DNA of 64,000 nt from the NCBI RefSeq assembly GCF_000241525.1, contig NZ_AHIL01000041.1:1-64000 (forward strand), read 5' to 3'. The stretch is from Comamonas testosteroni ATCC 11996 (lineage in GTDB: Bacteria; Pseudomonadota; Gammaproteobacteria; Burkholderiales; Burkholderiaceae_C). Shown piece by piece: positions 1-64,000 of the stretch (the first letter of the stretch is position 1; each line of letters opens with the position of its first letter). The position numbers and the translations under genes are program-made. The notes under the pieces are model-generated. The model saw nothing but the letters and a program-made list of their open reading frames with translations. It did no database searches and had not been told where the DNA came from.

Positions 1-129
1 CGTACCGACAAGATATTGGTAGTTCAGCAGGCGTAATAGCTATTTATTAACACGTAGTTGCATTTTATAAATATTCTGAATTGTGGTTTTTGCTTACTCG
101 GAAAATCATGATTTTGAAATTCCGGCATT

Positions 130-135
130 TATAAT
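130..135 (+). promoter_or_regulatory. Candidate -10 box of the H-NS-like gene
   Basis: A perfect TATAAT hexamer lies 34 bases before the H-NS-like start codon in an AT-rich leader (bases 1-168). No good -35 hexamer stands at the usual 17-base distance; a TTGAAA at 114-119 is too close. Treat it as a candidate only. Confidence 0.4.
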
Positions 136-168
136 GCAGTCTCTTTAATCAACCAAGAAGCGCAAATC

Positions 169-459
169 ATGAGCACTTACAAGGAACTCCTGAAGCAGAG
201 AGAAGAGCTGGAACAGCAAATCAACGAAGCCCGTTCGCGTGAACTGGCCGACGCTGTGAGCAAGGTTCGCGGCCTGATTGCCGAGTACGGCCTGACTGCT
301 GAAGATGTCTTCCCTCCCGCTCGCGCGCGCTCTTCCGCCAATGCGGGCGCCAAGGTGGCTCCCAAGTATCGTGATCCTGCTACGGGTCAGACTTGGACCG
401 GCCGCGGCAAGCCGCCAAAGTGGATTGCAGACCAGGACCGCGAAAAGTTCGCGATTTGA
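169..459 (+). CDS. H-NS family nucleoid-associated protein
   Basis: A 96-residue protein of the H-NS family, which binds curved AT-rich DNA, compacts it and silences acquired genes. The N-terminal half (about residues 5-45) is a charged, heptad-like coiled coil suited to dimerisation. The C-terminal part (about 60-93) carries the family DNA-binding signature, a conserved block around YRDPATGQTWTGRGKPPKW. Length and layout match the short beta-proteobacterial members (HvrA/BpH3 type). It stands alone, with its own AT-rich leader and a strong terminator immediately downstream. The initiator ATG follows a weak purine-rich AGAAG. Family assignment is firm; which paralogue it is cannot be told. 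Confidence 0.93.
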   Translation: MSTYKELLKQREELEQQINEARSRELADAVSKVRGLIAEYGLTAEDVFPPARARSSANAGAKVAPKYRDPATGQTWTGRGKPPKWIADQDREKFAI

Positions 460-484
460 TCTGCTGTTTGCGCACGTTGAAAGA

Positions 485-507
485 GCCCGCCTTGGCGGGC
501 TTTTTTC
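485..507 (+). terminator. Intrinsic terminator after the H-NS-like gene
   Basis: AGCCCGCC and GGCGGGCT form an 8-bp perfect GC-rich stem with a 2-base loop, followed by a run of T. It starts 25 bases after the stop codon. Confidence 0.9.
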
Positions 508-582
508 ATGGCAGCAAGGTTTGCGGCAGCGCAAACCAGAGTTCTCTTCGATACCGGTGACTAAGCGGCACAATAAGAGTCC

Positions 583-1773
583 ATGAACAAGCAGGTGTTG
601 ATTGCGGGTGGCGGTATTGGCGGTCTGGCAGCCGCCATTGCGGCGGTGCGGGCTGATTGGGATGTGCGCCTGTTCGAGCGTGCCGCGCAGTTTTCGGAAG
701 TCGGAGCCGGCATTCAACTGGGACCCAATGTGGTGCGCCGCCTTCAGGCATGGGGGCTGCAGCGATCGTTGCAGCAGGTCGTGGCCTGCCCTTCGGCCTT
801 GCGAGCCTGCAGTGCCGTGACGGGGCAAGAGCTGGGGCGACTGCCCTTGGGCGCAGATATGGTGCAGCGCTATGGAGCCAGCTACCTCACCATTCATCGA
901 GCCGACCTGCACCAGATTCTGCTGGAGGCATTGCAGGTTCTGCCTCAGGCTCACCTCAACCTCAACCAGTTCGTCAGCAGCTATAGCCAGCAGGACGGTG
1001 TGGTCACCATTCGCACTAGTACCGGCAAGCTCATCGAGGGCGATGCCCTGATCGGCGCTGACGGCGTGCGCAGCGCCGTGCGTGCACAGATGCTGGGCGA
1101 TGGCCCGCCGCGTGTGACCGGGCACCTGGCCTATCGGGCCATGGTGCATCAGGCAAATCTGCCCAAGCGCTTGCGCACCAGCGAGGTCACGGCCTGGATG
1201 GGGCCGCAATTGCATGCCATTCAGTATCCCGTGCGCCGGGGCGAGCTGCAGAATCTGGTGGTCATAGTGCAGGGGCCGGCGCCAGAGGATCTCGACCACT
1301 GGGACCATTCTGCCAATCTGCCCGACCTGCTCCAGCATCTTCAGGGCGCATGCGGTTACCTGCAGGATCTGGTTCAGCATGTTCCCGATGTGGGCGGCGA
1401 ATGGCGTTTGTGGCCGGTGGCCGACCGGCAGCCAGTGTCCTCAGAGACTCAGATGGCGCAAGGCCTTGTGGCCCTGCTGGGCGATGCAGCCCATCCCATG
1501 CGCCCCTATCTGGCGCAGGGTGCGGGCATGGCCATCGAGGATGCGGCCGAGCTGCAAAGTGCGTTGTCCATGCATGATCTGGATGTCAGTCTGCGGCTGC
1601 GCCGCTATGCGCTCAATCGCTGGCAGCGCAATGCCAGGGTGCAGGAGCGCTCGCTGCGCAATGGCCGGATCTTCCATGCGACAGGGCCTATGCGCTGGGG
1701 GCGCGACCTGTCGCTGCGCGCTCTGGGCGGGCGCATCATGGATGTGCCCTGGCTCTATGAGGGTGCGCTTTAG
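583..1773 (+). CDS. FAD-dependent aromatic-ring monooxygenase (salicylate hydroxylase-like)
   Basis: A 396-residue class A flavoprotein monooxygenase. It has the Rossmann dinucleotide motif GGGIGG at residues 9-14, the mid-chain DG motif in IGADGVRSAVR (near 155) and the second FAD motif GDAAHP at 300-305. Such enzymes use NAD(P)H and oxygen to hydroxylate phenolic acids or related rings in the cytosol. Closest in feel to salicylate or 3-hydroxybenzoate hydroxylases, but the substrate cannot be read from sequence. It stands alone, convergent with the following MFS gene; the two stop codons are about 60 bases apart. An aromatic substrate fits the nearby genes for tryptophan breakdown to anthranilate, but that link is inference. 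Confidence 0.85.
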   Translation: MNKQVLIAGGGIGGLAAAIAAVRADWDVRLFERAAQFSEVGAGIQLGPNVVRRLQAWGLQRSLQQVVACPSALRACSAVTGQELGRLPLGADMVQRYGASYLTIHRADLHQILLEALQVLPQAHLNLNQFVSSYSQQDGVVTIRTSTGKLIEGDALIGADGVRSAVRAQMLGDGPPRVTGHLAYRAMVHQANLPKRLRTSEVTAWMGPQLHAIQYPVRRGELQNLVVIVQGPAPEDLDHWDHSANLPDLLQHLQGACGYLQDLVQHVPDVGGEWRLWPVADRQPVSSETQMAQGLVALLGDAAHPMRPYLAQGAGMAIEDAAELQSALSMHDLDVSLRLRRYALNRWQRNARVQERSLRNGRIFHATGPMRWGRDLSLRALGGRIMDVPWLYEGAL

Positions 1774-1834
1774 CGAGAGGTCACCATCACCGGGATGGCT
1801 TTCGCGTCGGCGCCGGCCTGGCAGATAGACAGCT

Positions 1835-3100
1835 TCAGTGGCTTGCCTTGAGCAGCAGCGGCGAAGGCTTGATGAGCTGGTAAGCCAGCACACCGCTGCC
1901 CAGCATGGCGGCAATCATCAGCATCACGGCCTGATAGATGTCGGCATTCTGGCGTTCCGCAACGCCTGCAACCAGGCCGGACAGCCATTGCATGAGCGCG
2001 GCTCCGAGAAACATGGCCATGGTGAAGATGGACAGCGCGCGTCCCGTCGTGGCCTGTGGGTAGGAGGAGCGCACATCGGCATAGATCAGCGTGCCATAGC
2101 CTGAAAGCACACTCATGACCAGCAGCAGCAGCACGCTGCCTACGGATTGGTGGACCAGGGCCAGTGCGACAAAAACGGCGGCCATGAGCAGCGCAAAGCG
2201 TGCAATGCGCTGGCGGCGCCTGGCCGGACCGGGGTCCAGCCGGCCGAACATGGAAGGCACAAACAGCGAAATGACGGAGCAGGCCAGTGCCACATTGCCG
2301 GTCGTGACCAATGAAAACTGGTAGCGATCCATCAGCATGGGACTGAGCCAGAGGCCGCGCACGGTGAGGAACGAGGCATAGCTGACCATGCCCAGCAGCA
2401 CAATGCCCCAGGTATGGGGCAGCAGCAGCAGGCTGCCAAAACCTTGCAGTGCCTGCATGAAGCCGGGTTTGGGCTGGGAGTCCCCGGGAAGCTCGGGCTC
2501 GTGCACCTTGAAGAAGATCAGCAGCCAGGACAGCACACTCAGCACCGCCAGCAGCGCAAAGCCGGCGCGCCAGCCCATATGCTGCACCAGCCAGGCCATG
2601 GGCGTGCCGGTAAACAGCAGGCCCAGCCCGCCCAGGCCAAGGCCTATGCCCGAGAGGTAGGCAAATTTATCGGCCGGAAAGTGGCGCGCAATAAACATGG
2701 TGCTGGCCAGAAAGGCGGGCGAGCAGCCCACGCCGATCAGCAACTGGCCCAGCATCAGCCAGGAATAGCTGGGTGCGAGTGCGGACAGCGCAGCCCCCGC
2801 AATCGACAGCGGAAAGGCTAGCAGCACGGTGCGGCGCAGGCCGTAGATATCCATGCCTATGCCCATAAGTAGCTGGGCCACGCCGAAGGACAGTGCGAAC
2901 AGCCCGGCAAACGAGCCCAGCGACTGCGCGGACAAGCCGAAGTCCGTGCGCAGACCGTCGGCGATGATGGAGGTGACGGTTCTGAAGGCCTGGCTCAGTG
3001 CAAAGCCCGTGAGCAGGCAGACCAGCATGGCCCAGCCGGAAGAGTCGGGTTTTGGACTGGTGTTCGGCGCTGGCGGGGCGGCGCTGTGATCGGAGGGCAT
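1835..3100 (-). CDS. Major facilitator superfamily transporter
   Basis: A 421-residue membrane protein with about twelve hydrophobic segments and a long hydrophilic loop in the middle. An MFS-type signature follows TM2 (GMDIYGLRRTV, near residue 82). It belongs broadly to the nitrate/sulfonate/organic-anion type MFS carriers; the substrate is unknown. It lies 110 bases downstream of kynA on the same strand, so cotranscription is possible and it could move a kynurenine-pathway compound. That is inference from position only. The N-terminal 20 residues are Pro/Ser-rich and cytoplasmic. Confidence 0.85.
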   Translation of the reverse strand: MPSDHSAAPPAPNTSPKPDSSGWAMLVCLLTGFALSQAFRTVTSIIADGLRTDFGLSAQSLGSFAGLFALSFGVAQLLMGIGMDIYGLRRTVLLAFPLSIAGAALSALAPSYSWLMLGQLLIGVGCSPAFLASTMFIARHFPADKFAYLSGIGLGLGGLGLLFTGTPMAWLVQHMGWRAGFALLAVLSVLSWLLIFFKVHEPELPGDSQPKPGFMQALQGFGSLLLLPHTWGIVLLGMVSYASFLTVRGLWLSPMLMDRYQFSLVTTGNVALACSVISLFVPSMFGRLDPGPARRRQRIARFALLMAAVFVALALVHQSVGSVLLLLVMSVLSGYGTLIYADVRSSYPQATTGRALSIFTMAMFLGAALMQWLSGLVAGVAERQNADIYQAVMLMIAAMLGSGVLAYQLIKPSPLLLKASH

Positions 3101-3210
3101 GGGCGGTTTGTTGCGATGTTAGGTTTTGCACGGAGCCTAAATAATTCAGGCTGCCCGCGCTGTCACGAAAGAGCAGCAGGGGCAGCCTGAGTGGCGATGG
3201 CCAAAGCGGC

Positions 3211-4086
3211 TTACAGCTCGGTGCGCAGACTCCAGATCTCGGGGAACAGCACCACGTCCAGCATCTTCTTGAGATAGCTCACACCGCCGGTGCCGCCTGT
3301 GCCGCGCTTGAAGCCGATGACGCGCTCCACCGTGGTCAGATGGCGAAAGCGCCAGAGACGGAAGGCATCCTCGATATCGGCCAGCTTTTCTCCCAGCTGG
3401 TACAGATCCCAGTGCTTGTGCGGGTCACGGTAGACGGTGATCCAGGCCTGTTTCACGCCCTCGCTGGCCTCATAGGGCTGGGTCCAGTCGCGCTGCAGAC
3501 GGTCGGCAGGAACCGCTATGCCTTCGCGGGCCAGCAGTTGCAGGGCCACGTCGTACAGCGATGGCGATTCGTAGGCAGCCTGTACCTGGGCCAGCAGGTC
3601 CGAGCGGTGGGCGTGGGGCTGGAGCATGGCCGCATTCTTGTTGCCCAGCGCAAACTCGATACAGCGGTACTGGTAGCTCTGAAAGCCGCTGGAGTTGGCC
3701 AGGTAGGGGCGCATGGCCGAGTACTCGGGCGGCGTCATGGTCGACAGCACGGTCCAGGCGCTGACCAGCTGCTCCATGATGCGCGAGACGCGAGCCAGCA
3801 TCTTGAAGGCATCGGGCTTGGTCTCGCCCGAGGCATTGGCAATGGCTGCCGTAGCCGCGCGCACCTCGTGCAGCATCAGCTTCATCCACAGCTCGCTGGT
3901 CTGGTGCTGCACGATGAACAGCATCTCGTCATGGGCAGGCGACAGCGGGTGCTGGGCCGTGAGAATCTGGTCCAGATGCAGATAGTCGCCATAGCTCATG
4001 TCACGGCTGAAGTCGAGCTGGGCTTTCTCGTCGTGGACGATGGCGGCGCCGCCATGCATAGGGCAGCCGGAGGATTCATTCGTCAT
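3211..4086 (-). CDS. kynA: Tryptophan 2,3-dioxygenase
   Basis: A 291-residue heme dioxygenase that opens the indole ring of L-tryptophan to N-formylkynurenine, the first step of the kynurenine pathway. Family hallmarks seen: the N-terminal block with [14 protein letters not shown], the central [13 protein letters not shown] region, and the C-terminal [21 protein letters not shown] block carrying the heme-ligand histidine. A longer upstream start exists, but the ATG at 4086 gives the usual N-terminus ([13 protein letters not shown]). The gene is divergent from the Ada-like gene. The later pathway genes kynU and kynB lie 4-6 kb away on the same strand, separated by unrelated genes. Confidence 0.96.
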
Positions 4087-4241
4087 GGTGAAGTCATTGT
4101 TGATGGACAGGTGCGCGCAGCGTAACCGAATCCGGGCACACAAAGCCTGCAAGAACGTGGATGCAAGCTGCCATAGCTTTGCGTAAAGTCAGGCCAGACA
4201 CAGACCGATGACAGAAAACGCACTCCGCCGAGATTCACGCC

Positions 4242-5120
4242 ATGCCCAGTCCTCTGCCTTCCACCGCCGCTGCAAATTCGCAAACCGATGAGCGCATGAT
4301 CCAGTGCTGCCGCTGGCTGGAGAGCGAGGAGCCCATGCCCGCTCTGGAGGAGCTGGCGCAGCGCCTCGGGCTCAGTCCCTGGCAGTTGCACCGCAACTTC
4401 AAGCGCGCCACGGGGCTTACGCCCAAGGCCTATGCCAAGGCCTATCGCGGCAGGCATGTGCGTGCCGCGCTGGCGCAGGAGGCCAGCGAGTCGGTCACCG
4501 ATGCGGCCTATCTGAGCGGCTATGAAGCCAGCAGCAGCTTCTACAAGGACGCGCCGGCCATGCTGGGCATGGCGCCGCAGTCCTATCGCAGGCGCGGCCA
4601 GGACCAGCGCATCCGCTTTGCCCTGGCCGAATGCTCGCTGGGCAGCCTGCTGGTGGCCAGCACCGACAAGGGCGTGTGCTGCGTGCTGCTGGGCGATGAT
4701 CCCCATGCGCTGGTGGACGATCTGCAGCAGCGTTTTGCGGCGGCGCAACTGATCGGGGCCGACGCCCGGTATGAACAGACCGTGGCCCAGGTGGTGGCCC
4801 TGATGGAGCAGCCCAGGCTGGGGCTGGCCCTGCCGCTGGATATTCAGGGCACGGCGTTTCAGCAGCGCGTGTGGCAGGCGCTGCAGAGCATTCCGGCCGG
4901 CAAGACTGTCAGCTACAGTGAGCTGGCCCGGCAACTGGGCCAGCCCAGCGCCACGCGGGCCGTGGCCAGCGCGGTGGCTGCCAACCCGATTGCAGTGGCC
5001 GTGCCCTGTCATCGTGTGCTGCGCAATGACGGCAGCATCTCGGGCTATCGCTGGGGCGTGGAGCGCAAGCGTGCGCTGCTGCTGCGCGAGGCCCAGCAGG
5101 CCCAGCTCAAGCTCTCTTAA
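4242..5120 (+). CDS. Ada-like AraC regulator fused to O6-methylguanine-DNA methyltransferase
   Basis: A 292-residue two-domain protein. Residues about 20-115 form an AraC-type double helix-turn-helix; residues about 200-285 form the alkyltransferase domain with the acceptor-cysteine motif PCHRV (Cys near 256). It should repair O6-alkylguanine by suicide transfer and regulate repair genes. The N-terminal zinc/four-cysteine phosphotriester domain of E. coli Ada, which is the methyl sensor for activation, is absent. If the AraC part is still switched by alkylation, the signal must come differently. AlkA lies 140 bases downstream on the same strand, an alkylation-repair pair. The ATG is preceded only by a weak ribosome-binding site. 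Confidence 0.92.
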   Translation: MPSPLPSTAAANSQTDERMIQCCRWLESEEPMPALEELAQRLGLSPWQLHRNFKRATGLTPKAYAKAYRGRHVRAALAQEASESVTDAAYLSGYEASSSFYKDAPAMLGMAPQSYRRRGQDQRIRFALAECSLGSLLVASTDKGVCCVLLGDDPHALVDDLQQRFAAAQLIGADARYEQTVAQVVALMEQPRLGLALPLDIQGTAFQQRVWQALQSIPAGKTVSYSELARQLGQPSATRAVASAVAANPIAVAVPCHRVLRNDGSISGYRWGVERKRALLLREAQQAQLKLS

Positions 5121-5124
5121 AGAG

Positions 5125-5200
5125 AGCTGCTATCGCATTCCTCACAATGATTTTGAATAGATATCTATCTGAAATCATTGTCTGATAAGCGATAGAAGCT
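5125..5200. repeat. Dispersed palindromic element, family A copy 1
   Basis: An imperfect inverted repeat of two roughly 30-base arms (5125-5154 and 5171-5200). Both outer ends read AGCTNCTATCGC, and the inner parts share CAATGATTT. It lies between the Ada-like and alkA genes and resembles the elements at 17587 and 48072 in its AGCTGC/AGAAGCT ends. Confidence 0.7.
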
Positions 5201-5261
5201 ATGAATTTTACGAATGAAGCACAGGCGCGCCACGGCGCTGCCCGCTGTGATAGAAAACCGC

Positions 5262-6203
5262 ATGCTGCTTGAAGTCTCCATTGCCCTGCCCGCGCGTTAC
5301 CGCTTTGACGAATTCGTGCATTTCCATGATCGCGACGAACAGCAGCTGGCCGAGCGGGTCGATGCCGGTGCGCGCAGCCTGCACAAGGCCATCATGTGGC
5401 AGCGCAGCCCCGCCTTGCTGCAGCTGCAATGGCAGAGCGGACAGGTGCAGGCCAGCTTGGATGCGCCGCAGGCAGAGTCGGCTGCGGCAGACCGGGCTGC
5501 GCTGCAAGCGATGGTGAAACGCATGCTGGGGCTGATCTACGCGCCCGGCCAGCTGGAGCTGGCGCATGGCGACCACCCCGAGCTGGGCGCGCTGCTCTCG
5601 CGCCAGGCCGGCCTGCATGTGCCCGGCTCGCCTACGCCCTTCGAGGCGCTGACCTGGGCCATCACCGGCCAGCAGATCACGGTGGCCGTGGCCGTTTCGC
5701 TGCGGCGCAAGCTGATAGCGCTGGCGGGCGAGCTGATGGCGCAAGACGGGGGCATGCCGGCGCTGCACGCCTATCCCGATGCACCGCGCGTGGCGGCCTT
5801 GGGGCTGGACGCGCTGCGCGGCGCGGGCTTTTCCCAGGCCAAGGCCCAGACTCTGCTGGCCGTGGCCCAGGCCGTTGCCGACGATAGCCTGCCGCTGGAC
5901 GACTGGGCCGCCCGCAGCGCCGCCGGCCGTTGGGATGAGGAGGATGTGGCCGCTGCCTCGGCGCAATTGCTGGCGGTCAAGGGCATAGGGCCGTGGACGG
6001 TGAACTACACCTTGCTGCGCGGCTATGGCTGGCCCGACGGCAGCCTGCACGGGGATGTGGCGGTGCGCCGGGCCATCGGTCTGCTCACGGGCAGCGACAA
6101 GCCCGATGCGCGTGCCGCCAGCGACTGGCTGGAGCAGTTCAGGCCCTGGCGCGCACTGGTGGCCGCACACCTGTGGGCCTCGCTGGCCGACAGCGCCTAT
6201 TAG
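5262..6203 (+). CDS. alkA: DNA-3-methyladenine glycosylase II
   Basis: A 313-residue base-excision glycosylase of the HhH-GPD superfamily that removes 3-methyladenine and other alkylated bases. The helix-hairpin-helix (AVKGIGPWTVNYTLLRGYG) is followed about 15 residues later by the catalytic aspartate in SLHGDVAVRRAIG. The N-terminal AlkA-type domain (about 1-90) is present, including its phenylalanine-rich start. An upstream in-frame ATG at 5214 falls in the repeat-bearing leader; the ATG at 5262 gives the expected beginning, MLLEVSIALPARY. It follows the Ada-like gene on the same strand, separated by a palindromic element that may split or attenuate the unit. Confidence 0.92.
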   Translation: MLLEVSIALPARYRFDEFVHFHDRDEQQLAERVDAGARSLHKAIMWQRSPALLQLQWQSGQVQASLDAPQAESAAADRAALQAMVKRMLGLIYAPGQLELAHGDHPELGALLSRQAGLHVPGSPTPFEALTWAITGQQITVAVAVSLRRKLIALAGELMAQDGGMPALHAYPDAPRVAALGLDALRGAGFSQAKAQTLLAVAQAVADDSLPLDDWAARSAAGRWDEEDVAAASAQLLAVKGIGPWTVNYTLLRGYGWPDGSLHGDVAVRRAIGLLTGSDKPDARAASDWLEQFRPWRALVAAHLWASLADSAY

Positions 6204-6244
6204 CGCCTATTAACGCCTATTGAGAGGCGACAGGCGGCAGCGCT

Positions 6245-6817
6245 TCAGAGCGGCGACAGCACCAGCAGCAGCAGGCGTGCGGGCTGGCCCGAGGCATTGG
6301 CCAGCCGGTGCTCGCTGTCCACCACCAGCGTGGCCGTGTCGCCCGCGTGCAGCAGCACCTGCTCCTGGGCGGTGAAGACTTCGATGCTGCCTTCGAGCAC
6401 ATGAAAGACCTCGCGCGTGCCTGCGCGATGGGCCGCGAAATGGCTGGAGACTGCATGCGGCGGAAACCGGTAATGCACCAGGTTCACGCCCGCGCTGGGG
6501 CTGGCCAGGGCCAGGCGCTCCACGCCGCTGGCCTCGTCGACAAAGCGCAGATTCTCGCCGGCGCGCGTGATCTGCGCACTGGGCGCGCTTTGCACCAGCT
6601 CGCCCAGCTCGCAGCCCAGGCCTTGTGCGATCGCCATCGCATTGCGCAGGCTGGTGGCCAGCAGGCCGCGCTCCACGCGCGACAGCGCGCCCGGTGAGAC
6701 GCCGCTGGCCTGGGCCAGCTGATCCAGTGTGATGCCCAGCTGGGCGCGGCGTGCGCGGACGGCGGCGCCGAAAAGCGCATCGTGCTCCGATGCCTGCGAT
6801 GCGGTGGTGGAGTTCAA
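6245..6817 (-). CDS. XRE-cupin transcriptional regulator
   Basis: A 190-residue regulator with an N-terminal XRE-type helix-turn-helix (about residues 14-68, LDQLAQASGVSPGALSRVERG) and a C-terminal cupin sensor domain (about 110-185, including LEGSIEVFTAQEQVLLHAGDTATLV). Members of this group (PuuR/MmsR-like) usually bind a small metabolite in the cupin and repress adjacent transport or catabolic genes. It is divergent from the LctP-type permease with only about 90 bases between. That gap holds an inverted repeat overlapping a promoter, so control of the permease and of itself is likely. The ligand is unknown. Confidence 0.9.
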   Translation of the reverse strand: MNSTTASQASEHDALFGAAVRARRAQLGITLDQLAQASGVSPGALSRVERGLLATSLRNAMAIAQGLGCELGELVQSAPSAQITRAGENLRFVDEASGVERLALASPSAGVNLVHYRFPPHAVSSHFAAHRAGTREVFHVLEGSIEVFTAQEQVLLHAGDTATLVVDSEHRLANASGQPARLLLLVLSPL

Positions 6818-6850
6818 GCCTGGCTCCTTGTCATGGCGTCTGTTTTTGTG

Positions 6851-6892
6851 TTGAAAATTTTCCTATGAGAAAATAATTTTGCGTATAGGAAA
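6851..6892 (+). promoter_or_regulatory. Promoter with overlapping inverted repeat between XRE-cupin regulator and permease
   Basis: A TTGAAA -35 at 6851-6856 and ATAATT -10 at 6873-6878 (16-base spacer) face the permease. Inverted-repeat arms TTTCCTAT (6859-6866) and ATAGGAAA (6885-6892) straddle the -10 box and the expected start point. This is a likely operator for the divergent XRE-cupin regulator, by inference. Confidence 0.55.
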
Positions 6893-6914
6893 TTATTTTT
6901 CAAGGATGAATGCA

Positions 6915-8330
6915 ATGTACATGTTTATCAGTGCCTTGCCCGTGGCCACCGTCATCGCCGTTTTGCTGGCGGGCTGGCGCTCGCTGCATGCCGCAGCGCT
7001 GGGCGTGGCGGTGGCGCTGCTGGTGATTGCCGCAGCCTTTGCGCAGCCCGCTTCAACATGGCTGGCCGCCGGCATGCACTGGGCGCCGGTGCTGCTGGAA
7101 GTGCTGCTGATCGTGGGCGGCGGGCTGCTGCTGTCCGAGGTGCTGCGCGAGTTGGGAGCGCAGAAGGCCCTGGCCGACTGGCTGCTGGCCAGGGCCGGCA
7201 GCGGCACGGGCGCCGTGCTGCTGGTGGTGCATGGCATCACGCCGTTTGCCGAGTCGGTCACCGGCTTTGGCGTGGGCGTGACCATAGGCATACCGCTGCT
7301 CGCCCACTACGGGCTGCCGCCGCGCAAGGTGGTGCTCATCGGCCTGCTGGGCCTGTGCGCCGTGCCCTGGGGCTCCATGGGGCCGGGGACGCTGGTGGCG
7401 GCCACCATGGCCGGTCTGCCGTTCAAGGAGCTGGGTCAGGCTTCGGCGCTGGTCAGCGTGATTCCGTTTGTCATCACCGGCATGGCGGCGGCGGCTCTGG
7501 CGAGTGCGCCGGGCCGCCGGCGACAGGCCTTGTTGCAGGGCCTTCTGTCGGGTCTGTTGCTGACGGCGGCCGTGGCTCTGATGAATACCCTGGCCGGCAC
7601 GGCGCCAGCTGGGGCGCTCGGTGCCTTGCTGGTGGTGGGCTGGCATCTGCTGCGCCTGAGGCTGGGTGTGTCGCAAGCGGACGCGGACAAGCCGCCTCTG
7701 AGCGCGCCGGGGCGGCGTGCGCTGGCGGCCTATGCGCTGCTGCTGGGCGGTGTGCTGGCGGCCGCGGCGCTGCTGCGCGTCCTGGATCTGCCCGCCGTCT
7801 GGCATGGGCTGGCTTCACCGGGGCTGTGGCTGCTGGTGGCGGCGGTTTTTTTCACGCAGGGCCGGCCGGCGCGCCCATCGCTGGCAAAGGTCTGGCGCTC
7901 CTGGCTGCAGGTGGCACCGGTCACGGCGCTGTTCATTGTGCTGGGCGTGCTGATGGCGGTCTCGGGCATGGCCGCGCAGCTGGCGCAGGCGCTGGCCCGC
8001 AGCGGGCCGCTGTATCTGCTGGCCGCACCGTTTGTGGGCGCGCTGGGCGGTTTCGTGACCGGCTCCAATACCGGGGCCAATGCCATGTTCGCGGCCACGC
8101 AGGCCGAGATCGCCCAGGCGCTGGGCGCGCCGCTGCTGCCATTCATGGCCGTGCACAACGTCAGTGCCTCGCTGCTGCTCATGGCTTCGCCCGGCAAGGT
8201 GGAGATGGCGGTGCAACTGCTGACGCAAGGCGCTGCCCAGCGGCGCTGGGTGCAGCAAAGCGTGCTGATGCTGGCCCTGGCCGCCGTTGCGCTGATGGGT
8301 GTGCTCAATTGGAGCTGGGCGCGGGCCTGA
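6915..8330 (+). CDS. LctP-type (L-lactate permease family) transporter
   Basis: A 471-residue inner-membrane protein with about 12-13 hydrophobic segments. It has the conserved LctP blocks around GITPFAESVTGFGVGVTIG (near residue 110) and VTGSNTGANAMF in the C-terminal third. The family imports lactate or glycolate with protons. This one is shorter than typical LldP (about 550), so the substrate could be another 2-hydroxy or organic acid. Three in-frame ATGs occur (6906, 6915, 6921). AAGGA at 6902-6906 is spaced correctly for 6915 and overlaps 6906, so I chose 6915. Divergent from the XRE-cupin regulator. Confidence 0.85.
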   Translation: MYMFISALPVATVIAVLLAGWRSLHAAALGVAVALLVIAAAFAQPASTWLAAGMHWAPVLLEVLLIVGGGLLLSEVLRELGAQKALADWLLARAGSGTGAVLLVVHGITPFAESVTGFGVGVTIGIPLLAHYGLPPRKVVLIGLLGLCAVPWGSMGPGTLVAATMAGLPFKELGQASALVSVIPFVITGMAAAALASAPGRRRQALLQGLLSGLLLTAAVALMNTLAGTAPAGALGALLVVGWHLLRLRLGVSQADADKPPLSAPGRRALAAYALLLGGVLAAAALLRVLDLPAVWHGLASPGLWLLVAAVFFTQGRPARPSLAKVWRSWLQVAPVTALFIVLGVLMAVSGMAAQLAQALARSGPLYLLAAPFVGALGGFVTGSNTGANAMFAATQAEIAQALGAPLLPFMAVHNVSASLLLMASPGKVEMAVQLLTQGAAQRRWVQQSVLMLALAAVALMGVLNWSWARA

Positions 8331-8364
8331 CCGTATGCTGGCCGGCCCGCGCCCGGTGCCTGCC

Positions 8365-9672
8365 TCAGGTCACGGCGTGCACGGTATTGAACTCGGGCCG
8401 TTGCCATTCGCCCGATTCCAGCACCTGACGCAGATGCTCGACGGAATTCCAGACATCGGCAAAGCCCACATACAGCGGTGTGAAGCCGAAACGCAGAATG
8501 TCCTTGTGCCTGCCCGTGCCGCCGTCGCCCTTGCGGAAGTCACCGATCACGCCGCGTGCAATCAGCGCCTGGACAATGGCGTAAGCGCCGCTGCCCTGGC
8601 CGTTCACGCCCAGGCCTTCTTCCCGGGTCAGGCAGACCTGGGAGCCGCGTGCCGCATGCTCGCGCGGTGTCGCCAGACCCAGGCCGTGGCCCTGGCAGCG
8701 CTCTTGCACGAGCTGGATGAACAGATCGGTCAGTGCCAGCGATTTCTTGCGCAGCGCGGCCATGCCGCCGAAAGCCTCGGCCTCGGTGTAGATGTCGATA
8801 CCGCATTGCAGCACGCTCATGCTGATCATGGGCTGGGTGCCGCAGAGATAGCGCTGGATGCCCTGGGCGGGGTGGTAGTCGGGCACGAACTTGAAAGGCT
8901 CGGCGTGGCCGAACCAGCCCGACAGCGGCTGCCAGAAACGGTTGATCAGGCGCGGATGCGCCCAGACAAAGGCCGGCGCGCCGGGGCCGCCGTTGAGGTA
9001 TTTGTAGCTGCAGCCCACGGCAAAGTCGGCATCGGCGCCCTTGAGGTCCACGGGCACGGCACCTGCGCTGTGGCACAGATCCCAGACGCAGAGAATGCCT
9101 TTGGCATGGGCGGCGGCCGTCACGGCCGCCATATCGTGCATGGCCCCTGTGCGGTAGTTGACATGCGTGAGCATGGAGATCGCCACATCGGTCTGCAGCG
9201 CGCCAGCGATTTCCTCGGGCTCGAGCAGCACCAGCTCCAGGCCGTATTCCTGACACACGGACTGGGCGATATAGAGGTCGGTGGGGAAGTTGCTGCGCTC
9301 GCTGATCAGCTTCTTGCGGCCGGGCGCATCTTCGCGGGCGATGCGGGCGGCAGCGCTCAGCACCTTGTAGAGATTGATGGAGGTGGTGTCGGTGAACGCC
9401 AGCTCGCCCTGGCCCACGCCCAGCCAGGGGGCGAACTGGTTGCCAAGGCGCTCGGGCAGCGAGATCCAGCCGGCCTTGTTCCAGGAGGTGATGAGGTCCT
9501 GGCCCCATTCCTGCGTCACCACTTCGGCCGCGCGTGCGGCGGCGGCCTTGGGCTGGGCGCCCAGGGAGTTGCCGTCCAGGTAGATCACGCCCTGGGGCAG
9601 GGCAAAGCGTTCGCGCAGCGCGCGCAGCGGGTCCTGGGCGTCCAGAGCCTGGCAGTCTTGCAAAGTGGTCAT
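8365..9672 (-). CDS. kynU: Kynureninase
   Basis: A 435-residue fold-type I PLP enzyme that splits kynurenine to anthranilate and alanine (and 3-hydroxykynurenine to 3-hydroxyanthranilate). Family signs: an N-terminal YLDGNSLG block; an aspartate in the LCVWDLCHSAGA region that holds the PLP ring; and the Schiff-base lysine in CSYKYLNGGPG (Lys near 224). Length fits the bacterial enzymes (about 415-430). Downstream of kynB on the same strand, with about 165 bases between. No kynurenine 3-monooxygenase is visible in the window, which suggests that the product here is anthranilate. Confidence 0.96.
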   Translation of the reverse strand: MTTLQDCQALDAQDPLRALRERFALPQGVIYLDGNSLGAQPKAAAARAAEVVTQEWGQDLITSWNKAGWISLPERLGNQFAPWLGVGQGELAFTDTTSINLYKVLSAAARIAREDAPGRKKLISERSNFPTDLYIAQSVCQEYGLELVLLEPEEIAGALQTDVAISMLTHVNYRTGAMHDMAAVTAAAHAKGILCVWDLCHSAGAVPVDLKGADADFAVGCSYKYLNGGPGAPAFVWAHPRLINRFWQPLSGWFGHAEPFKFVPDYHPAQGIQRYLCGTQPMISMSVLQCGIDIYTEAEAFGGMAALRKKSLALTDLFIQLVQERCQGHGLGLATPREHAARGSQVCLTREEGLGVNGQGSGAYAIVQALIARGVIGDFRKGDGGTGRHKDILRFGFTPLYVGFADVWNSVEHLRQVLESGEWQRPEFNTVHAVT

Positions 9673-9836
9673 TGTCTTCCTTCTCTCATTTTTGATAGCT
9701 GCTGACGGTGATTGTGTCTATGTCAGAGCCGGTTCTGATTCAAATATGGCTGGACTCAGAATCGCCCATTGTGTCCGAGACCGGGGCGGTGCAGCCGCCT
9801 CGCAGCGAGGACATCGGTTTCTTTGCGCCAAGCGCC

Positions 9837-10469
9837 TCAGAGCAGGCTGCGCAACACGGCACGCACCGGCGAGGCATCGGCTTCGGTGAGCTTGAGCGGC
9901 AGAGCGATCAGTTCGTAGTCGCCTTCGCCGACCTCGTCGAGCACCAGGTTCTCGAGCACGCGCAGGCCGCGCTGGCGGATCACCATATGGCTGTCCAGGC
10001 TCTTGCTGCTGGCGGGGTCGATGCTGGCTGTGTCTATGCCGATCAGCCTCACGCCCAGGTCGGCCAGCTTTTGCACGGTCTCGGGGGCATAGGCGGCGAG
10101 GTCGGCATCCCAGCCGGTGGGCGCTTTCTCGTAGGTGCGCACCAGCACACGCCCGGGCAGGTCGGCATCGATGGCGTGCGCTATGTGATGCCATTCGATC
10201 AGTGGCCCGCAGCCTATGGCGTGGATCACGCGGCAGGGACCAAGAAAGGCATCCAGATCGACGGCGCCAATGGCCGCGCCCTGCGCATCGTAGTGCAGCG
10301 GCGCATCGGCATGCGCGCCCACATGGGGCGAGAGATGAATGGCGCTGACATTGACCGGGCAGCCCGGGCCAATGCTGGCCACCCATTCCTGGCTATAGGG
10401 CGTGTCGCCCGGAAACACCGGAGCGGCAGGATGAATGGCAGGAGAAATATCCCAGATCTGGCGTGTCAT
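9837..10469 (-). CDS. kynB: Kynurenine formamidase (arylformamidase)
   Basis: A 210-residue metal-dependent cyclase-family hydrolase that removes formate from N-formylkynurenine. It carries the signature HxGxHxDxPxH with His49, His53, Asp55 and His59. The later acid/histidine ligands are probably in the SLDSHMVI and LENLVLDE segments. Size matches bacterial KynB (about 205-215). It lies between the amino-acid permease (upstream) and kynU (downstream), all on one strand, so permease-kynB-kynU looks like one transport and breakdown unit for tryptophan. Confidence 0.94.
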
Positions 10470-10525
10470 GGTGTGTATGAATGGGGTCAGTCGCTTGTGA
10501 TCGATAACAGGCCCGAGTGCGGGAC

Positions 10526-10599
10526 GGCCAGCAAGGGCCGCCCCGCAGCAAAGGCCGTCGTCCCCCTTCGGGGGAAGGCGCGCTAGCGCCTCAGGGGGT
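10526..10599. repeat. Dispersed GC-rich element, family B copy 1
   Basis: An element beginning AGCAAGGGCCGCC and ending GCGCCTCAGGGGG, with a CCCCC-TTCG-GGGGG hairpin and a GGCGCGCTAGCGCC palindrome inside. Its last bases form the stop codon and final codons of the amino-acid permease gene on the other strand. Copies at 25299, 37413 and 48201 share both ends. Confidence 0.75.
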
Positions 10600-11967
10600 C
10601 ACTTTCTTTCTATACCAAAGAGCATAGACCAGCACCAGCACGATCAGAAACGGCACACCCACCAGCACGGTGGTGTGGAACTCTTTGGTAAACAGCGTGG
10701 TGACGATCACGCCCGCCATCAGCAGCGCCCCGACCAGCGTCAGCACGGGAAAGCCCCACATGCGGAACTCCAGCTTCTGGCCCGGGTGTTCGCGCTGCCA
10801 GCGCGGGCGGAAGAACAGATGGGTCACGAACACCATGAACCAGGCAAACATGGCGCCAAACATGGCGATCGACATCATCAGCTCCAGCGACTGCTCGGGC
10901 TTGAGCACGTTGAGCACCATGGCCACGGCCATGCCCAGGCAGGAGACGGCAATCGCGCCCAGCGGCACGCCGCTTTTGCTGAGCTTGCTCAGTCCCTTGG
11001 GGGCATAGCCGCCGCGCGAGAGGCTGAACATCATGCGCGAGGTGACGTAGAGCTGGCTGTTCATGGCCGACAGCGAGGCCAGCAGCACCACGAAGTTGAG
11101 GGCCGCGGCCGCGCCCGGGATCTGCAAAATCTCCATCACCTTGACAAACGGGCTCTTGTCCGTGCCCGCATGGCTCCAGGGCACGACGGCCAGCATCAGT
11201 GCCAGCGACAGCAGATAGAACAGCACCAGGCGCAGCACCGTGGTGCGGAAGGCACGGGTCACGGCCTGCTTGGGGTTCTGGGCCTCGCCGGCAGCAATGG
11301 CAATGGATTCCAGGCTCAGATAGCTGAAGATGGCCACGATCACGCCCACCCAGGTGCCCCACCAGCCGTTGGGGAAGAAGCCGCCATCGACAAAGTAGTT
11401 GTCGAAGCCCACGCCCTCGGGTCGGGTGCCGAAGACCACATAGGCTGCGATCAGGATGAAGGCCACGATGGCAATCACCTTGACCATGGAGAACCAGTAC
11501 TCGACCTGGCCGAAGGCCTTGACGCTGGTGGCATTGACGGCGGCCAGCAGGATCGAGAACAGCGCCACCCAGATCCATGGGTCCACCGTGGGGAACCAGT
11601 AGGCCATGTACTTGCCCACGGCCGTGACCTCCATGCCCACGGCCAGCACCACGGCTCCCCAGTAGGCATAGCGCACCACAAAGCCGGCCAGCGGACTGAT
11701 GTAGTGCTCGGCATAGGCGCCGAAGGAGCCCGAGGTGGGGTGGGCCACGGTCATCTCGGCCAGGCACCCCATGAGCAGCAGGCCGATGAAGGCGCCGATG
11801 GCGTAGCTGATGAGCACGCTGGGGCCGGCAAAGCCGATGGCGAAGGCGCTGCCCATGAAGAGGCCGGTACCGATGGCGCCACCGATGGCGATCATGGTCA
11901 TCTGGGCGGAGTTCAGGTGCTGCTGCAAGCCTGTCTCGCGTTGCTGAATACTGTCAAAGTTGGCCAT
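10591..11967 (-). CDS. APC-family amino-acid permease
   Basis: A 458-residue inner-membrane transporter of the APC superfamily (amino-acid transporter family) with twelve predicted membrane segments. The family N-terminus is clear ([28 protein letters not shown], about residues 15-40). Such permeases import aromatic or other neutral amino acids with protons. Next to kynB/kynU, tryptophan or another aromatic amino acid is the natural guess. A second ATG 15 bases upstream (11982) is possible; neither has a strong ribosome-binding site. The last codons and stop are supplied by a dispersed repeat element. Confidence 0.88.
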
Positions 11968-12067
11968 TGCTGACTTGCGCATGCGAAAAATCGAAGCGGC
12001 AAGTATCCCGCGAATGACCGGCTGCAGCGGCGTGGCGGCGAATGTCCCTGGCGCAGGCCCAGCCGGC

Positions 12068-12868
12068 TCAGCGCGGCATTCCTGCGTAGTTGCCGGGCGT
12101 CAGCGCATGATGTGCCTTGAAGGCGCGCTGCATATGGGCCTGGTCGGCAAAGCCCATCTGTTGAGCGACCGAGGCCAGGGGCTCGCCCTGGGCCAGCAGG
12201 TGGCGCACGCCATTGAGCCGCAGGTTCAGGCGGTAGGCCCCGGGCGTGACGCCGGTGACGGCCCTGAAGCGGCGGATGAAACGGCTGGGGCTCATGCCGC
12301 AGCGCAGGGCCAGGGCCTGGACGCTGGTTTCGTCTTCGGGGCTGCGGTGCATGTGCTGCAGCGCAGGCAGGACGGCATCGGGTGGCCGGGGCTTTTCTGC
12401 ATGAGTGTGGTCGGCACTGCCCAGCAGTTGCAGGAAATCCGCCAGTGATTGCTCGTGCTGCCGCAGTTGCGTGTCCGTGGCGCTGCCGGCAAGCGGCTGG
12501 CAGAGGCTGTCGGTCCAGCGCGAGATGTCCGGCGCGTTCAGGGCGCGCCGGGCAAAGCGCAGGGCGCCGACGCCGAGCCGCTCATGAACCCAGTCGGCCT
12601 GCACGAACAGCATGCGGTAGGACCATGGCTGCAATGTCTCGGGGTTGCAGGCATGCCAGTGGCCGGGCTCGATCAGCACCACGCTGCCCGCGCTCAATGT
12701 TTCGGGGCCATCGTCGTGCAGAAACAGGGTCTCGCCCTCATCCACGATGCCTATGGAGTACTGGGCATGCGCATGCAGCCGGTAGCTGTAGCAGGACTGG
12801 CGGCTGATGCGCAGCTCGGCCCAGGGCAGGGCCGGGTGGCGGTGGAAATGGTGGCTGGGGGCTGGCAT
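12068..12868 (-). CDS. AraC-family transcriptional regulator
   Basis: A 266-residue regulator. Residues about 1-100 form an AraC-type cupin-like sensing domain rich in histidine (RLHAHAQYSIGIVDEGE, then EPGHWHACNPE). Residues about 170-262 form the double helix-turn-helix, with ALALRCGMSPSRFIRRFRAVTGVTPGAYR and VAQQMGFADQAHMQRAFKAHHALTPGNY. It lies 10 bases downstream of the LysE-type exporter on the same strand, so the two are surely cotranscribed. The regulator probably controls the exporter in response to an amino acid. AraC-LysE pairs of this kind are common; the ligand is not known. Confidence 0.92.
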   Translation of the reverse strand: MPAPSHHFHRHPALPWAELRISRQSCYSYRLHAHAQYSIGIVDEGETLFLHDDGPETLSAGSVVLIEPGHWHACNPETLQPWSYRMLFVQADWVHERLGVGALRFARRALNAPDISRWTDSLCQPLAGSATDTQLRQHEQSLADFLQLLGSADHTHAEKPRPPDAVLPALQHMHRSPEDETSVQALALRCGMSPSRFIRRFRAVTGVTPGAYRLNLRLNGVRHLLAQGEPLASVAQQMGFADQAHMQRAFKAHHALTPGNYAGMPR

Positions 12869-12878
12869 GACGGCCTCA

Positions 12879-13511
12879 TCATGCCAGCATGCTGACCACG
12901 CTTGCCACCAGCACCATGGCCAGAGACTGGTTCAGCCGCCGCTGGCGCAGTGGCGTGCTCAGCCACCGGGTCAGTGCGTGGCCCAGCGCGGCCCAGCAGC
13001 CGACGCCGAGCAGGCAGGCCAGCAAGGAGACGGCGCAAAACAGCAGCAAGGCGGTTGGCAGCGAGACCTGCTGCGCAGCCAGCGGAGCCACGAACATGCC
13101 GATGCCCGAAAGCGCCACCAGCCAGGCCTTGGGGTTGAGGCTTTGAATGGCAATGCCCTGCACGAACGCTCCGCCTGGACCGGCCGGCAGCGATGCGGGG
13201 GCGCTCTCCCAGGCCGCCCGGCCTTGGGCCCCGGGGGCCTTGGCCAGTTGCCAGGCAAGCCACAGCAGATAGAGAGCACAGATGCGCGGCGCCCAGCGCA
13301 GCAGCTCTGGCTGCTTGAGCAGCCATTGCCCGCTCTGGCCCATCAGCCAGACGATGAGGGCATAGCTGAGACTGGCTCCCAGCACATAGCAGAAGGCGGC
13401 CCCGGCGCGGCCGTTGCCATGGCGCAGGGCCAGCACGTTCACCGGGCCCGGCGTGATGGCACCGGCCAGTGCAAATCCGGCCATGGCCAGAACAGAAGAA
13501 AGCATGGGCAA
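12879..13511 (-). CDS. LysE/RhtB-family amino-acid exporter
   Basis: A 210-residue inner-membrane protein with six hydrophobic segments and the family start GFALAGAITPGPVNVLALRHG (residues about 10-30), including the conserved PGP turn. LysE/RhtB proteins export amino acids or their analogues when internal pools are too high. It is the first gene of a two-gene unit with the AraC regulator 10 bases downstream. Divergent from the PP2C gene, with a 170-base shared control region. The exported compound cannot be read from sequence. Confidence 0.92.
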   Translation of the reverse strand: MPMLSSVLAMAGFALAGAITPGPVNVLALRHGNGRAGAAFCYVLGASLSYALIVWLMGQSGQWLLKQPELLRWAPRICALYLLWLAWQLAKAPGAQGRAAWESAPASLPAGPGGAFVQGIAIQSLNPKAWLVALSGIGMFVAPLAAQQVSLPTALLLFCAVSLLACLLGVGCWAALGHALTRWLSTPLRQRRLNQSLAMVLVASVVSMLA

Positions 13512-13682
13512 ACCTGAAACAAGAGACCACCAGTCTGAGCTTTGGTCGTTTCCAGGTATTGAACAAAATTGCGTCTTTGCTTGGTTAACAAGTGCAAAAC
13601 GGTGTCTTTTTCAGACAAAGAGCGAAGCTGACTTGCGTTACGCTTGAATGCTTTCGCGAACCTGACCCCCGCCCCATCTTCC

Positions 13683-14465
13683 ATGTCATCCGCAGCAGCT
13701 TCTAGCCCATCCCGAGTCTGGCCAGCCGTACGCATGGTGGGGCGTGCCGACATGGGTCGCCAGCGCAGCAATAACGAAGACTCGGTAGGCCTGGAGCCGC
13801 AGGCCAGGCCCTGGCCGGTTGCCGTGCTGGCCGACGGCATGGGCGGCTACAACGCGGGCGAGGTGGCCAGCGTCATGGCCGTGGAGCTGATCACGACCAG
13901 CGTGCAGCACGGCCCGGCCGCCGATGAATCCATGCTGGCTGCGCAGTGCGAGCTGACGGACGCCCTGCACATGGCCAATACGGCCATCTATGCCGCCGCG
14001 CAGTCCACGCCCGGCTGCAGCGGCATGGGCACCACGGTGGTGGCCGCCCTGGTGCTGGCGAGCGAGGTGCTGATTGCCCATCTGGGCGACTCCAGGGCCT
14101 ATGCCTGGCGTGCCGGCCGGCTGCAGCGGCTGACGCGCGATCACTCCCTGGTACAGCAGGATATCGATGCAGGCCTGATCTCCGAGGCAGATGCCAGGAC
14201 CTCGCGCTACGGTCATCTGGTGACCAGAGCGCTCGGTGTGATGCCCCAGGTGGAGCCCGAACTCAGTCACTGGCTGCTGCAGCAGGGAGATCGCATTTTG
14301 CTGTGCTCCGACGGCCTGACCGATATGCTCAGCGATGCCAGTCTTGAAACCCTGTTCGAGGAAAACCTGCCGCTGGCGCGATTGCAGGAGGCCCTGATCG
14401 AGGCGGCCAATGCTGCGGGCGGCAAGGACAATATCGGCGTGGTGCTGATCGAGCAGGACGCCTGA
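13683..14465 (+). CDS. PP2C-family serine/threonine protein phosphatase
   Basis: A 260-residue metal-dependent phosphatase (PPM/Stp type). All the usual motifs are present: RxxNEDS near the start, DGMGGYNAGEVAS, MGTTVV, LGDSRAY, LTRDHSLV, LCSDGLTDM and GGKDNIGVVLIE. The metal-binding aspartates are therefore intact, and an active enzyme is expected. It dephosphorylates Ser/Thr on targets of Hanks-type kinases, sometimes with type VI secretion. No kinase gene is adjacent, so it is an orphan here. A TTG 39 bases upstream could extend it, but the ATG at 13683 is more likely. Confidence 0.94.
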   Translation: MSSAAASSPSRVWPAVRMVGRADMGRQRSNNEDSVGLEPQARPWPVAVLADGMGGYNAGEVASVMAVELITTSVQHGPAADESMLAAQCELTDALHMANTAIYAAAQSTPGCSGMGTTVVAALVLASEVLIAHLGDSRAYAWRAGRLQRLTRDHSLVQQDIDAGLISEADARTSRYGHLVTRALGVMPQVEPELSHWLLQQGDRILLCSDGLTDMLSDASLETLFEENLPLARLQEALIEAANAAGGKDNIGVVLIEQDA

Positions 14466-14500
14466 TCTGCTGATATGGCGGCCGTTGGCTGCCCGGTTTT

Positions 14501-14821
14501 CTAGATCAGACCGCTTTCCAGCACAGGCAGCTGATGGCGCTGGCGCACGCGGTTGCAGGCGTCCGAGCCTGCGGCGAACTCGCGGCAAGGGGAGGGGCGC
14601 CATTCATAAATGCCGCAGTACGCCTTCTCTCCCACCTTGCCCACCAGGGCTGCGCAGCGCGGCCTGGCCCAGTCCGTGCCGCGCATGCGGCAGGTGTAGT
14701 CGGTGACCTCCTCGATCAGCCCTGCGGGGACGCAGCCCCCATGCTCCTGGGACTCGTGTACGGAAAAATCGACACGAAAGGACGCGCAGCAGGCGCCGCA
14801 GCTAAGACAGGGATGGGTCAT
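14501..14821 (-). CDS. YkgJ-family cysteine-cluster protein, first copy
   Basis: A 106-residue protein of the UPF0153/YkgJ group, taken to bind zinc or iron through a cysteine cluster. The N-terminal CxxCGxCC motif (residues 5-11) and later cysteines (in RPRCAAL, AYCGIYEWRPSPCREF and DACNR) are present. The ATG at 14821 is chosen because the CxxCGxCC motif always sits at the N-terminus; a much longer upstream extension would read through the Fur-site region. Convergent with the PP2C gene and back-to-back with feoA. A paralogue lies on the far side of the feo genes at 17704, so both ends of the iron locus carry one. Function unknown. Confidence 0.88.
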   Translation of the reverse strand: MTHPCLSCGACCASFRVDFSVHESQEHGGCVPAGLIEEVTDYTCRMRGTDWARPRCAALVGKVGEKAYCGIYEWRPSPCREFAAGSDACNRVRQRHQLPVLESGLI

Positions 14822-14990
14822 GGGAAGGGCGGAATTTTTCCGTGGGGCCGCAATTCTCGCAGCTGTGCAAACCCTTTGGGTGTGCCGGGCCGCAGATTTG
14901 TCAACCGCGCCGCTCAATACCCGCCCAAAAGTCCATGCTGCTGGTGCCAATTCGCCACCGTTGTGCGCCAATCGCCTACAGTAAATGGAA

Positions 14991-15010
14991 AATGAGAATC
15001 AAAATCAATT
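14991..15010 (+). promoter_or_regulatory. Fur-like box upstream of feoA
   Basis: AATGAGAATCAAAATCAATT resembles the Fur consensus built from GATAAT hexamers and lies 12 bases before the feoA start. Its position between feoA and the divergent YkgJ-like gene means it could control both. Iron regulation of feoAB by Fur is established in proteobacteria; the site itself is a by-eye match. Confidence 0.65.
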
Positions 15011-15021
15011 AATAATGCGCT

Positions 15022-15411
15022 ATGAGTTCTTTGCAGTCCCCCTCGGCGATCTCTGAGCCGGTGTCAGTTACTTCGTCCATGAATGCTTTTTCTGTGCAAG
15101 CGTCTGAATCCGGCGTGCCATCTCCCAGTGCTGCAGCGACTGCAGCCGCGACCGGGCCGGTCATAGGCCTGGACCAGCTGGCGGTGAACCAGTCAGCCCG
15201 GGTGGTGGATCTGGCTTCCTCCGAAGGCGAGGATGAGAACCTGCTGCTCAGACTCATGGAAATCGGTTTTCTGCCTGGCGAGTCCGTGCGCATCGTCGCG
15301 ACCGGCTTTCCCGGCCCCGACCCGCTGGCCGTGCGCATAGGCCAGGCGACTTTTGCCCTGCGTCGCCATGAGGCGGCCCAGGTGCTGGTGCAACTGGAGG
15401 CCGCAGCATGA
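15022..15411 (+). CDS. feoA: Ferrous iron transport protein A
   Basis: A 129-residue protein whose last 80 residues form the small SH3-like FeoA domain (LDQLAVNQSARVVDL, then LLLRLMEIGFLPGESVRIV, then AVRIGQATFALRRHEA). FeoA assists the FeoB iron channel at the cytoplasmic side. The first 45 residues are a Ser/Ala/Pro-rich extension that typical FeoA (75-85 residues) lacks. A second ATG at 15079 would shorten it, but neither start has a clear ribosome-binding site. Its stop overlaps the feoB start (ATGA), so the two are translationally coupled. Likely iron-repressed through the Fur-like box just upstream. Confidence 0.92.
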   Translation: MSSLQSPSAISEPVSVTSSMNAFSVQASESGVPSPSAAATAAATGPVIGLDQLAVNQSARVVDLASSEGEDENLLLRLMEIGFLPGESVRIVATGFPGPDPLAVRIGQATFALRRHEAAQVLVQLEAAA

Positions 15412-17342
15412 ACGCGCGCGAATCCCAGATCACCATGATGAGCCCTCAAGCCGCAGAGCAGGCGCCCTTGCGTGCCGCGCTGCTGGGCAACCCGAATTGC
15501 GGCAAGACGGCGCTGTTCAATCTGCTGACCGGCGCCCGCCAGAAGGTGGCCAACTACGCGGGCGTGACGGTGGAGCGCAAGGAAGGCTGGCTGAGCACGC
15601 CTGGCAAGCGCCGCGTGCGCGTGCTGGACCTGCCCGGCACCTACAGCCTGGATGCGCACAGCGAGGACGAGCGCATCACGCGCGACATCGTCAAGGGCCA
15701 GCACCCGCGCGAAGCGCCGCCCGAGCTGCTGGTCTGCGTGACCGATGCCACCCATCTGCGCCTGAACCTGCGTCTGGTGCTGGAGGCGCGGGCCCTTGGC
15801 CTGCCCATGGTGGTGGTGCTCAATATGAGCGATATGGCACGCCGTCAGGGACTGGTCATCGACAAGGCCAGGCTCAGCGAGCTGCTGGGCGTGCCTGTGG
15901 TGGAGAGCGTGGGCGTGCATCTGTCCGGCGCCAAGGATCTGCTGGCCTGGCTGGACAGCGATCAGGCCAGGCAGCTCAAGGCTCCGACGCTTGAAGGCCA
16001 GTTCAAGCCCGTGACGGGCAGCAACTCGCGTGCCCAGTTGCTGGCCCTGCACCAGCAGGTGGCCGAGATCATGCGTCAGGCCGTACAGGAGCCCGCGGCG
16101 CCCACCCAGCGTGACGATCGCATCGACTCCGTGGTGCTGCACCCGCTGTGGGGCACGCTGCTGCTGGTGGTGACGCTGTTCCTGATGTTCCAGGCCGTGT
16201 TCAGCTGGGCCGAGCCCCTGATGGACGGCATCGAAGGGCTGGTCGGCGACTTCGGTCAGTGGGTGCATGGGGTGATGCCCGATGGCGTGCTGCGCAGCCT
16301 GCTGGTCGACGGCGTGATCGCCGGCACCGGCTCGGTGGTGGTCTTTTTGCCGCAGATCCTGATTCTGTTCTTCTTCATCCTGGTGCTGGAAGACTCGGGC
16401 TATCTGCCGCGTGCCGCCTTTTTGCTGGACCGCATCATGGGCAGCGTGGGCCTGTCCGGACGCTCCTTCATCCCGCTGCTGTCCAGCTTTGCCTGTGCCG
16501 TGCCCGGCATCATGGCCACGCGTTCGATCTCCAGCTGGCGCGACCGTCTGCTGACCATCATGATCGCGCCGCTGATGACCTGCTCGGCACGTCTGCCCGT
16601 GTACACGCTGCTGATCGGCGCCTTCATCCCTGAGCAGACCGTGGCCGGCTTCTTCAATCTGCAGGGCCTGGTGCTGTTTGCCCTCTATGTGGGTGGTATT
16701 GCCAGCGCGATGGCCGTGGCCTGGGTGGGTAAGCTGGCCGCCAAGGTCAAGACCCGCACGCCGCTGCTGATGGAGTTGCCTTCCTATCGCATCCCCAGCC
16801 TGCGCAGTCTGGTGCTGGGCCTGTACGAGCGGGCCATGATCTTCCTGCGCCGCGTCGGCGGCATCATTCTGACCGTCAGCATCGTGTTGTGGTTCCTCTC
16901 CAGCTACCCCGGCGCTCCCGAAGGCGTGACCGAAGGCGCGATTCGCTACAGCTTCGCGGGCCAGATCGGTCGTGCGCTGGAGGTGGTGCTGGCGCCCATC
17001 GGCTTCAACTGGCAGATCGCCATTGCGCTGGTGCCCGGCATGGCCGCTCGCGAGGTGGCGGTGGGAGCGCTGGGTACGGTGTATGCGCTGTCGGCCGTGG
17101 GCGACGATGCCATGGCCCAGCAACTGAGCCCGCTGATCGCCAGCAGCTGGTCGATGGCGACCGCGCTGTCGCTGCTGGTCTGGTTTGTGTTTGCGCCCCA
17201 GTGCATCTCTACGCTGGCCATGGTCAAGCGCGAAACCAATGGCTGGCGCTATCCGCTGCTGATGGCCGGCTATCTGTTTGCTCTGGCCTATCTGGCCAGC
17301 TTTGTGACCTATCGCGTCGCCGTGGCCCTGGGCTGGGGCTGA
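15408..17342 (+). CDS. feoB: Ferrous iron transporter B
   Basis: A 644-residue Fe(II) importer of the inner membrane. The N-terminal G domain has the P-loop GNPNCGKT (27-34), the switch region with YAGVTVE, DLPGTYSL (G3) and NMSD (G4). The membrane part follows from about residue 240, with the paired gate motifs including LPRAAFLLDRIMG, the pore-region CAVPGIMATR, and the C-terminal MAAREVAVG. It is shorter than E. coli FeoB (773) but matches the beta-proteobacterial type. Overlaps feoA by four bases and is followed 14 bases later by a small Cys-rich membrane protein. Confidence 0.97.
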   Translation: MNARESQITMMSPQAAEQAPLRAALLGNPNCGKTALFNLLTGARQKVANYAGVTVERKEGWLSTPGKRRVRVLDLPGTYSLDAHSEDERITRDIVKGQHPREAPPELLVCVTDATHLRLNLRLVLEARALGLPMVVVLNMSDMARRQGLVIDKARLSELLGVPVVESVGVHLSGAKDLLAWLDSDQARQLKAPTLEGQFKPVTGSNSRAQLLALHQQVAEIMRQAVQEPAAPTQRDDRIDSVVLHPLWGTLLLVVTLFLMFQAVFSWAEPLMDGIEGLVGDFGQWVHGVMPDGVLRSLLVDGVIAGTGSVVVFLPQILILFFFILVLEDSGYLPRAAFLLDRIMGSVGLSGRSFIPLLSSFACAVPGIMATRSISSWRDRLLTIMIAPLMTCSARLPVYTLLIGAFIPEQTVAGFFNLQGLVLFALYVGGIASAMAVAWVGKLAAKVKTRTPLLMELPSYRIPSLRSLVLGLYERAMIFLRRVGGIILTVSIVLWFLSSYPGAPEGVTEGAIRYSFAGQIGRALEVVLAPIGFNWQIAIALVPGMAAREVAVGALGTVYALSAVGDDAMAQQLSPLIASSWSMATALSLLVWFVFAPQCISTLAMVKRETNGWRYPLLMAGYLFALAYLASFVTYRVAVALGWG

Positions 17343-17355
17343 GAAAGGATTGTCT

Positions 17356-17550
17356 ATGTGGCAGGAACTGATCGTGGGCGCCATCGTGCTGGTGGCCGCC
17401 GTGTCGCTGACCTGGCGTTTCATGCCCGCCGGCCTGCGCCGCAGGCTGACGCGGGTTCATCCTTCGCTGGCTCCGGCAGCCAAGAGCGGCAGCTGCGGCG
17501 GTTGCAGCGCCTGTGGCGGCGACAGCTGCTCGGACACCCGAAAGGCCTGA
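17356..17550 (+). CDS. Small FeoB-associated Cys-rich membrane protein
   Basis: A 64-residue protein with one membrane helix (about residues 5-21), a short basic stretch, and a C-terminal cysteine-rich tail (CGGCSACGGDSC, four cysteines). Proteins of this layout often follow feoB in beta-proteobacteria, in the place of FeoC, and may bind iron or sense redox state near the FeoB gate. AAAGGA at 17344-17349 is spaced correctly for the ATG at 17356; an in-frame TTG at 17350 is less likely. It lies 14 bases after feoB and completes the operon. Its exact role is not established. Confidence 0.85.
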   Translation: MWQELIVGAIVLVAAVSLTWRFMPAGLRRRLTRVHPSLAPAAKSGSCGGCSACGGDSCSDTRKA

Positions 17551-17586
17551 ACACAGGCGGAGCCTGATCAAATCAGCTAAAAATAT

Positions 17587-17662
17587 AGCTGCCTGCGCTT
17601 GCTATCTCTGCAATTCAGATACTTTTGTATCTGAATTGATTGACTGGCAAGCGCAGGCAGCT
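17587..17662. repeat. Dispersed palindromic element, family A copy 2 (also a terminator)
   Basis: A long inverted repeat whose arms begin AGCTGCCTGCGCTTGC and close on an inner perfect 13-base palindrome, AATTCAGATAC around TTTT. A T-rich tract follows at 17661-17669. It sits between the convergent feo operon and the second YkgJ-like gene and could terminate both. Confidence 0.8.
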
Positions 17663-17703
17663 TTTTATTTGATAGCAGTAGTGCTTGCGGGCTTGCCGAA
17701 AGC

Positions 17704-18069
17704 TCAGGCCGCTTCCAGCCAGGGCTGGACTTCTTCCTCGCTCAGTGCCGACAGGCCGAACTTCTCGCGTGTGTCATGGCAGCCGTAGGAGGCAAACGGA
17801 AAGTCGCGGCAGGGGCGCGAGCGCTGCTCGTAGATGCCGCAGCCTATGCAGCCCGCGCCGACCTCGGGCAGCTCGCGCAGCGCCACGCAGCGCACCGGGT
17901 GACGTTCCGTGCCGTTCATGCGCGCGCGGTTGCCCTTGCCGGGCACTTCATGGGCCAGCTCATCGGGGACGGTGCCGCCCATGGATTGCAGCTCGTAAAT
18001 GGAAAACTCAACGCGGTAGTTCTGGCAGCAGGCGCCACAGTTCAGGCAGGGGTGGACGGATTCGGACAT
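17704..18069 (-). CDS. YkgJ-family cysteine-cluster protein, second copy
   Basis: A 121-residue paralogue of the gene at 14501. Both share the N-terminal HPCLxCGACCxxxRVxFS block, a central MxGT segment with RC, and a C-terminal CGIYExRxxPCR motif. The cysteine cluster suggests zinc or iron chelation; function is unknown. This copy is longer by a C-terminal acidic tail. Convergent with the feo operon, with a palindromic element between. Having one YkgJ paralogue on each side of feoAB suggests, without proving, a link with iron handling. Confidence 0.9.
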   Translation of the reverse strand: MSESVHPCLNCGACCQNYRVEFSIYELQSMGGTVPDELAHEVPGKGNRARMNGTERHPVRCVALRELPEVGAGCIGCGIYEQRSRPCRDFPFASYGCHDTREKFGLSALSEEEVQPWLEAA

Positions 18070-18190
18070 CGTGTTTCTTCAAGGGTTCAGGCATCGGGGT
18101 CGCGCCGTCCTCCTTGGGCAAGGACGGCTTTTTGAGGTCTGGAGGAGAAGCCGGCGCGCAGGGCTGCCTGCGGCTTCCGGTGCCGGGCCA

Positions 18191-18454
18191 CTAGGTATGG
18201 CCTTGAAGAAACTTCAGATAGAAGGTGTGGATGCGTACATAAAGCGCACGCACGCGCGCGGCAAAGGATTTGCGCGGGCCGAAGAAGGAAGGCACGCGCG
18301 TGTGGCGTGCCATATGGGGCTGGCGCAGCGCCAGCAGGCCGCCGCGCTGGCCGTAGCGCGCATCGCCCTGGGCGGGGCGCAGCGGAAACAGAAACACCGC
18401 CAGCTGGCGCAGGGCCCTCTGGCGGTGTGGGGATGTGATGTGGCTCAGGTGCAT
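18191..18454 (-). CDS. Possible small basic protein, unrecognised
   Basis: An 87-residue open frame, very rich in Arg and His, with no recognised domain. It ends in an aromatic, basic segment (RALYVRIHTFYLKFLQGHT). It lies in the 600-base stretch between the second YkgJ-like gene and argF, downstream of the duplicated argF 3' end. No convincing ribosome-binding site is seen. Overlapping frames on both strands are open, as is usual in GC-rich DNA, so it may not be a gene at all. Confidence 0.25.
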   Translation of the reverse strand: MHLSHITSPHRQRALRQLAVFLFPLRPAQGDARYGQRGGLLALRQPHMARHTRVPSFFGPRKSFAARVRALYVRIHTFYLKFLQGHT

Positions 18455-18489
18455 GGAGGTGAAGGTATGCAGATGAGCCCGGACGCGGC

Positions 18490-18557
18490 GAATCAGCCTG
18501 GCTGGCGGCCCAGCAGCAGGTACTCCATGAGTGCCTTTTGCACATGCATGCGATTTT
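18490..18557 (-). pseudogene. Duplicated 3' end of argF
   Basis: Bases 18509-18557 repeat bases 18682-18730 of argF with only two differences. Read in the argF frame, this copy gives NRMHVQKALMEYLLLGR and then a different ending (QPG, stop). It is thus the C-terminal 17 codons of argF with a new tail, lacking everything upstream. The copy lies about 170 bases past the true gene in the same orientation. It is the scar of a tandem duplication or of a lost second argF. Confidence 0.85.
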
Positions 18558-18668
18558 GGCTATGGCACGCGGCATGCTGCCGCCTCACACCCGCCAAGCG
18601 GGTATGAGCCTGCGCCCGAATCGCATGCGGGCTCTGGCGAGCCGCCGCGCGCGCCGATGTCTGCGCCA

Positions 18669-19589
18669 TCAGTCCACGCGACCCAGCAAAAGGTACTCCA
18701 TGAGTGCCTTTTGCACATGCATGCGATTTTCAGCCTCGTCCCAGACCACGGATTGGGGGCCGTCGATGACTTCGGCCTCCACTTCCTCGCCACGGTGGGC
18801 GGGCAGGCAGTGCATGAACAGGGCATCGGCCTTGGCCGAGGCCATCATCTCGGCATCCACGCACCAGTCGGCAAAAGCCTTCTTGCGCGCTTCGTTCTCA
18901 GCCTCGTAGCCCATGCTGGTCCACACATCGGTGGTGACCAGATCGGCGCCCTTGCAGGCTTCGAGGGGGTCCTTGAACACCTTGTAGCAGCCGGGGTTGA
19001 CGGGCTTGCCGTTGAAGGCCAGCTGCTCGTCCACCTCGTAGCCGCCGGGCGTGCTGACATGGACCGTGAAGCCCAGCAGATCGGCGGCCTGCAGCCAGGT
19101 GTTGGCCATGTTGTTGCCATCACCCACCCAGGCCACGATCTTGCCCTTGATCGAGCCGCGGTGCTCGATGAAGGTGAAGATGTCGGCCAGGATCTGGCAG
19201 GGGTGGAACTCGTTGGTCAGGCCGTTGATGACGGGCACGCGCGAGTACTCGGCAAAGCGCTCGATCTTGTCCTGACCGAAGGTGCGGATCATGACCAGGT
19301 CGGTCATGCGGCTGATGACGCGCGCGCTGTCTTCAATCGGCTCGGAGCGGCCCAGCTGGCTGTCGCCCGTGGTCAGATGCACCACGGAGCCGCCGAGCTG
19401 GTACATGCCGGCTTCGAAGCTCACACGCGTGCGCGTGCTGGCCTTCTCGAAGATCATGGCCATGGTGCGGTCGATCAGCGTGTGGTGCTTTTCGTAGCCC
19501 TTGAATTTCTTCTTGATCAGGGCTGCACGTTCCAGCAGGTAGTCGTATTCGTCGGCGGTGAAGTCGCTAAATTGCAGGTAATGCTTCAT
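18669..19589 (-). CDS. argF: Ornithine carbamoyltransferase
   Basis: A 306-residue anabolic transcarbamoylase making citrulline from ornithine and carbamoyl phosphate. The carbamoyl-phosphate site STRTRVSFE (near residue 50), the HPCQILAD block and the ornithine-binding HCLPAHRGEEV loop are all present. Length matches the family. It follows argD by 17 bases on the same strand, so argD-argF is an operon. A short duplicate of its 3' end lies downstream. Confidence 0.97.
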   Translation of the reverse strand: MKHYLQFSDFTADEYDYLLERAALIKKKFKGYEKHHTLIDRTMAMIFEKASTRTRVSFEAGMYQLGGSVVHLTTGDSQLGRSEPIEDSARVISRMTDLVMIRTFGQDKIERFAEYSRVPVINGLTNEFHPCQILADIFTFIEHRGSIKGKIVAWVGDGNNMANTWLQAADLLGFTVHVSTPGGYEVDEQLAFNGKPVNPGCYKVFKDPLEACKGADLVTTDVWTSMGYEAENEARKKAFADWCVDAEMMASAKADALFMHCLPAHRGEEVEAEVIDGPQSVVWDEAENRMHVQKALMEYLLLGRVD

Positions 19590-19606
19590 GCAGTATTCCT
19601 TGAGGA

Positions 19607-20803
19607 TCAGGCTGCCAGAATGGCTTGAACCAGGGGCTTGAGCCTGGCGACGATTTCATCGGCTTCGGACTTGCTCAGGATCAGCGGCGGTACCAGGCGA
19701 ATCACGGTGTCGGCGGTCACGCTCAGCAGCAGGCCGGCTTCTGCGGCCTGGCCAATCAGCTCACCACAGGGCTTGGTCAGCTCCACGCCGATCATCAGAC
19801 CCTGTCCGCGCACTTCGACAAAGCCTTCGAGGCTGCCCAGTTCAGCCTGCAGTTTAGCCTTCAGATATTCGCCCACTTCCGTGGTATGGGCCAGCAGGCC
19901 ATCTTCTTCCATGATGCGGATGGTTTCCACGCCGGCACGCATGGACAGCGGGTTGCCACCAAAGGTGGAGCCATGGTTGCCGGCCTTGAGCACTTCGGCA
20001 GCGGCCTTGTGCGCCACCACGGCACCCACGGGCACGCCAGAGCCCAGGCCCTTGGCCAGGGTCATCACATCGGGGGTGATGCCGGCCCACTGGTGGGCAA
20101 ACCACTTGCCGGTGCGGCCCATGCCGGCCTGCACCTCGTCCATCATCAGCAGCCAGCCATTGGCATCGCACAGCTCGCGCACCTTCTTGAGGTAGTCGGC
20201 GCGCATGGGGTGCAGGCCGCCTTCGCCCTGGATGGGCTCCATCATGATGGCGACGATGTTGGGGTTGCCTTCGGTCGCGTCGATCAGGGCTTCGTAGTCA
20301 TTGGGGGGCACGCGCGTGAAGCCTGCGAGCAGATCGCCAAAGCCGTTACGTACCTTAGGGTTAGCCGTGGCGCTCATGGTGGCGATGGAGCGGCCGTGGA
20401 AAGCGTGGTCGTAGACCACGATTTCGGGCTTGGCAATGCCCTTGTCCACGCCGTACTTGCGGGCGATCTTGATGGCTGCCTCGTTGGCTTCCAGGCCGGT
20501 GTTGCAGAAGAACACATTGGTCATGCCCGAGCGCTCGGTCAGCAGCTTGGCCAGGGTTTCCTGGCCGGGCACATGGTAGTAGTTGCTGGTGTGGATCAGC
20601 TTGGCCACCTGCTCCTGCAGGGCAGGCACCAGCTTGGGGTGGTTGTGCCCCAGGGTGTTGACGGCGATGCCGCCTAGCGCGTCCAGGTATTCCTTGCCGT
20701 TCACGTCCCAAACGCGGCAGCCCTGGCCGCGCTCCAGCGCGATGGGTACGCGGCCGTAAGTGGGCATAACGTGGGGCGAAGCTGCCTCGATGAAAGCGGT
20801 CAT
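19607..20803 (-). CDS. argD: Acetylornithine aminotransferase
   Basis: A 398-residue class III PLP aminotransferase making N-acetylornithine in arginine synthesis (often also succinyldiaminopimelate in lysine synthesis). Seen: the NTLGHNHPKLV opening, FCNTGLEANEAAIKIARKYG, and DEVQAGMGRTG with the PLP aspartate. The Schiff-base lysine is in TLAKGLGSGVPVGA. The ATG at 20803 is chosen over a 40-codon longer frame because AGGAGA lies just upstream of it and the protein then begins as the family does. First gene of the argDF pair, divergent from the DUF3579 gene. Confidence 0.96.
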   Translation of the reverse strand: MTAFIEAASPHVMPTYGRVPIALERGQGCRVWDVNGKEYLDALGGIAVNTLGHNHPKLVPALQEQVAKLIHTSNYYHVPGQETLAKLLTERSGMTNVFFCNTGLEANEAAIKIARKYGVDKGIAKPEIVVYDHAFHGRSIATMSATANPKVRNGFGDLLAGFTRVPPNDYEALIDATEGNPNIVAIMMEPIQGEGGLHPMRADYLKKVRELCDANGWLLMMDEVQAGMGRTGKWFAHQWAGITPDVMTLAKGLGSGVPVGAVVAHKAAAEVLKAGNHGSTFGGNPLSMRAGVETIRIMEEDGLLAHTTEVGEYLKAKLQAELGSLEGFVEVRGQGLMIGVELTKPCGELIGQAAEAGLLLSVTADTVIRLVPPLILSKSEADEIVARLKPLVQAILAA

Positions 20804-20944
20804 TGCAAGAATCTCCTGAAAAGGAAGGTCAGTGGTGCACTGCGGCACCTGAAAAATGAGAGCTTTGATTCTAGAGTGCCCGGATAACCCCAACATTGCG
20901 GATTGCGCATCGCTGCCATGCAATCAACCTACGCCATTGTGGGG

Positions 20945-20977
20945 TTGACAGCATGGCTCTTATACAAGAGTTAGAAT
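20945..20977 (+). promoter_or_regulatory. Inverted repeat and promoter-like boxes between argD and DUF3579
   Basis: TTGACA (20945-20950) and TAGAAT (20972-20977) point towards the DUF3579 gene but are 21 bases apart, longer than usual. Between them is an inverted repeat CTCTT-ATAC-AAGAG (20957-20970). The group lies inside what would be the first codons of a longer DUF3579 frame, which argues for the shorter start. Confidence 0.4.
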
Positions 20978-21039
20978 GCTCGTTTAGGCATGTTGGCGGG
21001 GATCCCGCCTGGTTGCCGGATCTTTTTGGCGAATATTTG

Positions 21040-21366
21040 ATGGTTACCCCTTCCAGCAAAGAACTGTTCATCATGGGTATGACCCATGCCGGAAAAACCT
21101 TTCGACCCAGCGACTGGGCCGAGCGCTTGGCCGGTGTCATGAGTCAGTTCCGCCCTGGTGGTGCCTGCGCCGGAAGCCATCTGAGCTACTCTCCCTGGTG
21201 CGTGCCCACGGTGATGAACGGCACCAAATGCGTGGTCATCAACCGGGATCTGCGCGACTACGAACCCATGGCATGGGACTTCTGCCTGAATTTCGCCAAG
21301 GACAACGATCTGCAAGTGGCCGAGGCCTGTCTGCTGCCAGACAAGCTGCCAGCCGGCAAGAAGTGA
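21040..21366 (+). CDS. DUF3579 domain protein
   Basis: A 108-residue protein of the DUF3579 family, common next to arginine genes in beta-proteobacteria; function unknown. The family core KTFRPSDWAERLAGVMSQFRPGG, followed by YSPWCVPTVMNGTKCVVINRDLRD and MAWDFCLNFAKDN, is complete. An in-frame ATG at 20953 would add 29 residues. That segment looks unlike the family and lies over promoter-like boxes, so I prefer 21040. Divergent from argD and followed by an intrinsic terminator. Confidence 0.85.
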   Translation: MVTPSSKELFIMGMTHAGKTFRPSDWAERLAGVMSQFRPGGACAGSHLSYSPWCVPTVMNGTKCVVINRDLRDYEPMAWDFCLNFAKDNDLQVAEACLLPDKLPAGKK

Positions 21367-21400
21367 TTTTTCAGGTGCCCAGAGGCGCCGCGCAAACGAC

Positions 21401-21427
21401 AAAGGCTTCCACGGGAAGCTTTTTTTG
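21401..21427 (+). terminator. Intrinsic terminator after DUF3579
   Basis: AAAGGCTTCC and GGAAGCTTTTTT form a stem with a 3-base loop and one mismatch, followed by six T, 35 bases after the stop codon. Confidence 0.8.
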
Positions 21428-21445
21428 TATCTGTGCGCTGCAGGT

Positions 21446-22822
21446 CTAGCTCTGCGCTGTCGTGCTGTCCAGCAGCCGTGACCGGCGCCACGGGCCCCAG
21501 CGGTAGTAGACGATGGACAGCAGCATGGATGCCAGTGCGCTGAGCGGAAAGCTCCACCACAGCGCATCCTGCCCCCACAGCGGCTGCAGCCCCCAGGCCA
21601 GGGGCAGGCGCAGGCCCCACAGCGTCAGGGTCAGGATGGCCAGAGGGGCCAGCACCGCACCCGTGGAGCGCACCACGCCGGCCAGCACGCTGCTCACGCC
21701 CAGCAGCATGAACGAGCTCAGCACGATGCGGTTGAGGTGGCGTGCGGGCTCCAGGGCCGTGCTGCCCTCGGGCAGAAACAGGGCCAGCACGAAGCGGTCG
21801 CAGGCCAGGATCAGGGCCACGCAGGCGCCTGTCAGCAGCAGATGGCAGGCTACGCCGGCACGCGCCGTGCGCGCCACACGCGGCCAGTGGCCGGCGCCCA
21901 CGTTCTGGGCGGCGATGGTGGTGCAGGCCGAGGCCACGGCAATGGCCGGCATCTGCACATAGGCCCAGAGCTGCAGGGCCGCGCCGTAGGCGGCCGAAAC
22001 CTGGGCACCATGGGTGTTGATCAGGGTCAGCATCAGCGCCAGGGAGAGCGAGACCACCAGCATCTGCAGGCCCATGGGCAGGCCCTTGGTGACCAGGCAG
22101 CGCACCAGCGCCGACTCGGGCCGTAGATGGCGGCGCTGGCGCCAGCCTATCCATAGCGGCAGCCGCTGCCAGCGCAGCCAGGCCAGCAGGCCCGCGAGGC
22201 CGAGGCTGTTGGCCGCCAGGGTGGCCAGTGCCGAGCCTGCCATGCCAAGGCCGGGCAAGGGGCCGGCGCCGAAGATGAACAAGGGGTTGAGCAGGGCATC
22301 GCCCAGGGCCACGCCCAGCAGGGCCACGAAAGGCGTGCGGCTGTCGCCCGTGCCGCGCAGCACGGCGGCCACGAAGATCAGCAGCAGCATGGGCGGCAGC
22401 GCGAGAAAGAGCACCCTCAGATAGTCCACGGCCAGTGCGGCGGTGGCGGGTTCGGCCCCCATGGCGCCCAGTATGGGGACGGCCAGCGGCCAGCCCAGTG
22501 CGGCCATCAGCAGGGACATGCCCAGAAACAGGCTGGCACTGGTGCCTGTGATGCGCCGGGCCAGGGCCCAGCGGCCCGCGCCCACGGCCTGGGCCACCAG
22601 CAGATTGGCGGCCTGGCTGATGCCGAAGACCAGAGCAATCAGCACAAACAGCAGATTGTTGGCATGCACGGCCGCAGACAGTGCGGTCTCGCCCAGATGG
22701 CGTCCGATCCAGAAGGCATTGACCGAGGTATTGAGCGACTGCAGCACATAGCCGCCCCACAGAGGCAGGGAAAAACGCAGCAGGGCGCGGCCTATCGGTG
22801 CATGGGTCAGTGGCTGGTGCAT
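21446..22822 (-). CDS. MATE-family efflux transporter
   Basis: A 458-residue inner-membrane protein with twelve hydrophobic segments arranged as two similar halves. Blocks typical of the NorM/DinF branch are seen, such as LFVLIALVFGISQAANLLVAQAVGAG in the first half and TTIAAQNVGAGHW in the second. MATE carriers extrude cationic drugs or organic ions with sodium or protons. Convergent with the DUF3579 gene; mqo lies upstream on the same strand, separated by a strong terminator. Substrate unknown. Confidence 0.92.
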   Translation of the reverse strand: MHQPLTHAPIGRALLRFSLPLWGGYVLQSLNTSVNAFWIGRHLGETALSAAVHANNLLFVLIALVFGISQAANLLVAQAVGAGRWALARRITGTSASLFLGMSLLMAALGWPLAVPILGAMGAEPATAALAVDYLRVLFLALPPMLLLIFVAAVLRGTGDSRTPFVALLGVALGDALLNPLFIFGAGPLPGLGMAGSALATLAANSLGLAGLLAWLRWQRLPLWIGWRQRRHLRPESALVRCLVTKGLPMGLQMLVVSLSLALMLTLINTHGAQVSAAYGAALQLWAYVQMPAIAVASACTTIAAQNVGAGHWPRVARTARAGVACHLLLTGACVALILACDRFVLALFLPEGSTALEPARHLNRIVLSSFMLLGVSSVLAGVVRSTGAVLAPLAILTLTLWGLRLPLAWGLQPLWGQDALWWSFPLSALASMLLSIVYYRWGPWRRSRLLDSTTAQS

Positions 22823-22864
22823 GGAAAAAAAGGAGGCGGCGCAACCTCAAGCGGCGGGCTCTGC

Positions 22865-22925
22865 AAGAAAAAACCCCGCGCGGCACAGGCCGGCGGGGCG
22901 GGCACCGGCGGGCCGGTGCGGGGAG
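22865..22925 (-). terminator. Terminator after mqo
   Basis: On the minus strand a GC-rich hairpin (CCCCGC and GCGGGG arms with inner GGCC stems) ends in a run of six T just past the mqo stop codon. Confidence 0.75.
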
Positions 22926-22933
22926 AGCTGGGC

Positions 22934-24628
22934 TTAGAGCGCCTGCATTTCCTTGTTCAGTTGGGTCGGGTTCTGGGGAGCTGCGGCAGGCGCGGGAGCC
23001 GCTTCGGCCTTTTTGCCCAGGTCGGCAGGGACATCCACATAGGGCAGCTTCAGGGCCGAGCTGGTCATGCGGCGGATCTCGTTGGTATAGGCGGCATCCT
23101 CGTTGATCTTGCGGCCGTAGGAAGGCACGATCTGCTGGATGTGGGCCTTCCACTCGGCGCTGGCCATCTGCTCGGGGAAGGACTTCTTGAGCAGGTTCAG
23201 CATGATGTGGGGAGCGGTCGAGGCACCGGGCGATGCACCCAGCAGGGCAGCGATGCTGCCGTCTTCCGAGCCCACGATTTCGGTGCCGAACTGCAGCACG
23301 GCGCCTTTTTCAGGGTCGCGCTTGATGATCTGCACGCGCTGGCCGGCGGTGACCAGCTTCCAGTCCTCGCGCTTGGCTTCGGGGAAGTACTGGGCCAGCA
23401 CGGCCTGACGGTCTGCGTCGGTCAGCTCGGCCTGCTGCATCAGATACTGGACCAGGTCCAGGTTGTGGATGCCCACGCGCAGCATGCCCATCAGATTGTC
23501 ATGGGTGACCGAGGAGAACAGGTCCCACCAGGAGCCGTTCTTGAGGAACTTGGTGGTGGCCAGTGCAAAGGGGCCAAACAGCACCACGGGCTTGCCGTCG
23601 AGCTGGCGGGCGTCCAGATGGGGCACGGACATGGGAGGCGAGCCGGTGGAGGCAATGCCGTAGGCCTTGACGTCGTGGCGCTTGGCCAGCTCGGGGTTCT
23701 CGATGGCCAGGAACTGGCCGCCCACGGGGAAGCCGGCGTAGTTCTTGGATTCGGGGATGCCCGAGGCCTGCAGCAGCTTGAGTGCGGCGCCGCCGGCACC
23801 GACGAAGACGAACTTGGCCTTGACAGTCTTTTCCTGGCCGCCCTTGGCCAGATCCGCAACGGTCACGTTCCAGGTCTTGTCTGCGTTCTGGCGCAGGGCC
23901 GTGACTTCGCTTTGCAGGTGCAGCTGGAAGTTGGGGCTCTTCTGGAGCGAGGCCATCAGCTGCTCGGTCCAGACGCCATGGTTCACGTCGGTGCCCAGGG
24001 GCATGTAGGTGGCGGCGATCTTCTGGGCCGGGTCACGGCCTTCGATCATCAGCGGGGCCCACTTCTTGATCTGTGCCTGGTCTTCGGAGTACTCCATGCC
24101 GTAGAACAGCGGGTTCTGGACCAGGGCCTGCTGGCGCTTCTTGAGGAAGGCGATGTTGTCATCACCCCAGACGAAGCTCATATGGGGCGTGGCGTTCACG
24201 AAAGTCTCGGGCGACTGCAGGTGGCCGCGGCCGACCTGGTGGGCCCAGAACTGGCGCGTCACCTCGAACTGCTCGGCAATGCCCACGGCACGCTTGGTTT
24301 CCACGCTGCCATCGGGCAGCTGGGGCGTGTAGTTGAGTTCGGCAAAGCCCGAGTGGCCGGTGCCGGCGTTGTTCCAGCCGTTGGAGCTTTCCAGGGCCAC
24401 GCCGTCCAGGCGCTCGAAGACCTCGATCTTCCAGTCGGGCTGCAGCTCCTGCAGGTAGGTGGCCAGCGTCGTGCTCATCACGCCGGCGCCCACCATCACC
24501 ACATCGACGGGCTGCTCGTTCTCGGCCTTGGGCACGGAGCGAGGAAATATTGGCCAAAACAAAAATAACAGCGCGGCCAGGACCAGGGCCGCGACGGCTC
24601 CCAGTCCTGCTTTGATCGACTTTTTCAT
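22934..24628 (-). CDS. mqo: Malate:quinone oxidoreductase
   Basis: A 564-residue FAD enzyme that oxidises malate to oxaloacetate and passes electrons to the quinone pool, feeding the respiratory chain from the citric acid cycle. The FAD-binding start [22 protein letters not shown] (about 41-62), [14 protein letters not shown] and the C-terminal [16 protein letters not shown] are typical. An N-terminal hydrophobic helix (about 8-25) precedes the usual start, so this form is probably anchored to the membrane or exported to its outer face. The C-terminal 35 residues form an Ala/Pro-rich tail. It stands alone. Confidence 0.95.
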
Positions 24629-24856
24629 GACTTTTTCTAGACTTGACTATCAAAAAAGCCTGCGGGCAGGCGGCAGGCTTTTTGCGAAGATACGGGGCAA
24701 GTCCTATAAAAGACATGAGACTCCCCGACCTGGGGATTGTCCTAGGGAAGTCAAAATCTGACGCTAATCAATTCGTATTAGGACGCTTTGTGCTAAAGGA
24801 GAGGCGGTTTGCGCATGCGCTGATGAGGCAGTCAACTGTCGAGCGCGGACAACAAA

Positions 24857-24878
24857 AAAACCGCCCTAGGGCGGTTTT
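24857..24878 (-). terminator. Terminator after rpsT
   Basis: A perfect 10-bp stem AAAACCGCCC / GGGCGGTTTT with a 2-base loop, followed by further T on the minus strand. About 75 bases beyond the rpsT stop codon. Confidence 0.88.
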
Positions 24879-24953
24879 GATGTTTTTTGCTGACAGCGCA
24901 CCCGTTACAAACGGCAGATGACCGAAGTCATCCGTGCTTGAGGGAGGCTGGTA

Positions 24954-25247
24954 TTAAGCAGCCAGAGCCAGGGTCTTGACCTTGGCGGACAGGCGGCTCT
25001 TATCGCGAGCTGCCTTGTTCTTGTGGAAGATGCCCTTGTCAGCGATCGCGTCGATCACGGACTGAGCCTTGGCAAACAGTTCAGCTGCCTTGGTCTTGTC
25101 GCCGGCCACAACAGCCTTCTCGACATTCTTGACAGCAGTACGGTACTTGGAACGCAGCGAAGTGTTCGCAGCGTTCAGCTTGACGTTCTGGCGGGCGCGC
25201 TTGCGGCCGGAAGCCAGGCGGGGGTTCTTTTTGGCTTTAGTTGCCAT
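24954..25247 (-). CDS. rpsT: 30S ribosomal protein S20
   Basis: A 97-residue, strongly basic helical protein that binds 16S rRNA early in small-subunit assembly. The N-terminus [20 protein letters not shown] and the [26 protein letters not shown] stretch are the family's conserved parts. A typical ribosome-binding site (AAGGAAAT) precedes the ATG. Divergent from murJ, an arrangement widely seen in beta-proteobacteria. Confidence 0.97.
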
Positions 25248-25298
25248 GATTATTTCCTTGTGTGTCTGAGGATGATGTCAGCAAAACCGTGGATTGTA

Positions 25299-25371
25299 TC
25301 ACCCCCTGTGCGGCTTCGCCGCTTCCCCCTTTAAGGGGGACGACATCCTCGCGGCGGGGCGGCCCTTGCTC
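25299..25371. repeat. Dispersed GC-rich element, family B copy 2 (inverted)
   Basis: On the minus strand this reads GAGCAAGGGCCGCCCCGC, then GTCGTCCCCCTT and GGGGGAAG, then a GCGGC-GAA-GCCGC hairpin, ending CAGGGGGT. This is nearly the same order as the copy at 10526. It lies in the rpsT/murJ intergenic region, its CAGGGGG end facing the rpsT start. Confidence 0.75.
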
Positions 25372-25481
25372 GATGTCTCTGTGTTGGGCCGTGTCTGCTT
25401 TGAGATCGCTGGATTGCTACAGAGTGAAAAGCGCCGCAAATCAGTCTGCAGCGCTTGGCATGAACGCATACACTTCGCTGC

Positions 25482-27047
25482 GTGTCACTGTTCAAAGCCG
25501 CCTCCACCGTATCTCTTCTGACGCTGGCCTCCCGTATTTCGGGGCTGGTACGCGATCTGCTCATGGCCTCCATGTTCGGCGCCAATGCGCTGACCGATGC
25601 CTTCAATGTCGCATTCAGAATTCCCAATCTCTTTCGCCGTCTGTTTGCCGAAGGCGCTTTCAGTCAGGCCTTTGTGCCGGTGCTGGCCGCCAGCAAGACC
25701 CGGGATGGCGAGGAGGCCACGCGCCACCTGATCAGCCATGTCGCGACCCTGCTGTTCTGGGCGCTGCTGGTGGTCTGCGTGCTGGGCGTGATCGGCGCTC
25801 CGCTGCTGGTCTGGCTGCTGGCCAGCGGCATGCGACAGTCGCCCGACGGTTATCAAGCCGCTGTGGTGATGACGCGCTGGATGTTCCCCTATATCGGCTT
25901 CATGTCGCTGGTGGCGCTGTCGGCGGGCATTCTCAATACCTGGAAGAAGTTCGCGGTATCGGCCGCCACGCCCGTGCTGCTCAATCTCAGCATGATCGTG
26001 GCGGCTCTGCTGGGAGCGCCCTGGTTTGAGAAGCAGGGCATAGAGCCCATCTATGCCATGGCTGGCGGCGTGATGCTGGGCGGCGTGCTGCAACTGGCGG
26101 TGCAGATTCCTGCGCTGCGCTCCATGGGGCTGATGCCGCGCATCGGCTTCTCGCCCGCAGCCATTCGCGCAGCCTGGGACGAGGCGGGGGTGCGCCGCAT
26201 CCTGACTCTGATGGGGCCGGCGCTGCTGGGGGTTGGCGTGGCCCAGGTCTCATTGATGATCAATACCCAGATCGCCTCCTACATGGCTCCCGGCAGCGTG
26301 ACCTGGCTGTTCTATGCCGACCGCCTGATGGAGTTCCCCACGGCCTTACTGGGCGTGGCGCTGGGCGTGGTGCTGACGCCGCAGCTGGCGTCCGCCAAGG
26401 CGGCCGGCGACGGCGAGCGCTATTCCAATATGCTGGACTGGGGCCTGCGTCTGGTGGTGCTACTGGCCGTGCCCTGCGCCGTGGGCCTGCTGACCTTCGC
26501 CACGCCGCTGGTGGCCACGCTGTTCCATCGTGGTGCCTTGCATGACAGCGATGTGGGGCAGATTGCCCTGGCGCTGATGGGCTATGGCGCCGGCCTGCTC
26601 GGCCTGGTGGCCATCAAGGTGCTGGCGCCCGGCTACTACGCCAGCCAGGACATCCGTACACCCGTGAAGATTGCGATCGTGGTGCTTGTGATTACGCAGT
26701 TGCTCAACCTGGTGCTGGTGCCCTGGCTCAAGCACACGGGGCTGGCCCTGTCCATCGGTCTGGCCGCACTGGTCAATGCGAGCTGGCTGCTCATCGGCCT
26801 GCTGCGCCGCGGCACCTACAAGCCCGGGCCGGGCTGGCTGAAGTTCATCCTGCAGGTGATTGCGGCCAGTGCCTTACTGGCGGTGCTGCTGCTCTGGGGC
26901 AGTCAGCACTTTGACTGGGTGGGCCTGCGCAGCAATGGCTTGCTGCGCGCAGCGCTGCTGGCCGCCATGATGGCTGGGGCCGCTGCACTCTACTTCGGCG
27001 TGCTGAAGCTCTCGGGCCTGAATCTGCGTCAGTTGCTGCGCCGTTAA
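25482..27047 (+). CDS. murJ: Lipid II flippase MurJ
   Basis: A 521-residue inner-membrane protein of the MVF/MOP superfamily with about 14 hydrophobic segments. It flips lipid II to the periplasmic face for peptidoglycan synthesis. The N-terminal SLFKAASTVSLLTLASRISGLVRD and AFRIPNLFRRLFAEGAFSQAFVPV blocks are diagnostic. Starts with GTG at 25482; the frame contains no ATG near this point. Divergent from rpsT, and followed by a SirB1-like gene on the same strand. Confidence 0.96.
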   Translation: MSLFKAASTVSLLTLASRISGLVRDLLMASMFGANALTDAFNVAFRIPNLFRRLFAEGAFSQAFVPVLAASKTRDGEEATRHLISHVATLLFWALLVVCVLGVIGAPLLVWLLASGMRQSPDGYQAAVVMTRWMFPYIGFMSLVALSAGILNTWKKFAVSAATPVLLNLSMIVAALLGAPWFEKQGIEPIYAMAGGVMLGGVLQLAVQIPALRSMGLMPRIGFSPAAIRAAWDEAGVRRILTLMGPALLGVGVAQVSLMINTQIASYMAPGSVTWLFYADRLMEFPTALLGVALGVVLTPQLASAKAAGDGERYSNMLDWGLRLVVLLAVPCAVGLLTFATPLVATLFHRGALHDSDVGQIALALMGYGAGLLGLVAIKVLAPGYYASQDIRTPVKIAIVVLVITQLLNLVLVPWLKHTGLALSIGLAALVNASWLLIGLLRRGTYKPGPGWLKFILQVIAASALLAVLLLWGSQHFDWVGLRSNGLLRAALLAAMMAGAAALYFGVLKLSGLNLRQLLRR

Positions 27048-27151
27048 AGCTTGGGCTGCTCATGGAAAAGTGAGCGGTCAGCGCAGGTTTTACAGGCGTA
27101 TCAAGGGGATTTCGCTTGCATGACCTGCCAAGGCGGCTTACAAATCAGCCT

Positions 27152-28000
27152 ATGAGCTGGACGATAGACGAGTACCCCACGGCCCTGCAGTATTTTGCGT
27201 CCCTGGTGCAGAGTGATGAAAACTTTGCCTTGATGGAAGCAGCCATCAGCATTGCTCAGGATGCCGAACCTGATCTTGACCTGCAATCCGTGCTGGCCGA
27301 GCTGGACAGGCTGCAAGTGCGTCTGGTGCAGCGTCTGGCAGGCGAGGAGGACGGTTTGCGCAAGCTCAGTGCGCTCAACAAGTTCTTCTATGGCGAACTG
27401 GGCTTTGCCGGTAACCTCAACAACTATTACGACCCCGCCAACAGCTATATCCACCATGTGCTGCAGACAAGGCGCGGCATTCCCATCAGTGTGGCGCTGA
27501 TCTGGCTGGAGTTGGCTTCCAGCATTGGTCTGACGGTGGAGGGCATAGGCTTTCCAGGGCATTTCCTGGTCAAGGTCATGCTGCCACAGGGGCAGGTGGT
27601 GCAGGATCCGTTGACAGGCGATTCCTACTCCGCAAGCGCCTTGGCAGAGCGCTTGCAGCCGTTTCTCGATCAGGCAGGCATTACACCCGACGATGCGCCG
27701 CCGCTGGGGCTGTATCTGCAGGCCGCTCATCCCCGCGATGTCGTGGCGCGCATGCTGCGCAATCTGCAGGAGATTCATCAGGTCCAGAAAGACTGGCCCA
27801 TGCTGGTGGCCGTGCTCAATCGCCTGATCTTGCTGCAGCCCGGTCGCGAGGAGCTGTTCAGGGACCGCGGTATGGCGTATGCCCAATGGGGAGTGATTGA
27901 AAGAGCGCTATCGGATCTGGAGCGTTATGCGCCTTCCGCACAAGGGCAGGAGTCCGATTACATCGCGAGAACCATTGCCCGGCTGCGCCGGACGGGCTGA
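27152..28000 (+). CDS. SirB1-like transglutaminase/TPR protein
   Basis: A 282-residue protein of the SirB1 group. The transglutaminase-like core (about residues 70-160) includes LNKFFYGELGFAGNLNNYYDPANSYIHHVLQTRRGIPISVALIW and the later GFPGHFLVK histidine motif. The C-terminal part (about 200-280) is helical, with TPR-like repeats (LLQPGREELFRDRGMAYAQWG). The usual catalytic cysteine is not obvious in the core, as in other SirB1 proteins, so enzymatic activity is doubtful. Widely conserved in proteobacteria, often near prmC/prfA; function not settled. Convergent with the PerM-like gene. Confidence 0.88.
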   Translation: MSWTIDEYPTALQYFASLVQSDENFALMEAAISIAQDAEPDLDLQSVLAELDRLQVRLVQRLAGEEDGLRKLSALNKFFYGELGFAGNLNNYYDPANSYIHHVLQTRRGIPISVALIWLELASSIGLTVEGIGFPGHFLVKVMLPQGQVVQDPLTGDSYSASALAERLQPFLDQAGITPDDAPPLGLYLQAAHPRDVVARMLRNLQEIHQVQKDWPMLVAVLNRLILLQPGREELFRDRGMAYAQWGVIERALSDLERYAPSAQGQESDYIARTIARLRRTG

Positions 28001-28024
28001 ACGCCCTGGTGGCAAGCAGCTTGC

Positions 28025-29083
28025 TTACACCAGGTGTGCGGCTTCCAGCTCTTTCTTGAGATAGGCATAGAACAGCGGCGCAGCCACCAGACCGGCGGGG
28101 CCGAAGACGGACTCAGCCACGAACATCACGGCCAGCAACTCCCACACGCCCATATGTGTGCGTGTGCCCACGACCTTGGCGTTGATCACGTATTCGGCCT
28201 TGTGGATCAGGATCAGAAAGCCCAGGCAGGCGGCGGCGGCCACGGGCGACACCGACAGGCCGACCAGCGTCAGCACGGCGTTGCACAGCAGGTTGCCGAC
28301 GATGGGGATCAGTCCGGCGATGAAAGTCAGCGTGATCAGCGCGGGGGTGTAGGGCAGCTGCAGCTTCCAGATCGGCAATATGGCCAGCAGAAAGACGGAC
28401 GTCAGCAAGGTGTTGAAGGCGGCGATCCAGAACTGGGCTGCCACGATCTGCTTGAAGGCCAGGGCAAAGTGTCCGATGCGCTGCTGCAGGGCCAGCACCA
28501 GCGGCGGGTGGCGCGTGGCGATGGGACGCACGGCGGCCAGAGCGCCGATGATCAGGCCCACATAGGCATAGAGCAGGCCGGTCAGCCAGGCGCGGCCCGC
28601 CGTGGCCAGCACGCCGGCCTTGGCGGCCAGATAGCCGGCCAGCTTGCTTTGAATTTCCTGGGCGCCGTCAGGCAGCTGATCTGCAATGTCCGAGGGCAGT
28701 TTCTCTCGCAGCTCCAGCACCGTGGCCGCAAGATAGTCCAGCAGTTCCTTGTACTGGGCAGGGGCTTCGGTGATATAGGTTCGGGTCTGGGAGAGGGCGC
28801 CGCTGAGCAGGGCCAGTGGCGCCAGAATCACGATGGTGGTGGCAACCACCTGGGCCCAGCGTGGCAGCTGGTTGCTGGCAAAGGCGCGAGGATTGGCGCG
28901 TGACAGCAGGCGCGACAGTGAGCGGGTCAACATGAAACCCACGCACACACACAGCAGGCCGGGAAGTATTCCCTGATGCATGACGAGCAGCAATGCTGCT
29001 CCCATCAATATGTAACTGGCCAGTATGACCTTGGGCGAAGGGCCCGGTTGCGTAGTGATGGGGGCGGGCAAATGCTGCGTCAT
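28025..29083 (-). CDS. AI-2E/PerM-family membrane protein
   Basis: A 352-residue membrane protein with about eight hydrophobic segments and a soluble loop (residues about 95-140) rich in charged residues. The C-terminal half carries the family's ALITLTFIAGLIPIVGNLL and VGTRTHMGVWELLAVMF blocks. Members (PerM, TqsA, YdiK) have been linked to autoinducer-2 export or act as sodium/proton antiporters; here only the family can be stated. The gene reads away from purM on the same strand, 38 bases downstream of it... purM stop being at 29121 and this start at 29083, so the order is purM then this gene, probably one transcript. Confidence 0.85.
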   Translation of the reverse strand: MTQHLPAPITTQPGPSPKVILASYILMGAALLLVMHQGILPGLLCVCVGFMLTRSLSRLLSRANPRAFASNQLPRWAQVVATTIVILAPLALLSGALSQTRTYITEAPAQYKELLDYLAATVLELREKLPSDIADQLPDGAQEIQSKLAGYLAAKAGVLATAGRAWLTGLLYAYVGLIIGALAAVRPIATRHPPLVLALQQRIGHFALAFKQIVAAQFWIAAFNTLLTSVFLLAILPIWKLQLPYTPALITLTFIAGLIPIVGNLLCNAVLTLVGLSVSPVAAAACLGFLILIHKAEYVINAKVVGTRTHMGVWELLAVMFVAESVFGPAGLVAAPLFYAYLKKELEAAHLV

Positions 29084-29120
29084 TCAGGCTCGGGGTAGAG
29101 GGGCTGTGATGAAGATTTGC

Positions 29121-30173
29121 TTAGCGAACTTCAACGGGCTTGCCGGAGCCGATTTCCGTGATGGCTCCGATGCTGTAGACCTTCTCGCCCAGCTTGGCCA
29201 GTGTGGCTGCCGTGTCTTCTGCGTCTTCAGCGGCCACCACCACCACCATGCCGATACCGTTGTTGAACGTGCGGTTCATCTCGATGTCGTCAATGCCGGC
29301 GGTCTTTTGCAGCCAGGCGAACAGCTCGGTCTGAGGCCAGCTGCCAGCCTTGAGATGGGCTGCGGTGCCTTCTGGCAGCACGCGGGGAATGTTTTCCAGC
29401 AGGCCGCCGCCGGTGATGTGGGCCAGGGCCTTGATGGGGTGCTTGTCCAGTGCTGCCAGCACGTTCTTCACATACAGACGGGTGGGCTCCATGATGGCGG
29501 CCTTGAAGGGCTTGCCGTCCAGGGTCTCGGGCACAGTGCCCTGGGCTTCTGCGCGCTCGATGCACTTGCGCACCAGCGAGAAACCGTTGGAATGCACGCC
29601 GTGCGAGGCCAGACCCAGTACCACATCGCCGGGCTTGACGTTCTGACCGCTGAGGATCTTGGACTTTTCGACCGCACCGACGGCAAAGCCGGCCAGATCG
29701 TATTCGCCGTCGGGGTACATGCCGGGCATTTCAGCGGTTTCACCGCCGATCAGCGCGCAGCCGGACAGCTCGCAACCCTTGGCAATACCGCCCACCACGG
29801 CAGCAGCGGTGTCCACATGCAGCTTGCCGCAGGCGAAGTAGTCGAGGAAGAACAGGGGCTCGGCACCCTGCACCAGTACATCGTTCACGCTCATGGCCAC
29901 CAGATCGATGCCCACGGTGTCGTGCATATTCCACTCGAAGGCCAGCTTGAGCTTGGTGCCCACGCCGTCGGTGCCGGACACCAGCACGGGTTCCTTGTAG
30001 CGCTTGGGCACTTCGAACAGGGCACCGAAGCCGCCGATGCCGGCCATCACGCCTTCGCGCATGGTTTTCTTGGCCAGGGGCTTGATGCGTTCGACCAGGG
30101 CGTCGCCTGCGTCGATGTCAACACCGGCGTCTTTGTAGGAAATGGGGGTAGAGGAGGATGCGGAAGAGCTCAT
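29121..30173 (-). CDS. purM: Phosphoribosylformylglycinamidine cyclo-ligase
   Basis: A 350-residue enzyme (AIR synthetase) that closes the imidazole ring in purine synthesis using ATP. The N-terminal [21 protein letters not shown], the glycine-rich [27 protein letters not shown] and the central [11 protein letters not shown] block all match. Length is as expected. Divergent from hda. The divergent purM-hda layout is usual in Burkholderiales, with the PerM-like gene downstream of purM. Confidence 0.97.
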
Positions 30174-30521
30174 CGATGGATCCGGTGCGGGGGCGCCCTG
30201 CTGGGCGGAAACCCCGGGATTCTACGGCGCTTGCCCATGCAGCGGGGGCGCCCGGACATGCGTCAAAGGGTTTTGCTGGAGCATTCATGGCCTGACTACA
30301 ACAACGGCAGTAGGCAAAATCAGCCCGAAGCCGCTCGGGGGCTGCGAGTGCAGACTAAAATTGGTGCTTTTGTTACCGAGTGATCACGCTAGGGCATATT
30401 GCAGGGCCTGATCTGAATACGCGTCCGGGCCTTTGTTTCTTCCACCATTGATGCTGATGAATCTCCTGCCAGATTTCGCCGCATGGGCTGTTGAGTGCCC
30501 AGGAAAGGGGGCGCTGCGCGT

Positions 30522-31229
30522 ATGTCGCAGATGAAGCAGCTGGCTCTGGATATCAGCATGGCGCCCGGCCCGACGCTCGCGCGTTTCTTTGTCGGCCCCA
30601 ATGCTGCGTTGATCGATCACCTGCGTCACTGGGTGGGCGATGGCCAGTTGCAGCAGTCGCGAACGCCAGTGCCTACTTATCTCTGGGGTGAGGCAGGGTC
30701 CGGCAAGAGTCATTTGCTCAAGGCGGTGCGTGAAGCCCTGCGCGAGCAAGGGGCCATGGTGGGCTGGATGGATGCATCCACTCCGTTCCCGCCCGAGTTC
30801 GACGAACGCTGGGCCGCCGTGCTGATGGACGATGTGGACATCTACACCCCGTTCCAGCAGGCGCGTGCCTTCAACTGGTTTGTGAATGCCACCAGCCCCG
30901 CCACCGGTCTGCCGCGCTGGGTGCTGGCCGCCGGTCAGTTGCCGGTGGCCGATCTCAAGATGCGCGAGGACTTGCGCACCCGTCTTGGCTGGGGGCATGT
31001 CTATCAGCTGCATCTGCTCGACGAGTCGGCGCGGCGTGCCGTGCTGCGTCAGGAGGCAGATGCCCGTGGCGTGTTTCTGAGCGACGAAGTGATGGATTAC
31101 ATGCTCAGGCGCTTTTCTCGTGACCTGGGCTCGTTGATGCAGCTGCTGGACATGCTGGACGGTTTTGCCCTGCGCAACAAGCGCGCCATCACCATCCCGC
31201 TGCTCAAGACCATGCTGGAAACCGAGTGA
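30522..31229 (+). CDS. hda: DnaA regulatory inactivator Hda
   Basis: A 235-residue AAA+ protein related to DnaA that, with the sliding clamp, stimulates hydrolysis of DnaA-bound ATP and so limits re-initiation. The N-terminal KQLALDI (residues 5-11) is the clamp-binding motif; GEAGSGKS (56-63) is the Walker A loop; LMDDVDIY is the Walker B. The C-terminal lid ends as the family does. The ATG at 30522 places the clamp-binding motif near the N-terminus as expected; a longer frame does not. First gene of a run with a HAD hydrolase, pcnB and folK. Confidence 0.94.
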   Translation: MSQMKQLALDISMAPGPTLARFFVGPNAALIDHLRHWVGDGQLQQSRTPVPTYLWGEAGSGKSHLLKAVREALREQGAMVGWMDASTPFPPEFDERWAAVLMDDVDIYTPFQQARAFNWFVNATSPATGLPRWVLAAGQLPVADLKMREDLRTRLGWGHVYQLHLLDESARRAVLRQEADARGVFLSDEVMDYMLRRFSRDLGSLMQLLDMLDGFALRNKRAITIPLLKTMLETE

Positions 31230-31286
31230 GGCCTGTGCTCACGCTCCCCGCTTTGGCCATGCCACAGCACTTTTTGTTGGATTTGC

Positions 31287-31988
31287 ATGTCGACTTCTGA
31301 ATTGGCTATCAAGCCCAGGCTGGCCCTGTTTGACCTGGACCATACGCTGCTGCCGCTGGACTCCGACCATGGCTGGGGCGAGTTCTCCATTGCCATCGGC
31401 TGGTGCGACCGCGAGGAGTTCGGGCGCCAGAACGATGCCTTTTTTGACGACTATCTGGCCGGCCGTCTCAACATTCCCGACTATGTGCGCTTTGCCACTG
31501 CTGCCGTGGTGCAGCGCGGCGAGGCTGAAGCCACGGCTGCGCACCAGCGTTTCATGGACGAGGTGATTCGCCCTGCGATCAAGCCTGCCGCCCTGGCATT
31601 GGTGCAGCAGCACCTGGATGCGGGAGATACCGTGGTCATCACCTCGGCCACCAACGAGTTTGTGACGCGCCCCATCGCCCAGGCTTTCGGCGTGCAGCAT
31701 CTGCTTGCGACCGAGCTGGTGCGTGATGGCAGCGGCTGGTTCACGGGAGAGATTGACGGTGTGCCCAATATGCGCGAAGGCAAGGTCGTGCGCATGACCG
31801 AATGGCTGACCCAGCGCGGCCTGCGCTGGGAGGATGTCGAGGCGACCTTCTACAGCGACTCCATGAACGATGTGCCCCTGCTTGAAAAAGTGGATCACCC
31901 GGTGGCCACCAACCCCGATGCGCGCTTGCGTGCCCTGGCCGAGGAACGCGGCTGGCGCATCGTGGACCTATTTAGCGAAGCACCATGA
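31287..31988 (+). CDS. HAD-IB family phosphatase (SerB-like)
   Basis: A 233-residue HAD hydrolase with motif I LFDLDHTLLPLDSD (catalytic Asp16 and Asp18), motif II in VVITSATNEF, a lysine in MREGKVVRM, and motif III in FYSDSMNDVPLLEKV. The helical cap between about 25 and 100 places it in subfamily IB, with phosphoserine phosphatases and similar enzymes. Substrate uncertain. It overlaps pcnB by four bases (ATGA), so it is coupled to it, a common order in Burkholderiales. Confidence 0.9.
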   Translation: MSTSELAIKPRLALFDLDHTLLPLDSDHGWGEFSIAIGWCDREEFGRQNDAFFDDYLAGRLNIPDYVRFATAAVVQRGEAEATAAHQRFMDEVIRPAIKPAALALVQQHLDAGDTVVITSATNEFVTRPIAQAFGVQHLLATELVRDGSGWFTGEIDGVPNMREGKVVRMTEWLTQRGLRWEDVEATFYSDSMNDVPLLEKVDHPVATNPDARLRALAEERGWRIVDLFSEAP

Positions 31989-33550
31989 TCAAGACCATTA
32001 TTGACAAGCTGCTGGGCAAGGCGCCCGCAGCTCCCCGCTCGCGCAAGCCCAAGTTCGGCAAGCGTGAGGAAGTGCCGGTTCAGGTGCATGGCATAGACCC
32101 GAATCTGGTTGACCGTCGCGCCATCGACGTGGTGCAGACCCTCAAGAGCTCGGGCTACGAGGCCTATATCGTCGGCGGCGCCGTGCGCGACCTGCTGCTG
32201 GGCCTGCGTCCCAAGGACTTCGATGTGGCCACCGATGCCACGCCCGAGCAGGTCAAGAACCTGTTTCGCCGTGCCTTCATCATCGGCAAGCGTTTTCGCA
32301 TCGTGCACGTGGTCTACGGCCGTGGCCGGGAAAACGAAGTCATCGAGGTCTCCACCTTCCGCGCCTTTCTGGACAACAGCGCGGCCGAGCAGGTCAGCGG
32401 CAACGAACGCACCAGCAAGAATCAGCTGGCAGGGCTGAAACATGCCGTGGATGCCAGCGGCCGCGTGCTGCGCGACAACGTCTGGGGCCCGCAGGATCAG
32501 GACGCCACACGCCGCGACTTCACCATCAACGCCATGTACTACGACCCCGAGACACAGATCGTGGTCGACTATCACGGCGGGATAGCGGACGCCAAGAAGA
32601 AGGTGCTGCGCATGATCGGCGATCCGGCCACGCGCTACCGCGAAGACCCGGTGCGCATCATTCGTGCCGTGCGCTTTGCCGCCAAGCTCAGTGGCAAGGG
32701 CTTCAAGCTCGAAGCCAAGACCGCCAAGCCTCTGGTCGAGTGCGAGCCGCTACTGCAGGAAGTGCCGCAAAGCCGTCTGTTCGACGAAATGCTCAAGCTG
32801 CTGCAGACCGGCCACGCGCTGGCCTCGGTAGCTCAGCTCAAGGAACTGGGCCTGTCGCGCGGCATCTATCCGCTGCTGGACGTGGTCATGGAGCGCGCCG
32901 ACCATCCCTTCGTGCAGGCCGCACTGATGGATACCGACCGCCGCGTGGCCGAAGGCAAGCCCGTGGCGCCCAGCTTTTTGCTGGCCTGCGTGCTGTGGCA
33001 GGACGTCAAGCAGGGCTGGGAAAAGCGTCTGGCCAAGAGCTATCACCCTTTCCCTGCACTGCAGGAGTCGATTGACGAGGTGTTCGATCAGCGTATCGGC
33101 GATGTCTCGGGCCGAGGCAAGCTGGCCGCCGACATGCGCGAGATCTGGGTCATGCAGCCGCGTTTTGACAAGCGCACCGGAGCCACTCCGCACTCCATGG
33201 TGGCGCAGCCGCGTTTCCGTGCCGGTTTTGACTTCATGCGCCTGCGTGCCGATATCGGCGAGGTCGAGGAAAGCCTGGCCAGCTGGTGGCAGGAGTTCCA
33301 GCAGGCCGATGATGCCCAGCGCGATGACCTGATCGCCCAGGCCCGCGACGAACAGCGCGCCCGCCAGCGTGCCCAGCAGCAGACGGCGCCCAAGGTGCAT
33401 CGCGTGGCCAAGAAAAAAGCCGAAGGCGAACAGGACAGTCCGCTGGATCAGGTCGCCGCAGAAGGCGATGCAGCCGCTCCCAAAAAGCGCCGCCGCCGTC
33501 GTCGCAAACCATCCGCTGGCGCTGCTTCTGCCGCCGGTGGCGATGAATAG
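31985..33550 (+). CDS. pcnB: Poly(A) polymerase I
   Basis: A 521-residue nucleotidyltransferase that adds poly(A) tails to RNA and promotes its decay. The nucleotidyltransferase core shows [10 protein letters not shown] (64-73) and DFD (78-80), then [13 protein letters not shown] and the [16 protein letters not shown] block. The last 70 residues are very rich in Lys, Arg, Gln and Ala, ending in a run of Lys/Arg (KKRRRRRRK), likely for RNA binding. Coupled to the HAD gene upstream; overlaps folK by eight bases downstream. Confidence 0.95.
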
Positions 33551-34055
33551 ACCGCCTTCCCTGGCAACCGATACGGTTGCCGTCGGTCTCGGGGCCAATC
33601 TCGGTGATGCGCGCCAGACCCTGTCCTGGGCCGTGGCGGCGATGGCCGGGCTGGCCCGGACCGAGCTGCTGGCTGTGTCCTCGCTCTACAGCAGCAAACC
33701 CATTGATTCTTCCGGGCCTGACTATCTGAATGCGGTGGCGCTGCTGCGCACCGGGCAGGAGCCGCTGAATCTGCTGCATGCGCTGCAGGCGATCGAGCTG
33801 CAGGCCGGACGCGAGCGCCCCTACCGCAATGCACCGCGCACGCTGGATCTGGATATCGAGTTATGGGGCAACCGTCAGTCGGACGATCCCGAGCTGATCC
33901 TTCCCCACCCGCGCATGTGGCAGCGCGCCTTTGTACTGCTGCCGCTGGCCGAAATTGCGCCAGGCTGCGTGAGCGCCGAGCAACTGCAGGCCGTGGCAGA
34001 CCAGGGCATAGAACGCAGCCTGGCTCAGGGTTGGTGGACAGAGCAGTCAGCGTAG
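33543..34055 (+). CDS. folK: 2-amino-4-hydroxy-6-hydroxymethyldihydropteridine pyrophosphokinase
   Basis: A 170-residue HPPK enzyme that activates the pterin with ATP in folate synthesis. The start [15 protein letters not shown], the [20 protein letters not shown] block and the metal-binding [11 protein letters not shown] motif are complete, as is [15 protein letters not shown]. The ATG at 33543 lies inside the last codons of pcnB (8-base overlap), so the genes are coupled. Usual Burkholderiales order pcnB-folK. Confidence 0.96.
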
Positions 34056-34115
34056 TTCTGATTTAATAGCTTGTCGCGCTTGCCTGGCAAGCGATGGATG
34101 CCGAGATCACCTATG

Positions 34116-34155
34116 AAAAAAAAGCCCCGGCTGCCAATGGCTCCCGGGGCTTTTC
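34116..34155 (-). terminator. Terminator between folK and Bug receptor genes
   Basis: AGCCCCGG (34123-34130) and CCGGGGCT (34144-34151) form an 8-bp stem flanked by eight A on one side and four T on the other. It can serve the minus-strand Bug gene, and probably folK as well. Confidence 0.8.
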
Positions 34156-34173
34156 AATCGGCGTCAGCAGCTA

Positions 34174-35142
34174 TCAGTCGACCTTGGCGCCGGAGGCCTT
34201 GACGATGGGCTGGTACTTGGCGCGCTCGGTGGCCATGAATTTGTCGAATTCTGCAGGCGTGGAGCCCACGGGTTCGGCCATCAGGGCGTTGAAGCGGGTC
34301 TTGGTTTCCGGTGCTTGCAGGGCATCATTGAAGGCCTTGCTCAGCTTGTCCAGCACGGGCTTGGGGGTGCCGGCCGGGGCAACCAGTCCCCACCAGGTGT
34401 CAATGGCAAAACCGGGGTAGGTCTTGGACAGCGCAGGCACGCCGGGCAGCAGCGGCGAGGCATTGAGCGAAGTCACAGCCAGAGCCACCAGCTTGCCGCT
34501 CTTGATATTGGGCGCGGCCGCAGCCAGGTTGTCGATATTGAAGTCCACCTCGCCAGACAGCAGGGCCAGCTGGGCTGGGTTGGCGCCACGGTAGGGCACG
34601 TGCAGTGCAAAGATGCCGGCCTTTTGCTTGAGCATCTCGCCGGCCAGATGGCCTGCGGAGCCATTGCCGCCGCTGCCGTAGTTGAGCTTGCCGGGATGGC
34701 CCTTGGCGTAGGTGATCAGATCGGCCACGCTATGGATCTTGAGCTGCTCGGCCTTGGCGGCATTCATCACCAGCACATTGGGCACGCGCACCATCTGGGT
34801 GATACCGGCAAAGTCCTTGCCTGCGTCATAGGGCATCTTGGTGTAGAGCCAGGGGTTGACGGCATGGGTGGCTGTGGCGGCCAGGCCTATGGTCAGGCCG
34901 TCGGGCTGGGCCTTGGCAATGGCGTCGGCGCCGATATTGCCACCGGCACCCGCCTTGTTGTCGATGATGACGACGCCCAGGGAGTCGCGCACCCGCTCTG
35001 CCAGTGCGCGCGAGGTGATGTCCAGCGGACCACCGGGCGCATAGGGCACGATCAGACGGATGGGTTCTTGGGCCTGGGAGAGGGGAGAGGCCAAGGCAGC
35101 AACGGCCGCCATGACCGAGAGAAGGCTGTTTCTACGGTTCAT
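34174..35142 (-). CDS. Bug-family (TctC-like) periplasmic solute receptor, first copy
   Basis: A 322-residue periplasmic binding protein of the Bug family, vastly expanded in Burkholderiales. A signal peptide (about residues 1-24, ending SQAQ) precedes the family start PIRLIVPYAPGGPLDITSRALAERV. The mid-region KAGAGGNIGADAIAKAQPDG and GSGGNGSAGHLAGEML are typical. Such receptors bind small carboxylates and work with TctAB, but no TctAB genes are adjacent, the usual orphan state. Ligand unknown. Confidence 0.92.
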   Translation of the reverse strand: MNRRNSLLSVMAAVAALASPLSQAQEPIRLIVPYAPGGPLDITSRALAERVRDSLGVVIIDNKAGAGGNIGADAIAKAQPDGLTIGLAATATHAVNPWLYTKMPYDAGKDFAGITQMVRVPNVLVMNAAKAEQLKIHSVADLITYAKGHPGKLNYGSGGNGSAGHLAGEMLKQKAGIFALHVPYRGANPAQLALLSGEVDFNIDNLAAAAPNIKSGKLVALAVTSLNASPLLPGVPALSKTYPGFAIDTWWGLVAPAGTPKPVLDKLSKAFNDALQAPETKTRFNALMAEPVGSTPAEFDKFMATERAKYQPIVKASGAKVD

Positions 35143-35262
35143 AGAGCTCTATTGTGCAAAAAATTGCAGCGGCTCCGGAGCTGGCGGTTACTTGTGCAAG
35201 AAAATTGCGCGTAAACCCTGATGCACCATGGAATGCATCGGGGTTTGTGCAAAACAGCGTTC

Positions 35263-36309
35263 TTACTTGTCCGCTTCGGAGGTGAAGGCGTCGGCGTAGA
35301 ACTCTTCGGCAGGCAGCGCGCGTTCGCTGGTATAAGCGGCGCGGGCTGAATCCACAACGATGGGGGCACCGCAGGCATAGACCTGGTAGCCGGACAGGTC
35401 GGCAAAGTCGTCCAGCACGGCCTGATGGACAAAGCCGGTGCGGCCCGTCCAGGCATCTTCGGCCAGGGCATCGGAGATCACGGGGACATACCTGAACTGG
35501 GGCATGGAGGCCGTGTGCTCGGCAATCCAGCTGGCGTCATACAGGTCGGTGGGGCGACGGCCACCCCAGTACAGCGTGACGGGGCGGTTGATGCTCTTGT
35601 GGCGCATATGCTCGATCAGTGCCTTGATAGGGGCAAAGCCCGTGCCCGAGGCCAGCAAGATGATGGGCTTGTCCGAGTCCTCGCGCAGGAAGAAGCTGCC
35701 GAACGGGCCCTCCACACGCAGGATTTCCTTTTCCTTCATGCCGCCGAAGACATGGTCGGTGAACTTGCCGCCTTCCATGTGACGGATATGCAGCTCGATG
35801 CCGGGCGCAGTCTCCTGCACGTGGGGCGCGGTCGCCATGGAGTAGGCTCGGCGGGCACCGTCGCGCAGGATGAACTCCACATACTGCCCTGCGTGGTAGC
35901 GGAACTTCTCGCTGGCTGGCAGCTGCAGGCGCACCTGCATCACGTCATGCGATTTCTTTTCGAGGGCGGCCACGCGCACGGGCATCTTCTTGATGGGGAA
36001 GGAGCTGGCGTCCGTAACCTGGCGCGACTCCAGAACCACATCGCTGTGGGGCGTGGCGCAGCAGGTCAGCACATAGCCGCCGGCTTCCTCTTCGGCGGTC
36101 AGAGCCTTGTCCGAGTGCGTGCCGTGGCTGACTTCGCCGCTGAGCTTCTTGCACTTGCAGGAGCCGCAAGCACCGTCCTTGCAGCCATAGGGCAGGCCGA
36201 CGCCGGTGCGAATGGCCGCGGCCAGAATGGTTTCAGCGCCCTGAGTGGCAAAAGCACGTCCGCTGGGCTGGACGGTAATTTCAAACGAAGCGTGGGCAAT
36301 CTCGGTCAT
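35263..36309 (-). CDS. Ferredoxin-NAD(P)H reductase with N-terminal 2Fe-2S domain
   Basis: A 348-residue flavoprotein electron-transfer component. Residues 1-95 are a plant-type 2Fe-2S ferredoxin (cysteines in YGCKDGACGSCKCKKL and a fourth in LTCCATPH). Residues about 105-200 bind FAD (RAYSMATAPH) and 205-340 bind NAD(P)H (LLASGTGFAPIKALIEHM). Annotated in relatives as CDP-6-deoxyglucoseen reductase-like or phenol-hydroxylase-reductase-like; the real partner oxygenase is unknown and none is adjacent. Divergent from the SDR gene. Confidence 0.9.
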   Translation of the reverse strand: MTEIAHASFEITVQPSGRAFATQGAETILAAAIRTGVGLPYGCKDGACGSCKCKKLSGEVSHGTHSDKALTAEEEAGGYVLTCCATPHSDVVLESRQVTDASSFPIKKMPVRVAALEKKSHDVMQVRLQLPASEKFRYHAGQYVEFILRDGARRAYSMATAPHVQETAPGIELHIRHMEGGKFTDHVFGGMKEKEILRVEGPFGSFFLREDSDKPIILLASGTGFAPIKALIEHMRHKSINRPVTLYWGGRRPTDLYDASWIAEHTASMPQFRYVPVISDALAEDAWTGRTGFVHQAVLDDFADLSGYQVYACGAPIVVDSARAAYTSERALPAEEFYADAFTSEADK

Positions 36310-36418
36310 GACGTTTTGGTTATCCTTGAAGGCGTATCCGGCAGCCTTTTTGTCGGCGCTGCTGCTGTCGCAGCAACGCCAGTGGCTCCTTAGATCTTGT
36401 ACGCAGCAGGTCCCGATT

Positions 36419-37366
36419 TTGCCTTCAAACCAAAGCCCATTGGGCGCGCTGCCAGCGCGCTTTCGTCGTGAACGCTTATTGATCGTCGGCTACGGCGATG
36501 TGGGTCAGCGCGTGGCCCGATTGCCGGTCGCTTCAGGCGGTGGCAGGCACGGCATTCAGGTGTTGGCCTTGAGCCGCAACCCGGTGCGGGCCGAGCAGCT
36601 GCATGCCCAGGCCGTGAAGCCCTTGTGGGGGGATCTGGATGACCCGGCCAGCCTGCGCAGACTGGCAGGCATTGCGACGCGGGTGCTGCATCTGGCACCG
36701 CCTCAGGCACCGGTTGCAGGGGATGAACGCTCGTGGCTGGACTCCCGCACCACGGCTCTCATGCGGACACTGCGCCTGCGCAGTCTGCCGCGCAGCCTGG
36801 TGTATGCGTCGACCTCAGGCGTTTATGGCGACTGCCAGGGGCAGTGGGTGAGCGAAACCCGGTCCGTCGCGCCGACGACCGCCAGGGCGCAGCGCCGTGT
36901 GAATGCCGAGCTCGCGGTGCGCTTTGCAGGGCGCTCGGGTCTGCGGGTCAGCATATTGCGCATTCCCGGCATCTACGCACCTGATCGTGAGGGCGGTACG
37001 CCCCGCGCCCGGCTGCAGCGAGGCACCGCCGTGCTGCAGCCCGAAGACGATGTCTATACCAACCATATTCATGCCGATGACCTGGCGCGTGCGTGTCTGC
37101 TTGCGCTGTGGCGTGGCAAGCCGCAGCGCATCTATCACGCCAGCGACGACACGCAGCTGAAGATGGGGGATTACTTCGATCTGGCGGCCGATCTCTACGG
37201 CCTGGCCCGGCCGCCGCGCATTTCGCGCGAGCAGGCGCAGACCGAACTGCCGGCGAGTCTGCTGAGTTTCATGAGCGAGTCGCGGCGGCTGTCGAATCGG
37301 CGGCTCAAGCGCGAGTTGCGACTCAGGCTGCGCTATCCCACGGTGAACGAGGGCCTGCAAAGCTAG
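36419..37366 (+). CDS. NAD(P)-dependent SDR/epimerase-like protein (YeeZ type)
   Basis: About 315 residues. A Rossmann motif GYGDVGQRVARL near the N-terminus, VYASTSGVYGDCQGQWVSE in the middle and LRIPGIYAPDREGG later mark an extended-SDR protein of the YeeZ/YbjT kind. No ATG occurs in frame between the divergent reductase gene and the Rossmann motif, so the start is uncertain. TTG at 36419 is a reasonable choice; TTG at 36440 is an alternative. The reaction is unknown. Family firm, start weak. Confidence 0.8.
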   Translation: MPSNQSPLGALPARFRRERLLIVGYGDVGQRVARLPVASGGGRHGIQVLALSRNPVRAEQLHAQAVKPLWGDLDDPASLRRLAGIATRVLHLAPPQAPVAGDERSWLDSRTTALMRTLRLRSLPRSLVYASTSGVYGDCQGQWVSETRSVAPTTARAQRRVNAELAVRFAGRSGLRVSILRIPGIYAPDREGGTPRARLQRGTAVLQPEDDVYTNHIHADDLARACLLALWRGKPQRIYHASDDTQLKMGDYFDLAADLYGLARPPRISREQAQTELPASLLSFMSESRRLSNRRLKRELRLRLRYPTVNEGLQS

Positions 37367-37412
37367 GCAGGGCCAAGAGCACGACCGTCAAAAATTGGCG
37401 CGGACAAGCATC

Positions 37413-37484
37413 GGGCAGCAAGCAGGCGCCGCCGCACAGCGAAGCTGTCGTCCCCTGGGGGAAGGCGCACAGCGCCTCAGGGGG
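37413..37484. repeat. Dispersed GC-rich element, family B copy 3
   Basis: Begins GGGCAGCAAGCAGG, contains GTCGTCCCC-TGGGGGAAG and GGCGCACAGCGCC, and ends CTCAGGGGG. It finishes one base before the stop codon of the DUF4124 gene on the minus strand. Confidence 0.75.
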
Positions 37485-37485
37485 A

Positions 37486-38169
37486 TTACGGTATTGGATG
37501 AACGCCGCCGCGGTTGTCATAGCAGCGGAAGACATTGCAGTTGACGATCTTGGCGGGCGGCTGCGATGGCGTGGGACGTGCCGGCGGGTAGCGGTTGGGA
37601 TAGCCATAGCCCCACTGCGGGCGGTTGATGGCATTGGGCTGCAGCGCCCGGCTTTGCTGCAGCTGCTGGTAGGCGGCTGTGCCCAGACAGCTCATCTCCA
37701 TCTGGGCCTGGGCTGCGTGGCTGCGTTCGCCCCAGGTGGCTGGATCGGGGCTGGCTTCGGCCAGTATGGCGTTGTAGCGCTCGCGGGCCTGGCGGCAGGC
37801 GGGTGTGTTTTCCAGATTGGCACCGGCCCGGGCCTGGGCTTTCTCGGCGGCTTCGCGCTCCTTGCGCTCCTGCTCTTCACGCTGACGGCGCTGGGCATCT
37901 TCGCGCGCCATCTGGGCCTTGCTGCGCTCCCGCGCCTGGCTGGCATTGGCACGCTCGGCCGCAATTTCCTCGGCGCTTTGCGCCGCCTGAATCTGCGTGC
38001 TCATTTCGCCTGAGATGCAGCGGCCGTTGGTATAGGTCACCTCGCCGGTCTTGGCATCGACACAGCGCATGACCTGAGCTTGGGCTGTGCCTGCGATCAG
38101 CACCCAGCCCAGCAGCAAGCCCAGCGGCAGCTTGCGCATGGTGACGGCGGGAGATAGGGGCTCTGGCAT
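37486..38169 (-). CDS. DUF4124 domain envelope protein
   Basis: A 227-residue exported protein. A hydrophobic signal segment (about residues 11-32, LPLGLLLGWVLIAGTAQAQ) is followed by the DUF4124 core VMRCVDAKTGEVTYTNGRC, a coiled coil rich in Glu, Arg, Ala and Gln (about 75-120), and a Pro/Tyr/Arg-rich tail. AAGGAGC lies just before the ATG at 38169, which fixes that start; a shorter start at 38139 lacks a site. Function unknown. The next gene on the same strand is also an exported charged coiled-coil protein. Confidence 0.82.
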   Translation of the reverse strand: MPEPLSPAVTMRKLPLGLLLGWVLIAGTAQAQVMRCVDAKTGEVTYTNGRCISGEMSTQIQAAQSAEEIAAERANASQARERSKAQMAREDAQRRQREEQERKEREAAEKAQARAGANLENTPACRQARERYNAILAEASPDPATWGERSHAAQAQMEMSCLGTAAYQQLQQSRALQPNAINRPQWGYGYPNRYPPARPTPSQPPAKIVNCNVFRCYDNRGGVHPIP

Positions 38170-38256
38170 GACCGCTCCTTCAAAGGCGTTTGAGTGCCTG
38201 CAAATTATGAAGTGGCGGCAGGAAAAGCAGAAGCGGTGACGTGCCACAGCGCCCGG

Positions 38257-38880
38257 TCAACGCCAGTCACCGCGAGGAGGAAAGCCTTGCTGCTGGCCTT
38301 CGCGCTGGTGTTGCTGCTGGCGCTGATCGCGCTCACGTTCGCGGTCTTGCTGTTGGCGGTCGCGGGCCTGTTGCTGGCGATCACGTTCGGCCTGCATGCG
38401 CTCACGCTCGCGTTGCTGCGACTGCTGTTGTTGTTCGCGCTCCTGCTGGCGGCGCATCTGGTCCTGATCACGACGGTTCTGGGATTGCTGACGATCCCAT
38501 TCACGGCGTTGCTGATCCTGCATGCGCTGCTGGTCGCGCTGTTGCTGAGCGCGGTCGCGCTCCATCTGGCGTTGCCATTGCTCGCGATCGCGCATGTTCT
38601 GGGCGCGATCACGTTCCAGCTCGCGCTGGCGCTCCCACTGACGGCGCTCACGCTCGCGCCAGGCCCAGTCGTTGCGGTCCTGACCCTGGTAGACCGGATA
38701 GGCCGGATAAGCAGGCTGGGTGCTGTAGATGGTGGTGGAGCCATAGCTGCCGCCATAACCACCGCCATAGCCGGAGTCAAACTCACCGGGAACCGCGCAG
38801 GCAGTGCACAGCACAGCCAAAGCTCCCATGCTGGCCCAGCGTTTGGAGGTGGACATCATTGCCTGCAGGGATGACTTCAT
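38257..38880 (-). CDS. Arg/Gln/Glu/Asp-rich predicted lipoprotein
   Basis: A 207-residue exported protein with a signal segment ending in a cysteine-bearing LCTAC stretch (about residues 24-28). A glycine/tyrosine-rich linker follows (GYGGGYGGSYG, then YPAYPVYQG). The rest, some 130 residues, consists almost only of Arg, Gln, Glu, Asp and Met in heptad-like order, predicted as one long highly charged coil. ATG at 38880 is chosen because the signal peptide starts there. The low-complexity codons make the opposite strand look like a hydrophobic membrane protein, which is an artefact. No family recognised; probably a periplasmic or outer-membrane tethered spacer. Confidence 0.72.
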   Translation of the reverse strand: MKSSLQAMMSTSKRWASMGALAVLCTACAVPGEFDSGYGGGYGGSYGSTTIYSTQPAYPAYPVYQGQDRNDWAWRERERRQWERQRELERDRAQNMRDREQWQRQMERDRAQQQRDQQRMQDQQRREWDRQQSQNRRDQDQMRRQQEREQQQQSQQRERERMQAERDRQQQARDRQQQDRERERDQRQQQHQREGQQQGFPPRGDWR

Positions 38881-39130
38881 GGCGGCTCGGTTGGAGGTGT
38901 GGGTGGAAACAAGGCTTTGTGCTCTCAACGTCCGGCGGCAGTTGTAGGTTGACCGCATGCGGTTGTCTGCTCATCAAACTAGAGCTGCTTGCGCTTGATG
39001 GGTGCTCGTTTGAGGTGTATTTGCCTTGATTTTTCAAAATGACACCAGAGTGACCCTTTTGCCAAAAGCGCAGCCAAAGCCTCGCTAGAATGAATTGTCT
39101 TGCGGTGAATCCAGGTTCACCGCAAAGCAG

Positions 39131-39299
39131 CGTTCTCAGGGCGGGGTGCAATTCCCCACCGGCGGTATCTGCGGCAATGCCTTGCATTGACTGCAGCAGC
39201 CCGCGAGCGCCTGCAGTCTCGCCAGAGCCTGCAGGGTCAGCAGATCTGGTGAGATGCCAGAGCCGACGGTCATAGTCCGGATGAAAGAGATTGCGCAGC
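39131..39299 (+). ncRNA. FMN riboswitch (RFN element)
   Basis: The conserved RFN pieces occur in order: GGGCGGGGTG, ATTCCCCACCGGCGGT, CAGCCCGCGAGCG, GGTCAGCAGATCTGGTGAGA, CCAGAGCCGACGGT and AGTCCGGATGAAAGAGA. The variable stem between them spans about 39170-39235. It ends 88 bases before the lumazine synthase start. FMN binding would lower expression of that gene. Confidence 0.97.
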
Positions 39300-39386
39300 A
39301 TCGGTCCTTGATGCAGCTATCGCTGCCGCATGGGCAGGTGTACCCGCGCACGCCCTGATTCATTGGAATTTTCTGGAAATACCACC

Positions 39387-39929
39387 ATGAATCAGACTCC
39401 TATCTCCATGAACTTTGCCACTCACGCGACTTCCGAAGGCACGCCCTGGAAGACCGTGGCCGGCCGCAGCCGCATTGCCATCATCAGCGCCAGCTGGCAC
39501 ACCGAAGTGGTCTACCAGGCCCGCGATGCGGCCCAGGCCGAACTCCAGGCGCAGGGCGTGCAGGCCGCCAGCGTCACGCATTTCAGCGTACCCGGTGCCT
39601 TTGAAATCCCGCTGCTGGCCAAGAAGCTGGCACAAAGCGGTCGTTTCGATGCAGTGATCGCCACGGCACTGATCGTCAACGGTGGCATCTATCGCCATGA
39701 ATTCGTGACCACGGCCGTGATCGATGGTCTGATGCGAGTACAGATGGATACCGAAGTGCCCGTGTTCTCCGCCGTGCTGACGCCGCGCGATTTTCACGAG
39801 CATGGTGATCATGTGGAGTTCTTCCGCCAGCACTTCGTGAAGAAGGGCGTGGAAGTGGCCCATGCCTGCCTGAGCACGCTGGACCAGCATGCCAAGGTGG
39901 ATGCTCTGCTGCAGGCCAAGGCTGCCTGA
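39387..39929 (+). CDS. ribH: 6,7-dimethyl-8-ribityllumazine synthase, type II
   Basis: A 180-residue riboflavin-pathway enzyme joining the ribityl-pyrimidine with dihydroxybutanone phosphate. The sequence follows the RibH2 type known from Brucella and rhizobia rather than ordinary RibH. It has IISASWHTEVVYQARDA, FSVPGAFEIPLLAKKL, IVNGGIYRHEFVTTAVIDGLMRVQ and VLTPRDFHEHGDHVEFF. It alone is controlled by the FMN riboswitch just upstream and is not in a rib operon here. ATG at 39387 chosen, as the first ATG after the riboswitch; the first 25 residues are variable. Followed by a strong terminator. Confidence 0.93.
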   Translation: MNQTPISMNFATHATSEGTPWKTVAGRSRIAIISASWHTEVVYQARDAAQAELQAQGVQAASVTHFSVPGAFEIPLLAKKLAQSGRFDAVIATALIVNGGIYRHEFVTTAVIDGLMRVQMDTEVPVFSAVLTPRDFHEHGDHVEFFRQHFVKKGVEVAHACLSTLDQHAKVDALLQAKAA

Positions 39930-39945
39930 GCAGCAGGCCTTGATG

Positions 39946-39972
39946 AAAAACGCCCCAGTCTGGGGCGTTTTT
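39946..39972 (+). terminator. Intrinsic terminator after ribH
   Basis: AAAAACGCCCCA and TGGGGCGTTTTT form a perfect 12-bp stem with a 3-base loop, ending in five T, 17 bases after the stop codon. Confidence 0.92.
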
Positions 39973-40168
39973 CTTTGGCGCTGCTGCCATTTCGCGAGCA
40001 AGGGCTTGCGGCGGTTTTTTCCAGCACAGCCCGGGGCGCTTGCCGATCCCTGAAAACACTGATTGTTGTGCCGGTGTAGCACTCGCTGCACCTATGTGAT
40101 TGCCTCATTGCCAATTGCCTGTCGCGGGGCATAAGGTTGCGTCTTGTCTCAACCGAGTGGAGTGCGCA

Positions 40169-41305
40169 ATGAAGAATTTTGGCAAGTTGTGTATCGCGAC
40201 AGTCGTAGCAGGTATGGCAGGGGGCGTGATGGCCCAGGAGCAGATCATCAAGATCGGCCATATCGGCCCGACCTCCGGCCCTCAGGCTCACTTCGGCAAG
40301 GACGATGAAAACGGCGTGCGCATGGCCATCGAGGACCTGAACGCCAAAGGCATGGAAATCGGCGGCAAGAAGGTCAAGTTCGTGCTGGTGGCCGAAGACG
40401 ATGTGGCCGACCCCAAGCAGGGAACGGCCGCTTCGCAGAAGCTCTGCGATGACAAGGTGGCCGGTGCCGTCGCCTTTGTGAACTCCGGCGTGGCGATTCC
40501 TTCGTCCAAGGTCTTCCAGGACTGCGGCATTCCCATGATCACAGGTGCGGCCACCAACCCCGACCTGACCAAGCCCGGCTGGAACACTACCTACCGCGTG
40601 ATTGCCAACGACAACGCCCTGGGCGCGGCCCTCGCCACCTATGCGGCCAAGAACCTCAAGCTCAAGAACGTGGCCGTGATCGACGACCGCACGGCCTATG
40701 GCCAGGGTCTGGCGAATGTGTTCAAGAAGGATGCCGAAAAGCAGGGCATCAAGATCGTGGCCAACGAGTTCACCAACGACAAGGCCACGGACTTCATGGC
40801 CATTCTGACCTCCATCAAGGCCAAGAAGCCCGATGCCATCTTCTACGGCGGCATGTACGGCCAGGCCGGTCCCATGCTGCGCCAGATGGCCCAGTTGGGC
40901 ATGAACGACGTCAAGATGTTTGGTGGTGACGGCATTTGCGTGACCGAGCTGGCCAAGGTGGCTGCCGGCGCCAAGCCTCTGGAGAACGTGGTCTGCGCCG
41001 ATGGTGGTGCCTCCATTGCCAAGATGCCTGGTGGCACGGAGTGGAAGAAGCGCTATGACGCCAAGTATCCCGGCCAGTTCCAGGTCTATAGCCCCTATTT
41101 CTATGACGGCACCATGCTGCTGGCCGATGCCATGAAGCGTGCCAATTCATGGGACCCCAAGGTCTATATCCCCTTCCTGCAGAAGTCCGACTATTCGGGT
41201 GTGACCTCCAAGATCCAGTTCGAGAAAAATGGCGAGATGAAGAACCCCAGCTACACGCTGAGCCGCTATGTTGGCGGCAACAAGACGCCTATCGACCTGA
41301 AATGA
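40169..41305 (+). CDS. Branched-chain amino-acid ABC transporter substrate-binding protein
   Basis: A 378-residue periplasmic type I binding protein of the LivJ/LivK family. The signal peptide (residues 1-22, ending VMAQ) is followed by IIKIGHIGPTSGPQAHFGKDDENGVRMAIEDLN, and KKVKFVLVAEDDVADPKQGTAASQKLCDDKV is typical. Binds leucine, isoleucine, valine or another amino acid or aromatic acid. No permease or ATPase genes are adjacent, so it either works with a distant Liv system or is an orphan. Own terminator downstream. Confidence 0.93.
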   Translation: MKNFGKLCIATVVAGMAGGVMAQEQIIKIGHIGPTSGPQAHFGKDDENGVRMAIEDLNAKGMEIGGKKVKFVLVAEDDVADPKQGTAASQKLCDDKVAGAVAFVNSGVAIPSSKVFQDCGIPMITGAATNPDLTKPGWNTTYRVIANDNALGAALATYAAKNLKLKNVAVIDDRTAYGQGLANVFKKDAEKQGIKIVANEFTNDKATDFMAILTSIKAKKPDAIFYGGMYGQAGPMLRQMAQLGMNDVKMFGGDGICVTELAKVAAGAKPLENVVCADGGASIAKMPGGTEWKKRYDAKYPGQFQVYSPYFYDGTMLLADAMKRANSWDPKVYIPFLQKSDYSGVTSKIQFEKNGEMKNPSYTLSRYVGGNKTPIDLK

Positions 41306-41346
41306 TGGCTTGAGTGCGACGGGCCATGTGGTGTGGCCTGTTTTGC

Positions 41347-41382
41347 AAAGCCTGCGGATGCCTCGCATTTGCAGGCTTTTTT
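41347..41382 (+). terminator. Intrinsic terminator after the binding-protein gene
   Basis: AAAGCCTGC and GCAGGCTTT form a 9-bp stem around a 15-base loop, followed by T-rich sequence, 40 bases after the stop codon. Confidence 0.82.
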
Positions 41383-41449
41383 GCTTGCAGCGCCCGGGCG
41401 GCGGGCCTGGATGGCTGCTGGTTGGGTCCTTGCATGTGCAAGGATTGCG

Positions 41450-42361
41450 CTAGTTCTGCATGCCCTCTAGCTGCGCGAAATACTCGCGCAGCACCTCGAT
41501 GGCCTCGCGCACCTTGGCGGGCAGGCTGTCGCGGCTGGCGGTGACGGCCCAGATATCCAGCATGCCCATGTCCCAGTCAGGCAGCAGGCGCACCAGGCTG
41601 CCCGCTTTCAGACTTGCCGCCACGTCATGGGCAGAAAGCAGGGCAAGCCCCAGACCCGCTTCGCAGAACTGCTGCACCGCGCTGCGGTGGTTGCTGACCA
41701 TGAGCGGCCGCACCTGCAGCCGGTATTCCTGCGCTGTGCCCTGCTGACGCCATAGGAAGTCGGCCTGAGCGTCGTCGCTGCGGCTCATCTCCAGCCAGGG
41801 CAGCTGTGCCAGCTCGCCAGGGTGTCGAGGCGTGCTGCTGTGGGCCGTGATCCAATGCGGCGAGGCGCAGAGCACGGTGGCGCTGCGGCCCAGGTGACGG
41901 GCCACCCAGCTGGAATCCTGCAGATTGCCGAAGCGCAGCGCCAGATCCACGCGCGCCTGGATCAGGTCTATGGGAGCGTCATCCATCAGCAGGCGCAGCC
42001 GTAGCTCAGGATGCACAGCCAGCCACCGGCCCAGCGCCGGGGCAGCATGCTGGGTGAAACCTGCCGGGGCAGCCAGACGCAGCTCGCCGCTGGGGCGCTG
42101 ATGCTCGGCGGCCAGCTCGGCGCGTGCCCGGCTGGCCGCTTCGCACATGGCTGCACACTGGATGTAGAAGCGCTGGCCGGCATCGGTCAGCGTCAGCTGG
42201 CGCGTGGAGCGGTGCAGCAGCGTCAGGCCGGCCTCCTGCTCCAGCTGACGGATATGCTGGCTGACGGCCGAGGGCGTCATGTCGAGCTGGCGGGCGGCCG
42301 CGCTCATGCTGCCGCGCTCCACCACGGCGGCAAAAATGGCCATGCGTCTGAAATCTTCCAT
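41450..42361 (-). CDS. LysR-family transcriptional regulator
   Basis: A 303-residue regulator with the N-terminal winged helix-turn-helix (residues about 5-62, RGSMSAAARQLDMTPSAVSQHIRQLEQEAGLTLLHRSTR) and a periplasmic-binding-like effector domain (about 90-295). It belongs to the CrgA/AaeR-like branch common in Burkholderiales. Divergent from the NAD(P)-binding SDR gene with about 110 bases between, so control of that gene is the natural inference. Effector unknown. Confidence 0.93.
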   Translation of the reverse strand: MEDFRRMAIFAAVVERGSMSAAARQLDMTPSAVSQHIRQLEQEAGLTLLHRSTRQLTLTDAGQRFYIQCAAMCEAASRARAELAAEHQRPSGELRLAAPAGFTQHAAPALGRWLAVHPELRLRLLMDDAPIDLIQARVDLALRFGNLQDSSWVARHLGRSATVLCASPHWITAHSSTPRHPGELAQLPWLEMSRSDDAQADFLWRQQGTAQEYRLQVRPLMVSNHRSAVQQFCEAGLGLALLSAHDVAASLKAGSLVRLLPDWDMGMLDIWAVTASRDSLPAKVREAIEVLREYFAQLEGMQN

Positions 42362-42469
42362 GAGGTTATTTTGAAGTGCAGCTTCAAGGTCATGGTGGCT
42401 GAAAGGGGTTTTTCTCGCAATTAATGCCGATTAATCTTTAGCCCTGTTGAAGATACAAGGAGTTTTCCA

Positions 42470-43129
42470 ATGAAAGTCGCATTGATTGGCGCCACGGGTT
42501 TTGTCGGTGCCGGATTGCTGGATGAGTTGCTGCGTCGCGGTCATGAGGTCGTGGCCCTGGTACGCAAACCCGAGGCCGCTGCTCCACGCGAGCATGTGCA
42601 GTTCGTCAAGGCCGACGTGCTCAACGCCGACGAGGTGCAGCGCGCTGTGACCGGCTGCGATGCGGTGGTCAGCGCCTATAACGCAGGCTGGAGCAATCCC
42701 AATATCTATGACGATTTCATGCAGGGCTCGCGTGCCATCGTGCAAGGCGTCAAGGCTGCGGGCATCAAGCGTTATCTCGTCGTGGGCGGAGCCGGCAGCC
42801 TGTATGTGAATGGCCAGCAACTGGTGGATTCCCCCGACTTTCCTGCGTTCATCAAGCCCGGCGCCTCGGCGGCGCGCGACATGTTTGCCGAGCTGCAAAA
42901 GGATGCTGCTCTGGACTGGACCATGCTGAGCCCGGCCGTGGGCTTTCATGGCGGCTCCGATGCGCAATCCAGGGGCCGTACCGGTCAGTACCGTACGGGC
43001 AAGGATGAACCTTTGGTGCAGGCCGACGGTCAGCCCGGCGATATTTCAGTGCAGGACCTGGCCGTAGCGTTGATCGATGCCCTGGACAGGAACGAACACC
43101 TCAAGGCCCGCTTCACCGTCGCGTATTGA
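42470..43129 (+). CDS. NAD(P)H-binding atypical SDR (NmrA/YwnB-like)
   Basis: A 219-residue protein with the N-terminal nucleotide motif IGATGFVGAGLLDELL (residues about 5-20) and a conserved VGGAGSLYV segment in the middle. Proteins of this small SDR group bind NAD(P)H and act as reductases or redox sensors. ACAAGGAG precedes the ATG at a good distance. Divergent from a LysR gene, a common pair; often induced by quinones or electrophiles in relatives, but nothing in the sequence shows this. Confidence 0.9.
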   Translation: MKVALIGATGFVGAGLLDELLRRGHEVVALVRKPEAAAPREHVQFVKADVLNADEVQRAVTGCDAVVSAYNAGWSNPNIYDDFMQGSRAIVQGVKAAGIKRYLVVGGAGSLYVNGQQLVDSPDFPAFIKPGASAARDMFAELQKDAALDWTMLSPAVGFHGGSDAQSRGRTGQYRTGKDEPLVQADGQPGDISVQDLAVALIDALDRNEHLKARFTVAY

Positions 43130-43258
43130 CCAGGCCTTGTCCTCGCCCGGTCCGACCCCATTGATTGATGGGGCAAGGCCGGGCTGTCTGTCCGTTGTCA
43201 TGCTGCAAGCGCACAATTTCGGGTTTTGCGGCCCTGGAAGCCGGCACGCCTTTATTGC

Positions 43259-44467
43259 ATGACAGAAACCTTGACTGCCCCTATCGAATCGACCCGATCT
43301 CCCACCCAGGCCTGGCTCAGCGTGATTGCGCTGGCGCTGGGGGCTTTTGTTTTCAATACCAGCGAGTTCGTGCCGGTCGGTCTGCTCAGCAGCATTGGCG
43401 CCAGCTTTGACATGCAGGTCGAGCAGGTGGGGTTGATGCTCACCATCTATGCCTGGGTGGTGGCGCTGGCCTCGTTGCCCTTCATGCTGCTCACGCGCAA
43501 GGTGGAGCGGCGCAAGCTGCTGATGGGCGTGTTCGCGGTGTTCGTGCTCAGCCATCTGCTCTCGGGTGTGGCCTGGAGCTATGCGTCCCTGGTCATCAGC
43601 CGTATCGGCATTGCGCTGTCGCATGCGGTGTTCTGGTCCATCACGGCCTCGCTGGCCGTGCGGGTGGCACCTCCGGGCAGGAAGGCCATGGCATTGAGCC
43701 TGCTGGCCACGGGCACTTCCGTGGCCATGGTGCTGGGCATTCCGCTGGGTCGCATCGTGGGCGAATGGCTGGGCTGGCGCATGACGTTTCTGGCCATTGG
43801 CGCGGTGGCTGCAGCGGTGATGCTGGTGCTGGGCAAGTTGTTGCCTTTGCTGCCCAGCGAGAACGCCGGCTCCCTGTCCAGTGTGCCCATGCTGTTCAGG
43901 CGCCCGGCCCTGGTCGGCATCTATGTGCTGCTGGTGCTGGTGATTACCGGCCAGTTCACGGCCTATAGCTATATCGAGCCCTTTGTGCAGGACATTGCAG
44001 GCCACGCCGGCGATGTGACCACGGCTGTGCTGCTGCTGTATGGCGGCATGGGCATTGTGGGCAGCGTGCTGTTCGGCTGGTTCGGTCTGCGCTTTCCGCG
44101 TGGCTTTCTGCTGGCGTCCATCGGCGTGCTGGCGCTGAGCCTGTTGCTGCTGGTCATGAGCAGCACACATGTCTGGAGCCTGTATCTGCAAAGCTCGGTC
44201 TGGGGCATCGCCATGATCTGCTTTGCGCTGTCCATGCAGTCCAAGGTGCTTAATCTGGCGCCCGATGCCACCGATGTGGCCATGTCCATGTTCTCGGGCA
44301 TCTTCAATATCGGCATCGGCGGCGGCGCACTGCTGGGCAGCATCGTCAGCCAGCAATGGGGCATGACGCATATCGGCCTGGTGGGGGGCCTGCTGATCGC
44401 CATGGGCGCTGCGCTCTGGTTGTTCATGATGCTGAAGCTGGCCGACAGCTTCCGTTTGAAGTTCTAG
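43259..44467 (+). CDS. MFS efflux transporter (SotB/YdeA-like)
   Basis: A 402-residue inner-membrane protein with twelve hydrophobic segments. The first segment [24 protein letters not shown] and the [16 protein letters not shown] block after TM5 match the DHA1 sugar-efflux branch (SotB/YdeA), which exports arabinose and similar sugars or some drugs. ATG at 43259 gives the family N-terminus; a longer frame upstream does not look coding. It is followed by a palindromic operator-like site and a porin gene on the same strand. Confidence 0.9.
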
Positions 44468-44483
44468 TTTTGTATACAAAACT
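44466..44483. promoter_or_regulatory. Perfect 18-base palindrome before the porin gene
   Basis: AGTTTTGTATACAAAACT is a perfect palindrome that begins two bases before the end of the MFS gene and lies 55 bases ahead of the porin start. The TTGTATACAA core resembles sites bound by FCD-type GntR regulators. No such regulator is adjacent. Confidence 0.6.
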
Positions 44484-44538
44484 GGCCTGACTCTTGCATG
44501 GGTGGTTTGTCTCAAACTTTTTAGAGAGGAAACCACCC

Positions 44539-45588
44539 ATGAAAGCGTTTACCGCAACCTTTACCACTATTGCCTTGGCAGCAGCCAGTCTGTCGGCTCA
44601 GGCCCAAAGCTCGGTGCAGCTCACTGGTACCGTCGATACCTACGTGGGCTCCATGAAGATGGCAGGGCAGGAGCGCGTGGCCTCGGTCGGCTCCGGCGGA
44701 CTGACCACTTCCTGGTGGGGTGTGAAGGGCGTGGAAGATCTGGGCGGCGGTCTCAAGGCCGACTTCAATATCACGAGCTTTTTCCGTGCCGATACAGGTA
44801 CCCCTGGCCGTTTCGATGCCGACCCCTTTTTCTCGCGTGATGCCAATGTGGGTCTGGCCGGCAGCTTTGGTCGTGTGAGCCTGGGTCGTGGCCTGGCACC
44901 GAACTTCCTGCCCACGGTGCTGACCAACCCGTTTGGCGACTCCTTCACGGTCTCGCCACTGGTGCTGCATGCCAATATGACGACTGCGGCCTGGGGTACT
45001 GACAGCCTGACCACGGCCTCCAACACGGGTTGGAGCAATCAGGTTCTGTACACCACGCCCAGCTTTGGCGGTCTCAAGGCCAATGTGCATTACCAGTTCG
45101 GCGAGCAGACCGGCAGCGGCAACAAGGGCAAGAAGAATGTGGGCCTGAACCTGATGTACTTCGGCGGCCCGCTGAGCCTGACCGCGTTCTACGAGCGTGC
45201 GCAGATCAACAACCCGGTCTCTCTGGCGGTGATGCCGACCAAGAGCAACTGGATGGTGGGCGGCAGCTATGACTTCAGCGTGGCCAAGCTCTATGCCACT
45301 TACGGCCAGGCCAAGATCAACGCCCAGGATCGCGAGAACACCACCTACTCGCTGGGTCTGGATGTACCCGTCAGCGGCACGGCAGGCACGATCAAGGCTG
45401 CGGCTGCACGCACCAAGTCGGAAGTGGGCAACGTCAGCGGCACACGCACCACCGTCAGCCTGGGCTACGACCATTTCCTGTCCAAGCGCACCGATGTCTA
45501 CGCCGTGGCCATGTATGACCGCGTGAGCATGGACATTCCCAACAAATCCGGCACCAGCGCGGTGGTGGGTATCCGCCATCGTTTCTAA
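44539..45588 (+). CDS. Outer-membrane porin (beta-proteobacterial general porin)
   Basis: A 349-residue outer-membrane protein. Signal peptide residues 1-23 (LAAASLSAQAQ), then the family start SSVQLTGTVDTYVG, alternating beta strands, the KGVEDLGGGLKADFNITSFF block and RVSLGRG, and a C-terminal strand ending in Phe (VGIRHRF), required for insertion by BAM. Sixteen-stranded trimeric porin of the Omp32 kind, probably anion-preferring. AGAGGAAA precedes the ATG at 44539. A bidirectional terminator follows. Confidence 0.94.
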   Translation: MKAFTATFTTIALAAASLSAQAQSSVQLTGTVDTYVGSMKMAGQERVASVGSGGLTTSWWGVKGVEDLGGGLKADFNITSFFRADTGTPGRFDADPFFSRDANVGLAGSFGRVSLGRGLAPNFLPTVLTNPFGDSFTVSPLVLHANMTTAAWGTDSLTTASNTGWSNQVLYTTPSFGGLKANVHYQFGEQTGSGNKGKKNVGLNLMYFGGPLSLTAFYERAQINNPVSLAVMPTKSNWMVGGSYDFSVAKLYATYGQAKINAQDRENTTYSLGLDVPVSGTAGTIKAAAARTKSEVGNVSGTRTTVSLGYDHFLSKRTDVYAVAMYDRVSMDIPNKSGTSAVVGIRHRF

Positions 45589-45640
45589 GCTGCACCAGTT
45601 TCATGCACCAGCACCTTGCTTGTGCATGAGCAGTACAAAG

Positions 45641-45682
45641 AAAAAAGTCCTCGCAGGCATTCACACCTGCGAGGACTTTTTT
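45641..45682. terminator. Bidirectional terminator between porin and Bug genes
   Basis: AAAAAAGTCCTCGCAGG and CCTGCGAGGACTTTTTT form a perfect 17-bp stem with an 8-base loop, serving the convergent porin and Bug receptor genes. Confidence 0.95.
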
Positions 45683-45695
45683 GGCATGAAGACGC

Positions 45696-46664
45696 TTAGT
45701 CTTCCATCTTCAGGTTCTGCTTTTGCACCACGTTCTTGTAGACGGCCAGCTCTTCGGCCATCTGCTTGGCAAAGGCTTCAGGGGTGTCGGCCATGATGAT
45801 GGAGCCGCTTTCCTCGATGCGCTTTTTCACCGCAGGATCTTGCACCGCCTTGCGCACGGCGGCGTTGATCTTGTCCACCACTTCCTTAGGCAGGTTCTTG
45901 GGGCCAACGATGCCGTAGTACGCCATGCGGTTGACCTGGGGCAGACCCATTTCCTTGAAGGTGGGCACATCAGGCAGTGCAGCCAGACGCTGGGGAGCGG
46001 CGACGACGAGGGCCGTCAGGCGCTTTTCCTTGACGAAGGGCAGGGTGGAGGGCAGGTTGTCAAAAATCAGCGGCACCTGGCCGGCAACCGCGTCGTTCAG
46101 CGCAGGGCCCGATCCACGATAAGGCACGTGGGCTACGTCGGTCTTGGTTTCCAGCTTGAACATTTCCATCATCAGATGGGTGATGGAGCCTTGACCGGGC
46201 GATGCGTAAGAGTACTTGCCGGGGTTGCTCTTGACCTCAGTCAGGAAGCTCTTGTAATCCTTGCCCGCAAATTTGGGGTTGGCGGCAATGATGTTGGGCG
46301 TGGCAGCGATGTTCACGATGGGCGTGAAATCGGTGGCGACGTTGTAGGTGATCTTGGGGTTGATGGCTGGGTTGGTGGCCGTGGTGGACACGGTGGCAAT
46401 GCCCAGGTTGTAGCCATCGGGCTTGGCGCGTGCCGTCTCGGCTGCGCCAATGGTGCCGCCGCCGCCGCCCTTGTTTTCCACCACAACGGACTGGCCCAGC
46501 TCACGGCTCAGAGGCTCGGCAATGACGCGGGCGATCAGGTCGGTCGTGCCGCCGGCGGCAAAGGGAACCAGCAGGCGGATGGGCTTGTTGGGATAGGCGC
46601 CTTGTGCCTGTGCAGCGCCGCAAAAAGCCATGGCAGCCAGAACGGTGGCTGTGAACTTGAACAT
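45696..46664 (-). CDS. Bug-family (TctC-like) periplasmic solute receptor, second copy
   Basis: A 322-residue periplasmic receptor: signal peptide to about residue 20 (ending AAQAQ), then PNKPIRLLVPFAAGGTTDLIARVIAEPL, ENKGGGGGTIGAAETARAKPDG and YASPGQGSITHLMMEMF. The ATG at 46664 is preferred to a TTG one codon earlier. It is the last gene of a same-strand series with the CoA-transferase and glutaryl-CoA dehydrogenase, so glutarate or a related dicarboxylate is a plausible ligand. That is inference from context; no TctAB partner is adjacent. Confidence 0.92.
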   Translation of the reverse strand: MFKFTATVLAAMAFCGAAQAQGAYPNKPIRLLVPFAAGGTTDLIARVIAEPLSRELGQSVVVENKGGGGGTIGAAETARAKPDGYNLGIATVSTTATNPAINPKITYNVATDFTPIVNIAATPNIIAANPKFAGKDYKSFLTEVKSNPGKYSYASPGQGSITHLMMEMFKLETKTDVAHVPYRGSGPALNDAVAGQVPLIFDNLPSTLPFVKEKRLTALVVAAPQRLAALPDVPTFKEMGLPQVNRMAYYGIVGPKNLPKEVVDKINAAVRKAVQDPAVKKRIEESGSIIMADTPEAFAKQMAEELAVYKNVVQKQNLKMED

Positions 46665-46776
46665 CAATGTCTCCTTGGAAAGTGTGATTGGCAGTGCATC
46701 TCTGGTGAAATTGCCTGCGGTTTTCGGGGCTTGGGCCCTCTTTTGTTGTCAGGAGGTTGCTTTGGCCATGAAGGCC

Positions 46777-48027
46777 TCAAACCACTCCTTGCTCATGCAA
46801 CGCAGCAATGGCGTTGTCATCAAGTCCGAATTCGCGCAGCACCTCATCGGTGTGCTGACCCAGGGCGGGCGGTGCGCGGCGGTAGGTAACCGGTGTGGCC
46901 GAAAGGCGCATGGGATTGGAGACAGTGGCAATGTGGCCAATGCCGTCGCCTGCATTGCGCGGCAAGCTTTGCTGAATACCGCGCGCCTTGACCTGTGGGT
47001 CTTCAAATGCCTGTGCAATGGTGTTGATGGGGCCACAGGGCACGGCCTTGTCTTCCAGCAGCGCAATCCAGTCTGTCGTGCTGCGTGTCAGCATCACGGG
47101 CTTCATCAACGCCAGCAGCGCGCTGCGGTTTTGCACGCGGGCGGTGTTGGTGGCAAAGCGCTCGTCCTGTGCCCATTCGGCATATTCGATGGCGGCGCAG
47201 AAGCGGGCGAACTGCCCGTCGTTGCCAATGGCCAAGAGCACATTGCCGTCCAGCGTTGGAAAGTCCTGATACGGCGCGAGGCTGGGGTGGGTGTTGCCGG
47301 CGCGGCCCGGTGCCTGGCCGGTTGTCAGAAAACCTGCGGCCTGATTGGCCAGCACGGCCATGCCCACATCCAGCAGCGCCATGTCGATGTACTGGCCCTG
47401 GCCTGTGGTGTGGCGCGCATTGAGGGCCGCGAGAATTGCGTTGCTGGCATACAGGCCGGTGAACACGTCGATCACCGCCACGCCCACCTTCAGCGGGCCA
47501 CCGCCGGGCTCGCCATCGGCATGCCCGGTGATGCTCATCAGGCCGCACATGGCCTGCACCATCAGGTCGTAACCGGCGCGCTCCGCATAAGGACCGTCCT
47601 GGCCAAAGCCGGTGATGGAGCAGTACACCAGGCGCGGATTCAGTGCCTTCAGGCTGGCATAGTCCAGTCCGTACTGCTTGAGACCGCCGGTCTTGAAGTT
47701 CTCCACCACCACATCGGCCTCCTGCGCCATGCGCAGCAGCAGGGCGCGGCCCTCGGGGTGTGCCATGTCCACGGTGATGGAGCGCTTGTTGCGGTTGCAG
47801 GCCGTGAAGTAGCTGGCCTCGCGCGTGTCGTTGCCCGCATCGTCCCTGAGGAACGGAGGGCCCCAGTGGCGCGTATCGTCGCCAGCAACCGGGCGCTCAA
47901 CCTTGACCACATCGGCGCCCAGATCGGCCAGCATCTGCGTGGCCCAGGGTCCTGCCAGCACGCGAGACAGATCCAGCACCTTGATGCCTGTCAGTGCGCC
48001 GGTGGGAGTGATGGGGCTTGCGTTCAT
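46777..48027 (-). CDS. Class III CoA-transferase, probable succinyl-CoA:glutarate CoA-transferase
   Basis: A 416-residue family III (CaiB/Frc) CoA-transferase. The start GIKVLDLSRVLAGPWATQMLADLGADVVKVE, the ACNRNKRSITVDM block and GYDLMVQAMCGLMSITG are diagnostic. The catalytic aspartate is expected in the YIDMALLD stretch. Next to glutaryl-CoA dehydrogenase, the likely reaction is transfer of CoA from succinyl-CoA to glutarate, as for the human SUGCT-type enzyme and bacterial relatives. Separated from gcdH by about 290 bases that hold two dispersed repeats, so the genes may not be a single transcript. Confidence 0.88.
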   Translation of the reverse strand: MNASPITPTGALTGIKVLDLSRVLAGPWATQMLADLGADVVKVERPVAGDDTRHWGPPFLRDDAGNDTREASYFTACNRNKRSITVDMAHPEGRALLLRMAQEADVVVENFKTGGLKQYGLDYASLKALNPRLVYCSITGFGQDGPYAERAGYDLMVQAMCGLMSITGHADGEPGGGPLKVGVAVIDVFTGLYASNAILAALNARHTTGQGQYIDMALLDVGMAVLANQAAGFLTTGQAPGRAGNTHPSLAPYQDFPTLDGNVLLAIGNDGQFARFCAAIEYAEWAQDERFATNTARVQNRSALLALMKPVMLTRSTTDWIALLEDKAVPCGPINTIAQAFEDPQVKARGIQQSLPRNAGDGIGHIATVSNPMRLSATPVTYRRAPPALGQHTDEVLREFGLDDNAIAALHEQGVV

Positions 48028-48071
48028 TGAGGAGGAATCCAGAAACCGAGTGAAGGAACTATGAAAACAGA

Positions 48072-48147
48072 AGCTGCTTGCGCTTTATTGGTATGGATTT
48101 TGATAGAAAAACTATCCAAAACCCATACAGATAAAGCGGTAGAAGCT
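48072..48147. repeat. Dispersed palindromic element, family A copy 3
   Basis: Two arms of about 35 bases (48072-48106 and 48112-48147) around AAAAA, the left starting AGCTGCTTGCGCTTTATT and the right ending AAAGCGGTAGAAGCT. The inner stem GGTATGGATTTTGATAG pairs with CTATCCAAAACCCATAC. It lies upstream of the CoA-transferase start. Confidence 0.85.
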
Positions 48148-48200
48148 AACAAATAGATAGCGAAAAAGAGGCTCGAATCTCTGCCATCGACCCAAGGTAA

Positions 48201-48314
48201 GGGCAGCAAGCAAGAGCCGCCTTGCGGCGAAGCTGCCGCCCCCCCTCCCATAGCGCGAAGCGCGTAGAGAGAGGGGGAAGCGGCGGAGCCGCCTAGGCGT
48301 AGCCGCTCAGGGGG
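48201..48314. repeat. Dispersed GC-rich element, family B copy 4
   Basis: Begins GGGCAGCAAGCAAG, contains several short palindromes (GCGCGAAGCGCG, GGCGGAGCCGCC) and ends CTCAGGGGG, two bases from the gcdH stop codon on the minus strand. Longer than the other copies by an internal insertion. Confidence 0.75.
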
Positions 48315-48316
48315 AG

Positions 48317-49510
48317 TTAATTAGCAAACGCCGCGATGCCAGTCTGCGCACGACCCAGAATCAGCGCGTGCACGTCATGGGTGCCTTCGTAGGTGTTGAC
48401 CACTTCCAGGTTCACCAGATGGCGGGCCACGCCGAACTCGTCGGAGATGCCGTTGCCGCCCAGCATGTCGCGCGCCATGCGTGCGATGTCCAGCGACTTG
48501 CCGCAGTTGTTGCGCTTGACCAGCGAGGTGATCTCGATCACGTTCTGGTGCTCGTCCTTCATGCGGCCCACGCGCAGCGCGGCTTGCAGGCCCAGGGTGA
48601 TTTCGGTCTGCATATCGGCCAGCTTCTTCTGGATCAGCTGGTTGGCGGCCAGAGGGCGGCCGAACTGCTTGCGGTCCAGCGTGTACTGGCGGGCGGTGTG
48701 CCAGCAGTCTTCTGCTGCACCCAGCGCGCCCCAGGCAATGCCGAAGCGGGCGCTGTTCAGGCAGGTGAACGGGCCCTTGAGGCCGCGCACCTCGGGGAAG
48801 GCGTTCTCTTCGGGGCAGAACACATCGTCCATCACGATTTCGCCGGTGATGGAGGCGCGCAGGCCCACCTTGCCGTGGATGGCCGGGGCGGACAGGCCCT
48901 TCATGCCCTTTTCCAGCACAAAGCCGCGGATCTGGCCCACAGTGCCGTCCTCGGAGACTTCCTTGGCCCAGACCACGAACACGTCGGCCACAGGGCTGTT
49001 GGTGATCCACATCTTGTTGCCCTTGAGGCGATAGCCGCCGTCGACCTTGTAGGCGCGCGTGGCCATGGAGCCGGGGTCGGAGCCGTGGTCGGGCTCGGTC
49101 AGGCCGAAGCAGCCGATGAACTCGCCCGAAGCCAGCTTGGGCAGGTATTTCATCTTTTGCGCTTCGGTGCCGAACTCGTTGATGGGCACCATCACCAGGG
49201 ACGATTGCACGGAGGCCATGGAACGATAGCCCGAATCCACACGCTCGATCTCGCGCGCCACCAGACCGTAGCTCACGTAGTTCAGGCCTGCGCCGCCGTA
49301 TTGCGTGGGGATGGTGGGACCCAGCAGGCCCAGCTCACCCATCTCGCGGAAGATGCTGATGTCCACGGACTCGTTGCGGAACATGGCTTGCACGCGAGGC
49401 TTGAGCTTGTCCTGGCAGTACTCGCGCGCTGCGTCACGGATCATGCGCTCGTCTTCGGTCAGTTGCTGGTCGAGCTGGAAGCAGTCGTCCCACTGGTAGC
49501 CATTGGCCAT
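48317..49510 (-). CDS. gcdH: Glutaryl-CoA dehydrogenase
   Basis: A 397-residue acyl-CoA dehydrogenase that converts glutaryl-CoA to crotonyl-CoA and CO2 in lysine, tryptophan and glutarate breakdown. Seen: [21 protein letters not shown] (FAD and substrate contacts), [18 protein letters not shown], and the catalytic glutamate in [15 protein letters not shown] (near Glu375). Two ATGs lie six bases apart. AGGAG directly abuts the first (49516) and is spaced correctly for the second (49510), so I chose 49510. Divergent from a GcvA-type LysR gene, the usual GcdR arrangement. Confidence 0.95.
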
Positions 49511-49707
49511 GTTCATCTCCTGAATGCAAGGTGTCGGGTTGCAGGCGCATTTTCGCCTGAGTGCTTGCACACATATTAGGTTTGCAGAACAGGGGCTGGC
49601 AAACGATGAATAATCATCTATGGATGAGAAAAATGCATGTATAAATTAATTATCAAGGGTTTTCCCTTTTGTTTGTTTCCTATGTATGCGAGCAAGGAAT
49701 AAGAGAG

Positions 49708-50664
49708 ATGCGCAGAGTTCTGCCCTCCACTCAGGCTCTGGCCTGCTTTGAATCGGCCGCCCGCCATATCAGCTACACCAAGGCTGCACAGGAGTTGTCG
49801 CTGACGCAAAGTGCCGTCTCGCGCCAGATCATTGCGCTGGAGGAGTTTGTGGGCGTGGCCCTGTTCAAGCGCACGCGCCACGGCGTGCTGCTCACCGATG
49901 CGGGTCTGCATTACGCCAAGCAGGTCGGACGCTGGCTGCAGGGGCTGGAGCGTGACACGCTGGATCTGATGAGCCATCAGGGCGAGGGAGGCCCCATCAA
50001 TCTGGCGGCAGTGCCCACCTTTGCCACACGCTGGTTGCTGCCGCGCCTGCCGCAACTGGCCCAGCAGCACCCCGACATCACCGTGCACATCGATGTGCAG
50101 ACCCGGCCGTTTCTGTTTGCCGACACCGTGTTTGACGCGGCCCTTTATGCGGGAACGCCCGAGCAGGTGGCCCGCTGGCCCGGCGTGCAGGCGCAGTGGC
50201 TGATGGACGAAGAGGTGGTTCCCGTGTGCAGTCCGCAACTGCTGGCCACGGCCCAGCAGCGCGACCTGGGCCGCGCCTGGCTGCCGGTGGGCCCCGAGGT
50301 GATTGCGCGCCTGCCGCTTCTGCAGCAAAGCACGCGCCCCCAGGGCTGGCGCCAGTGGTTCGACGCGATGCATGTCGATGCGCCGCGTGCCCTGGACGGA
50401 ATGCGGCTGGAGCTGTTTTCCATGCTGGCCGTGGCCGCCAGCCAGGGGCTGGGCGTAGCCCTGGTGCCGCCCATGCTGATCGAGCAGGAGTTGGCGCGCG
50501 GCGACCTCATCATTGCCTGCCCCCAGCCGCTGCGCGGCAACCGTGCCTACTATCTGGTTACGCCTGCGCTGGCGGCCGATGCACAACCGTCGCCGGCGCT
50601 GCGGGTGTTCAGCCAGTGGCTGCAGGGCCGCGCACAGGAAATTCGTGGTGGAAAAACAGAGTGA
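49708..50664 (+). CDS. LysR-family regulator, probable regulator of glutarate catabolism
   Basis: A 318-residue regulator of the GcvA branch: helix-turn-helix at residues about 6-65 (LPSTQALACFESAARHISYTKAAQELSLTQSAVSRQIIALEE is its core region), effector domain from about 90 to 300. The divergent neighbour is gcdH with a 197-base gap, matching LysR-gcdH pairs in pseudomonads and Burkholderiales in which the regulator activates gcdH with glutarate. Role assigned by context. ATG at 49708 chosen because the family begins with MRRVLPSTQAL. Confidence 0.92.
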   Translation: MRRVLPSTQALACFESAARHISYTKAAQELSLTQSAVSRQIIALEEFVGVALFKRTRHGVLLTDAGLHYAKQVGRWLQGLERDTLDLMSHQGEGGPINLAAVPTFATRWLLPRLPQLAQQHPDITVHIDVQTRPFLFADTVFDAALYAGTPEQVARWPGVQAQWLMDEEVVPVCSPQLLATAQQRDLGRAWLPVGPEVIARLPLLQQSTRPQGWRQWFDAMHVDAPRALDGMRLELFSMLAVAASQGLGVALVPPMLIEQELARGDLIIACPQPLRGNRAYYLVTPALAADAQPSPALRVFSQWLQGRAQEIRGGKTE

Positions 50665-50678
50665 GTGAACTGGCTGCG

Positions 50679-51305
50679 TTATGCCTTTTTCAGGGCGAAG
50701 CTTGAATTGCTGATGAGTAGCTGTACATCGGCAGCGATGCGCTGCATCCAGTGGCTGTTGCTCTTGAGGGTCGGCTCGGTAAAGGCTCTGCCGAAGGTGG
50801 GGCGCACAATCTGTGCGTAATTGAGGCTGCCCAGAATAATGGTCAGCAAAGCAACGGCAGCGATGTCTTGACGCAGCAATCCGGCGGCCTGACCTTCCTC
50901 AATCAAGGCCACACTCTGAAGCAAAAAAATCTCTAGCGGCCGGGAATGAGCCTGTTCAATGCGCTCGGAGTTATCCAACAGCTCGCGAGTAATGAGTTTG
51001 AAGCCCGCAGGGCGGGCCTGCATCCATTCGATCTGCAGCAAGATGAAGGCCTGCAGGCGCTGCTGCAGCAGATCCTCGGACTGCACGCCTTTGTCCATGC
51101 GCTGCATCAACTCGTGTGCCTGAGCCTCAAGCACGGTGCGATACAGCACCTCCTTGCTGGGAAAGTGGTGTAGCAGGCCGGGGTTGCCAATCTGGCAGTC
51201 CCGCGCAATGGCCGATAGTGATGCCCCCTGAAATCCGTGGTCGGCGAAATGCTGTTCGGCACGATCCAGAATCAGTTCTTTACGAGAGAGCGGTTTGCAG
51301 GGCAT
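50679..51305 (-). CDS. TetR-family transcriptional regulator
   Basis: A 208-residue repressor with the N-terminal helix-turn-helix (about 8-55, LDRAEQHFADHGFQGASLSAIARDCQIGNPGLLHHFPSKEVLY) and a helical ligand domain. The frame continues upstream without a stop into the remnant of an acyl-CoA synthetase gene, but the ATG at 51305 gives the normal TetR start. It lies on the same strand as the Rieske oxygenase. An 18-base palindrome of TetR-operator type lies upstream of that oxygenase, so it probably represses it. The inducer may be an aromatic acid or its CoA ester. Confidence 0.92.
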   Translation of the reverse strand: MPCKPLSRKELILDRAEQHFADHGFQGASLSAIARDCQIGNPGLLHHFPSKEVLYRTVLEAQAHELMQRMDKGVQSEDLLQQRLQAFILLQIEWMQARPAGFKLITRELLDNSERIEQAHSRPLEIFLLQSVALIEEGQAAGLLRQDIAAVALLTIILGSLNYAQIVRPTFGRAFTEPTLKSNSHWMQRIAADVQLLISNSSFALKKA

Positions 51306-51368
51306 CCAGTGATTATAGAAATGGGAAGGCACAGGCCGGTGGGCGGCGCGTGTGCTGTGGCTCGTTGA

Positions 51369-51598
51369 GTTGATGGCCCGCTCTTGTCCCGCCCAGTTCG
51401 GTGCGCGCAGTTGGCGCTTGAGCAGCTTGCCTGATTCCGTGCGCAGTAGGCTTGTCAGATATTCCACGCGTTTCGGGCGTTTGACCTGCCCCATTTGCCT
51501 GACGAAGTGCTGCGAGCGCCGATACGGTCTAGAAACTTCGTGTCGATGATCAGCATGCGGGCGTCCGAATCTTCAAGCACAACAGGTGGTCGTGGCTC
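51369..51598 (-). pseudogene. Remnant of an acyl-CoA synthetase with a large internal deletion
   Basis: Two pieces in different frames remain. The upstream piece (about 51525-51598) reads PPVVLEDSDARMLIIDTKFLDRI, like the N-terminal region of AMP-forming acyl-CoA synthetases. The downstream piece (51369 to about 51520) reads QVKRPKRVEYLTSLLRTESG and KLLKRQLRAPNW, the family's C-terminal block with its catalytic lysine. The rest, over 400 codons, is gone. It lies between the Rieske oxygenase and the TetR gene, on their strand. This suggests a former oxygenase-CoA ligase-regulator operon. Confidence 0.75.
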
Positions 51599-51661
51599 AA
51601 CCTAATGCAGCAGTAAACGCAGAGGCAAATGTAGAGGTCAGGGGTCAGCTAGTGGCGGTTT

Positions 51662-52837
51662 TTACAGGCTTGTGGGTCTGAGGGCTGGGCTGGGCTGGAG
51701 CGATTCCAGCTGCTGTTGGAGCTGCGTGTGAAAGCGGGGCGCGCTGTACTCGAAGGAGGCAAATGTGAGACTGTCATTGGCGCCCGAGGCCAGGCCGGCC
51801 TGTATGGACTCTGCGAGAGCGTAGTCTTCGGCCAGAGTCCGGCGGTACAGGTCCACGTTGGCGTTCCAGTACGCAGCGGCCTTGTCCGTAGCGGGCTCGG
51901 ACGGAAGCAGCGTGATCTCATGAATCCGTGTGCGAGAGGCGCTGAGCGGCTCCAGGTAGCTGAGCTGCCCGTGGTCGGGCTGGACCAGGATCATCGTGTT
52001 GGGAAAGAAGTAATAAGTCAGGTTGCCATACTTGCGCGGGTCAAAGCCGTTTGCCTCGGGTTGCTCTTTTGGAAAGCGGGACTTGATGAGGTACAAGCGT
52101 CGGTGCAAGTCAAATTCGTCCACCAGTTGCAGGTTGTTCATGAACATGTGGGCAATGGTCTGGCGGTGCGCAACCTTGAAGTGATAGGCTTCAAAGATGC
52201 CATCTGTCAGCAGCTTCCAGTTGGCGTTGACTTCGAGCGAGCGCTGCGCATAGGACACGGGGGTGTGGAGCCCGTCCAGCGACTCCAGGTTCTCCATGAG
52301 TGGGCCCAGGTGTGTGTCGATATCTCTGATGGGTGATGTGGGGTCCAGCACCACCCAGATGATGCCGCCTCGCTCTACGGCGGCCAGCCTTTTGAGACCG
52401 GACTTCTCTTTCTTCAGGCGAGGGAAGCCGAAGGAGTCGGGAACACCTCGCAAGTCGCCATCGGGCTGGTAAGTCCATGCGTGGTAGGGACAGATGAAGG
52501 CTCGTGCTTCGGTGCCGCTGCCCTCAGCCACAACGCGTGCGCCGCGGTGGCGACAGACATTCAAGAAAGCGTGGACGGCTCCGTCGGATTGCCTGACCAA
52601 CAAAAGCGGAACATCAAATGGAGTCAGCGACAGCCAGGCGCCGGGCGTGGGAATGGATGAGCTACCGGCCACGGGCTGGGGAAACTGGCGCAACAGGCGC
52701 AGCTCCTGCGTGGTCTGCTCATCGCTGATGTATTGGGAGACTGCGACCTGCCCGCCCTGTGTATCGGCGTCGGCCAGTCCGGTTTGCATGGCATGTGTGG
52801 AGCGGCGGTGAAGCTCGTTTGCGAAATTGGTATTCAT
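51662..52837 (-). CDS. Rieske non-heme iron oxygenase, large subunit
   Basis: A 391-residue ring-hydroxylating oxygenase alpha-subunit. The Rieske 2Fe-2S ligands are Cys95, His97, Cys116 and His119 (CRHRG and CPYHAW). The mononuclear iron site is in GIFEAYHFKVAHRQT, with the two histidines. The C-terminal catalytic domain runs to about 380. These enzymes insert oxygen into aromatic or demethylate substrates and need a reductase, which is not adjacent. AAGGAGC precedes the ATG at 52837. A TetR-type palindrome lies upstream, and a gutted CoA-ligase gene and TetR gene downstream on the same strand. Substrate unknown. Confidence 0.9.
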   Translation of the reverse strand: MNTNFANELHRRSTHAMQTGLADADTQGGQVAVSQYISDEQTTQELRLLRQFPQPVAGSSSIPTPGAWLSLTPFDVPLLLVRQSDGAVHAFLNVCRHRGARVVAEGSGTEARAFICPYHAWTYQPDGDLRGVPDSFGFPRLKKEKSGLKRLAAVERGGIIWVVLDPTSPIRDIDTHLGPLMENLESLDGLHTPVSYAQRSLEVNANWKLLTDGIFEAYHFKVAHRQTIAHMFMNNLQLVDEFDLHRRLYLIKSRFPKEQPEANGFDPRKYGNLTYYFFPNTMILVQPDHGQLSYLEPLSASRTRIHEITLLPSEPATDKAAAYWNANVDLYRRTLAEDYALAESIQAGLASGANDSLTFASFEYSAPRFHTQLQQQLESLQPSPALRPTSL

Positions 52838-52896
52838 TCCCCTGGCTCCTTCCAATACCTGTGATGTTTTGGTGATTCCTCGATGCAAGTTTATGA

Positions 52897-52914
52897 ACTG
52901 ACTGATCAGTCAGT
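52897..52914. promoter_or_regulatory. Perfect 18-base palindrome, probable TetR operator
   Basis: ACTGACTGATCAGTCAGT lies 60 bases before the Rieske oxygenase start. Its form is that of operators for TetR-family repressors, and a TetR gene stands 1.5 kb away in the same cluster. Confidence 0.75.
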
Positions 52915-53152
52915 CAATGGGGCTAATGAGGCCTTTGGAGCCTGTGGCCTCTTCAGTCTTGTCTATTGGTTTGGCACTTGTATGAATCAACGGACAAGTT
53001 CGGGCGAATGGCGCGCATCAGCGCGCAATACAGCTTTGACCTCAAAGCCGTAGCTGTATGAATAGCAAATGGCTTATTTCAGGTAAAAACAGCTTCTGGA
53101 CCAGCCAGTAAAGCGCTGGCTGCTATGAATTTTTGTAGTGGAGAGTCGAGTC

Positions 53153-53824
53153 ATGTCATTCAGCCAAAGTCTGTGGAATGCCAACCAGGCGCTGTTTCAA
53201 AGTACCTTGGAGCTGCCCTTCAACCAGGAACTGGCAGCCGGAACGCTGAGCCGGGAGCGCTTTTGCCACTACATGATTCAGGATGCGCACTACCTCGTCG
53301 CCTATGGCCGCGCGCTGGCCGTGACGGCGGCCAAATCCGATAACGCCGAAGGCGTGGTGCAGTTTGCCAATGCCGCCAATGAGGCCGTGGTGGTGGAGCG
53401 CGCCCTGCATGGCGGCTTCATGCGTGATTTCGGCGTGACGCCCGAGCAGTTTGCAGCAGCGCCGCTGACGCCTGCCTGCCATCACTACACCAGCTATCTG
53501 CTGGCCACGGCCTGGAGCGCCACTTACCCGGTGGCTGTGGCCGCGTTGCTTCCCTGCTTCTGGATTTATGCAGAGGTCGGGCGCGACATTCATGCGCGCT
53601 CGGCCAAGGACAATCCGTATCAGGCCTGGGTGGACACCTATGCCAGCGAGGAGTTTCATGCGGCGGTGCGCGGCGTCTGCGCCACTGTCGATCGCCTGGC
53701 CGAGGAAGCCACCGAGACCACGCGTACTGCCATGCATGCCGCCTACAAGGATGCGGCCCGGCTGGAATGGCAGTTCTGGGACAGTGCCTATCGCCTGGCC
53801 GATTGGCAAGGGCCGCTGCGCTGA
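53153..53824 (+). CDS. tenA: TenA-family thiaminase II-like protein
   Basis: A 223-residue all-helical protein of the TENA/THI-4 family. Seen: the start SFSQSLWNANQALFQ, FCHYMIQDAHYLVAYGRAL, and the LLPCFWIYAEVGRDI stretch with the likely nucleophilic cysteine, then a downstream glutamate in the EEFHAAVRG region. TenA proteins hydrolyse aminopyrimidine products of thiamin damage so the pyrimidine can be reused. No thiamin genes and no TPP riboswitch are seen nearby, so the gene is alone. A perfect terminator follows. Confidence 0.93.
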   Translation: MSFSQSLWNANQALFQSTLELPFNQELAAGTLSRERFCHYMIQDAHYLVAYGRALAVTAAKSDNAEGVVQFANAANEAVVVERALHGGFMRDFGVTPEQFAAAPLTPACHHYTSYLLATAWSATYPVAVAALLPCFWIYAEVGRDIHARSAKDNPYQAWVDTYASEEFHAAVRGVCATVDRLAEEATETTRTAMHAAYKDAARLEWQFWDSAYRLADWQGPLR

Positions 53825-53848
53825 GTCGCTGAGTTCTGGTGCATAAAT

Positions 53849-53885
53849 GGGGTGCTGATTAAAAAATAATCAGCACCCCGTTTTC
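53849..53885 (+). terminator. Intrinsic terminator after the TenA gene
   Basis: GGGGTGCTGATTA and TAATCAGCACCCC form a perfect 13-bp stem with an AAAAA loop, followed by GTTTTCCC. It starts 24 bases after the stop codon. Confidence 0.9.
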
Positions 53886-53933
53886 CCTAGTGTGACAAGG
53901 AGTTAAGTCGCTTATTCAAGTGCTTGCTCCGGT

Positions 53934-54146
53934 TTGTCCACAAGCTTGTAGTGATTTAGTGGGGAAAACTGGACTGCAGCCCAATTTGGGTAGGCGCGAG
54001 CTGCTATGAAATGCGGAGTTTGTCGGCTTTAAGAGCCTCGTGGTGTGATTTGCTTAAAAAATAAGCGCGCATTCAAAAGTCTTTACAGAACAATGACTTG
54101 ATGCTCTTATCCCGTTGAGTGGTTGGTATTGTCCACAAGCTTGTAG
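53934..54146. repeat. Perfect 18-base direct repeat in the gap after tenA
   Basis: TTGTCCACAAGCTTGTAG occurs at 53934-53951 and again at 54129-54146. Each copy contains a near-palindrome around AAGCTT. The whole 343-base gap between tenA and the next gene holds nothing else I can support, apart from the terminator. Confidence 0.85.
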
Positions 54147-54167
54147 CGGGCGAATGGGGATATCCCG

Positions 54168-54674
54168 ATGCGATGCGCGCTAAAAACATTGAGGGAGAGG
54201 GAGTTGGAGAAATCGACGTACCGGGCCATTGTTCTTGCCTCCATGGCTATGCCTGTGGCGGGCCTGTGCCTGGATTCCTATTTCCCGCTGATCCCGGCGA
54301 GTCTGAAGTCGATCTATGACAGCATGGTGCAATTTGGTGCTATCAAGCGCTACCTGCCAAGAGTATGGCTGGCCATGGCGGTGGTGACTGTGACCATGCT
54401 GGTGTCTTTTTACGGGCAACTGCGCTTCAGGAGTTGGGCGCCGAGTCTGGCTGTCAGCTCAACGCTAGCCGGCTTGCTGCTGTCCTGTTTTGCGGGCCCT
54501 ATCTTGCAATCGGGTCTGGGCAGCGCTGCCGCCAGTGTCGGCACCTTGCTGAGCGGTATGGCGCTGATCCTGCCCTATGTCTGCGCTGACGTGCGTGCTC
54601 TTTTCTGGCCGCAAGCCGCCGCAGCGACTGTCGATGTGGCTGGCCATCAGGCCGCTGCGACCGGGCCTGTTTGA
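54168..54674 (+). CDS. Small membrane protein, unrecognised
   Basis: A 168-residue protein with four probable membrane helices (about residues 20-45, 68-88, 92-118 and 122-148). No family is recognised. The ATG at 54168 gives the longest form. A TTG at 54204, directly preceded by AGGGAGAGGGAG, is a good alternative, giving a protein starting at LEKSTYRAIV. It lies between TenA and a LysR gene on the opposite strand, without obvious partners. The hydrophobic pattern and codon use support a real gene. Confidence 0.6.
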   Translation: MRCALKTLRERELEKSTYRAIVLASMAMPVAGLCLDSYFPLIPASLKSIYDSMVQFGAIKRYLPRVWLAMAVVTVTMLVSFYGQLRFRSWAPSLAVSSTLAGLLLSCFAGPILQSGLGSAAASVGTLLSGMALILPYVCADVRALFWPQAAAATVDVAGHQAAATGPV

Positions 54675-54805
54675 GTCATGGATTTAGAGCGGCCAACACG
54701 ACCCGGCAAACCTGGGGTTGTGGTTGAGATGAGGCGCGAAGCCGCAAATAGTACAGAGCTACGACAAGGGGAAGCAACGACGCATCGGGCTTGTGCTGGC
54801 GGCTC

Positions 54806-55750
54806 TTAATGCTTGCCTGCCTCGACCAAGTGATCGATCAGCGCCCGCACCTTGAGTGGCAAATGGCGTGACGGCATATACAGCACATAAGCGGTGCGTG
54901 GAGCGTAATTGCCCGTCAGTTGCCAGTCTGGCAGGACCTGTACCAGCGCACCACTGTGCAGCACGGTCTGGGCGGCAAAGTCTGCCACCAGGCCTATGCC
55001 CTGGTGCTGCAGCGCCAGATTGATGATTCCGGTGCTGCTGTCCATGGACAAAGGAGAGTGAACGGCGACCTCGGTCACGACCGGCACCGGGCGGCGATCT
55101 TGGCCTTGCACCCATTGCAGCCGATTCTGGAAGTCGCCATAGCCCAGCGTGATGCATGCCACGCCATGCTCGCGGCCCAGCTCCTGCGGGTGCTTGGGCG
55201 GCTTGATCAGGCCCTTGAGGTAGGCCGGCGAGGCCACGGCGATGTAGCGCACCTGGCGCAGCTCGCGCGCCACCATATGTGGCGGCAGCTGTTCGGGCCG
55301 GGTCAGGCGAATGGCCAGATCCAGGCCTTGCTGAGCCAGGTCCTGCATCTGGTCGCTGAGGCTGACGGCGACCTCGAGCTCGGGCCATTGGCGGCGCAGG
55401 GCGGGCAGCTGTGCGCTGAGCCAGATTTCACCAAAGATGGTCGGCGCCGTCAGTCGCACCGTGCCGCGCGGCACGCCGCTGTAATGGCCGGCGATGGCGT
55501 GGATATCGCTGGCGGTCTGTGCCAGCTGGCTGCAGGCAGCATAGACCTCGGCTCCCAGCTCGGTCAGGGACAGCGAGCGGGTCGTGCGATGCAGCAGCTG
55601 CACGCCCCAATGGGCTTCGAGCCGGCCCACGCTGCGGCTGACGGCCGAGGTGGTCAGATCCAGTTGCCGCGCGGCGGCGGCAAAGCTGCGCTGCTCCACC
55701 ACCTTGGCGAAAACCAGCATTTCAGGAAGCAGGCCGGGCTCTGTGCTCAT
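54806..55750 (-). CDS. LysR-family transcriptional regulator
   Basis: A 314-residue LysR protein of the CrgA/DsdC-like Burkholderiales branch. The N-terminal helix-turn-helix (about 8-66) includes RSFAAAARQLDLTTSAVSRSVGRLEAHWG; the effector domain spans about 95-300. Divergent from the EamA/DMT permease with about 70 bases between their starts, so the two form a regulator-exporter pair. The effector is probably what the permease carries; unknown. Confidence 0.92.
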   Translation of the reverse strand: MSTEPGLLPEMLVFAKVVEQRSFAAAARQLDLTTSAVSRSVGRLEAHWGVQLLHRTTRSLSLTELGAEVYAACSQLAQTASDIHAIAGHYSGVPRGTVRLTAPTIFGEIWLSAQLPALRRQWPELEVAVSLSDQMQDLAQQGLDLAIRLTRPEQLPPHMVARELRQVRYIAVASPAYLKGLIKPPKHPQELGREHGVACITLGYGDFQNRLQWVQGQDRRPVPVVTEVAVHSPLSMDSSTGIINLALQHQGIGLVADFAAQTVLHSGALVQVLPDWQLTGNYAPRTAYVLYMPSRHLPLKVRALIDHLVEAGKH

Positions 55751-55822
55751 GGTTCAGTTTGATTGTTGCTCCATGGGTAATAGTAAGTGGAATAAAGCTA
55801 TATTGATGCGTGAATGTGATTG

Positions 55823-56788
55823 ATGGACGATGCCATCATGACTTCTCAAACCTCTTCTTCTTTGCAAGCCCTGGCTGCCAAGTCGGTTGTGCCCTCCACC
55901 TCGCCGTCCAATGCAGCAGCTGGCGGCAACTGGCGCATGGTGCTAGCCATGGCGCTTTCCGGAACCATCGGCCTGCTGGTGTTGGAGAGCGGCCTGCCCG
56001 TGCTGTGGGTGGTGTGGTTGCGTTGTCTGCTCGGCGGTCTCGGGCTGGCTGCCTGGGTGCTTTGGTCGGGCCAGTGGTCCAGGCCGAGCTGGCGCGAGAG
56101 CGGCTGGCTGCTGCTGGGGGCGGTGGCGCTCATCGTCAATTGGCTGTGCCTGTTTCGTGCCTATGAATACAGCGGCATTGCCGTTGCCACGGTGGTCTAT
56201 CACGTGCAGCCCTTCTTGCTGTTGCTGCTGGCAGCTCTGCTGCAGGGCGAGCCTCTGCCGCTCAATCGGCTGCCCTGGCTGGTATTGGCGCTGGTTGGCG
56301 TGGGCTTGAGCAGCGGCCTGGTCGGGTTGACTGACCAGCAGACGTCGCAAGGGCAATCCTTGGGCATTGTGCTGGCACTGTTGGCAGCCGGTCTTTATGC
56401 CATGGCCACTTTGGCCACCCAGCGGCTCAGGCGGCTTGCGCCGGCGCAGATCGCGATGCTGCAGATGCTGGTGGGTGCGCTGAGCTTGCTGCCCTGGGTG
56501 TGGGAGCTGCGCACCCAGGCACTTTTCAGTCCCAAGGTCTGGGTTGCGGTGCTGGTGCTGGGCCTGGTGCATACGGCCTGGATGTACACGCTGATGTACA
56601 CGGCATTTCAAAGGCTTCAGGCGCAGGCCATCGCCGGCCTGTCCTTTATTTACCCCGTCATGGCTTTGCTGGTGGATTTGCTCTGGTTTGGTGCCAGGCC
56701 GCAGCCGGTGCAATGGCTGGGGATGGCTCTGATTCTGGGGGCGCTGGCTGCCTACCGGCGCAGTGAGCGAAAAACCAAAGCAAATTAG
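55823..56788 (+). CDS. EamA/DMT-family permease
   Basis: A 321-residue inner-membrane protein with ten hydrophobic segments in two EamA repeats (about 30-165 and 180-310). A cytoplasmic N-terminus of some 30 residues rich in Ser and Ala precedes them. Family features include FRAYEYSGIAVATVVYHVQPF and the later FIYPVMALLVDLLWFG. DMT proteins of this type export amino acids or other metabolites. ATG at 55823 is used; 55838 is also possible. Divergent from a LysR gene, probably its target. Confidence 0.9.
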   Translation: MDDAIMTSQTSSSLQALAAKSVVPSTSPSNAAAGGNWRMVLAMALSGTIGLLVLESGLPVLWVVWLRCLLGGLGLAAWVLWSGQWSRPSWRESGWLLLGAVALIVNWLCLFRAYEYSGIAVATVVYHVQPFLLLLLAALLQGEPLPLNRLPWLVLALVGVGLSSGLVGLTDQQTSQGQSLGIVLALLAAGLYAMATLATQRLRRLAPAQIAMLQMLVGALSLLPWVWELRTQALFSPKVWVAVLVLGLVHTAWMYTLMYTAFQRLQAQAIAGLSFIYPVMALLVDLLWFGARPQPVQWLGMALILGALAAYRRSERKTKAN

Positions 56789-56827
56789 CTGGAGGCGCTT
56801 ATGTTTCAAGCGCTGCCAGCTAGCGTT

Positions 56828-57568
56828 TCAGATCCAGGGGGCAATGGCCAGCACCAACGGCATCAGCACCGCCGTGGCCACGCCGTTCAGGCCCATGGCC
56901 AGAGCGGAGAACGCGCCGGCCGTGGGGTTGAGCTGAATGGCGCGTGCCGTGCCAATGGCATGGGCCGTGAGCCCGATGGCAAAGCCTTCGACCGCAGGGT
57001 CCTTGAGACGCAGTACGCGGCACAGCAGCGGCGCCATCATGGTGCCGCTGATGCCGGTGATGGCTACTGCCACGGCGGCCAGCGAGGGTGTTCCGCCAAA
57101 ACGCTCGGCCATGGGCAGGGCGATGGGAATGGTGGCCGACTTGGGGGCCACGGCGATCAGCGTGGCTTGAGAGCCGCCGAAAGCCCAGGCAATGCCCAGG
57201 GCTGAAAGTAGTGCGACCAGACAGCCCACCAGCAGTGCCACGCTGATGGGCAGCCACAACTGGCTGATACGTTCGCGCTGTGCGTACAGCGGGATGGCCA
57301 GTGCCACGGTGGCCGGCCCTATCATCAGGCCCAGCAGGGAGACGCCGCTGCGGTAGGTCGCATAAGGCGTGCCCGTGATCATCAGAATGGCGACGATGAC
57401 GACCACGCCTGTGAACACCGGTATCAGCAGCGGGCGGTTGCCGCTTTTTCGGTAGATGGCCATGGCTGCCATATAGACCAGCATGGTCAGCACCAGCCAG
57501 GGCAGGGGCGAGCCTTCGGCCAGGCTCAGCCAGGCGGTGTGCAGACGCTCAAGCAGTGAGGTGCTCAT
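56828..57568 (-). CDS. lrgB: LrgB-family membrane protein
   Basis: A 246-residue inner-membrane protein of the LrgB/CidB/YohK family with about seven hydrophobic segments. The TVALAIPLYAQRERI block and the LIAVAPKSATIPIALPMAERFGG motif are characteristic. It works with LrgA; the pair has been described as holin/antiholin-like and, more recently, as carriers for pyruvate or glycolate. Overlaps lrgA by four bases (ATGA), so they are coupled. Confidence 0.93.
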   Translation of the reverse strand: MSTSLLERLHTAWLSLAEGSPLPWLVLTMLVYMAAMAIYRKSGNRPLLIPVFTGVVVIVAILMITGTPYATYRSGVSLLGLMIGPATVALAIPLYAQRERISQLWLPISVALLVGCLVALLSALGIAWAFGGSQATLIAVAPKSATIPIALPMAERFGGTPSLAAVAVAITGISGTMMAPLLCRVLRLKDPAVEGFAIGLTAHAIGTARAIQLNPTAGAFSALAMGLNGVATAVLMPLVLAIAPWI

Positions 57569-57954
57569 ACGTTCTGTTCCTGTTTGGCGGCGGACGCCTT
57601 ATTCGGCTGTCGAGTGCGCTGGCGCTGCAGGCAGAAGCGGAAGGTGAGGGCGGTTGCGGTGAATGTGATGGCAGCTCCGGCAATGCAGGCCAGCACAAAC
57701 GGCAGCCATTCGCGGCGCAGGTGGTCGAATTCCAGCATCACGCCAGCAATGACGGGAATGAAAAGCAGCATCATGTTCTGCAACAGCACCTGAGCCGTGT
57801 CTTCCAGTGTCTTGGGTAGACGTTTGTAAAACAGCAGACCCAGCAGCAAAAGCAGGGTGCCGATCAGCGCGCCGGGTAGGGGCAGGCCCGTAAAGCGGGC
57901 CAGGAACTCACCCAGTAGCTGGAAGGCGAAAAGTACAGCAAGCGCATACAGCAT
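57565..57954 (-). CDS. lrgA: LrgA-family (holin-like) membrane protein
   Basis: A 129-residue protein with four membrane segments, typical of LrgA/CidA/YohJ. Seen: LLGEFLARFTGLPLPGALIGTLLLLLGLL and the DTAQVLLQNMMLLFIPVIAGVM region. First gene of the lrgAB pair. An inverted repeat (GAGTTGGCAG at 57979-57988 and CTGTCAACTC at 58001-58010, one mismatch) lies 25 bases upstream and may be a control site. No LytTR or LysR regulator is adjacent. Confidence 0.93.
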   Translation of the reverse strand: MLYALAVLFAFQLLGEFLARFTGLPLPGALIGTLLLLLGLLFYKRLPKTLEDTAQVLLQNMMLLFIPVIAGVMLEFDHLRREWLPFVLACIAGAAITFTATALTFRFCLQRQRTRQPNKASAAKQEQNV

Positions 57955-58153
57955 AAAGGCGGTCAGCTCCTGAATAATGAGTTGGCAGTCTGTGGCCAGG
58001 CTGTCAACTCTGTGAGGGTGGGGTATAGCTCGGGTGAATAAAGGTAAAGCAGGCAGGTAACTATTGCGTGTCGTTGATGACAGGTTTATCTTGGCTCTCA
58101 GGCGCTTCGGAGCCGAAGCGGCCAGTTATCGCACGAGCTTAGGAGAAGTCACC

Positions 58154-58372
58154 ATGCAAACCGCAGTCTATCGCGCACCTGTGTATGAACCTACGGTCGA
58201 TGAATTGGAAACGCTCAAGAAGCTGGAGCTGGGCGAGGATGTCTCCCTGTGGTCTGCTGCCAAGGAGTATCTCTCCAGGCGCCTGCTGGAGCGGGGGCTG
58301 GTGGAGCAGGACGCAGAAAAGCACTGGCATATCACCGAGTCGGGGCGTATGGTGATCCGTCGTCAGCTCTGA
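58154..58372 (+). CDS. Small winged-helix-like protein, unrecognised
   Basis: A 72-residue soluble protein; no family recognised. The C-terminal half (SRRLLERGLVEQDAEKHWHITESGRMVIRR) has the look of a small winged helix. AGGAGA stands eight bases before the ATG, a strong ribosome-binding site, and the frame has normal codon use, so the gene is probably real. It stands alone, divergent from lrgA, with a strong terminator 140 bases downstream. Confidence 0.7.
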   Translation: MQTAVYRAPVYEPTVDELETLKKLELGEDVSLWSAAKEYLSRRLLERGLVEQDAEKHWHITESGRMVIRRQL

Positions 58373-58513
58373 AAATCATCAAGGGTTAACCCTTTGATTG
58401 CAATTGCCTGATTTGGAGGCATCCTACCTTTCAACCCGCAAGTACAAGGGCTTGCGTGCTGTTATCACCAGGATTTCACTGGATATCCACAATCATGTCC
58501 ACATGAACTGTGG

Positions 58514-58544
58514 AAAAAAGCGCTGTCATGGACAGCGCTTTTTT
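58514..58544. terminator. Perfect 14-bp terminator hairpin
   Basis: AAAAAAGCGCTGTC-ATG-GACAGCGCTTTTTT, symmetric and usable in both directions. It follows the winged-helix-like gene by about 140 bases. Confidence 0.9.
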
Positions 58545-59170
58545 TGTGGCTTGACTCAAGCCTGGGTTGCTCGGATTGACAGCTAATGATCTCGTTGACA
58601 GTACAAGCACAGTGATGCTCAAAAGGCATTTTTCAGAGAGAAATAACCCTGGTGGCCTGCTATGTGCTAAAGGATTGAAGCGAATGGATGCTTGCCAGAT
58701 GGGGCGATGCTGTCGGTGCCAGGCATGGCATTGCAAGATATAGGTCTGCACCAGATTGTGCAAAGTTATGCACAGCGACTGTGCAACGTCGAAAAGATGA
58801 GCGAGCAAGAGAGATCCTGCCTTATCCCTGCAAGGGAAAGGCATGCGGCTGTGGCGTAATTGATGCGCCGGCTTTTCGCGTGGAGAACGGAAGGCTGGAT
58901 GGAGCGAAGCTGCCTTCTCGGCTTGGGTATGTAGTGCCGGATCGGACCGGAACGCCCTGATTTGGGAATTTCACTTCCCAGCTCTCGCCCTAGAGGGATG
59001 CGGATTGTATTCGATATTCAGGCGCAAAAAAATGTCGCGGCTTTCCTTTGGGGGAAAACGCGTTGCGCCCACGATGTCGACATGGGGGACGCTGAGTCAC
59101 TTTGTCAGCACAGACTCTTCTTGGTGTCGCTATCAGTGCTGAGTGACTGCATATTTGCAGAGCAAAAATC

Positions 59171-59200
59171 AACAAGGGCGGGTTGAAGCCCGCCCTTGTT
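59171..59200 (-). terminator. Terminator after the three secreted-protein genes
   Basis: AACAAGGGCGGG and CCCGCCCTTGTT form a perfect 12-bp stem around a 6-base loop. On the minus strand it is followed by GATTTTTG and lies 60 bases past the last of the three minus-strand genes. Confidence 0.85.
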
Positions 59201-59258
59201 AGGTGAGTTGCGGTCAGCATCAATGGAGTGCTGCCCTCCTGTTATGCCTTTGATTAGC

Positions 59259-59591
59259 CTATTCGCTGGTAGGCACGAAAAACAGGTACTCACCTGGCCC
59301 CATCTGCGGGGTAATCACATAGCCTTCGCACTGCCTGTCCTTGCATTTCACAGGGATAGCGCGGGGCCATATCGTTGCAGCAGTCGGATAGCCAGGCAGG
59401 TACTGCGGCACATGCCAGACGCCATAGTCACCAACCGGCTCTGCTTGCTGCGAGCCTGCTGCACCTTGCTCGCCGCTTCCGAAGATCTGGCGCTGAATGC
59501 TCAACGGCTCGTTGATGGCCCTGGAGTCGGGTGCAGCCAAAGACGAAGCGCAGCATAGTGCAATCGCTAAAAGAGCTAGAGTCTTGCCCAT
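59259..59591 (-). CDS. Small secreted protein, unrecognised
   Basis: A 110-residue exported protein with a signal peptide (about residues 1-19, ending SLAA). No family recognised. The mature part contains a Gln/Gly-rich stretch (about 36-50), a Pro/Tyr/Trp-rich stretch (VWHVPQYLPGYPTAATIWPRA) and one cysteine pair (CKDRQC, near 82-87) that could form a disulfide. GAGGCCGC precedes the ATG. Last of three same-strand genes for secreted proteins, 30 bases from the next; probably one operon, closed by a perfect terminator. Confidence 0.75.
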   Translation of the reverse strand: MGKTLALLAIALCCASSLAAPDSRAINEPLSIQRQIFGSGEQGAAGSQQAEPVGDYGVWHVPQYLPGYPTAATIWPRAIPVKCKDRQCEGYVITPQMGPGEYLFFVPTSE

Positions 59592-59621
59592 AGCGGCCTC
59601 CTAGATTAGGAATCACGCCCA

Positions 59622-60362
59622 CTAATTGGGGTACAGCTGTGCTGTACGTGGGTCATCCATCACAGAGGTGACCGCCGATGGTCGAGTGACTTCAGGTGCC
59701 AAACCCGACTGAGCCTCTGAGGGGGACGCAGCAGGAGTTGGGCTACCTTGTGCCGAAGCATCCGGCCCGTAGTTGTTGCGGCGCTCATCAGCGGTCATGG
59801 ATTGCGGGCATTTAGAACCCGTGATCTCCAGTGCCACGCGAGCGGCAGGATCCATGCAGTCCATAGCCAGCGAGGCTGCCTTCATGCCCTTGTTCCAGAG
59901 CTCGCGGCTCATTTTCAGGCGTTTGCAATGCTCGTCCGTCCAGGTTGTACCGAAGCTCACGCCAAAGCCTGGGCCGTTGGCACTGCCGCTGCTGCTGCCC
60001 ATGCAGGTGTCATTGCTGGTCGTGAGGTTGGGGCCGTTCACGCTGGGAACGTTCTTCATGGTGTAAGTACCGGTGTACTCCACAATGTTCTTGGACGTCC
60101 CGGACACAGTGCTGTTCAAGTTCTGAGTGGTCGTGCCGTTCGTTGTGATGTTTTGATCGGACGTTGAAGTGGATCTGCTGTCCATCGTGGCGACAGATCG
60201 ACTCTCCGCCGGGGCAACGACCGGATTGACAATGGTGACCGACTGATTCTGTTGTGCCCCCACGGATGAGGAGCTAGAGGAGCTTTGCGCGCTGCTGTCG
60301 GCACTTTGCGCATAACTGCACAAAGGAACGCAAAGACTTAACAGAGCTATTGAGAATTTCAT
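59622..60362 (-). CDS. Secreted Ser/Thr/Asn-rich protein with a Cys-containing domain
   Basis: A 246-residue exported protein. Signal peptide to about residue 19 (CSYAQ), then a poly-Ser tract and a long Ser/Thr/Asn/Gln-rich region (about 20-95). A compact domain follows (about 100-190) with NDTCMGSSSGS, FGTTWTDEHCKRLKMSRELWNKGMKAA and AMDCMDPAARVALEITGSKC, four cysteines likely in disulfides, and a Pro/Ala/Ser tail. I do not recognise a named family; from memory, similar small domains occur in secreted or phage-like proteins of other Proteobacteria. Middle gene of three, 31 bases upstream of the small secreted protein. Confidence 0.75.
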   Translation of the reverse strand: MKFSIALLSLCVPLCSYAQSADSSAQSSSSSSSVGAQQNQSVTIVNPVVAPAESRSVATMDSRSTSTSDQNITTNGTTTQNLNSTVSGTSKNIVEYTGTYTMKNVPSVNGPNLTTSNDTCMGSSSGSANGPGFGVSFGTTWTDEHCKRLKMSRELWNKGMKAASLAMDCMDPAARVALEITGSKCPQSMTADERRNNYGPDASAQGSPTPAASPSEAQSGLAPEVTRPSAVTSVMDDPRTAQLYPN

Positions 60363-60438
60363 GCTTTGCTCCTATGTTGCCCGAGCCCGGCCAGGCAGCC
60401 AGACCCGGGACACACACAACTATCTTGGGACAGCTGCC

Positions 60439-61122
60439 TTAGTTGGCATTGGCAGTAGAGCCTGCACCAGCAAGACCGGAGGTGCCACCACCATTGGAGA
60501 AGTAGCCGGCGTTACCCCAGGAACCCGCATTCTGGTGGACGGTACCCACAGAGCCTGCGTTCGATGTGGTGTTGGTCAATGAGCCCCAAGGTGAGGAAAC
60601 GGCTCCCGATGTGGCGTTGTAGCCAGAGGTGGTGCCAGCATTGTTGTTGATGTAAGCCAAGCCGCCGCCAGGGCCGGCGCCAGTTGCAGCAACATTCGCT
60701 GTCTGGGAAGAGGCGCCGCCGAAGGCAGTGCCGCTGACGGGTCCTGCGTTATAGCCGGCAGCAGCAGCCGAGCCCGCATTGGCATTGGTAGCCGCTACGC
60801 CGCCCGCAACACCGTTGCCGGAGGTTGCGGAAAGGCTCTTCACATTACCGAAAGTAGTGGCGCTACCGTCGACAGCGGCCCCACCGATGCCAAAACCGCC
60901 TGCGCCGATAGCGCCGCCAGCAGCGTTTGCATTCGACGTGGCACCGGAGGTTGCACTATTCATGCTCAGCGCACTTCCGTTGCCCGAGCTGGCAGCACCC
61001 GACAGCGTGGCAGACGATGCGCTCGACGTCGTGTTTGTGGCTGCAATGCTTGAACTGCTCACTGCAGCAGATGCAACACCAGCCAACGCAATAACCGCCA
61101 TGGCAATCAGAGACTTTTTCAT
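60439..61122 (-). CDS. Secreted Ala/Ser/Gly/Asn-rich low-complexity protein
   Basis: A 227-residue exported protein. Signal peptide residues 1-20 (MKKSLIAMAVIALAGVASAA). The mature chain is almost only Ala, Gly, Ser, Asn and Thr, has no cysteine and few charges, with loosely repeated NAG/SAG/GxNA units (for example NANAGSAAAAGYNAGPVSG). This composition suits a secreted fibre, amyloid-like or adhesive subunit; that is inference. AAAGGA with correct spacing selects the ATG at 61122 over one six bases earlier. First of three secreted-protein genes, facing a divergent LuxR-type regulator across a 517-base AT-rich gap. Confidence 0.8.
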   Translation of the reverse strand: MKKSLIAMAVIALAGVASAAVSSSSIAATNTTSSASSATLSGAASSGNGSALSMNSATSGATSNANAAGGAIGAGGFGIGGAAVDGSATTFGNVKSLSATSGNGVAGGVAATNANAGSAAAAGYNAGPVSGTAFGGASSQTANVAATGAGPGGGLAYINNNAGTTSGYNATSGAVSSPWGSLTNTTSNAGSVGTVHQNAGSWGNAGYFSNGGGTSGLAGAGSTANAN

Positions 61123-61639
61123 GATCATTCCTTTGAATAGCGAGTTCCCAGATAACTGAGAGTGTGTGAGCGAGAGACCGATGCAATTTCGCAAAGGCCA
61201 GTGTTAACCGTCAACAAGTTCTGGAGTGCTTTGTTACGTTCCAAAACTGCTTTCGGTGAAGGCAGTTTCAGAAAACGACGGAGAAACAGTAATACCCCAT
61301 TCAAAGATATTTTTTGAAGAATTTAAAATGATGAAAAAATGATTAATTTGTTATGGTCTGTGGATGATGTGCTATTGAAAAAATAGTGCTTGTTGGAAAA
61401 TTCTTACAATGCTAAAAAATGTAATCTTTATTTCTTTTTATTTTATCTGCCCATTGTTTCAAAAATAAAGGGTTTACATCTATTTTGCGATGGAGATAAG
61501 TTAATACCTTGTATTCAAGTATTAATTTGTAAAAATATAAACCTTATTTTTCTATACTTGTTTTTTGTGGATTTCCAATGGGATGAATTTTATTTTTCGC
61601 GAGATTCGCAAGCAATCGACTCATCAAATGGAGTGTCAC
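61123..61639. promoter_or_regulatory. AT-rich divergent control region
   Basis: A 517-base gap between the low-complexity secreted protein gene and the response regulator gene. From about 61290 to 61640 it is strikingly AT-rich, with long A and T runs, unlike every other intergenic region here except the window start. It is a likely target for H-NS-type silencing. No single promoter can be picked out among many TATAAT-like matches. Confidence 0.6.
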
Positions 61640-62407
61640 ATGTATCTATCCGACGCATCTATGAGTTCACGGTTTGATGATGCAGGCAGTGCAGAAGTCA
61701 CATCTACAGTCTTTGGGCGCATGTGGCCGTCCGACATGAAGGGGCAGCAGAACCAGCCGGTGCGAGTCTTTCTGGTTGACGAGGACAGCCATGTCAGGAA
61801 TGTGATCTCGCAGGAGCTCATGCGTGACCCGCGCACTCTTCTGGTAGGGCAGGCTTCCAGCTACAAGGAGGCTCGTAAGAACGTCTTTTTGCAAGAGTTC
61901 GATGTGCTCCTCATTGACCTGTCTATTGGTGAAGGCCAGGGAGACGAGTTGCTGGAATCGATCCAACTAAAGAGGCCTGACGTGCTCAGCATTGCAATTT
62001 CTGCAAGTGAAAACGACGATGCGGCAATGAATGCTCTTAAAAGAGGCGCTGTTGGATACCTGGTGAAAAACTCATGGTTTGGAAGTTACTCGCAAGCTGT
62101 GCTGGAAGTGGCCAATGGCGGAGCGGCTATATCTCCAGTAGTGGCAAAAAAAATCATTCCTAAAATATTCAAAGCCAATTTGCATGAAGAAAGCATCCTC
62201 AAACACAAGAGCTTCGAGTCGCTGACTGAAAGAGAAGTGGAAATATTGAAATTGATAGCTCAAGGAAAAAGCTCTCTCGAGGTTGCGTCCTACTTGAAAA
62301 TAAGCCCTTTGACTGTGTCAACGCATATAAAAAATATTTATGGAAAAATGCAAGTAAGAACCAGAGCGCAAGCTGTCAGGTGTGCAATCCTGATAGGAGT
62401 TATTTGA
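61640..62407 (+). CDS. LuxR/NarL-family response regulator
   Basis: A 255-residue two-domain regulator. After a 40-residue N-terminal extension, a receiver domain runs about 42-160: the acidic pair is in FLVDEDSH, the phospho-acceptor aspartate in DVLLIDLSIGEG, the lysine in GAVGYLVKNSW. The C-terminal LuxR helix-turn-helix spans about 190-250 (LTEREVEILKLIAQGKSSLEVASYLKISPLTVSTHIKNIYGKM). No sensor kinase is adjacent. GGAG six bases before the ATG at 61640 selects this start over several others. Codons are AT-rich, especially in the C-terminal half, unlike the rest of the window. Likely regulator of the divergent secreted-protein genes. Confidence 0.88.
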   Translation: MYLSDASMSSRFDDAGSAEVTSTVFGRMWPSDMKGQQNQPVRVFLVDEDSHVRNVISQELMRDPRTLLVGQASSYKEARKNVFLQEFDVLLIDLSIGEGQGDELLESIQLKRPDVLSIAISASENDDAAMNALKRGAVGYLVKNSWFGSYSQAVLEVANGGAAISPVVAKKIIPKIFKANLHEESILKHKSFESLTEREVEILKLIAQGKSSLEVASYLKISPLTVSTHIKNIYGKMQVRTRAQAVRCAILIGVI

Positions 62408-62604
62408 ATACTGCTGTTAGCTGTGCTCGAGTTCTTACATGAAGAAATACTCTGTCTGACATCGAGTATTGAAATGATATTTGAATTTGAAATATTCGTT
62501 TGAAGGTTTCTTTACAGGGAAATTTCTTTCATGAGGTGGAGGGCGCTTTACCTGACCGATCTTCGATCATGTGGTCCATGTTGGGCAAGGCTTGCGTGCT
62601 GCTT

Positions 62605-63005
62605 TCACATGGATGCGATCCAGCAGCTTTGGCGCTTCATCAAGGTCGTGGTTGGGTCGACCGCGAGGTTGGGCATGTCGCACATAGGCATGGCGCGGAT
62701 TCGTTTGCCAGCCCCTTCAGTGACGGTGACTTCTGTGCGGTAGTCCTCCGCGTCGCAGTCATCTCCCCAAAGGCGGGAGATGCTGCAATCTCAAATGCCA
62801 ATTTCAAATTCAATAGCACCTTTGACTTTCTAGGTCTTGCTGACGTCGTGCCTGAGCAGGCCTGGGGCATCTTTACTGCAATCACATCATTCAAAAGCAT
62901 GCCGGTGGCAAATGCCTGCTCCATTCCGTCACGTAGCACTTGATCGACTTGCGCATCGACGGCGCGAAACAGCTCTGGCGTGATCTTGAAAGTGCGGGCG
63001 TTGTG
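62605..63005 (-). pseudogene. Decayed, 5'-truncated gene of unknown function
   Basis: On the minus strand a coding-like stretch starts abruptly near 63000 (ARTFKITPELFRAVDAQVDQ and on to AVKMPQA at about 62860). It then makes sense only in another frame, interrupted by two stops (VKGAIEFEIGI, then SISRLWGDDCDAEDYRTEVT and KRIRAMPMCDMPNL), with a final stop at 62605. No start codon belongs to it; its 5' end meets the 5'-cut phage portal fragment. No family recognised. The stretch 62408-62604 holds nothing I can support. Confidence 0.5.
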
Positions 63006-63015
63006 TCCATGCGCC

Positions 63016-63369
63016 AGGCCCGAAGATCTCAAGCTGATTTCGGTCAACGAGATCGTGGCCAAGGATGATTTCAGTGTGATCAGGAAAGCCCGCGAGGCCA
63101 ATGTGCTGGCCGCGTATCCCGTCCCGTCCGGATTGCAGGGCATCATCCCCAACATCACGGGCAGACTTGGCAATGCCAGCCAATCCCTGGATGTTTTCTA
63201 CAAGAATGAGGTTACCCCGTTGCAAGAGCTGTGCGAGACATTCAAAGAGTGGGCGGGATGGGGTATTGTGAGGTGGCTTTCTTATGAGGCAAATTCGAGC
63301 TGGCCACTGCACTCTATTCAGCGGTACTGGGAGGGGGAGTCAGGGAATGGGGGTACCACTCCGAAATGA
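63016..63369 (+). pseudogene. 3' fragment of a P2-like phage portal protein gene
   Basis: The frame reads EDLKLISVNEIVAKDDFSVI, then EANVLAAYPVPSGLQGIIPN, LGNASQSLDVFYKNEVTPLQ and GWGIVRW. This is the C-terminal third of the PBSX/P2 gpQ portal family, whose members have AAKDEF, DVLAAHRVPPQLMGIIP and NEIIPLQ at the same places. The upstream two thirds are missing and no other phage structural gene remains. The end overlaps the 3' end of the opposing deoxyribosyltransferase-like gene. Confidence 0.8.
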
Positions 63370-64000
63370 CCGATGCTGCGTGTGCATGTGCTGATCGCCA
63401 GAGGTCGTTCTGGCTGGAGCCAGGATGGTCTGGTAGTTCGATGTGTCTATCAGCAGCCCGAATAGCGAACCAAATGCCATGGTCCCAGTCCTTGTCTCGT
63501 CGCTGCTTCTTAAGGCCTGGTGCCGTAATCACGACGACTCTCTTATTGCCCGCTCTTGCATAGCCGATTTCAACCAGCGTTCCAAAAGCCTCCAGGTCTT
63601 CGAGATAGGCGACAACAACGTCGGCCCGTGAGATGCCTTGAAGAGCTCCGCGATAGGCAGCGCTTTGCGGGCTGGAGGGAGAGTAAGAATTCGTGCCATG
63701 CATCGGTCCATGGTTGCCATTTCTCGCTTTCCACGGACCGGAATACATGAACCTCGTACAAGTTCCGTGAAATAGCATTTCTTCCGGCGGTGCAATCAGC
63801 ACATCGGTATCTGAATTCTCGATCCCTAGATCACCAAGTGCCTTGGATCTGGATACGTCGAAGATTCGCCAACAGGAAAACTCTCCGCCCAGGTTCCCAT
63901 TGTCTGAAGCTGCCCCCATTTTTCCCGCCATGTAGACGACAGGTAGAACCAGGTTCGCTTGGCGAGTTGCCCTGCTCGCCTGCAGCCAGCTTTCGACATC
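63314..64000 (-). CDS. Nucleoside 2-deoxyribosyltransferase-like protein, 5' end outside the window
   Basis: At least 228 residues; the frame is open to the window edge, so the true start may lie outside. Motifs of the nucleoside deoxyribosyltransferase superfamily are seen: VVYMAGKMG near the N-terminal end of what is visible; a middle ISRADVVVAYLEDLEAFGTLVEIGYARAGNKRVVVIT, with the conserved glutamate of the GTLVEIGYA motif; and WFAIRAADRHI. The inserted Asn/Gly-rich stretch is unusual. Enzymes of this fold exchange or cleave the base of nucleosides and recur in phage-related and defence loci. It lies head-on to a phage portal remnant, suggesting an island. Confidence 0.75.
   Translation of the reverse strand, partial: DVESWLQASRATRQANLVLPVVYMAGKMGAASDNGNLGGEFSCWRIFDVSRSKALGDLGIENSDTDVLIAPPEEMLFHGTCTRFMYSGPWKARNGNHGPMHGTNSYSPSSPQSAAYRGALQGISRADVVVAYLEDLEAFGTLVEIGYARAGNKRVVVITAPGLKKQRRDKDWDHGIWFAIRAADRHIELPDHPGSSQNDLWRSAHAHAASVISEWYPHSLTPPPSTAE

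Follow-up and report, generated by a model that had tools for sequence, protein, structure and literature searches.

Curli, the type VIII secretion system (CsgA-G), combine a small secreted subunit with a second subunit, an accessory protein and a LuxR-family regulator encoded on the opposite strand. To our knowledge, no four-cysteine domain of the type described below for gene B is part of curli. Excerpts of three papers report curli genes in phages too (PMC9599517, PMC7029224, PMC9004378); the excerpt of the first proposes phage curli as a defence against superinfection and gives HTVC023P as the type phage of one pelagiphage curli-like group.

The window analysed here is a 64,000-nucleotide stretch of Comamonas testosteroni ATCC 11996. 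One of its loci shares with curli a predicted secreted low-complexity beta subunit, a second subunit, an accessory protein and an opposite-strand LuxR-family regulator. It differs from curli in having no CsgG in the genome, no Csg family above cut-off, a receiver-type regulator and multiple dispersed units. We put at about 0.42 the probability that its product is an exported beta-assembly of two subunits under a regulator of its own, in which A builds and B anchors or seeds, and that the module is exchanged with phages.

Layout of the locus and comparison with curli and Fap

The layout given by an earlier, sequence-only reading of the window was confirmed: three signal-peptide genes end at a perfect terminator, and a NarL/LuxR-type regulator faces them across an AT-rich gap (Table 1). 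Signal peptides of A, B and C were called by inspection of the sequence only. The terminator arms (59171-59182 and 59189-59200) form a 12/12 perfect inverted repeat followed by a minus-strand T run. The GC content of R is 47%, lower than that of the window (62%) and of A-B-C (59%). In the domain search, gene N combined an AlpA-type HTH with a nucleoside deoxyribosyltransferase; it is found past R in many units, though not all. A tRNA search located a tRNA-Leu near the window copy, past the window end. Chance is not enough to explain the arrangement, which is found again at many places whose flanks differ.

Table 1. Features of the locus, in window positions
Feature	Position	Strand	Description
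Gene A	60439-61122	-	227 aa with Sec-type signal peptide; Gly/Ala/Ser/Thr/Asn chain lacking Cys; subunit predicted to be beta-structured
Gene B	59622-60362	-	246 aa; signal peptide, Ser/Thr/Asn/Gln-rich stretch, conserved four-Cys domain (about aa 88-195), variable tail
Gene C	59259-59591	-	110 aa; signal peptide, compact domain, one conserved Cys pair
Gene R	61640-62407	+	255 aa response regulator; receiver domain and LuxR/GerE HTH; divergent from A
R-A intergenic region	61123-61639	.	517 bp, GC 0.33; candidate operator region
A-proximal conserved gap block	61196-61247	-	minus strand GTTTTGGAAcGTAAC...GACGGTTAA...GGCC; coordinates hand-counted
Short inverted repeat in R-A gap	61372-61386	.	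CTATT-N5-AATAG; coordinates hand-counted
Intrinsic terminator 3' of C	59170-59201	-	12/12 perfect arms
Linked gene N	63314-64000	-	283 aa; extends beyond the window end to contig position 64165

At the family level, A, B and C matched no Pfam or NCBIfam family above cut-off, which agrees with the earlier description of the subunits as unfamiliar. No CsgA/CsgB curlin repeat and no Fap family was thus found over the cut-offs of these libraries in the three proteins, and no CsgE or CsgF family matched B or C. The module was not recognised in the open-licence literature, as far as titles or the first lines of abstracts tell. PMC5192318 was considered as a description of it and rejected, its excerpt concerning another operon.

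The sequence-only reading had recognised no secretion pore, and the genome agreed as far as CsgG (PF03783) is concerned: it had no match in the window's genome (G000) or in G018, both with several units. The locus itself showed no recognisable gene for an outer-membrane pore. With neither a pore in the locus nor CsgG in the genome, no route beyond the periplasm is visible. Among 12 searched B-carrying records, CsgG was found in two (Comamonas G021 and Herminiimonas G435), in neither case shown near B; of 14 control genomes, four have it, including E. coli. Curli membership was rejected because the window's genome has no CsgG.

The pelagiphage curli-like clusters resemble this locus in that marine phages carry envelope- or amyloid-type secreted proteins, and HTVC023P is a B carrier. 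However, PF03783 was absent from all four B-bearing phage records tested, so no CsgG system can be recognised there to which the phage B would belong, and we rejected B as a CsgG-linked protein of pelagiphages.

For the regulator R, both the receiver domain (PF00072) and the GerE HTH (PF00196) scored over the Pfam cut-off, as in LuxR-type response regulators. R shares these two domains with NarL/FixJ-type response regulators, but it fell below the cut-off of all 25 NCBIfam models among the matches listed (of 81). The CsgD model matched its HTH region with E 5e-13, at 49 bits against a cut-off of 250. The locus showed no kinase gene. Across 11 Comamonas units, the R-A gap contains conserved blocks, and the CTATT-N5-AATAG motif is repeat-like in the other aligned units, with base differences.

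The exported proteins A, B and C

Mature A consists of 81% Gly, Ala, Ser, Thr and Asn, with two charged residues and no Cys, the most extreme composition of the 178 mechanical ORFs of at least 100 aa in the window (the runner-up reaches 62%). Its conservation alternates along the chain, with a lag-2 autocorrelation of +0.46 (z 6.7) and negative odd lags; its hydropathy has no such lag-2 period. Lag-2 is also positive in C, R and full-length B (z 3.2, 4.1 and 9.5), but lags 1 and 3 are positive there too, and the alternation of sign is absent in all three. The AlphaFold model of A (mean pLDDT 80.9) displays long beta-strands at residues 27-44, 49-74, 77-102, 105-126, 129-177 and 180-226. Alternating conservation and predicted fold together suggest a beta-structured subunit; the beta prediction could also be spurious, arising from the low-complexity sequence. 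The fibre-type system proposed by the sequence-only reading stays plausible on these grounds, although its likeness to curli did not extend to membership.

Searching the PDB with the model of A returned 29 matches at E <=0.001, all of them hairpins of pore-forming proteins. They were weak (TM <=0.38, rmsd 29-43 Å), so no specific fold was identified, and at such a high rmsd we did not read them as homologues. Four viral models matched at E < 0.001, none of them named in the search table. In five alignable phage and bacterial A-like proteins, lag-2 was +0.29 (z 3.4) and lags 1, 3 and 5 were negative. Sequence homology between A and the phage A-like proteins was rejected, since the profiles match no further than the signal peptide; the case for their kinship is therefore one of position, composition and pattern.

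Mature B has four Cys, at aa 120-185. Over the 108 codons of its domain, the window copy differs from L028 by 26 synonymous codons and no amino acid, and from L036 by 44 synonymous codons and three amino acids. Judged by these substitutions, the four-Cys domain is under very strong purifying selection. The B family shares the Cys spacing and conserved Pro, Gly and Asp columns, in alignments of 14 sequences (A3) and 17 sequences (A4, where the fourth Cys of L182 is unaligned). The representative set came from 87 of the 106 loci with a B match; the other 19, including L062-L066, lack the exact Cys-spacing pattern, and two of L062-L066 were put into A4 by hand. The AlphaFold model of the domain was poor (pLDDT 48), and a sequence search of solved structures with B gave no match.

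The B domain is also present in Burkholderia, Collimonas, Novosphingobium, pelagiphages and Achromobacter phages, often adjoining an A-like protein, and in Novosphingobium the protein has a C-terminal OmpA domain (E 1.5e-17). PHROG 20531, a phage family with no function given, contains the same domain: it matched window B (E 3.6e-14), JWDelta over the full length (9.5e-154), HTVC023P (2.8e-18) and phiAxp-2 (1.4e-5). Comamonas B differs from this family in its own N- and C-terminal parts, its bacterial operon and its regulator.

Mature C has a single Cys pair, C83 and C88, invariant in nine aligned sequences. A small secreted protein adjoining B in Burkholderia was tried as its homologue and rejected for want of support.

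Recurrence in bacteria and phages

In Comamonas and Variovorax, the trio and its regulator are found repeatedly as a unit, the support that the sequence-only reading had asked for, but what is conserved at the core is A with B, a pair also found where R and C are absent. At the 22 Comamonas places with B, A is always adjacent, R and C are each present at 15, and six have the A-B pair without R and C. All five Variovorax contigs carry R-A-B, and four carry C, the fifth ending before it; record L076 has the four genes. Outside Comamonadaceae, an A-like protein, judged by eye and composition, adjoins B in 13 of 14 bacterial places, and no R or C orthologue was found in any of the 14 (weak matches only in L077, L078 and L099). 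The earlier reading had named single homologues and matches to well-characterised unrelated families as points against its unit: B homologues do occur without the regulator, but no such family was found.

To follow the evolution of copies, we used 11 units from the five genomes with at least two full units, leaving out 11 other Comamonas places. The nearest neighbour was a paralogue of the same genome in 5 of 11 units for A, 6 for B, 5 for C and 1 for R (label shuffles: p 0.032, 0.013, 0.035 and 0.72). For mean within- versus between-genome distance, p was 0.070 for A (not significant), 0.015 for B, 0.012 for C and 0.31 for R. On these measures, the copies of A, B and C within a genome seem to have been homogenised, with a modest conversion signal, whereas those of R diverge.

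The bacterial-only framing of the locus needs revising: phages widely carry the B domain, and some units lie at prophage ends. Carriers include pelagiphages, Roseobacter phages, JWDelta/JWAlpha and the Achromobacter phages phiAxp-2, 2-1, AXY1 and ART, and an IMG/VR scan with the HTVC023P protein gave 93 related places. A-like and B pairs were seen in phiAxp-2 and ART (the two inspected) and in the viral contigs L072/L180, L181 and L182. Three units (L024, L186, L187) lie at a prophage end near endolysin or tail/virion genes, and two (L185, L187) near an integrase. A tRNA suspected beside the unit in L068/L187 from a translated ORF was discarded, with 0 tRNA found.

Together with the AlpA-type gene N and the superinfection defence proposed for phage curli in the excerpt of PMC9599517, these occurrences would fit a moron (lysogenic-conversion) module of phage origin. 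Its A-B would coat or plug the lysogen's or infected cell's envelope against other phages, and its R would be a later chromosomal regulator. We regard this origin as rather unlikely. L185-L187 were picked as IMG/VR viral calls and are a biased sample. No prophage-end position was seen for the window copy (L046) or for L021, L025, L028, L031 and L034, and the ten-neighbour scan of these six units, which left out L023, L027, L030 and L033, found no phage structural or lysis family. It returned unknown-function PHROGs, two transposases and one repressor-like match, and some of these PHROG matches are clearly proteins of the host, LysR and TonB receptors for example. Moreover, five genomes (L022, L026, L029, L032, L035) share long stretches of synteny on the flanks of the A'-B-only place, which is thus long resident, and PADLOC gave no match for A, B or C.

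Alternatively, B could be a periplasmic or outer-membrane lysis or envelope-remodelling protein and A its periplasmic partner, the bacterial pair altering the envelope and making no extracellular material. Six of the eight marine viral representatives with usable flank have a lysozyme, endolysin or amidase family about 2 kb or less from B (L144, L146, L152, L155, L157, L162; L100 and L149 are without flank). None was seen in L137 and L173, whose ORFs were scanned in part. In four of the six, the lysis gene comes after two other proteins, one large and secreted, the other small and with a single apparent membrane segment, and the B of CRP-810 lies near a gene annotated as lysozyme. In marine podophages, B has no A beside it; in its vicinity are endolysin genes and a large secreted protein, which suggests that the domain acts on the envelope or in lysis. 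However, the A-B genes of phiAxp-2 and ART lie amid genes without lysis annotation, the pattern of A fits a structural chain, and for a lysis function one would hardly expect the bacterial units to be kept with a response regulator, in several copies and under apparent concerted evolution. We consider this account quite improbable.

Finally, a curli- or Fap-type amyloid with its pore elsewhere in the genome is very unlikely, curli being already disfavoured: the layout, the CsgD match far under cut-off and the two CsgG-bearing records would suit it, but CsgG is missing from the window's genome, G018 and 8 of 10 other records (4 of 14 controls have it), and no match to a curlin or Fap family was found for A, B or C.

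A possible exported beta-assembly

For the exported two-subunit beta-assembly that we prefer, the receiver domain of R would sense a signal, and R would act on the conserved sites of the AT-rich gap to drive A-B-C. The three products would reach the periplasm by Sec. A, near-uncharged and Cys-free, with successive long predicted beta-strands and one conserved face, would be the main building chain, suited to stacking into a sheet or fibril; it may cross the outer membrane and polymerise. B would be its partner: the flexible Ser/Thr/Asn-rich part may join or seed the assembly of A, and the four-Cys domain, presumably disulfide-bonded, may fix B to the envelope. The OmpA domain that ends the Novosphingobium protein is of the peptidoglycan-binding type and hints at such an anchor. 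C would be a small disulfide protein with an assisting role. The product could serve as a matrix or as a phage-shielding coat.

At the evolutionary level, gene conversion may keep the A-B-C sets alike in each genome while the regulators diverge, which would give one material under different cues. The module may be exchanged with phages, in one direction or the other, and phages may deploy B, with or without A, as an envelope protein in infection. A and B might even be the first members of a class of exported beta-chain materials distinct from curli and Fap, with no dedicated pore in the operon and moving between bacteria and phages. Bacteria would keep several converted copies with diverging regulators, and lytic and temperate phages would alter the infected-cell envelope with the same type of pair. 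We hold this wider claim to be doubtful.

The A/B pair is small and lends itself to direct tests in laboratory strains. If true, it would add a protein-based surface or matrix material unrecognised by the family libraries searched, offer a function for PHROG 20531, now marked as unknown, and tie bacterial surface genes to phage envelope genes.

A recurring unit in Comamonas and Variovorax

All elements sit where the sequence-only reading had placed them: three genes on the minus strand, the regulator R facing away from them, a 517-base gap and the terminator. R combines a receiver and a GerE domain, and A, B and C matched no Pfam or NCBIfam family over the cut-off. The single clear match in a PHROGs search was window B to phrog_20531 (E 3.6e-14), a family of unknown function.

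Coordinates of the genes and neighbouring features
Place	Feature	Positions	Strand	Remark
Window	C	59259-59591	-	signal-peptide protein
Window	B	59622-60362	-	signal-peptide protein
Window	A	60439-61122	-	signal-peptide protein
Window	R-A gap	61123-61639		
Window	R	61640-62407	+	NarL/LuxR-type response regulator
Window	gene N	63314-64000, on to contig position 64165		AlpA-type HTH fused to nucleoside deoxyribosyltransferase-like domain
L021	second unit of its genome	14079-17855		near large filamentous-haemagglutinin repeat protein (PF13332)
L038	three tandem A genes	6166-8324		ahead of one B and one C; two encode identical proteins
L039	DDE transposase	6395-7327		on expected R side; A, B, C kept, R not found
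L076	second R-like response regulator	7235-7909		follows C immediately; 43% identity with R
L080	small lipoprotein-like ORF	3561-3821		Roseobacter phage CRP-810; adjoins B
L181	region with reverse transcriptase gene (PF00078)	583-3404		same prophage as L096; just upstream of A-like/B pair

A draw of 61 genomes gave 23 B matches in 11 genomes. Of these, 22 fall in 10 of the 37 Comamonas genomes (the window's own counted), and the remaining match belongs to a different family of the same order. We inspected all 22 Comamonas places, including two of one genome, G016 (L051 and L054). A adjoins B in every one, and R and C are each present in 15 (the L051 contig stops before the position of C). Five of the 10 B-bearing Comamonas genomes have two or three full R-A-B-C units each, and an A profile search of six genomes found no A beyond the B-bearing places. 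Among named genomes, Comamonas terrae, C. suwonensis and a Comamonas MAG also have the set, as does Variovorax, where five contigs all carry R, A and B, and four carry C. The gene order R-A-B-C is kept in a sixth Variovorax record (L076, Variovorax paradoxus CP063167), whose unit is bracketed by two related regulators. The proposal that the trio and regulator recur together is borne out in Comamonas and Variovorax, but A' and B stand without R and C at six of the 22 Comamonas places (L022, L026, L029, L032, L035, L054).

Similarity between paralogous places mostly spans only ~3.3 kb, from the terminator to R, with gene N added in many units. In many Comamonas units gene N adjoins R (57-93% identity); among those compared, it is partial in L025, split over two frames in L021, and not found in L024, L027, L028 and L033. 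The R sequences form three locus-specific clades, which A, B and C do not track. Among 11 units from five genomes, the own-genome paralogue was the nearest relative once for R, five times for A, six for B and five for C (p 0.72, 0.032, 0.013 and 0.035 by shuffling of labels); mean distances within versus between genomes gave p 0.31, 0.070, 0.015 and 0.012 in the same order. The two copies of G029 share 99% identity in A and C versus 81% in R, and in the window's genome the window copy and the second copy share 99% in C and 85% in R. Because own-genome paralogues cluster for A, B and C and not for R, we read the sequences as pointing to gene conversion of the structural genes while the regulators diverge, although the statistics are modest.

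Features of A, B and the intergenic gap

A has the highest Gly/Ala/Ser/Thr/Asn content among 178 mechanical ORFs of at least 100 aa in the window; these residues make up 81% of the mature protein, which has two charged residues and no Cys. An alignment of 14 A sequences, from Comamonas and Variovorax, needs few gaps, and conservation along it alternates by residue (autocorrelation for lags 1 to 6: -0.16, +0.46, -0.30, +0.31, -0.21 and +0.33; z 6.7 for lag 2); hydropathy shows no two-residue period. The controls B, C and R showed no such sign alternation; lag 2 was also positive in C, R and full-length B (z 3.2, 4.1 and 9.5), together with positive lags 1 and 3. AlphaFold, given the 14 sequences, predicted nearly all strand past the signal peptide (mean pLDDT 80.9, pTM 0.67). 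The predicted model supports long beta-strands and no named fold, since its 29 Foldseek matches at E <=0.001 were all long hairpins of pore-forming proteins that superposed poorly.

For B, the four-Cys domain of the window copy differs from that of L028 by no amino-acid change and 26 synonymous codon differences over 108 codons; amino-acid versus synonymous differences were 3 vs 44 against L036, 11 vs 36 against L038 and 9 vs 39 against L039. The domain is almost frozen; the flanking regions vary much more. Proteins from Herminiimonas, Collimonas, Burkholderia, Novosphingobium and a range of phages can be aligned with the domain, and a Pro, the four Cys, a Gly and an Asp are invariant. AlphaFold gave no usable fold for the domain. 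The N-terminal part of B in the Comamonas copies L036 and L038 carries short V/M/I-D-S-R-S repeats, whose number differs between species.

The R-A gap measures 517-531 bases in 11 units (GC 0.32-0.34) and contains several conserved blocks, strongest toward A, which fits a candidate operator region for R together with the A promoter.

B-domain proteins in other bacteria and in phages

The B domain profile found at least 8 of 399 genomes sampled from the order and at least 6 of 349 from the phylum, and an earlier B profile at least 2 of 369 in the class; these are lower bounds, with 12 or 13 candidates at most scored per genome. Outside Comamonadaceae we examined 14 bacterial places (L040, L062-L066, L077-L079, L094-L097, L099); judged by eye and composition, 13 of them have an A-like secreted protein adjoining B, with two in Burkholderia. 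No R or C orthologue was found in these 14 places; weak matches were R at 24-28% identity (L077, L078, L099) and C at E 0.006 (L099). At L094 and in phage JWDelta, a Gly-rich stretch lies inside B itself, and the Novosphingobium B protein has a C-terminal OmpA domain (E 1.5e-17). Five A-like proteins (L095, L181-L184), picked because they could be aligned, independently alternate every two residues (lag 2 +0.29, z 3.4); their profile did not match A.

Among phage and viral records, A-like proteins accompany B in L072/L180, L181 (prophage of L096), L182, phiAxp-2 and ART. One scan of viral sequences, queried with the HTVC023P protein, turned up 93 related places, of which 80 were retained. A lysozyme, endolysin or amidase lies within ~2 kb of B in six of the eight marine representatives with flank. 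In CRP-810, the lipoprotein-like ORF apparently repeats C2-C3-C4 of the four-Cys domain and follows a protein of 80 aa that seems to have a single membrane segment; by eye, the two resemble a spanin pair. The ORFs near the L181 reverse transcriptase share short, similar, repeated stretches, and the arrangement resembles a diversity-generating retroelement.

The unit occurs on six contigs that IMG/VR classes as viral: five hold all of R, A, B and C, and the sixth ends within B; the seventh match of that scan (L072), a metagenomic phage-like contig, has an A-like gene and B only. L186 and the genome place L024 share similar prophage sequence, including an endolysin, ahead of the unit. L187 has the unit between virion/tail genes and an integrase, and in L185 an integrase lies several kilobases away. 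From these contexts, some units ride on prophages. Ten neighbours of the window copy, L021, L025, L028, L031 and L034 included no phage structural or lysis family, so prophage carriage of the window copy is not supported.

A proposed two-part assembly compared with curli

The layout had been likened to fibre systems such as curli. The curli pore, CsgG, was not found in the window genome, which speaks against membership of curli. CsgG is present in one unit-bearing Comamonas (G021) and in the Herminiimonas genome. Working like a fibre system need not entail belonging to one. The nearest published ideas concern curli encoded by phages, in pelagiphages, for which roles in superinfection defence, sibling capture or lysis timing have been proposed (PMC9599517, PMC7029224, PMC9004378).

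The reading we favour is that of a beta-assembly of two parts that is exported; its export, assembly and purpose we infer. A would be its chain and B the anchored or seeding partner, C and R would be additions in Comamonadaceae, and the A-B assembly may have been exchanged with phages.
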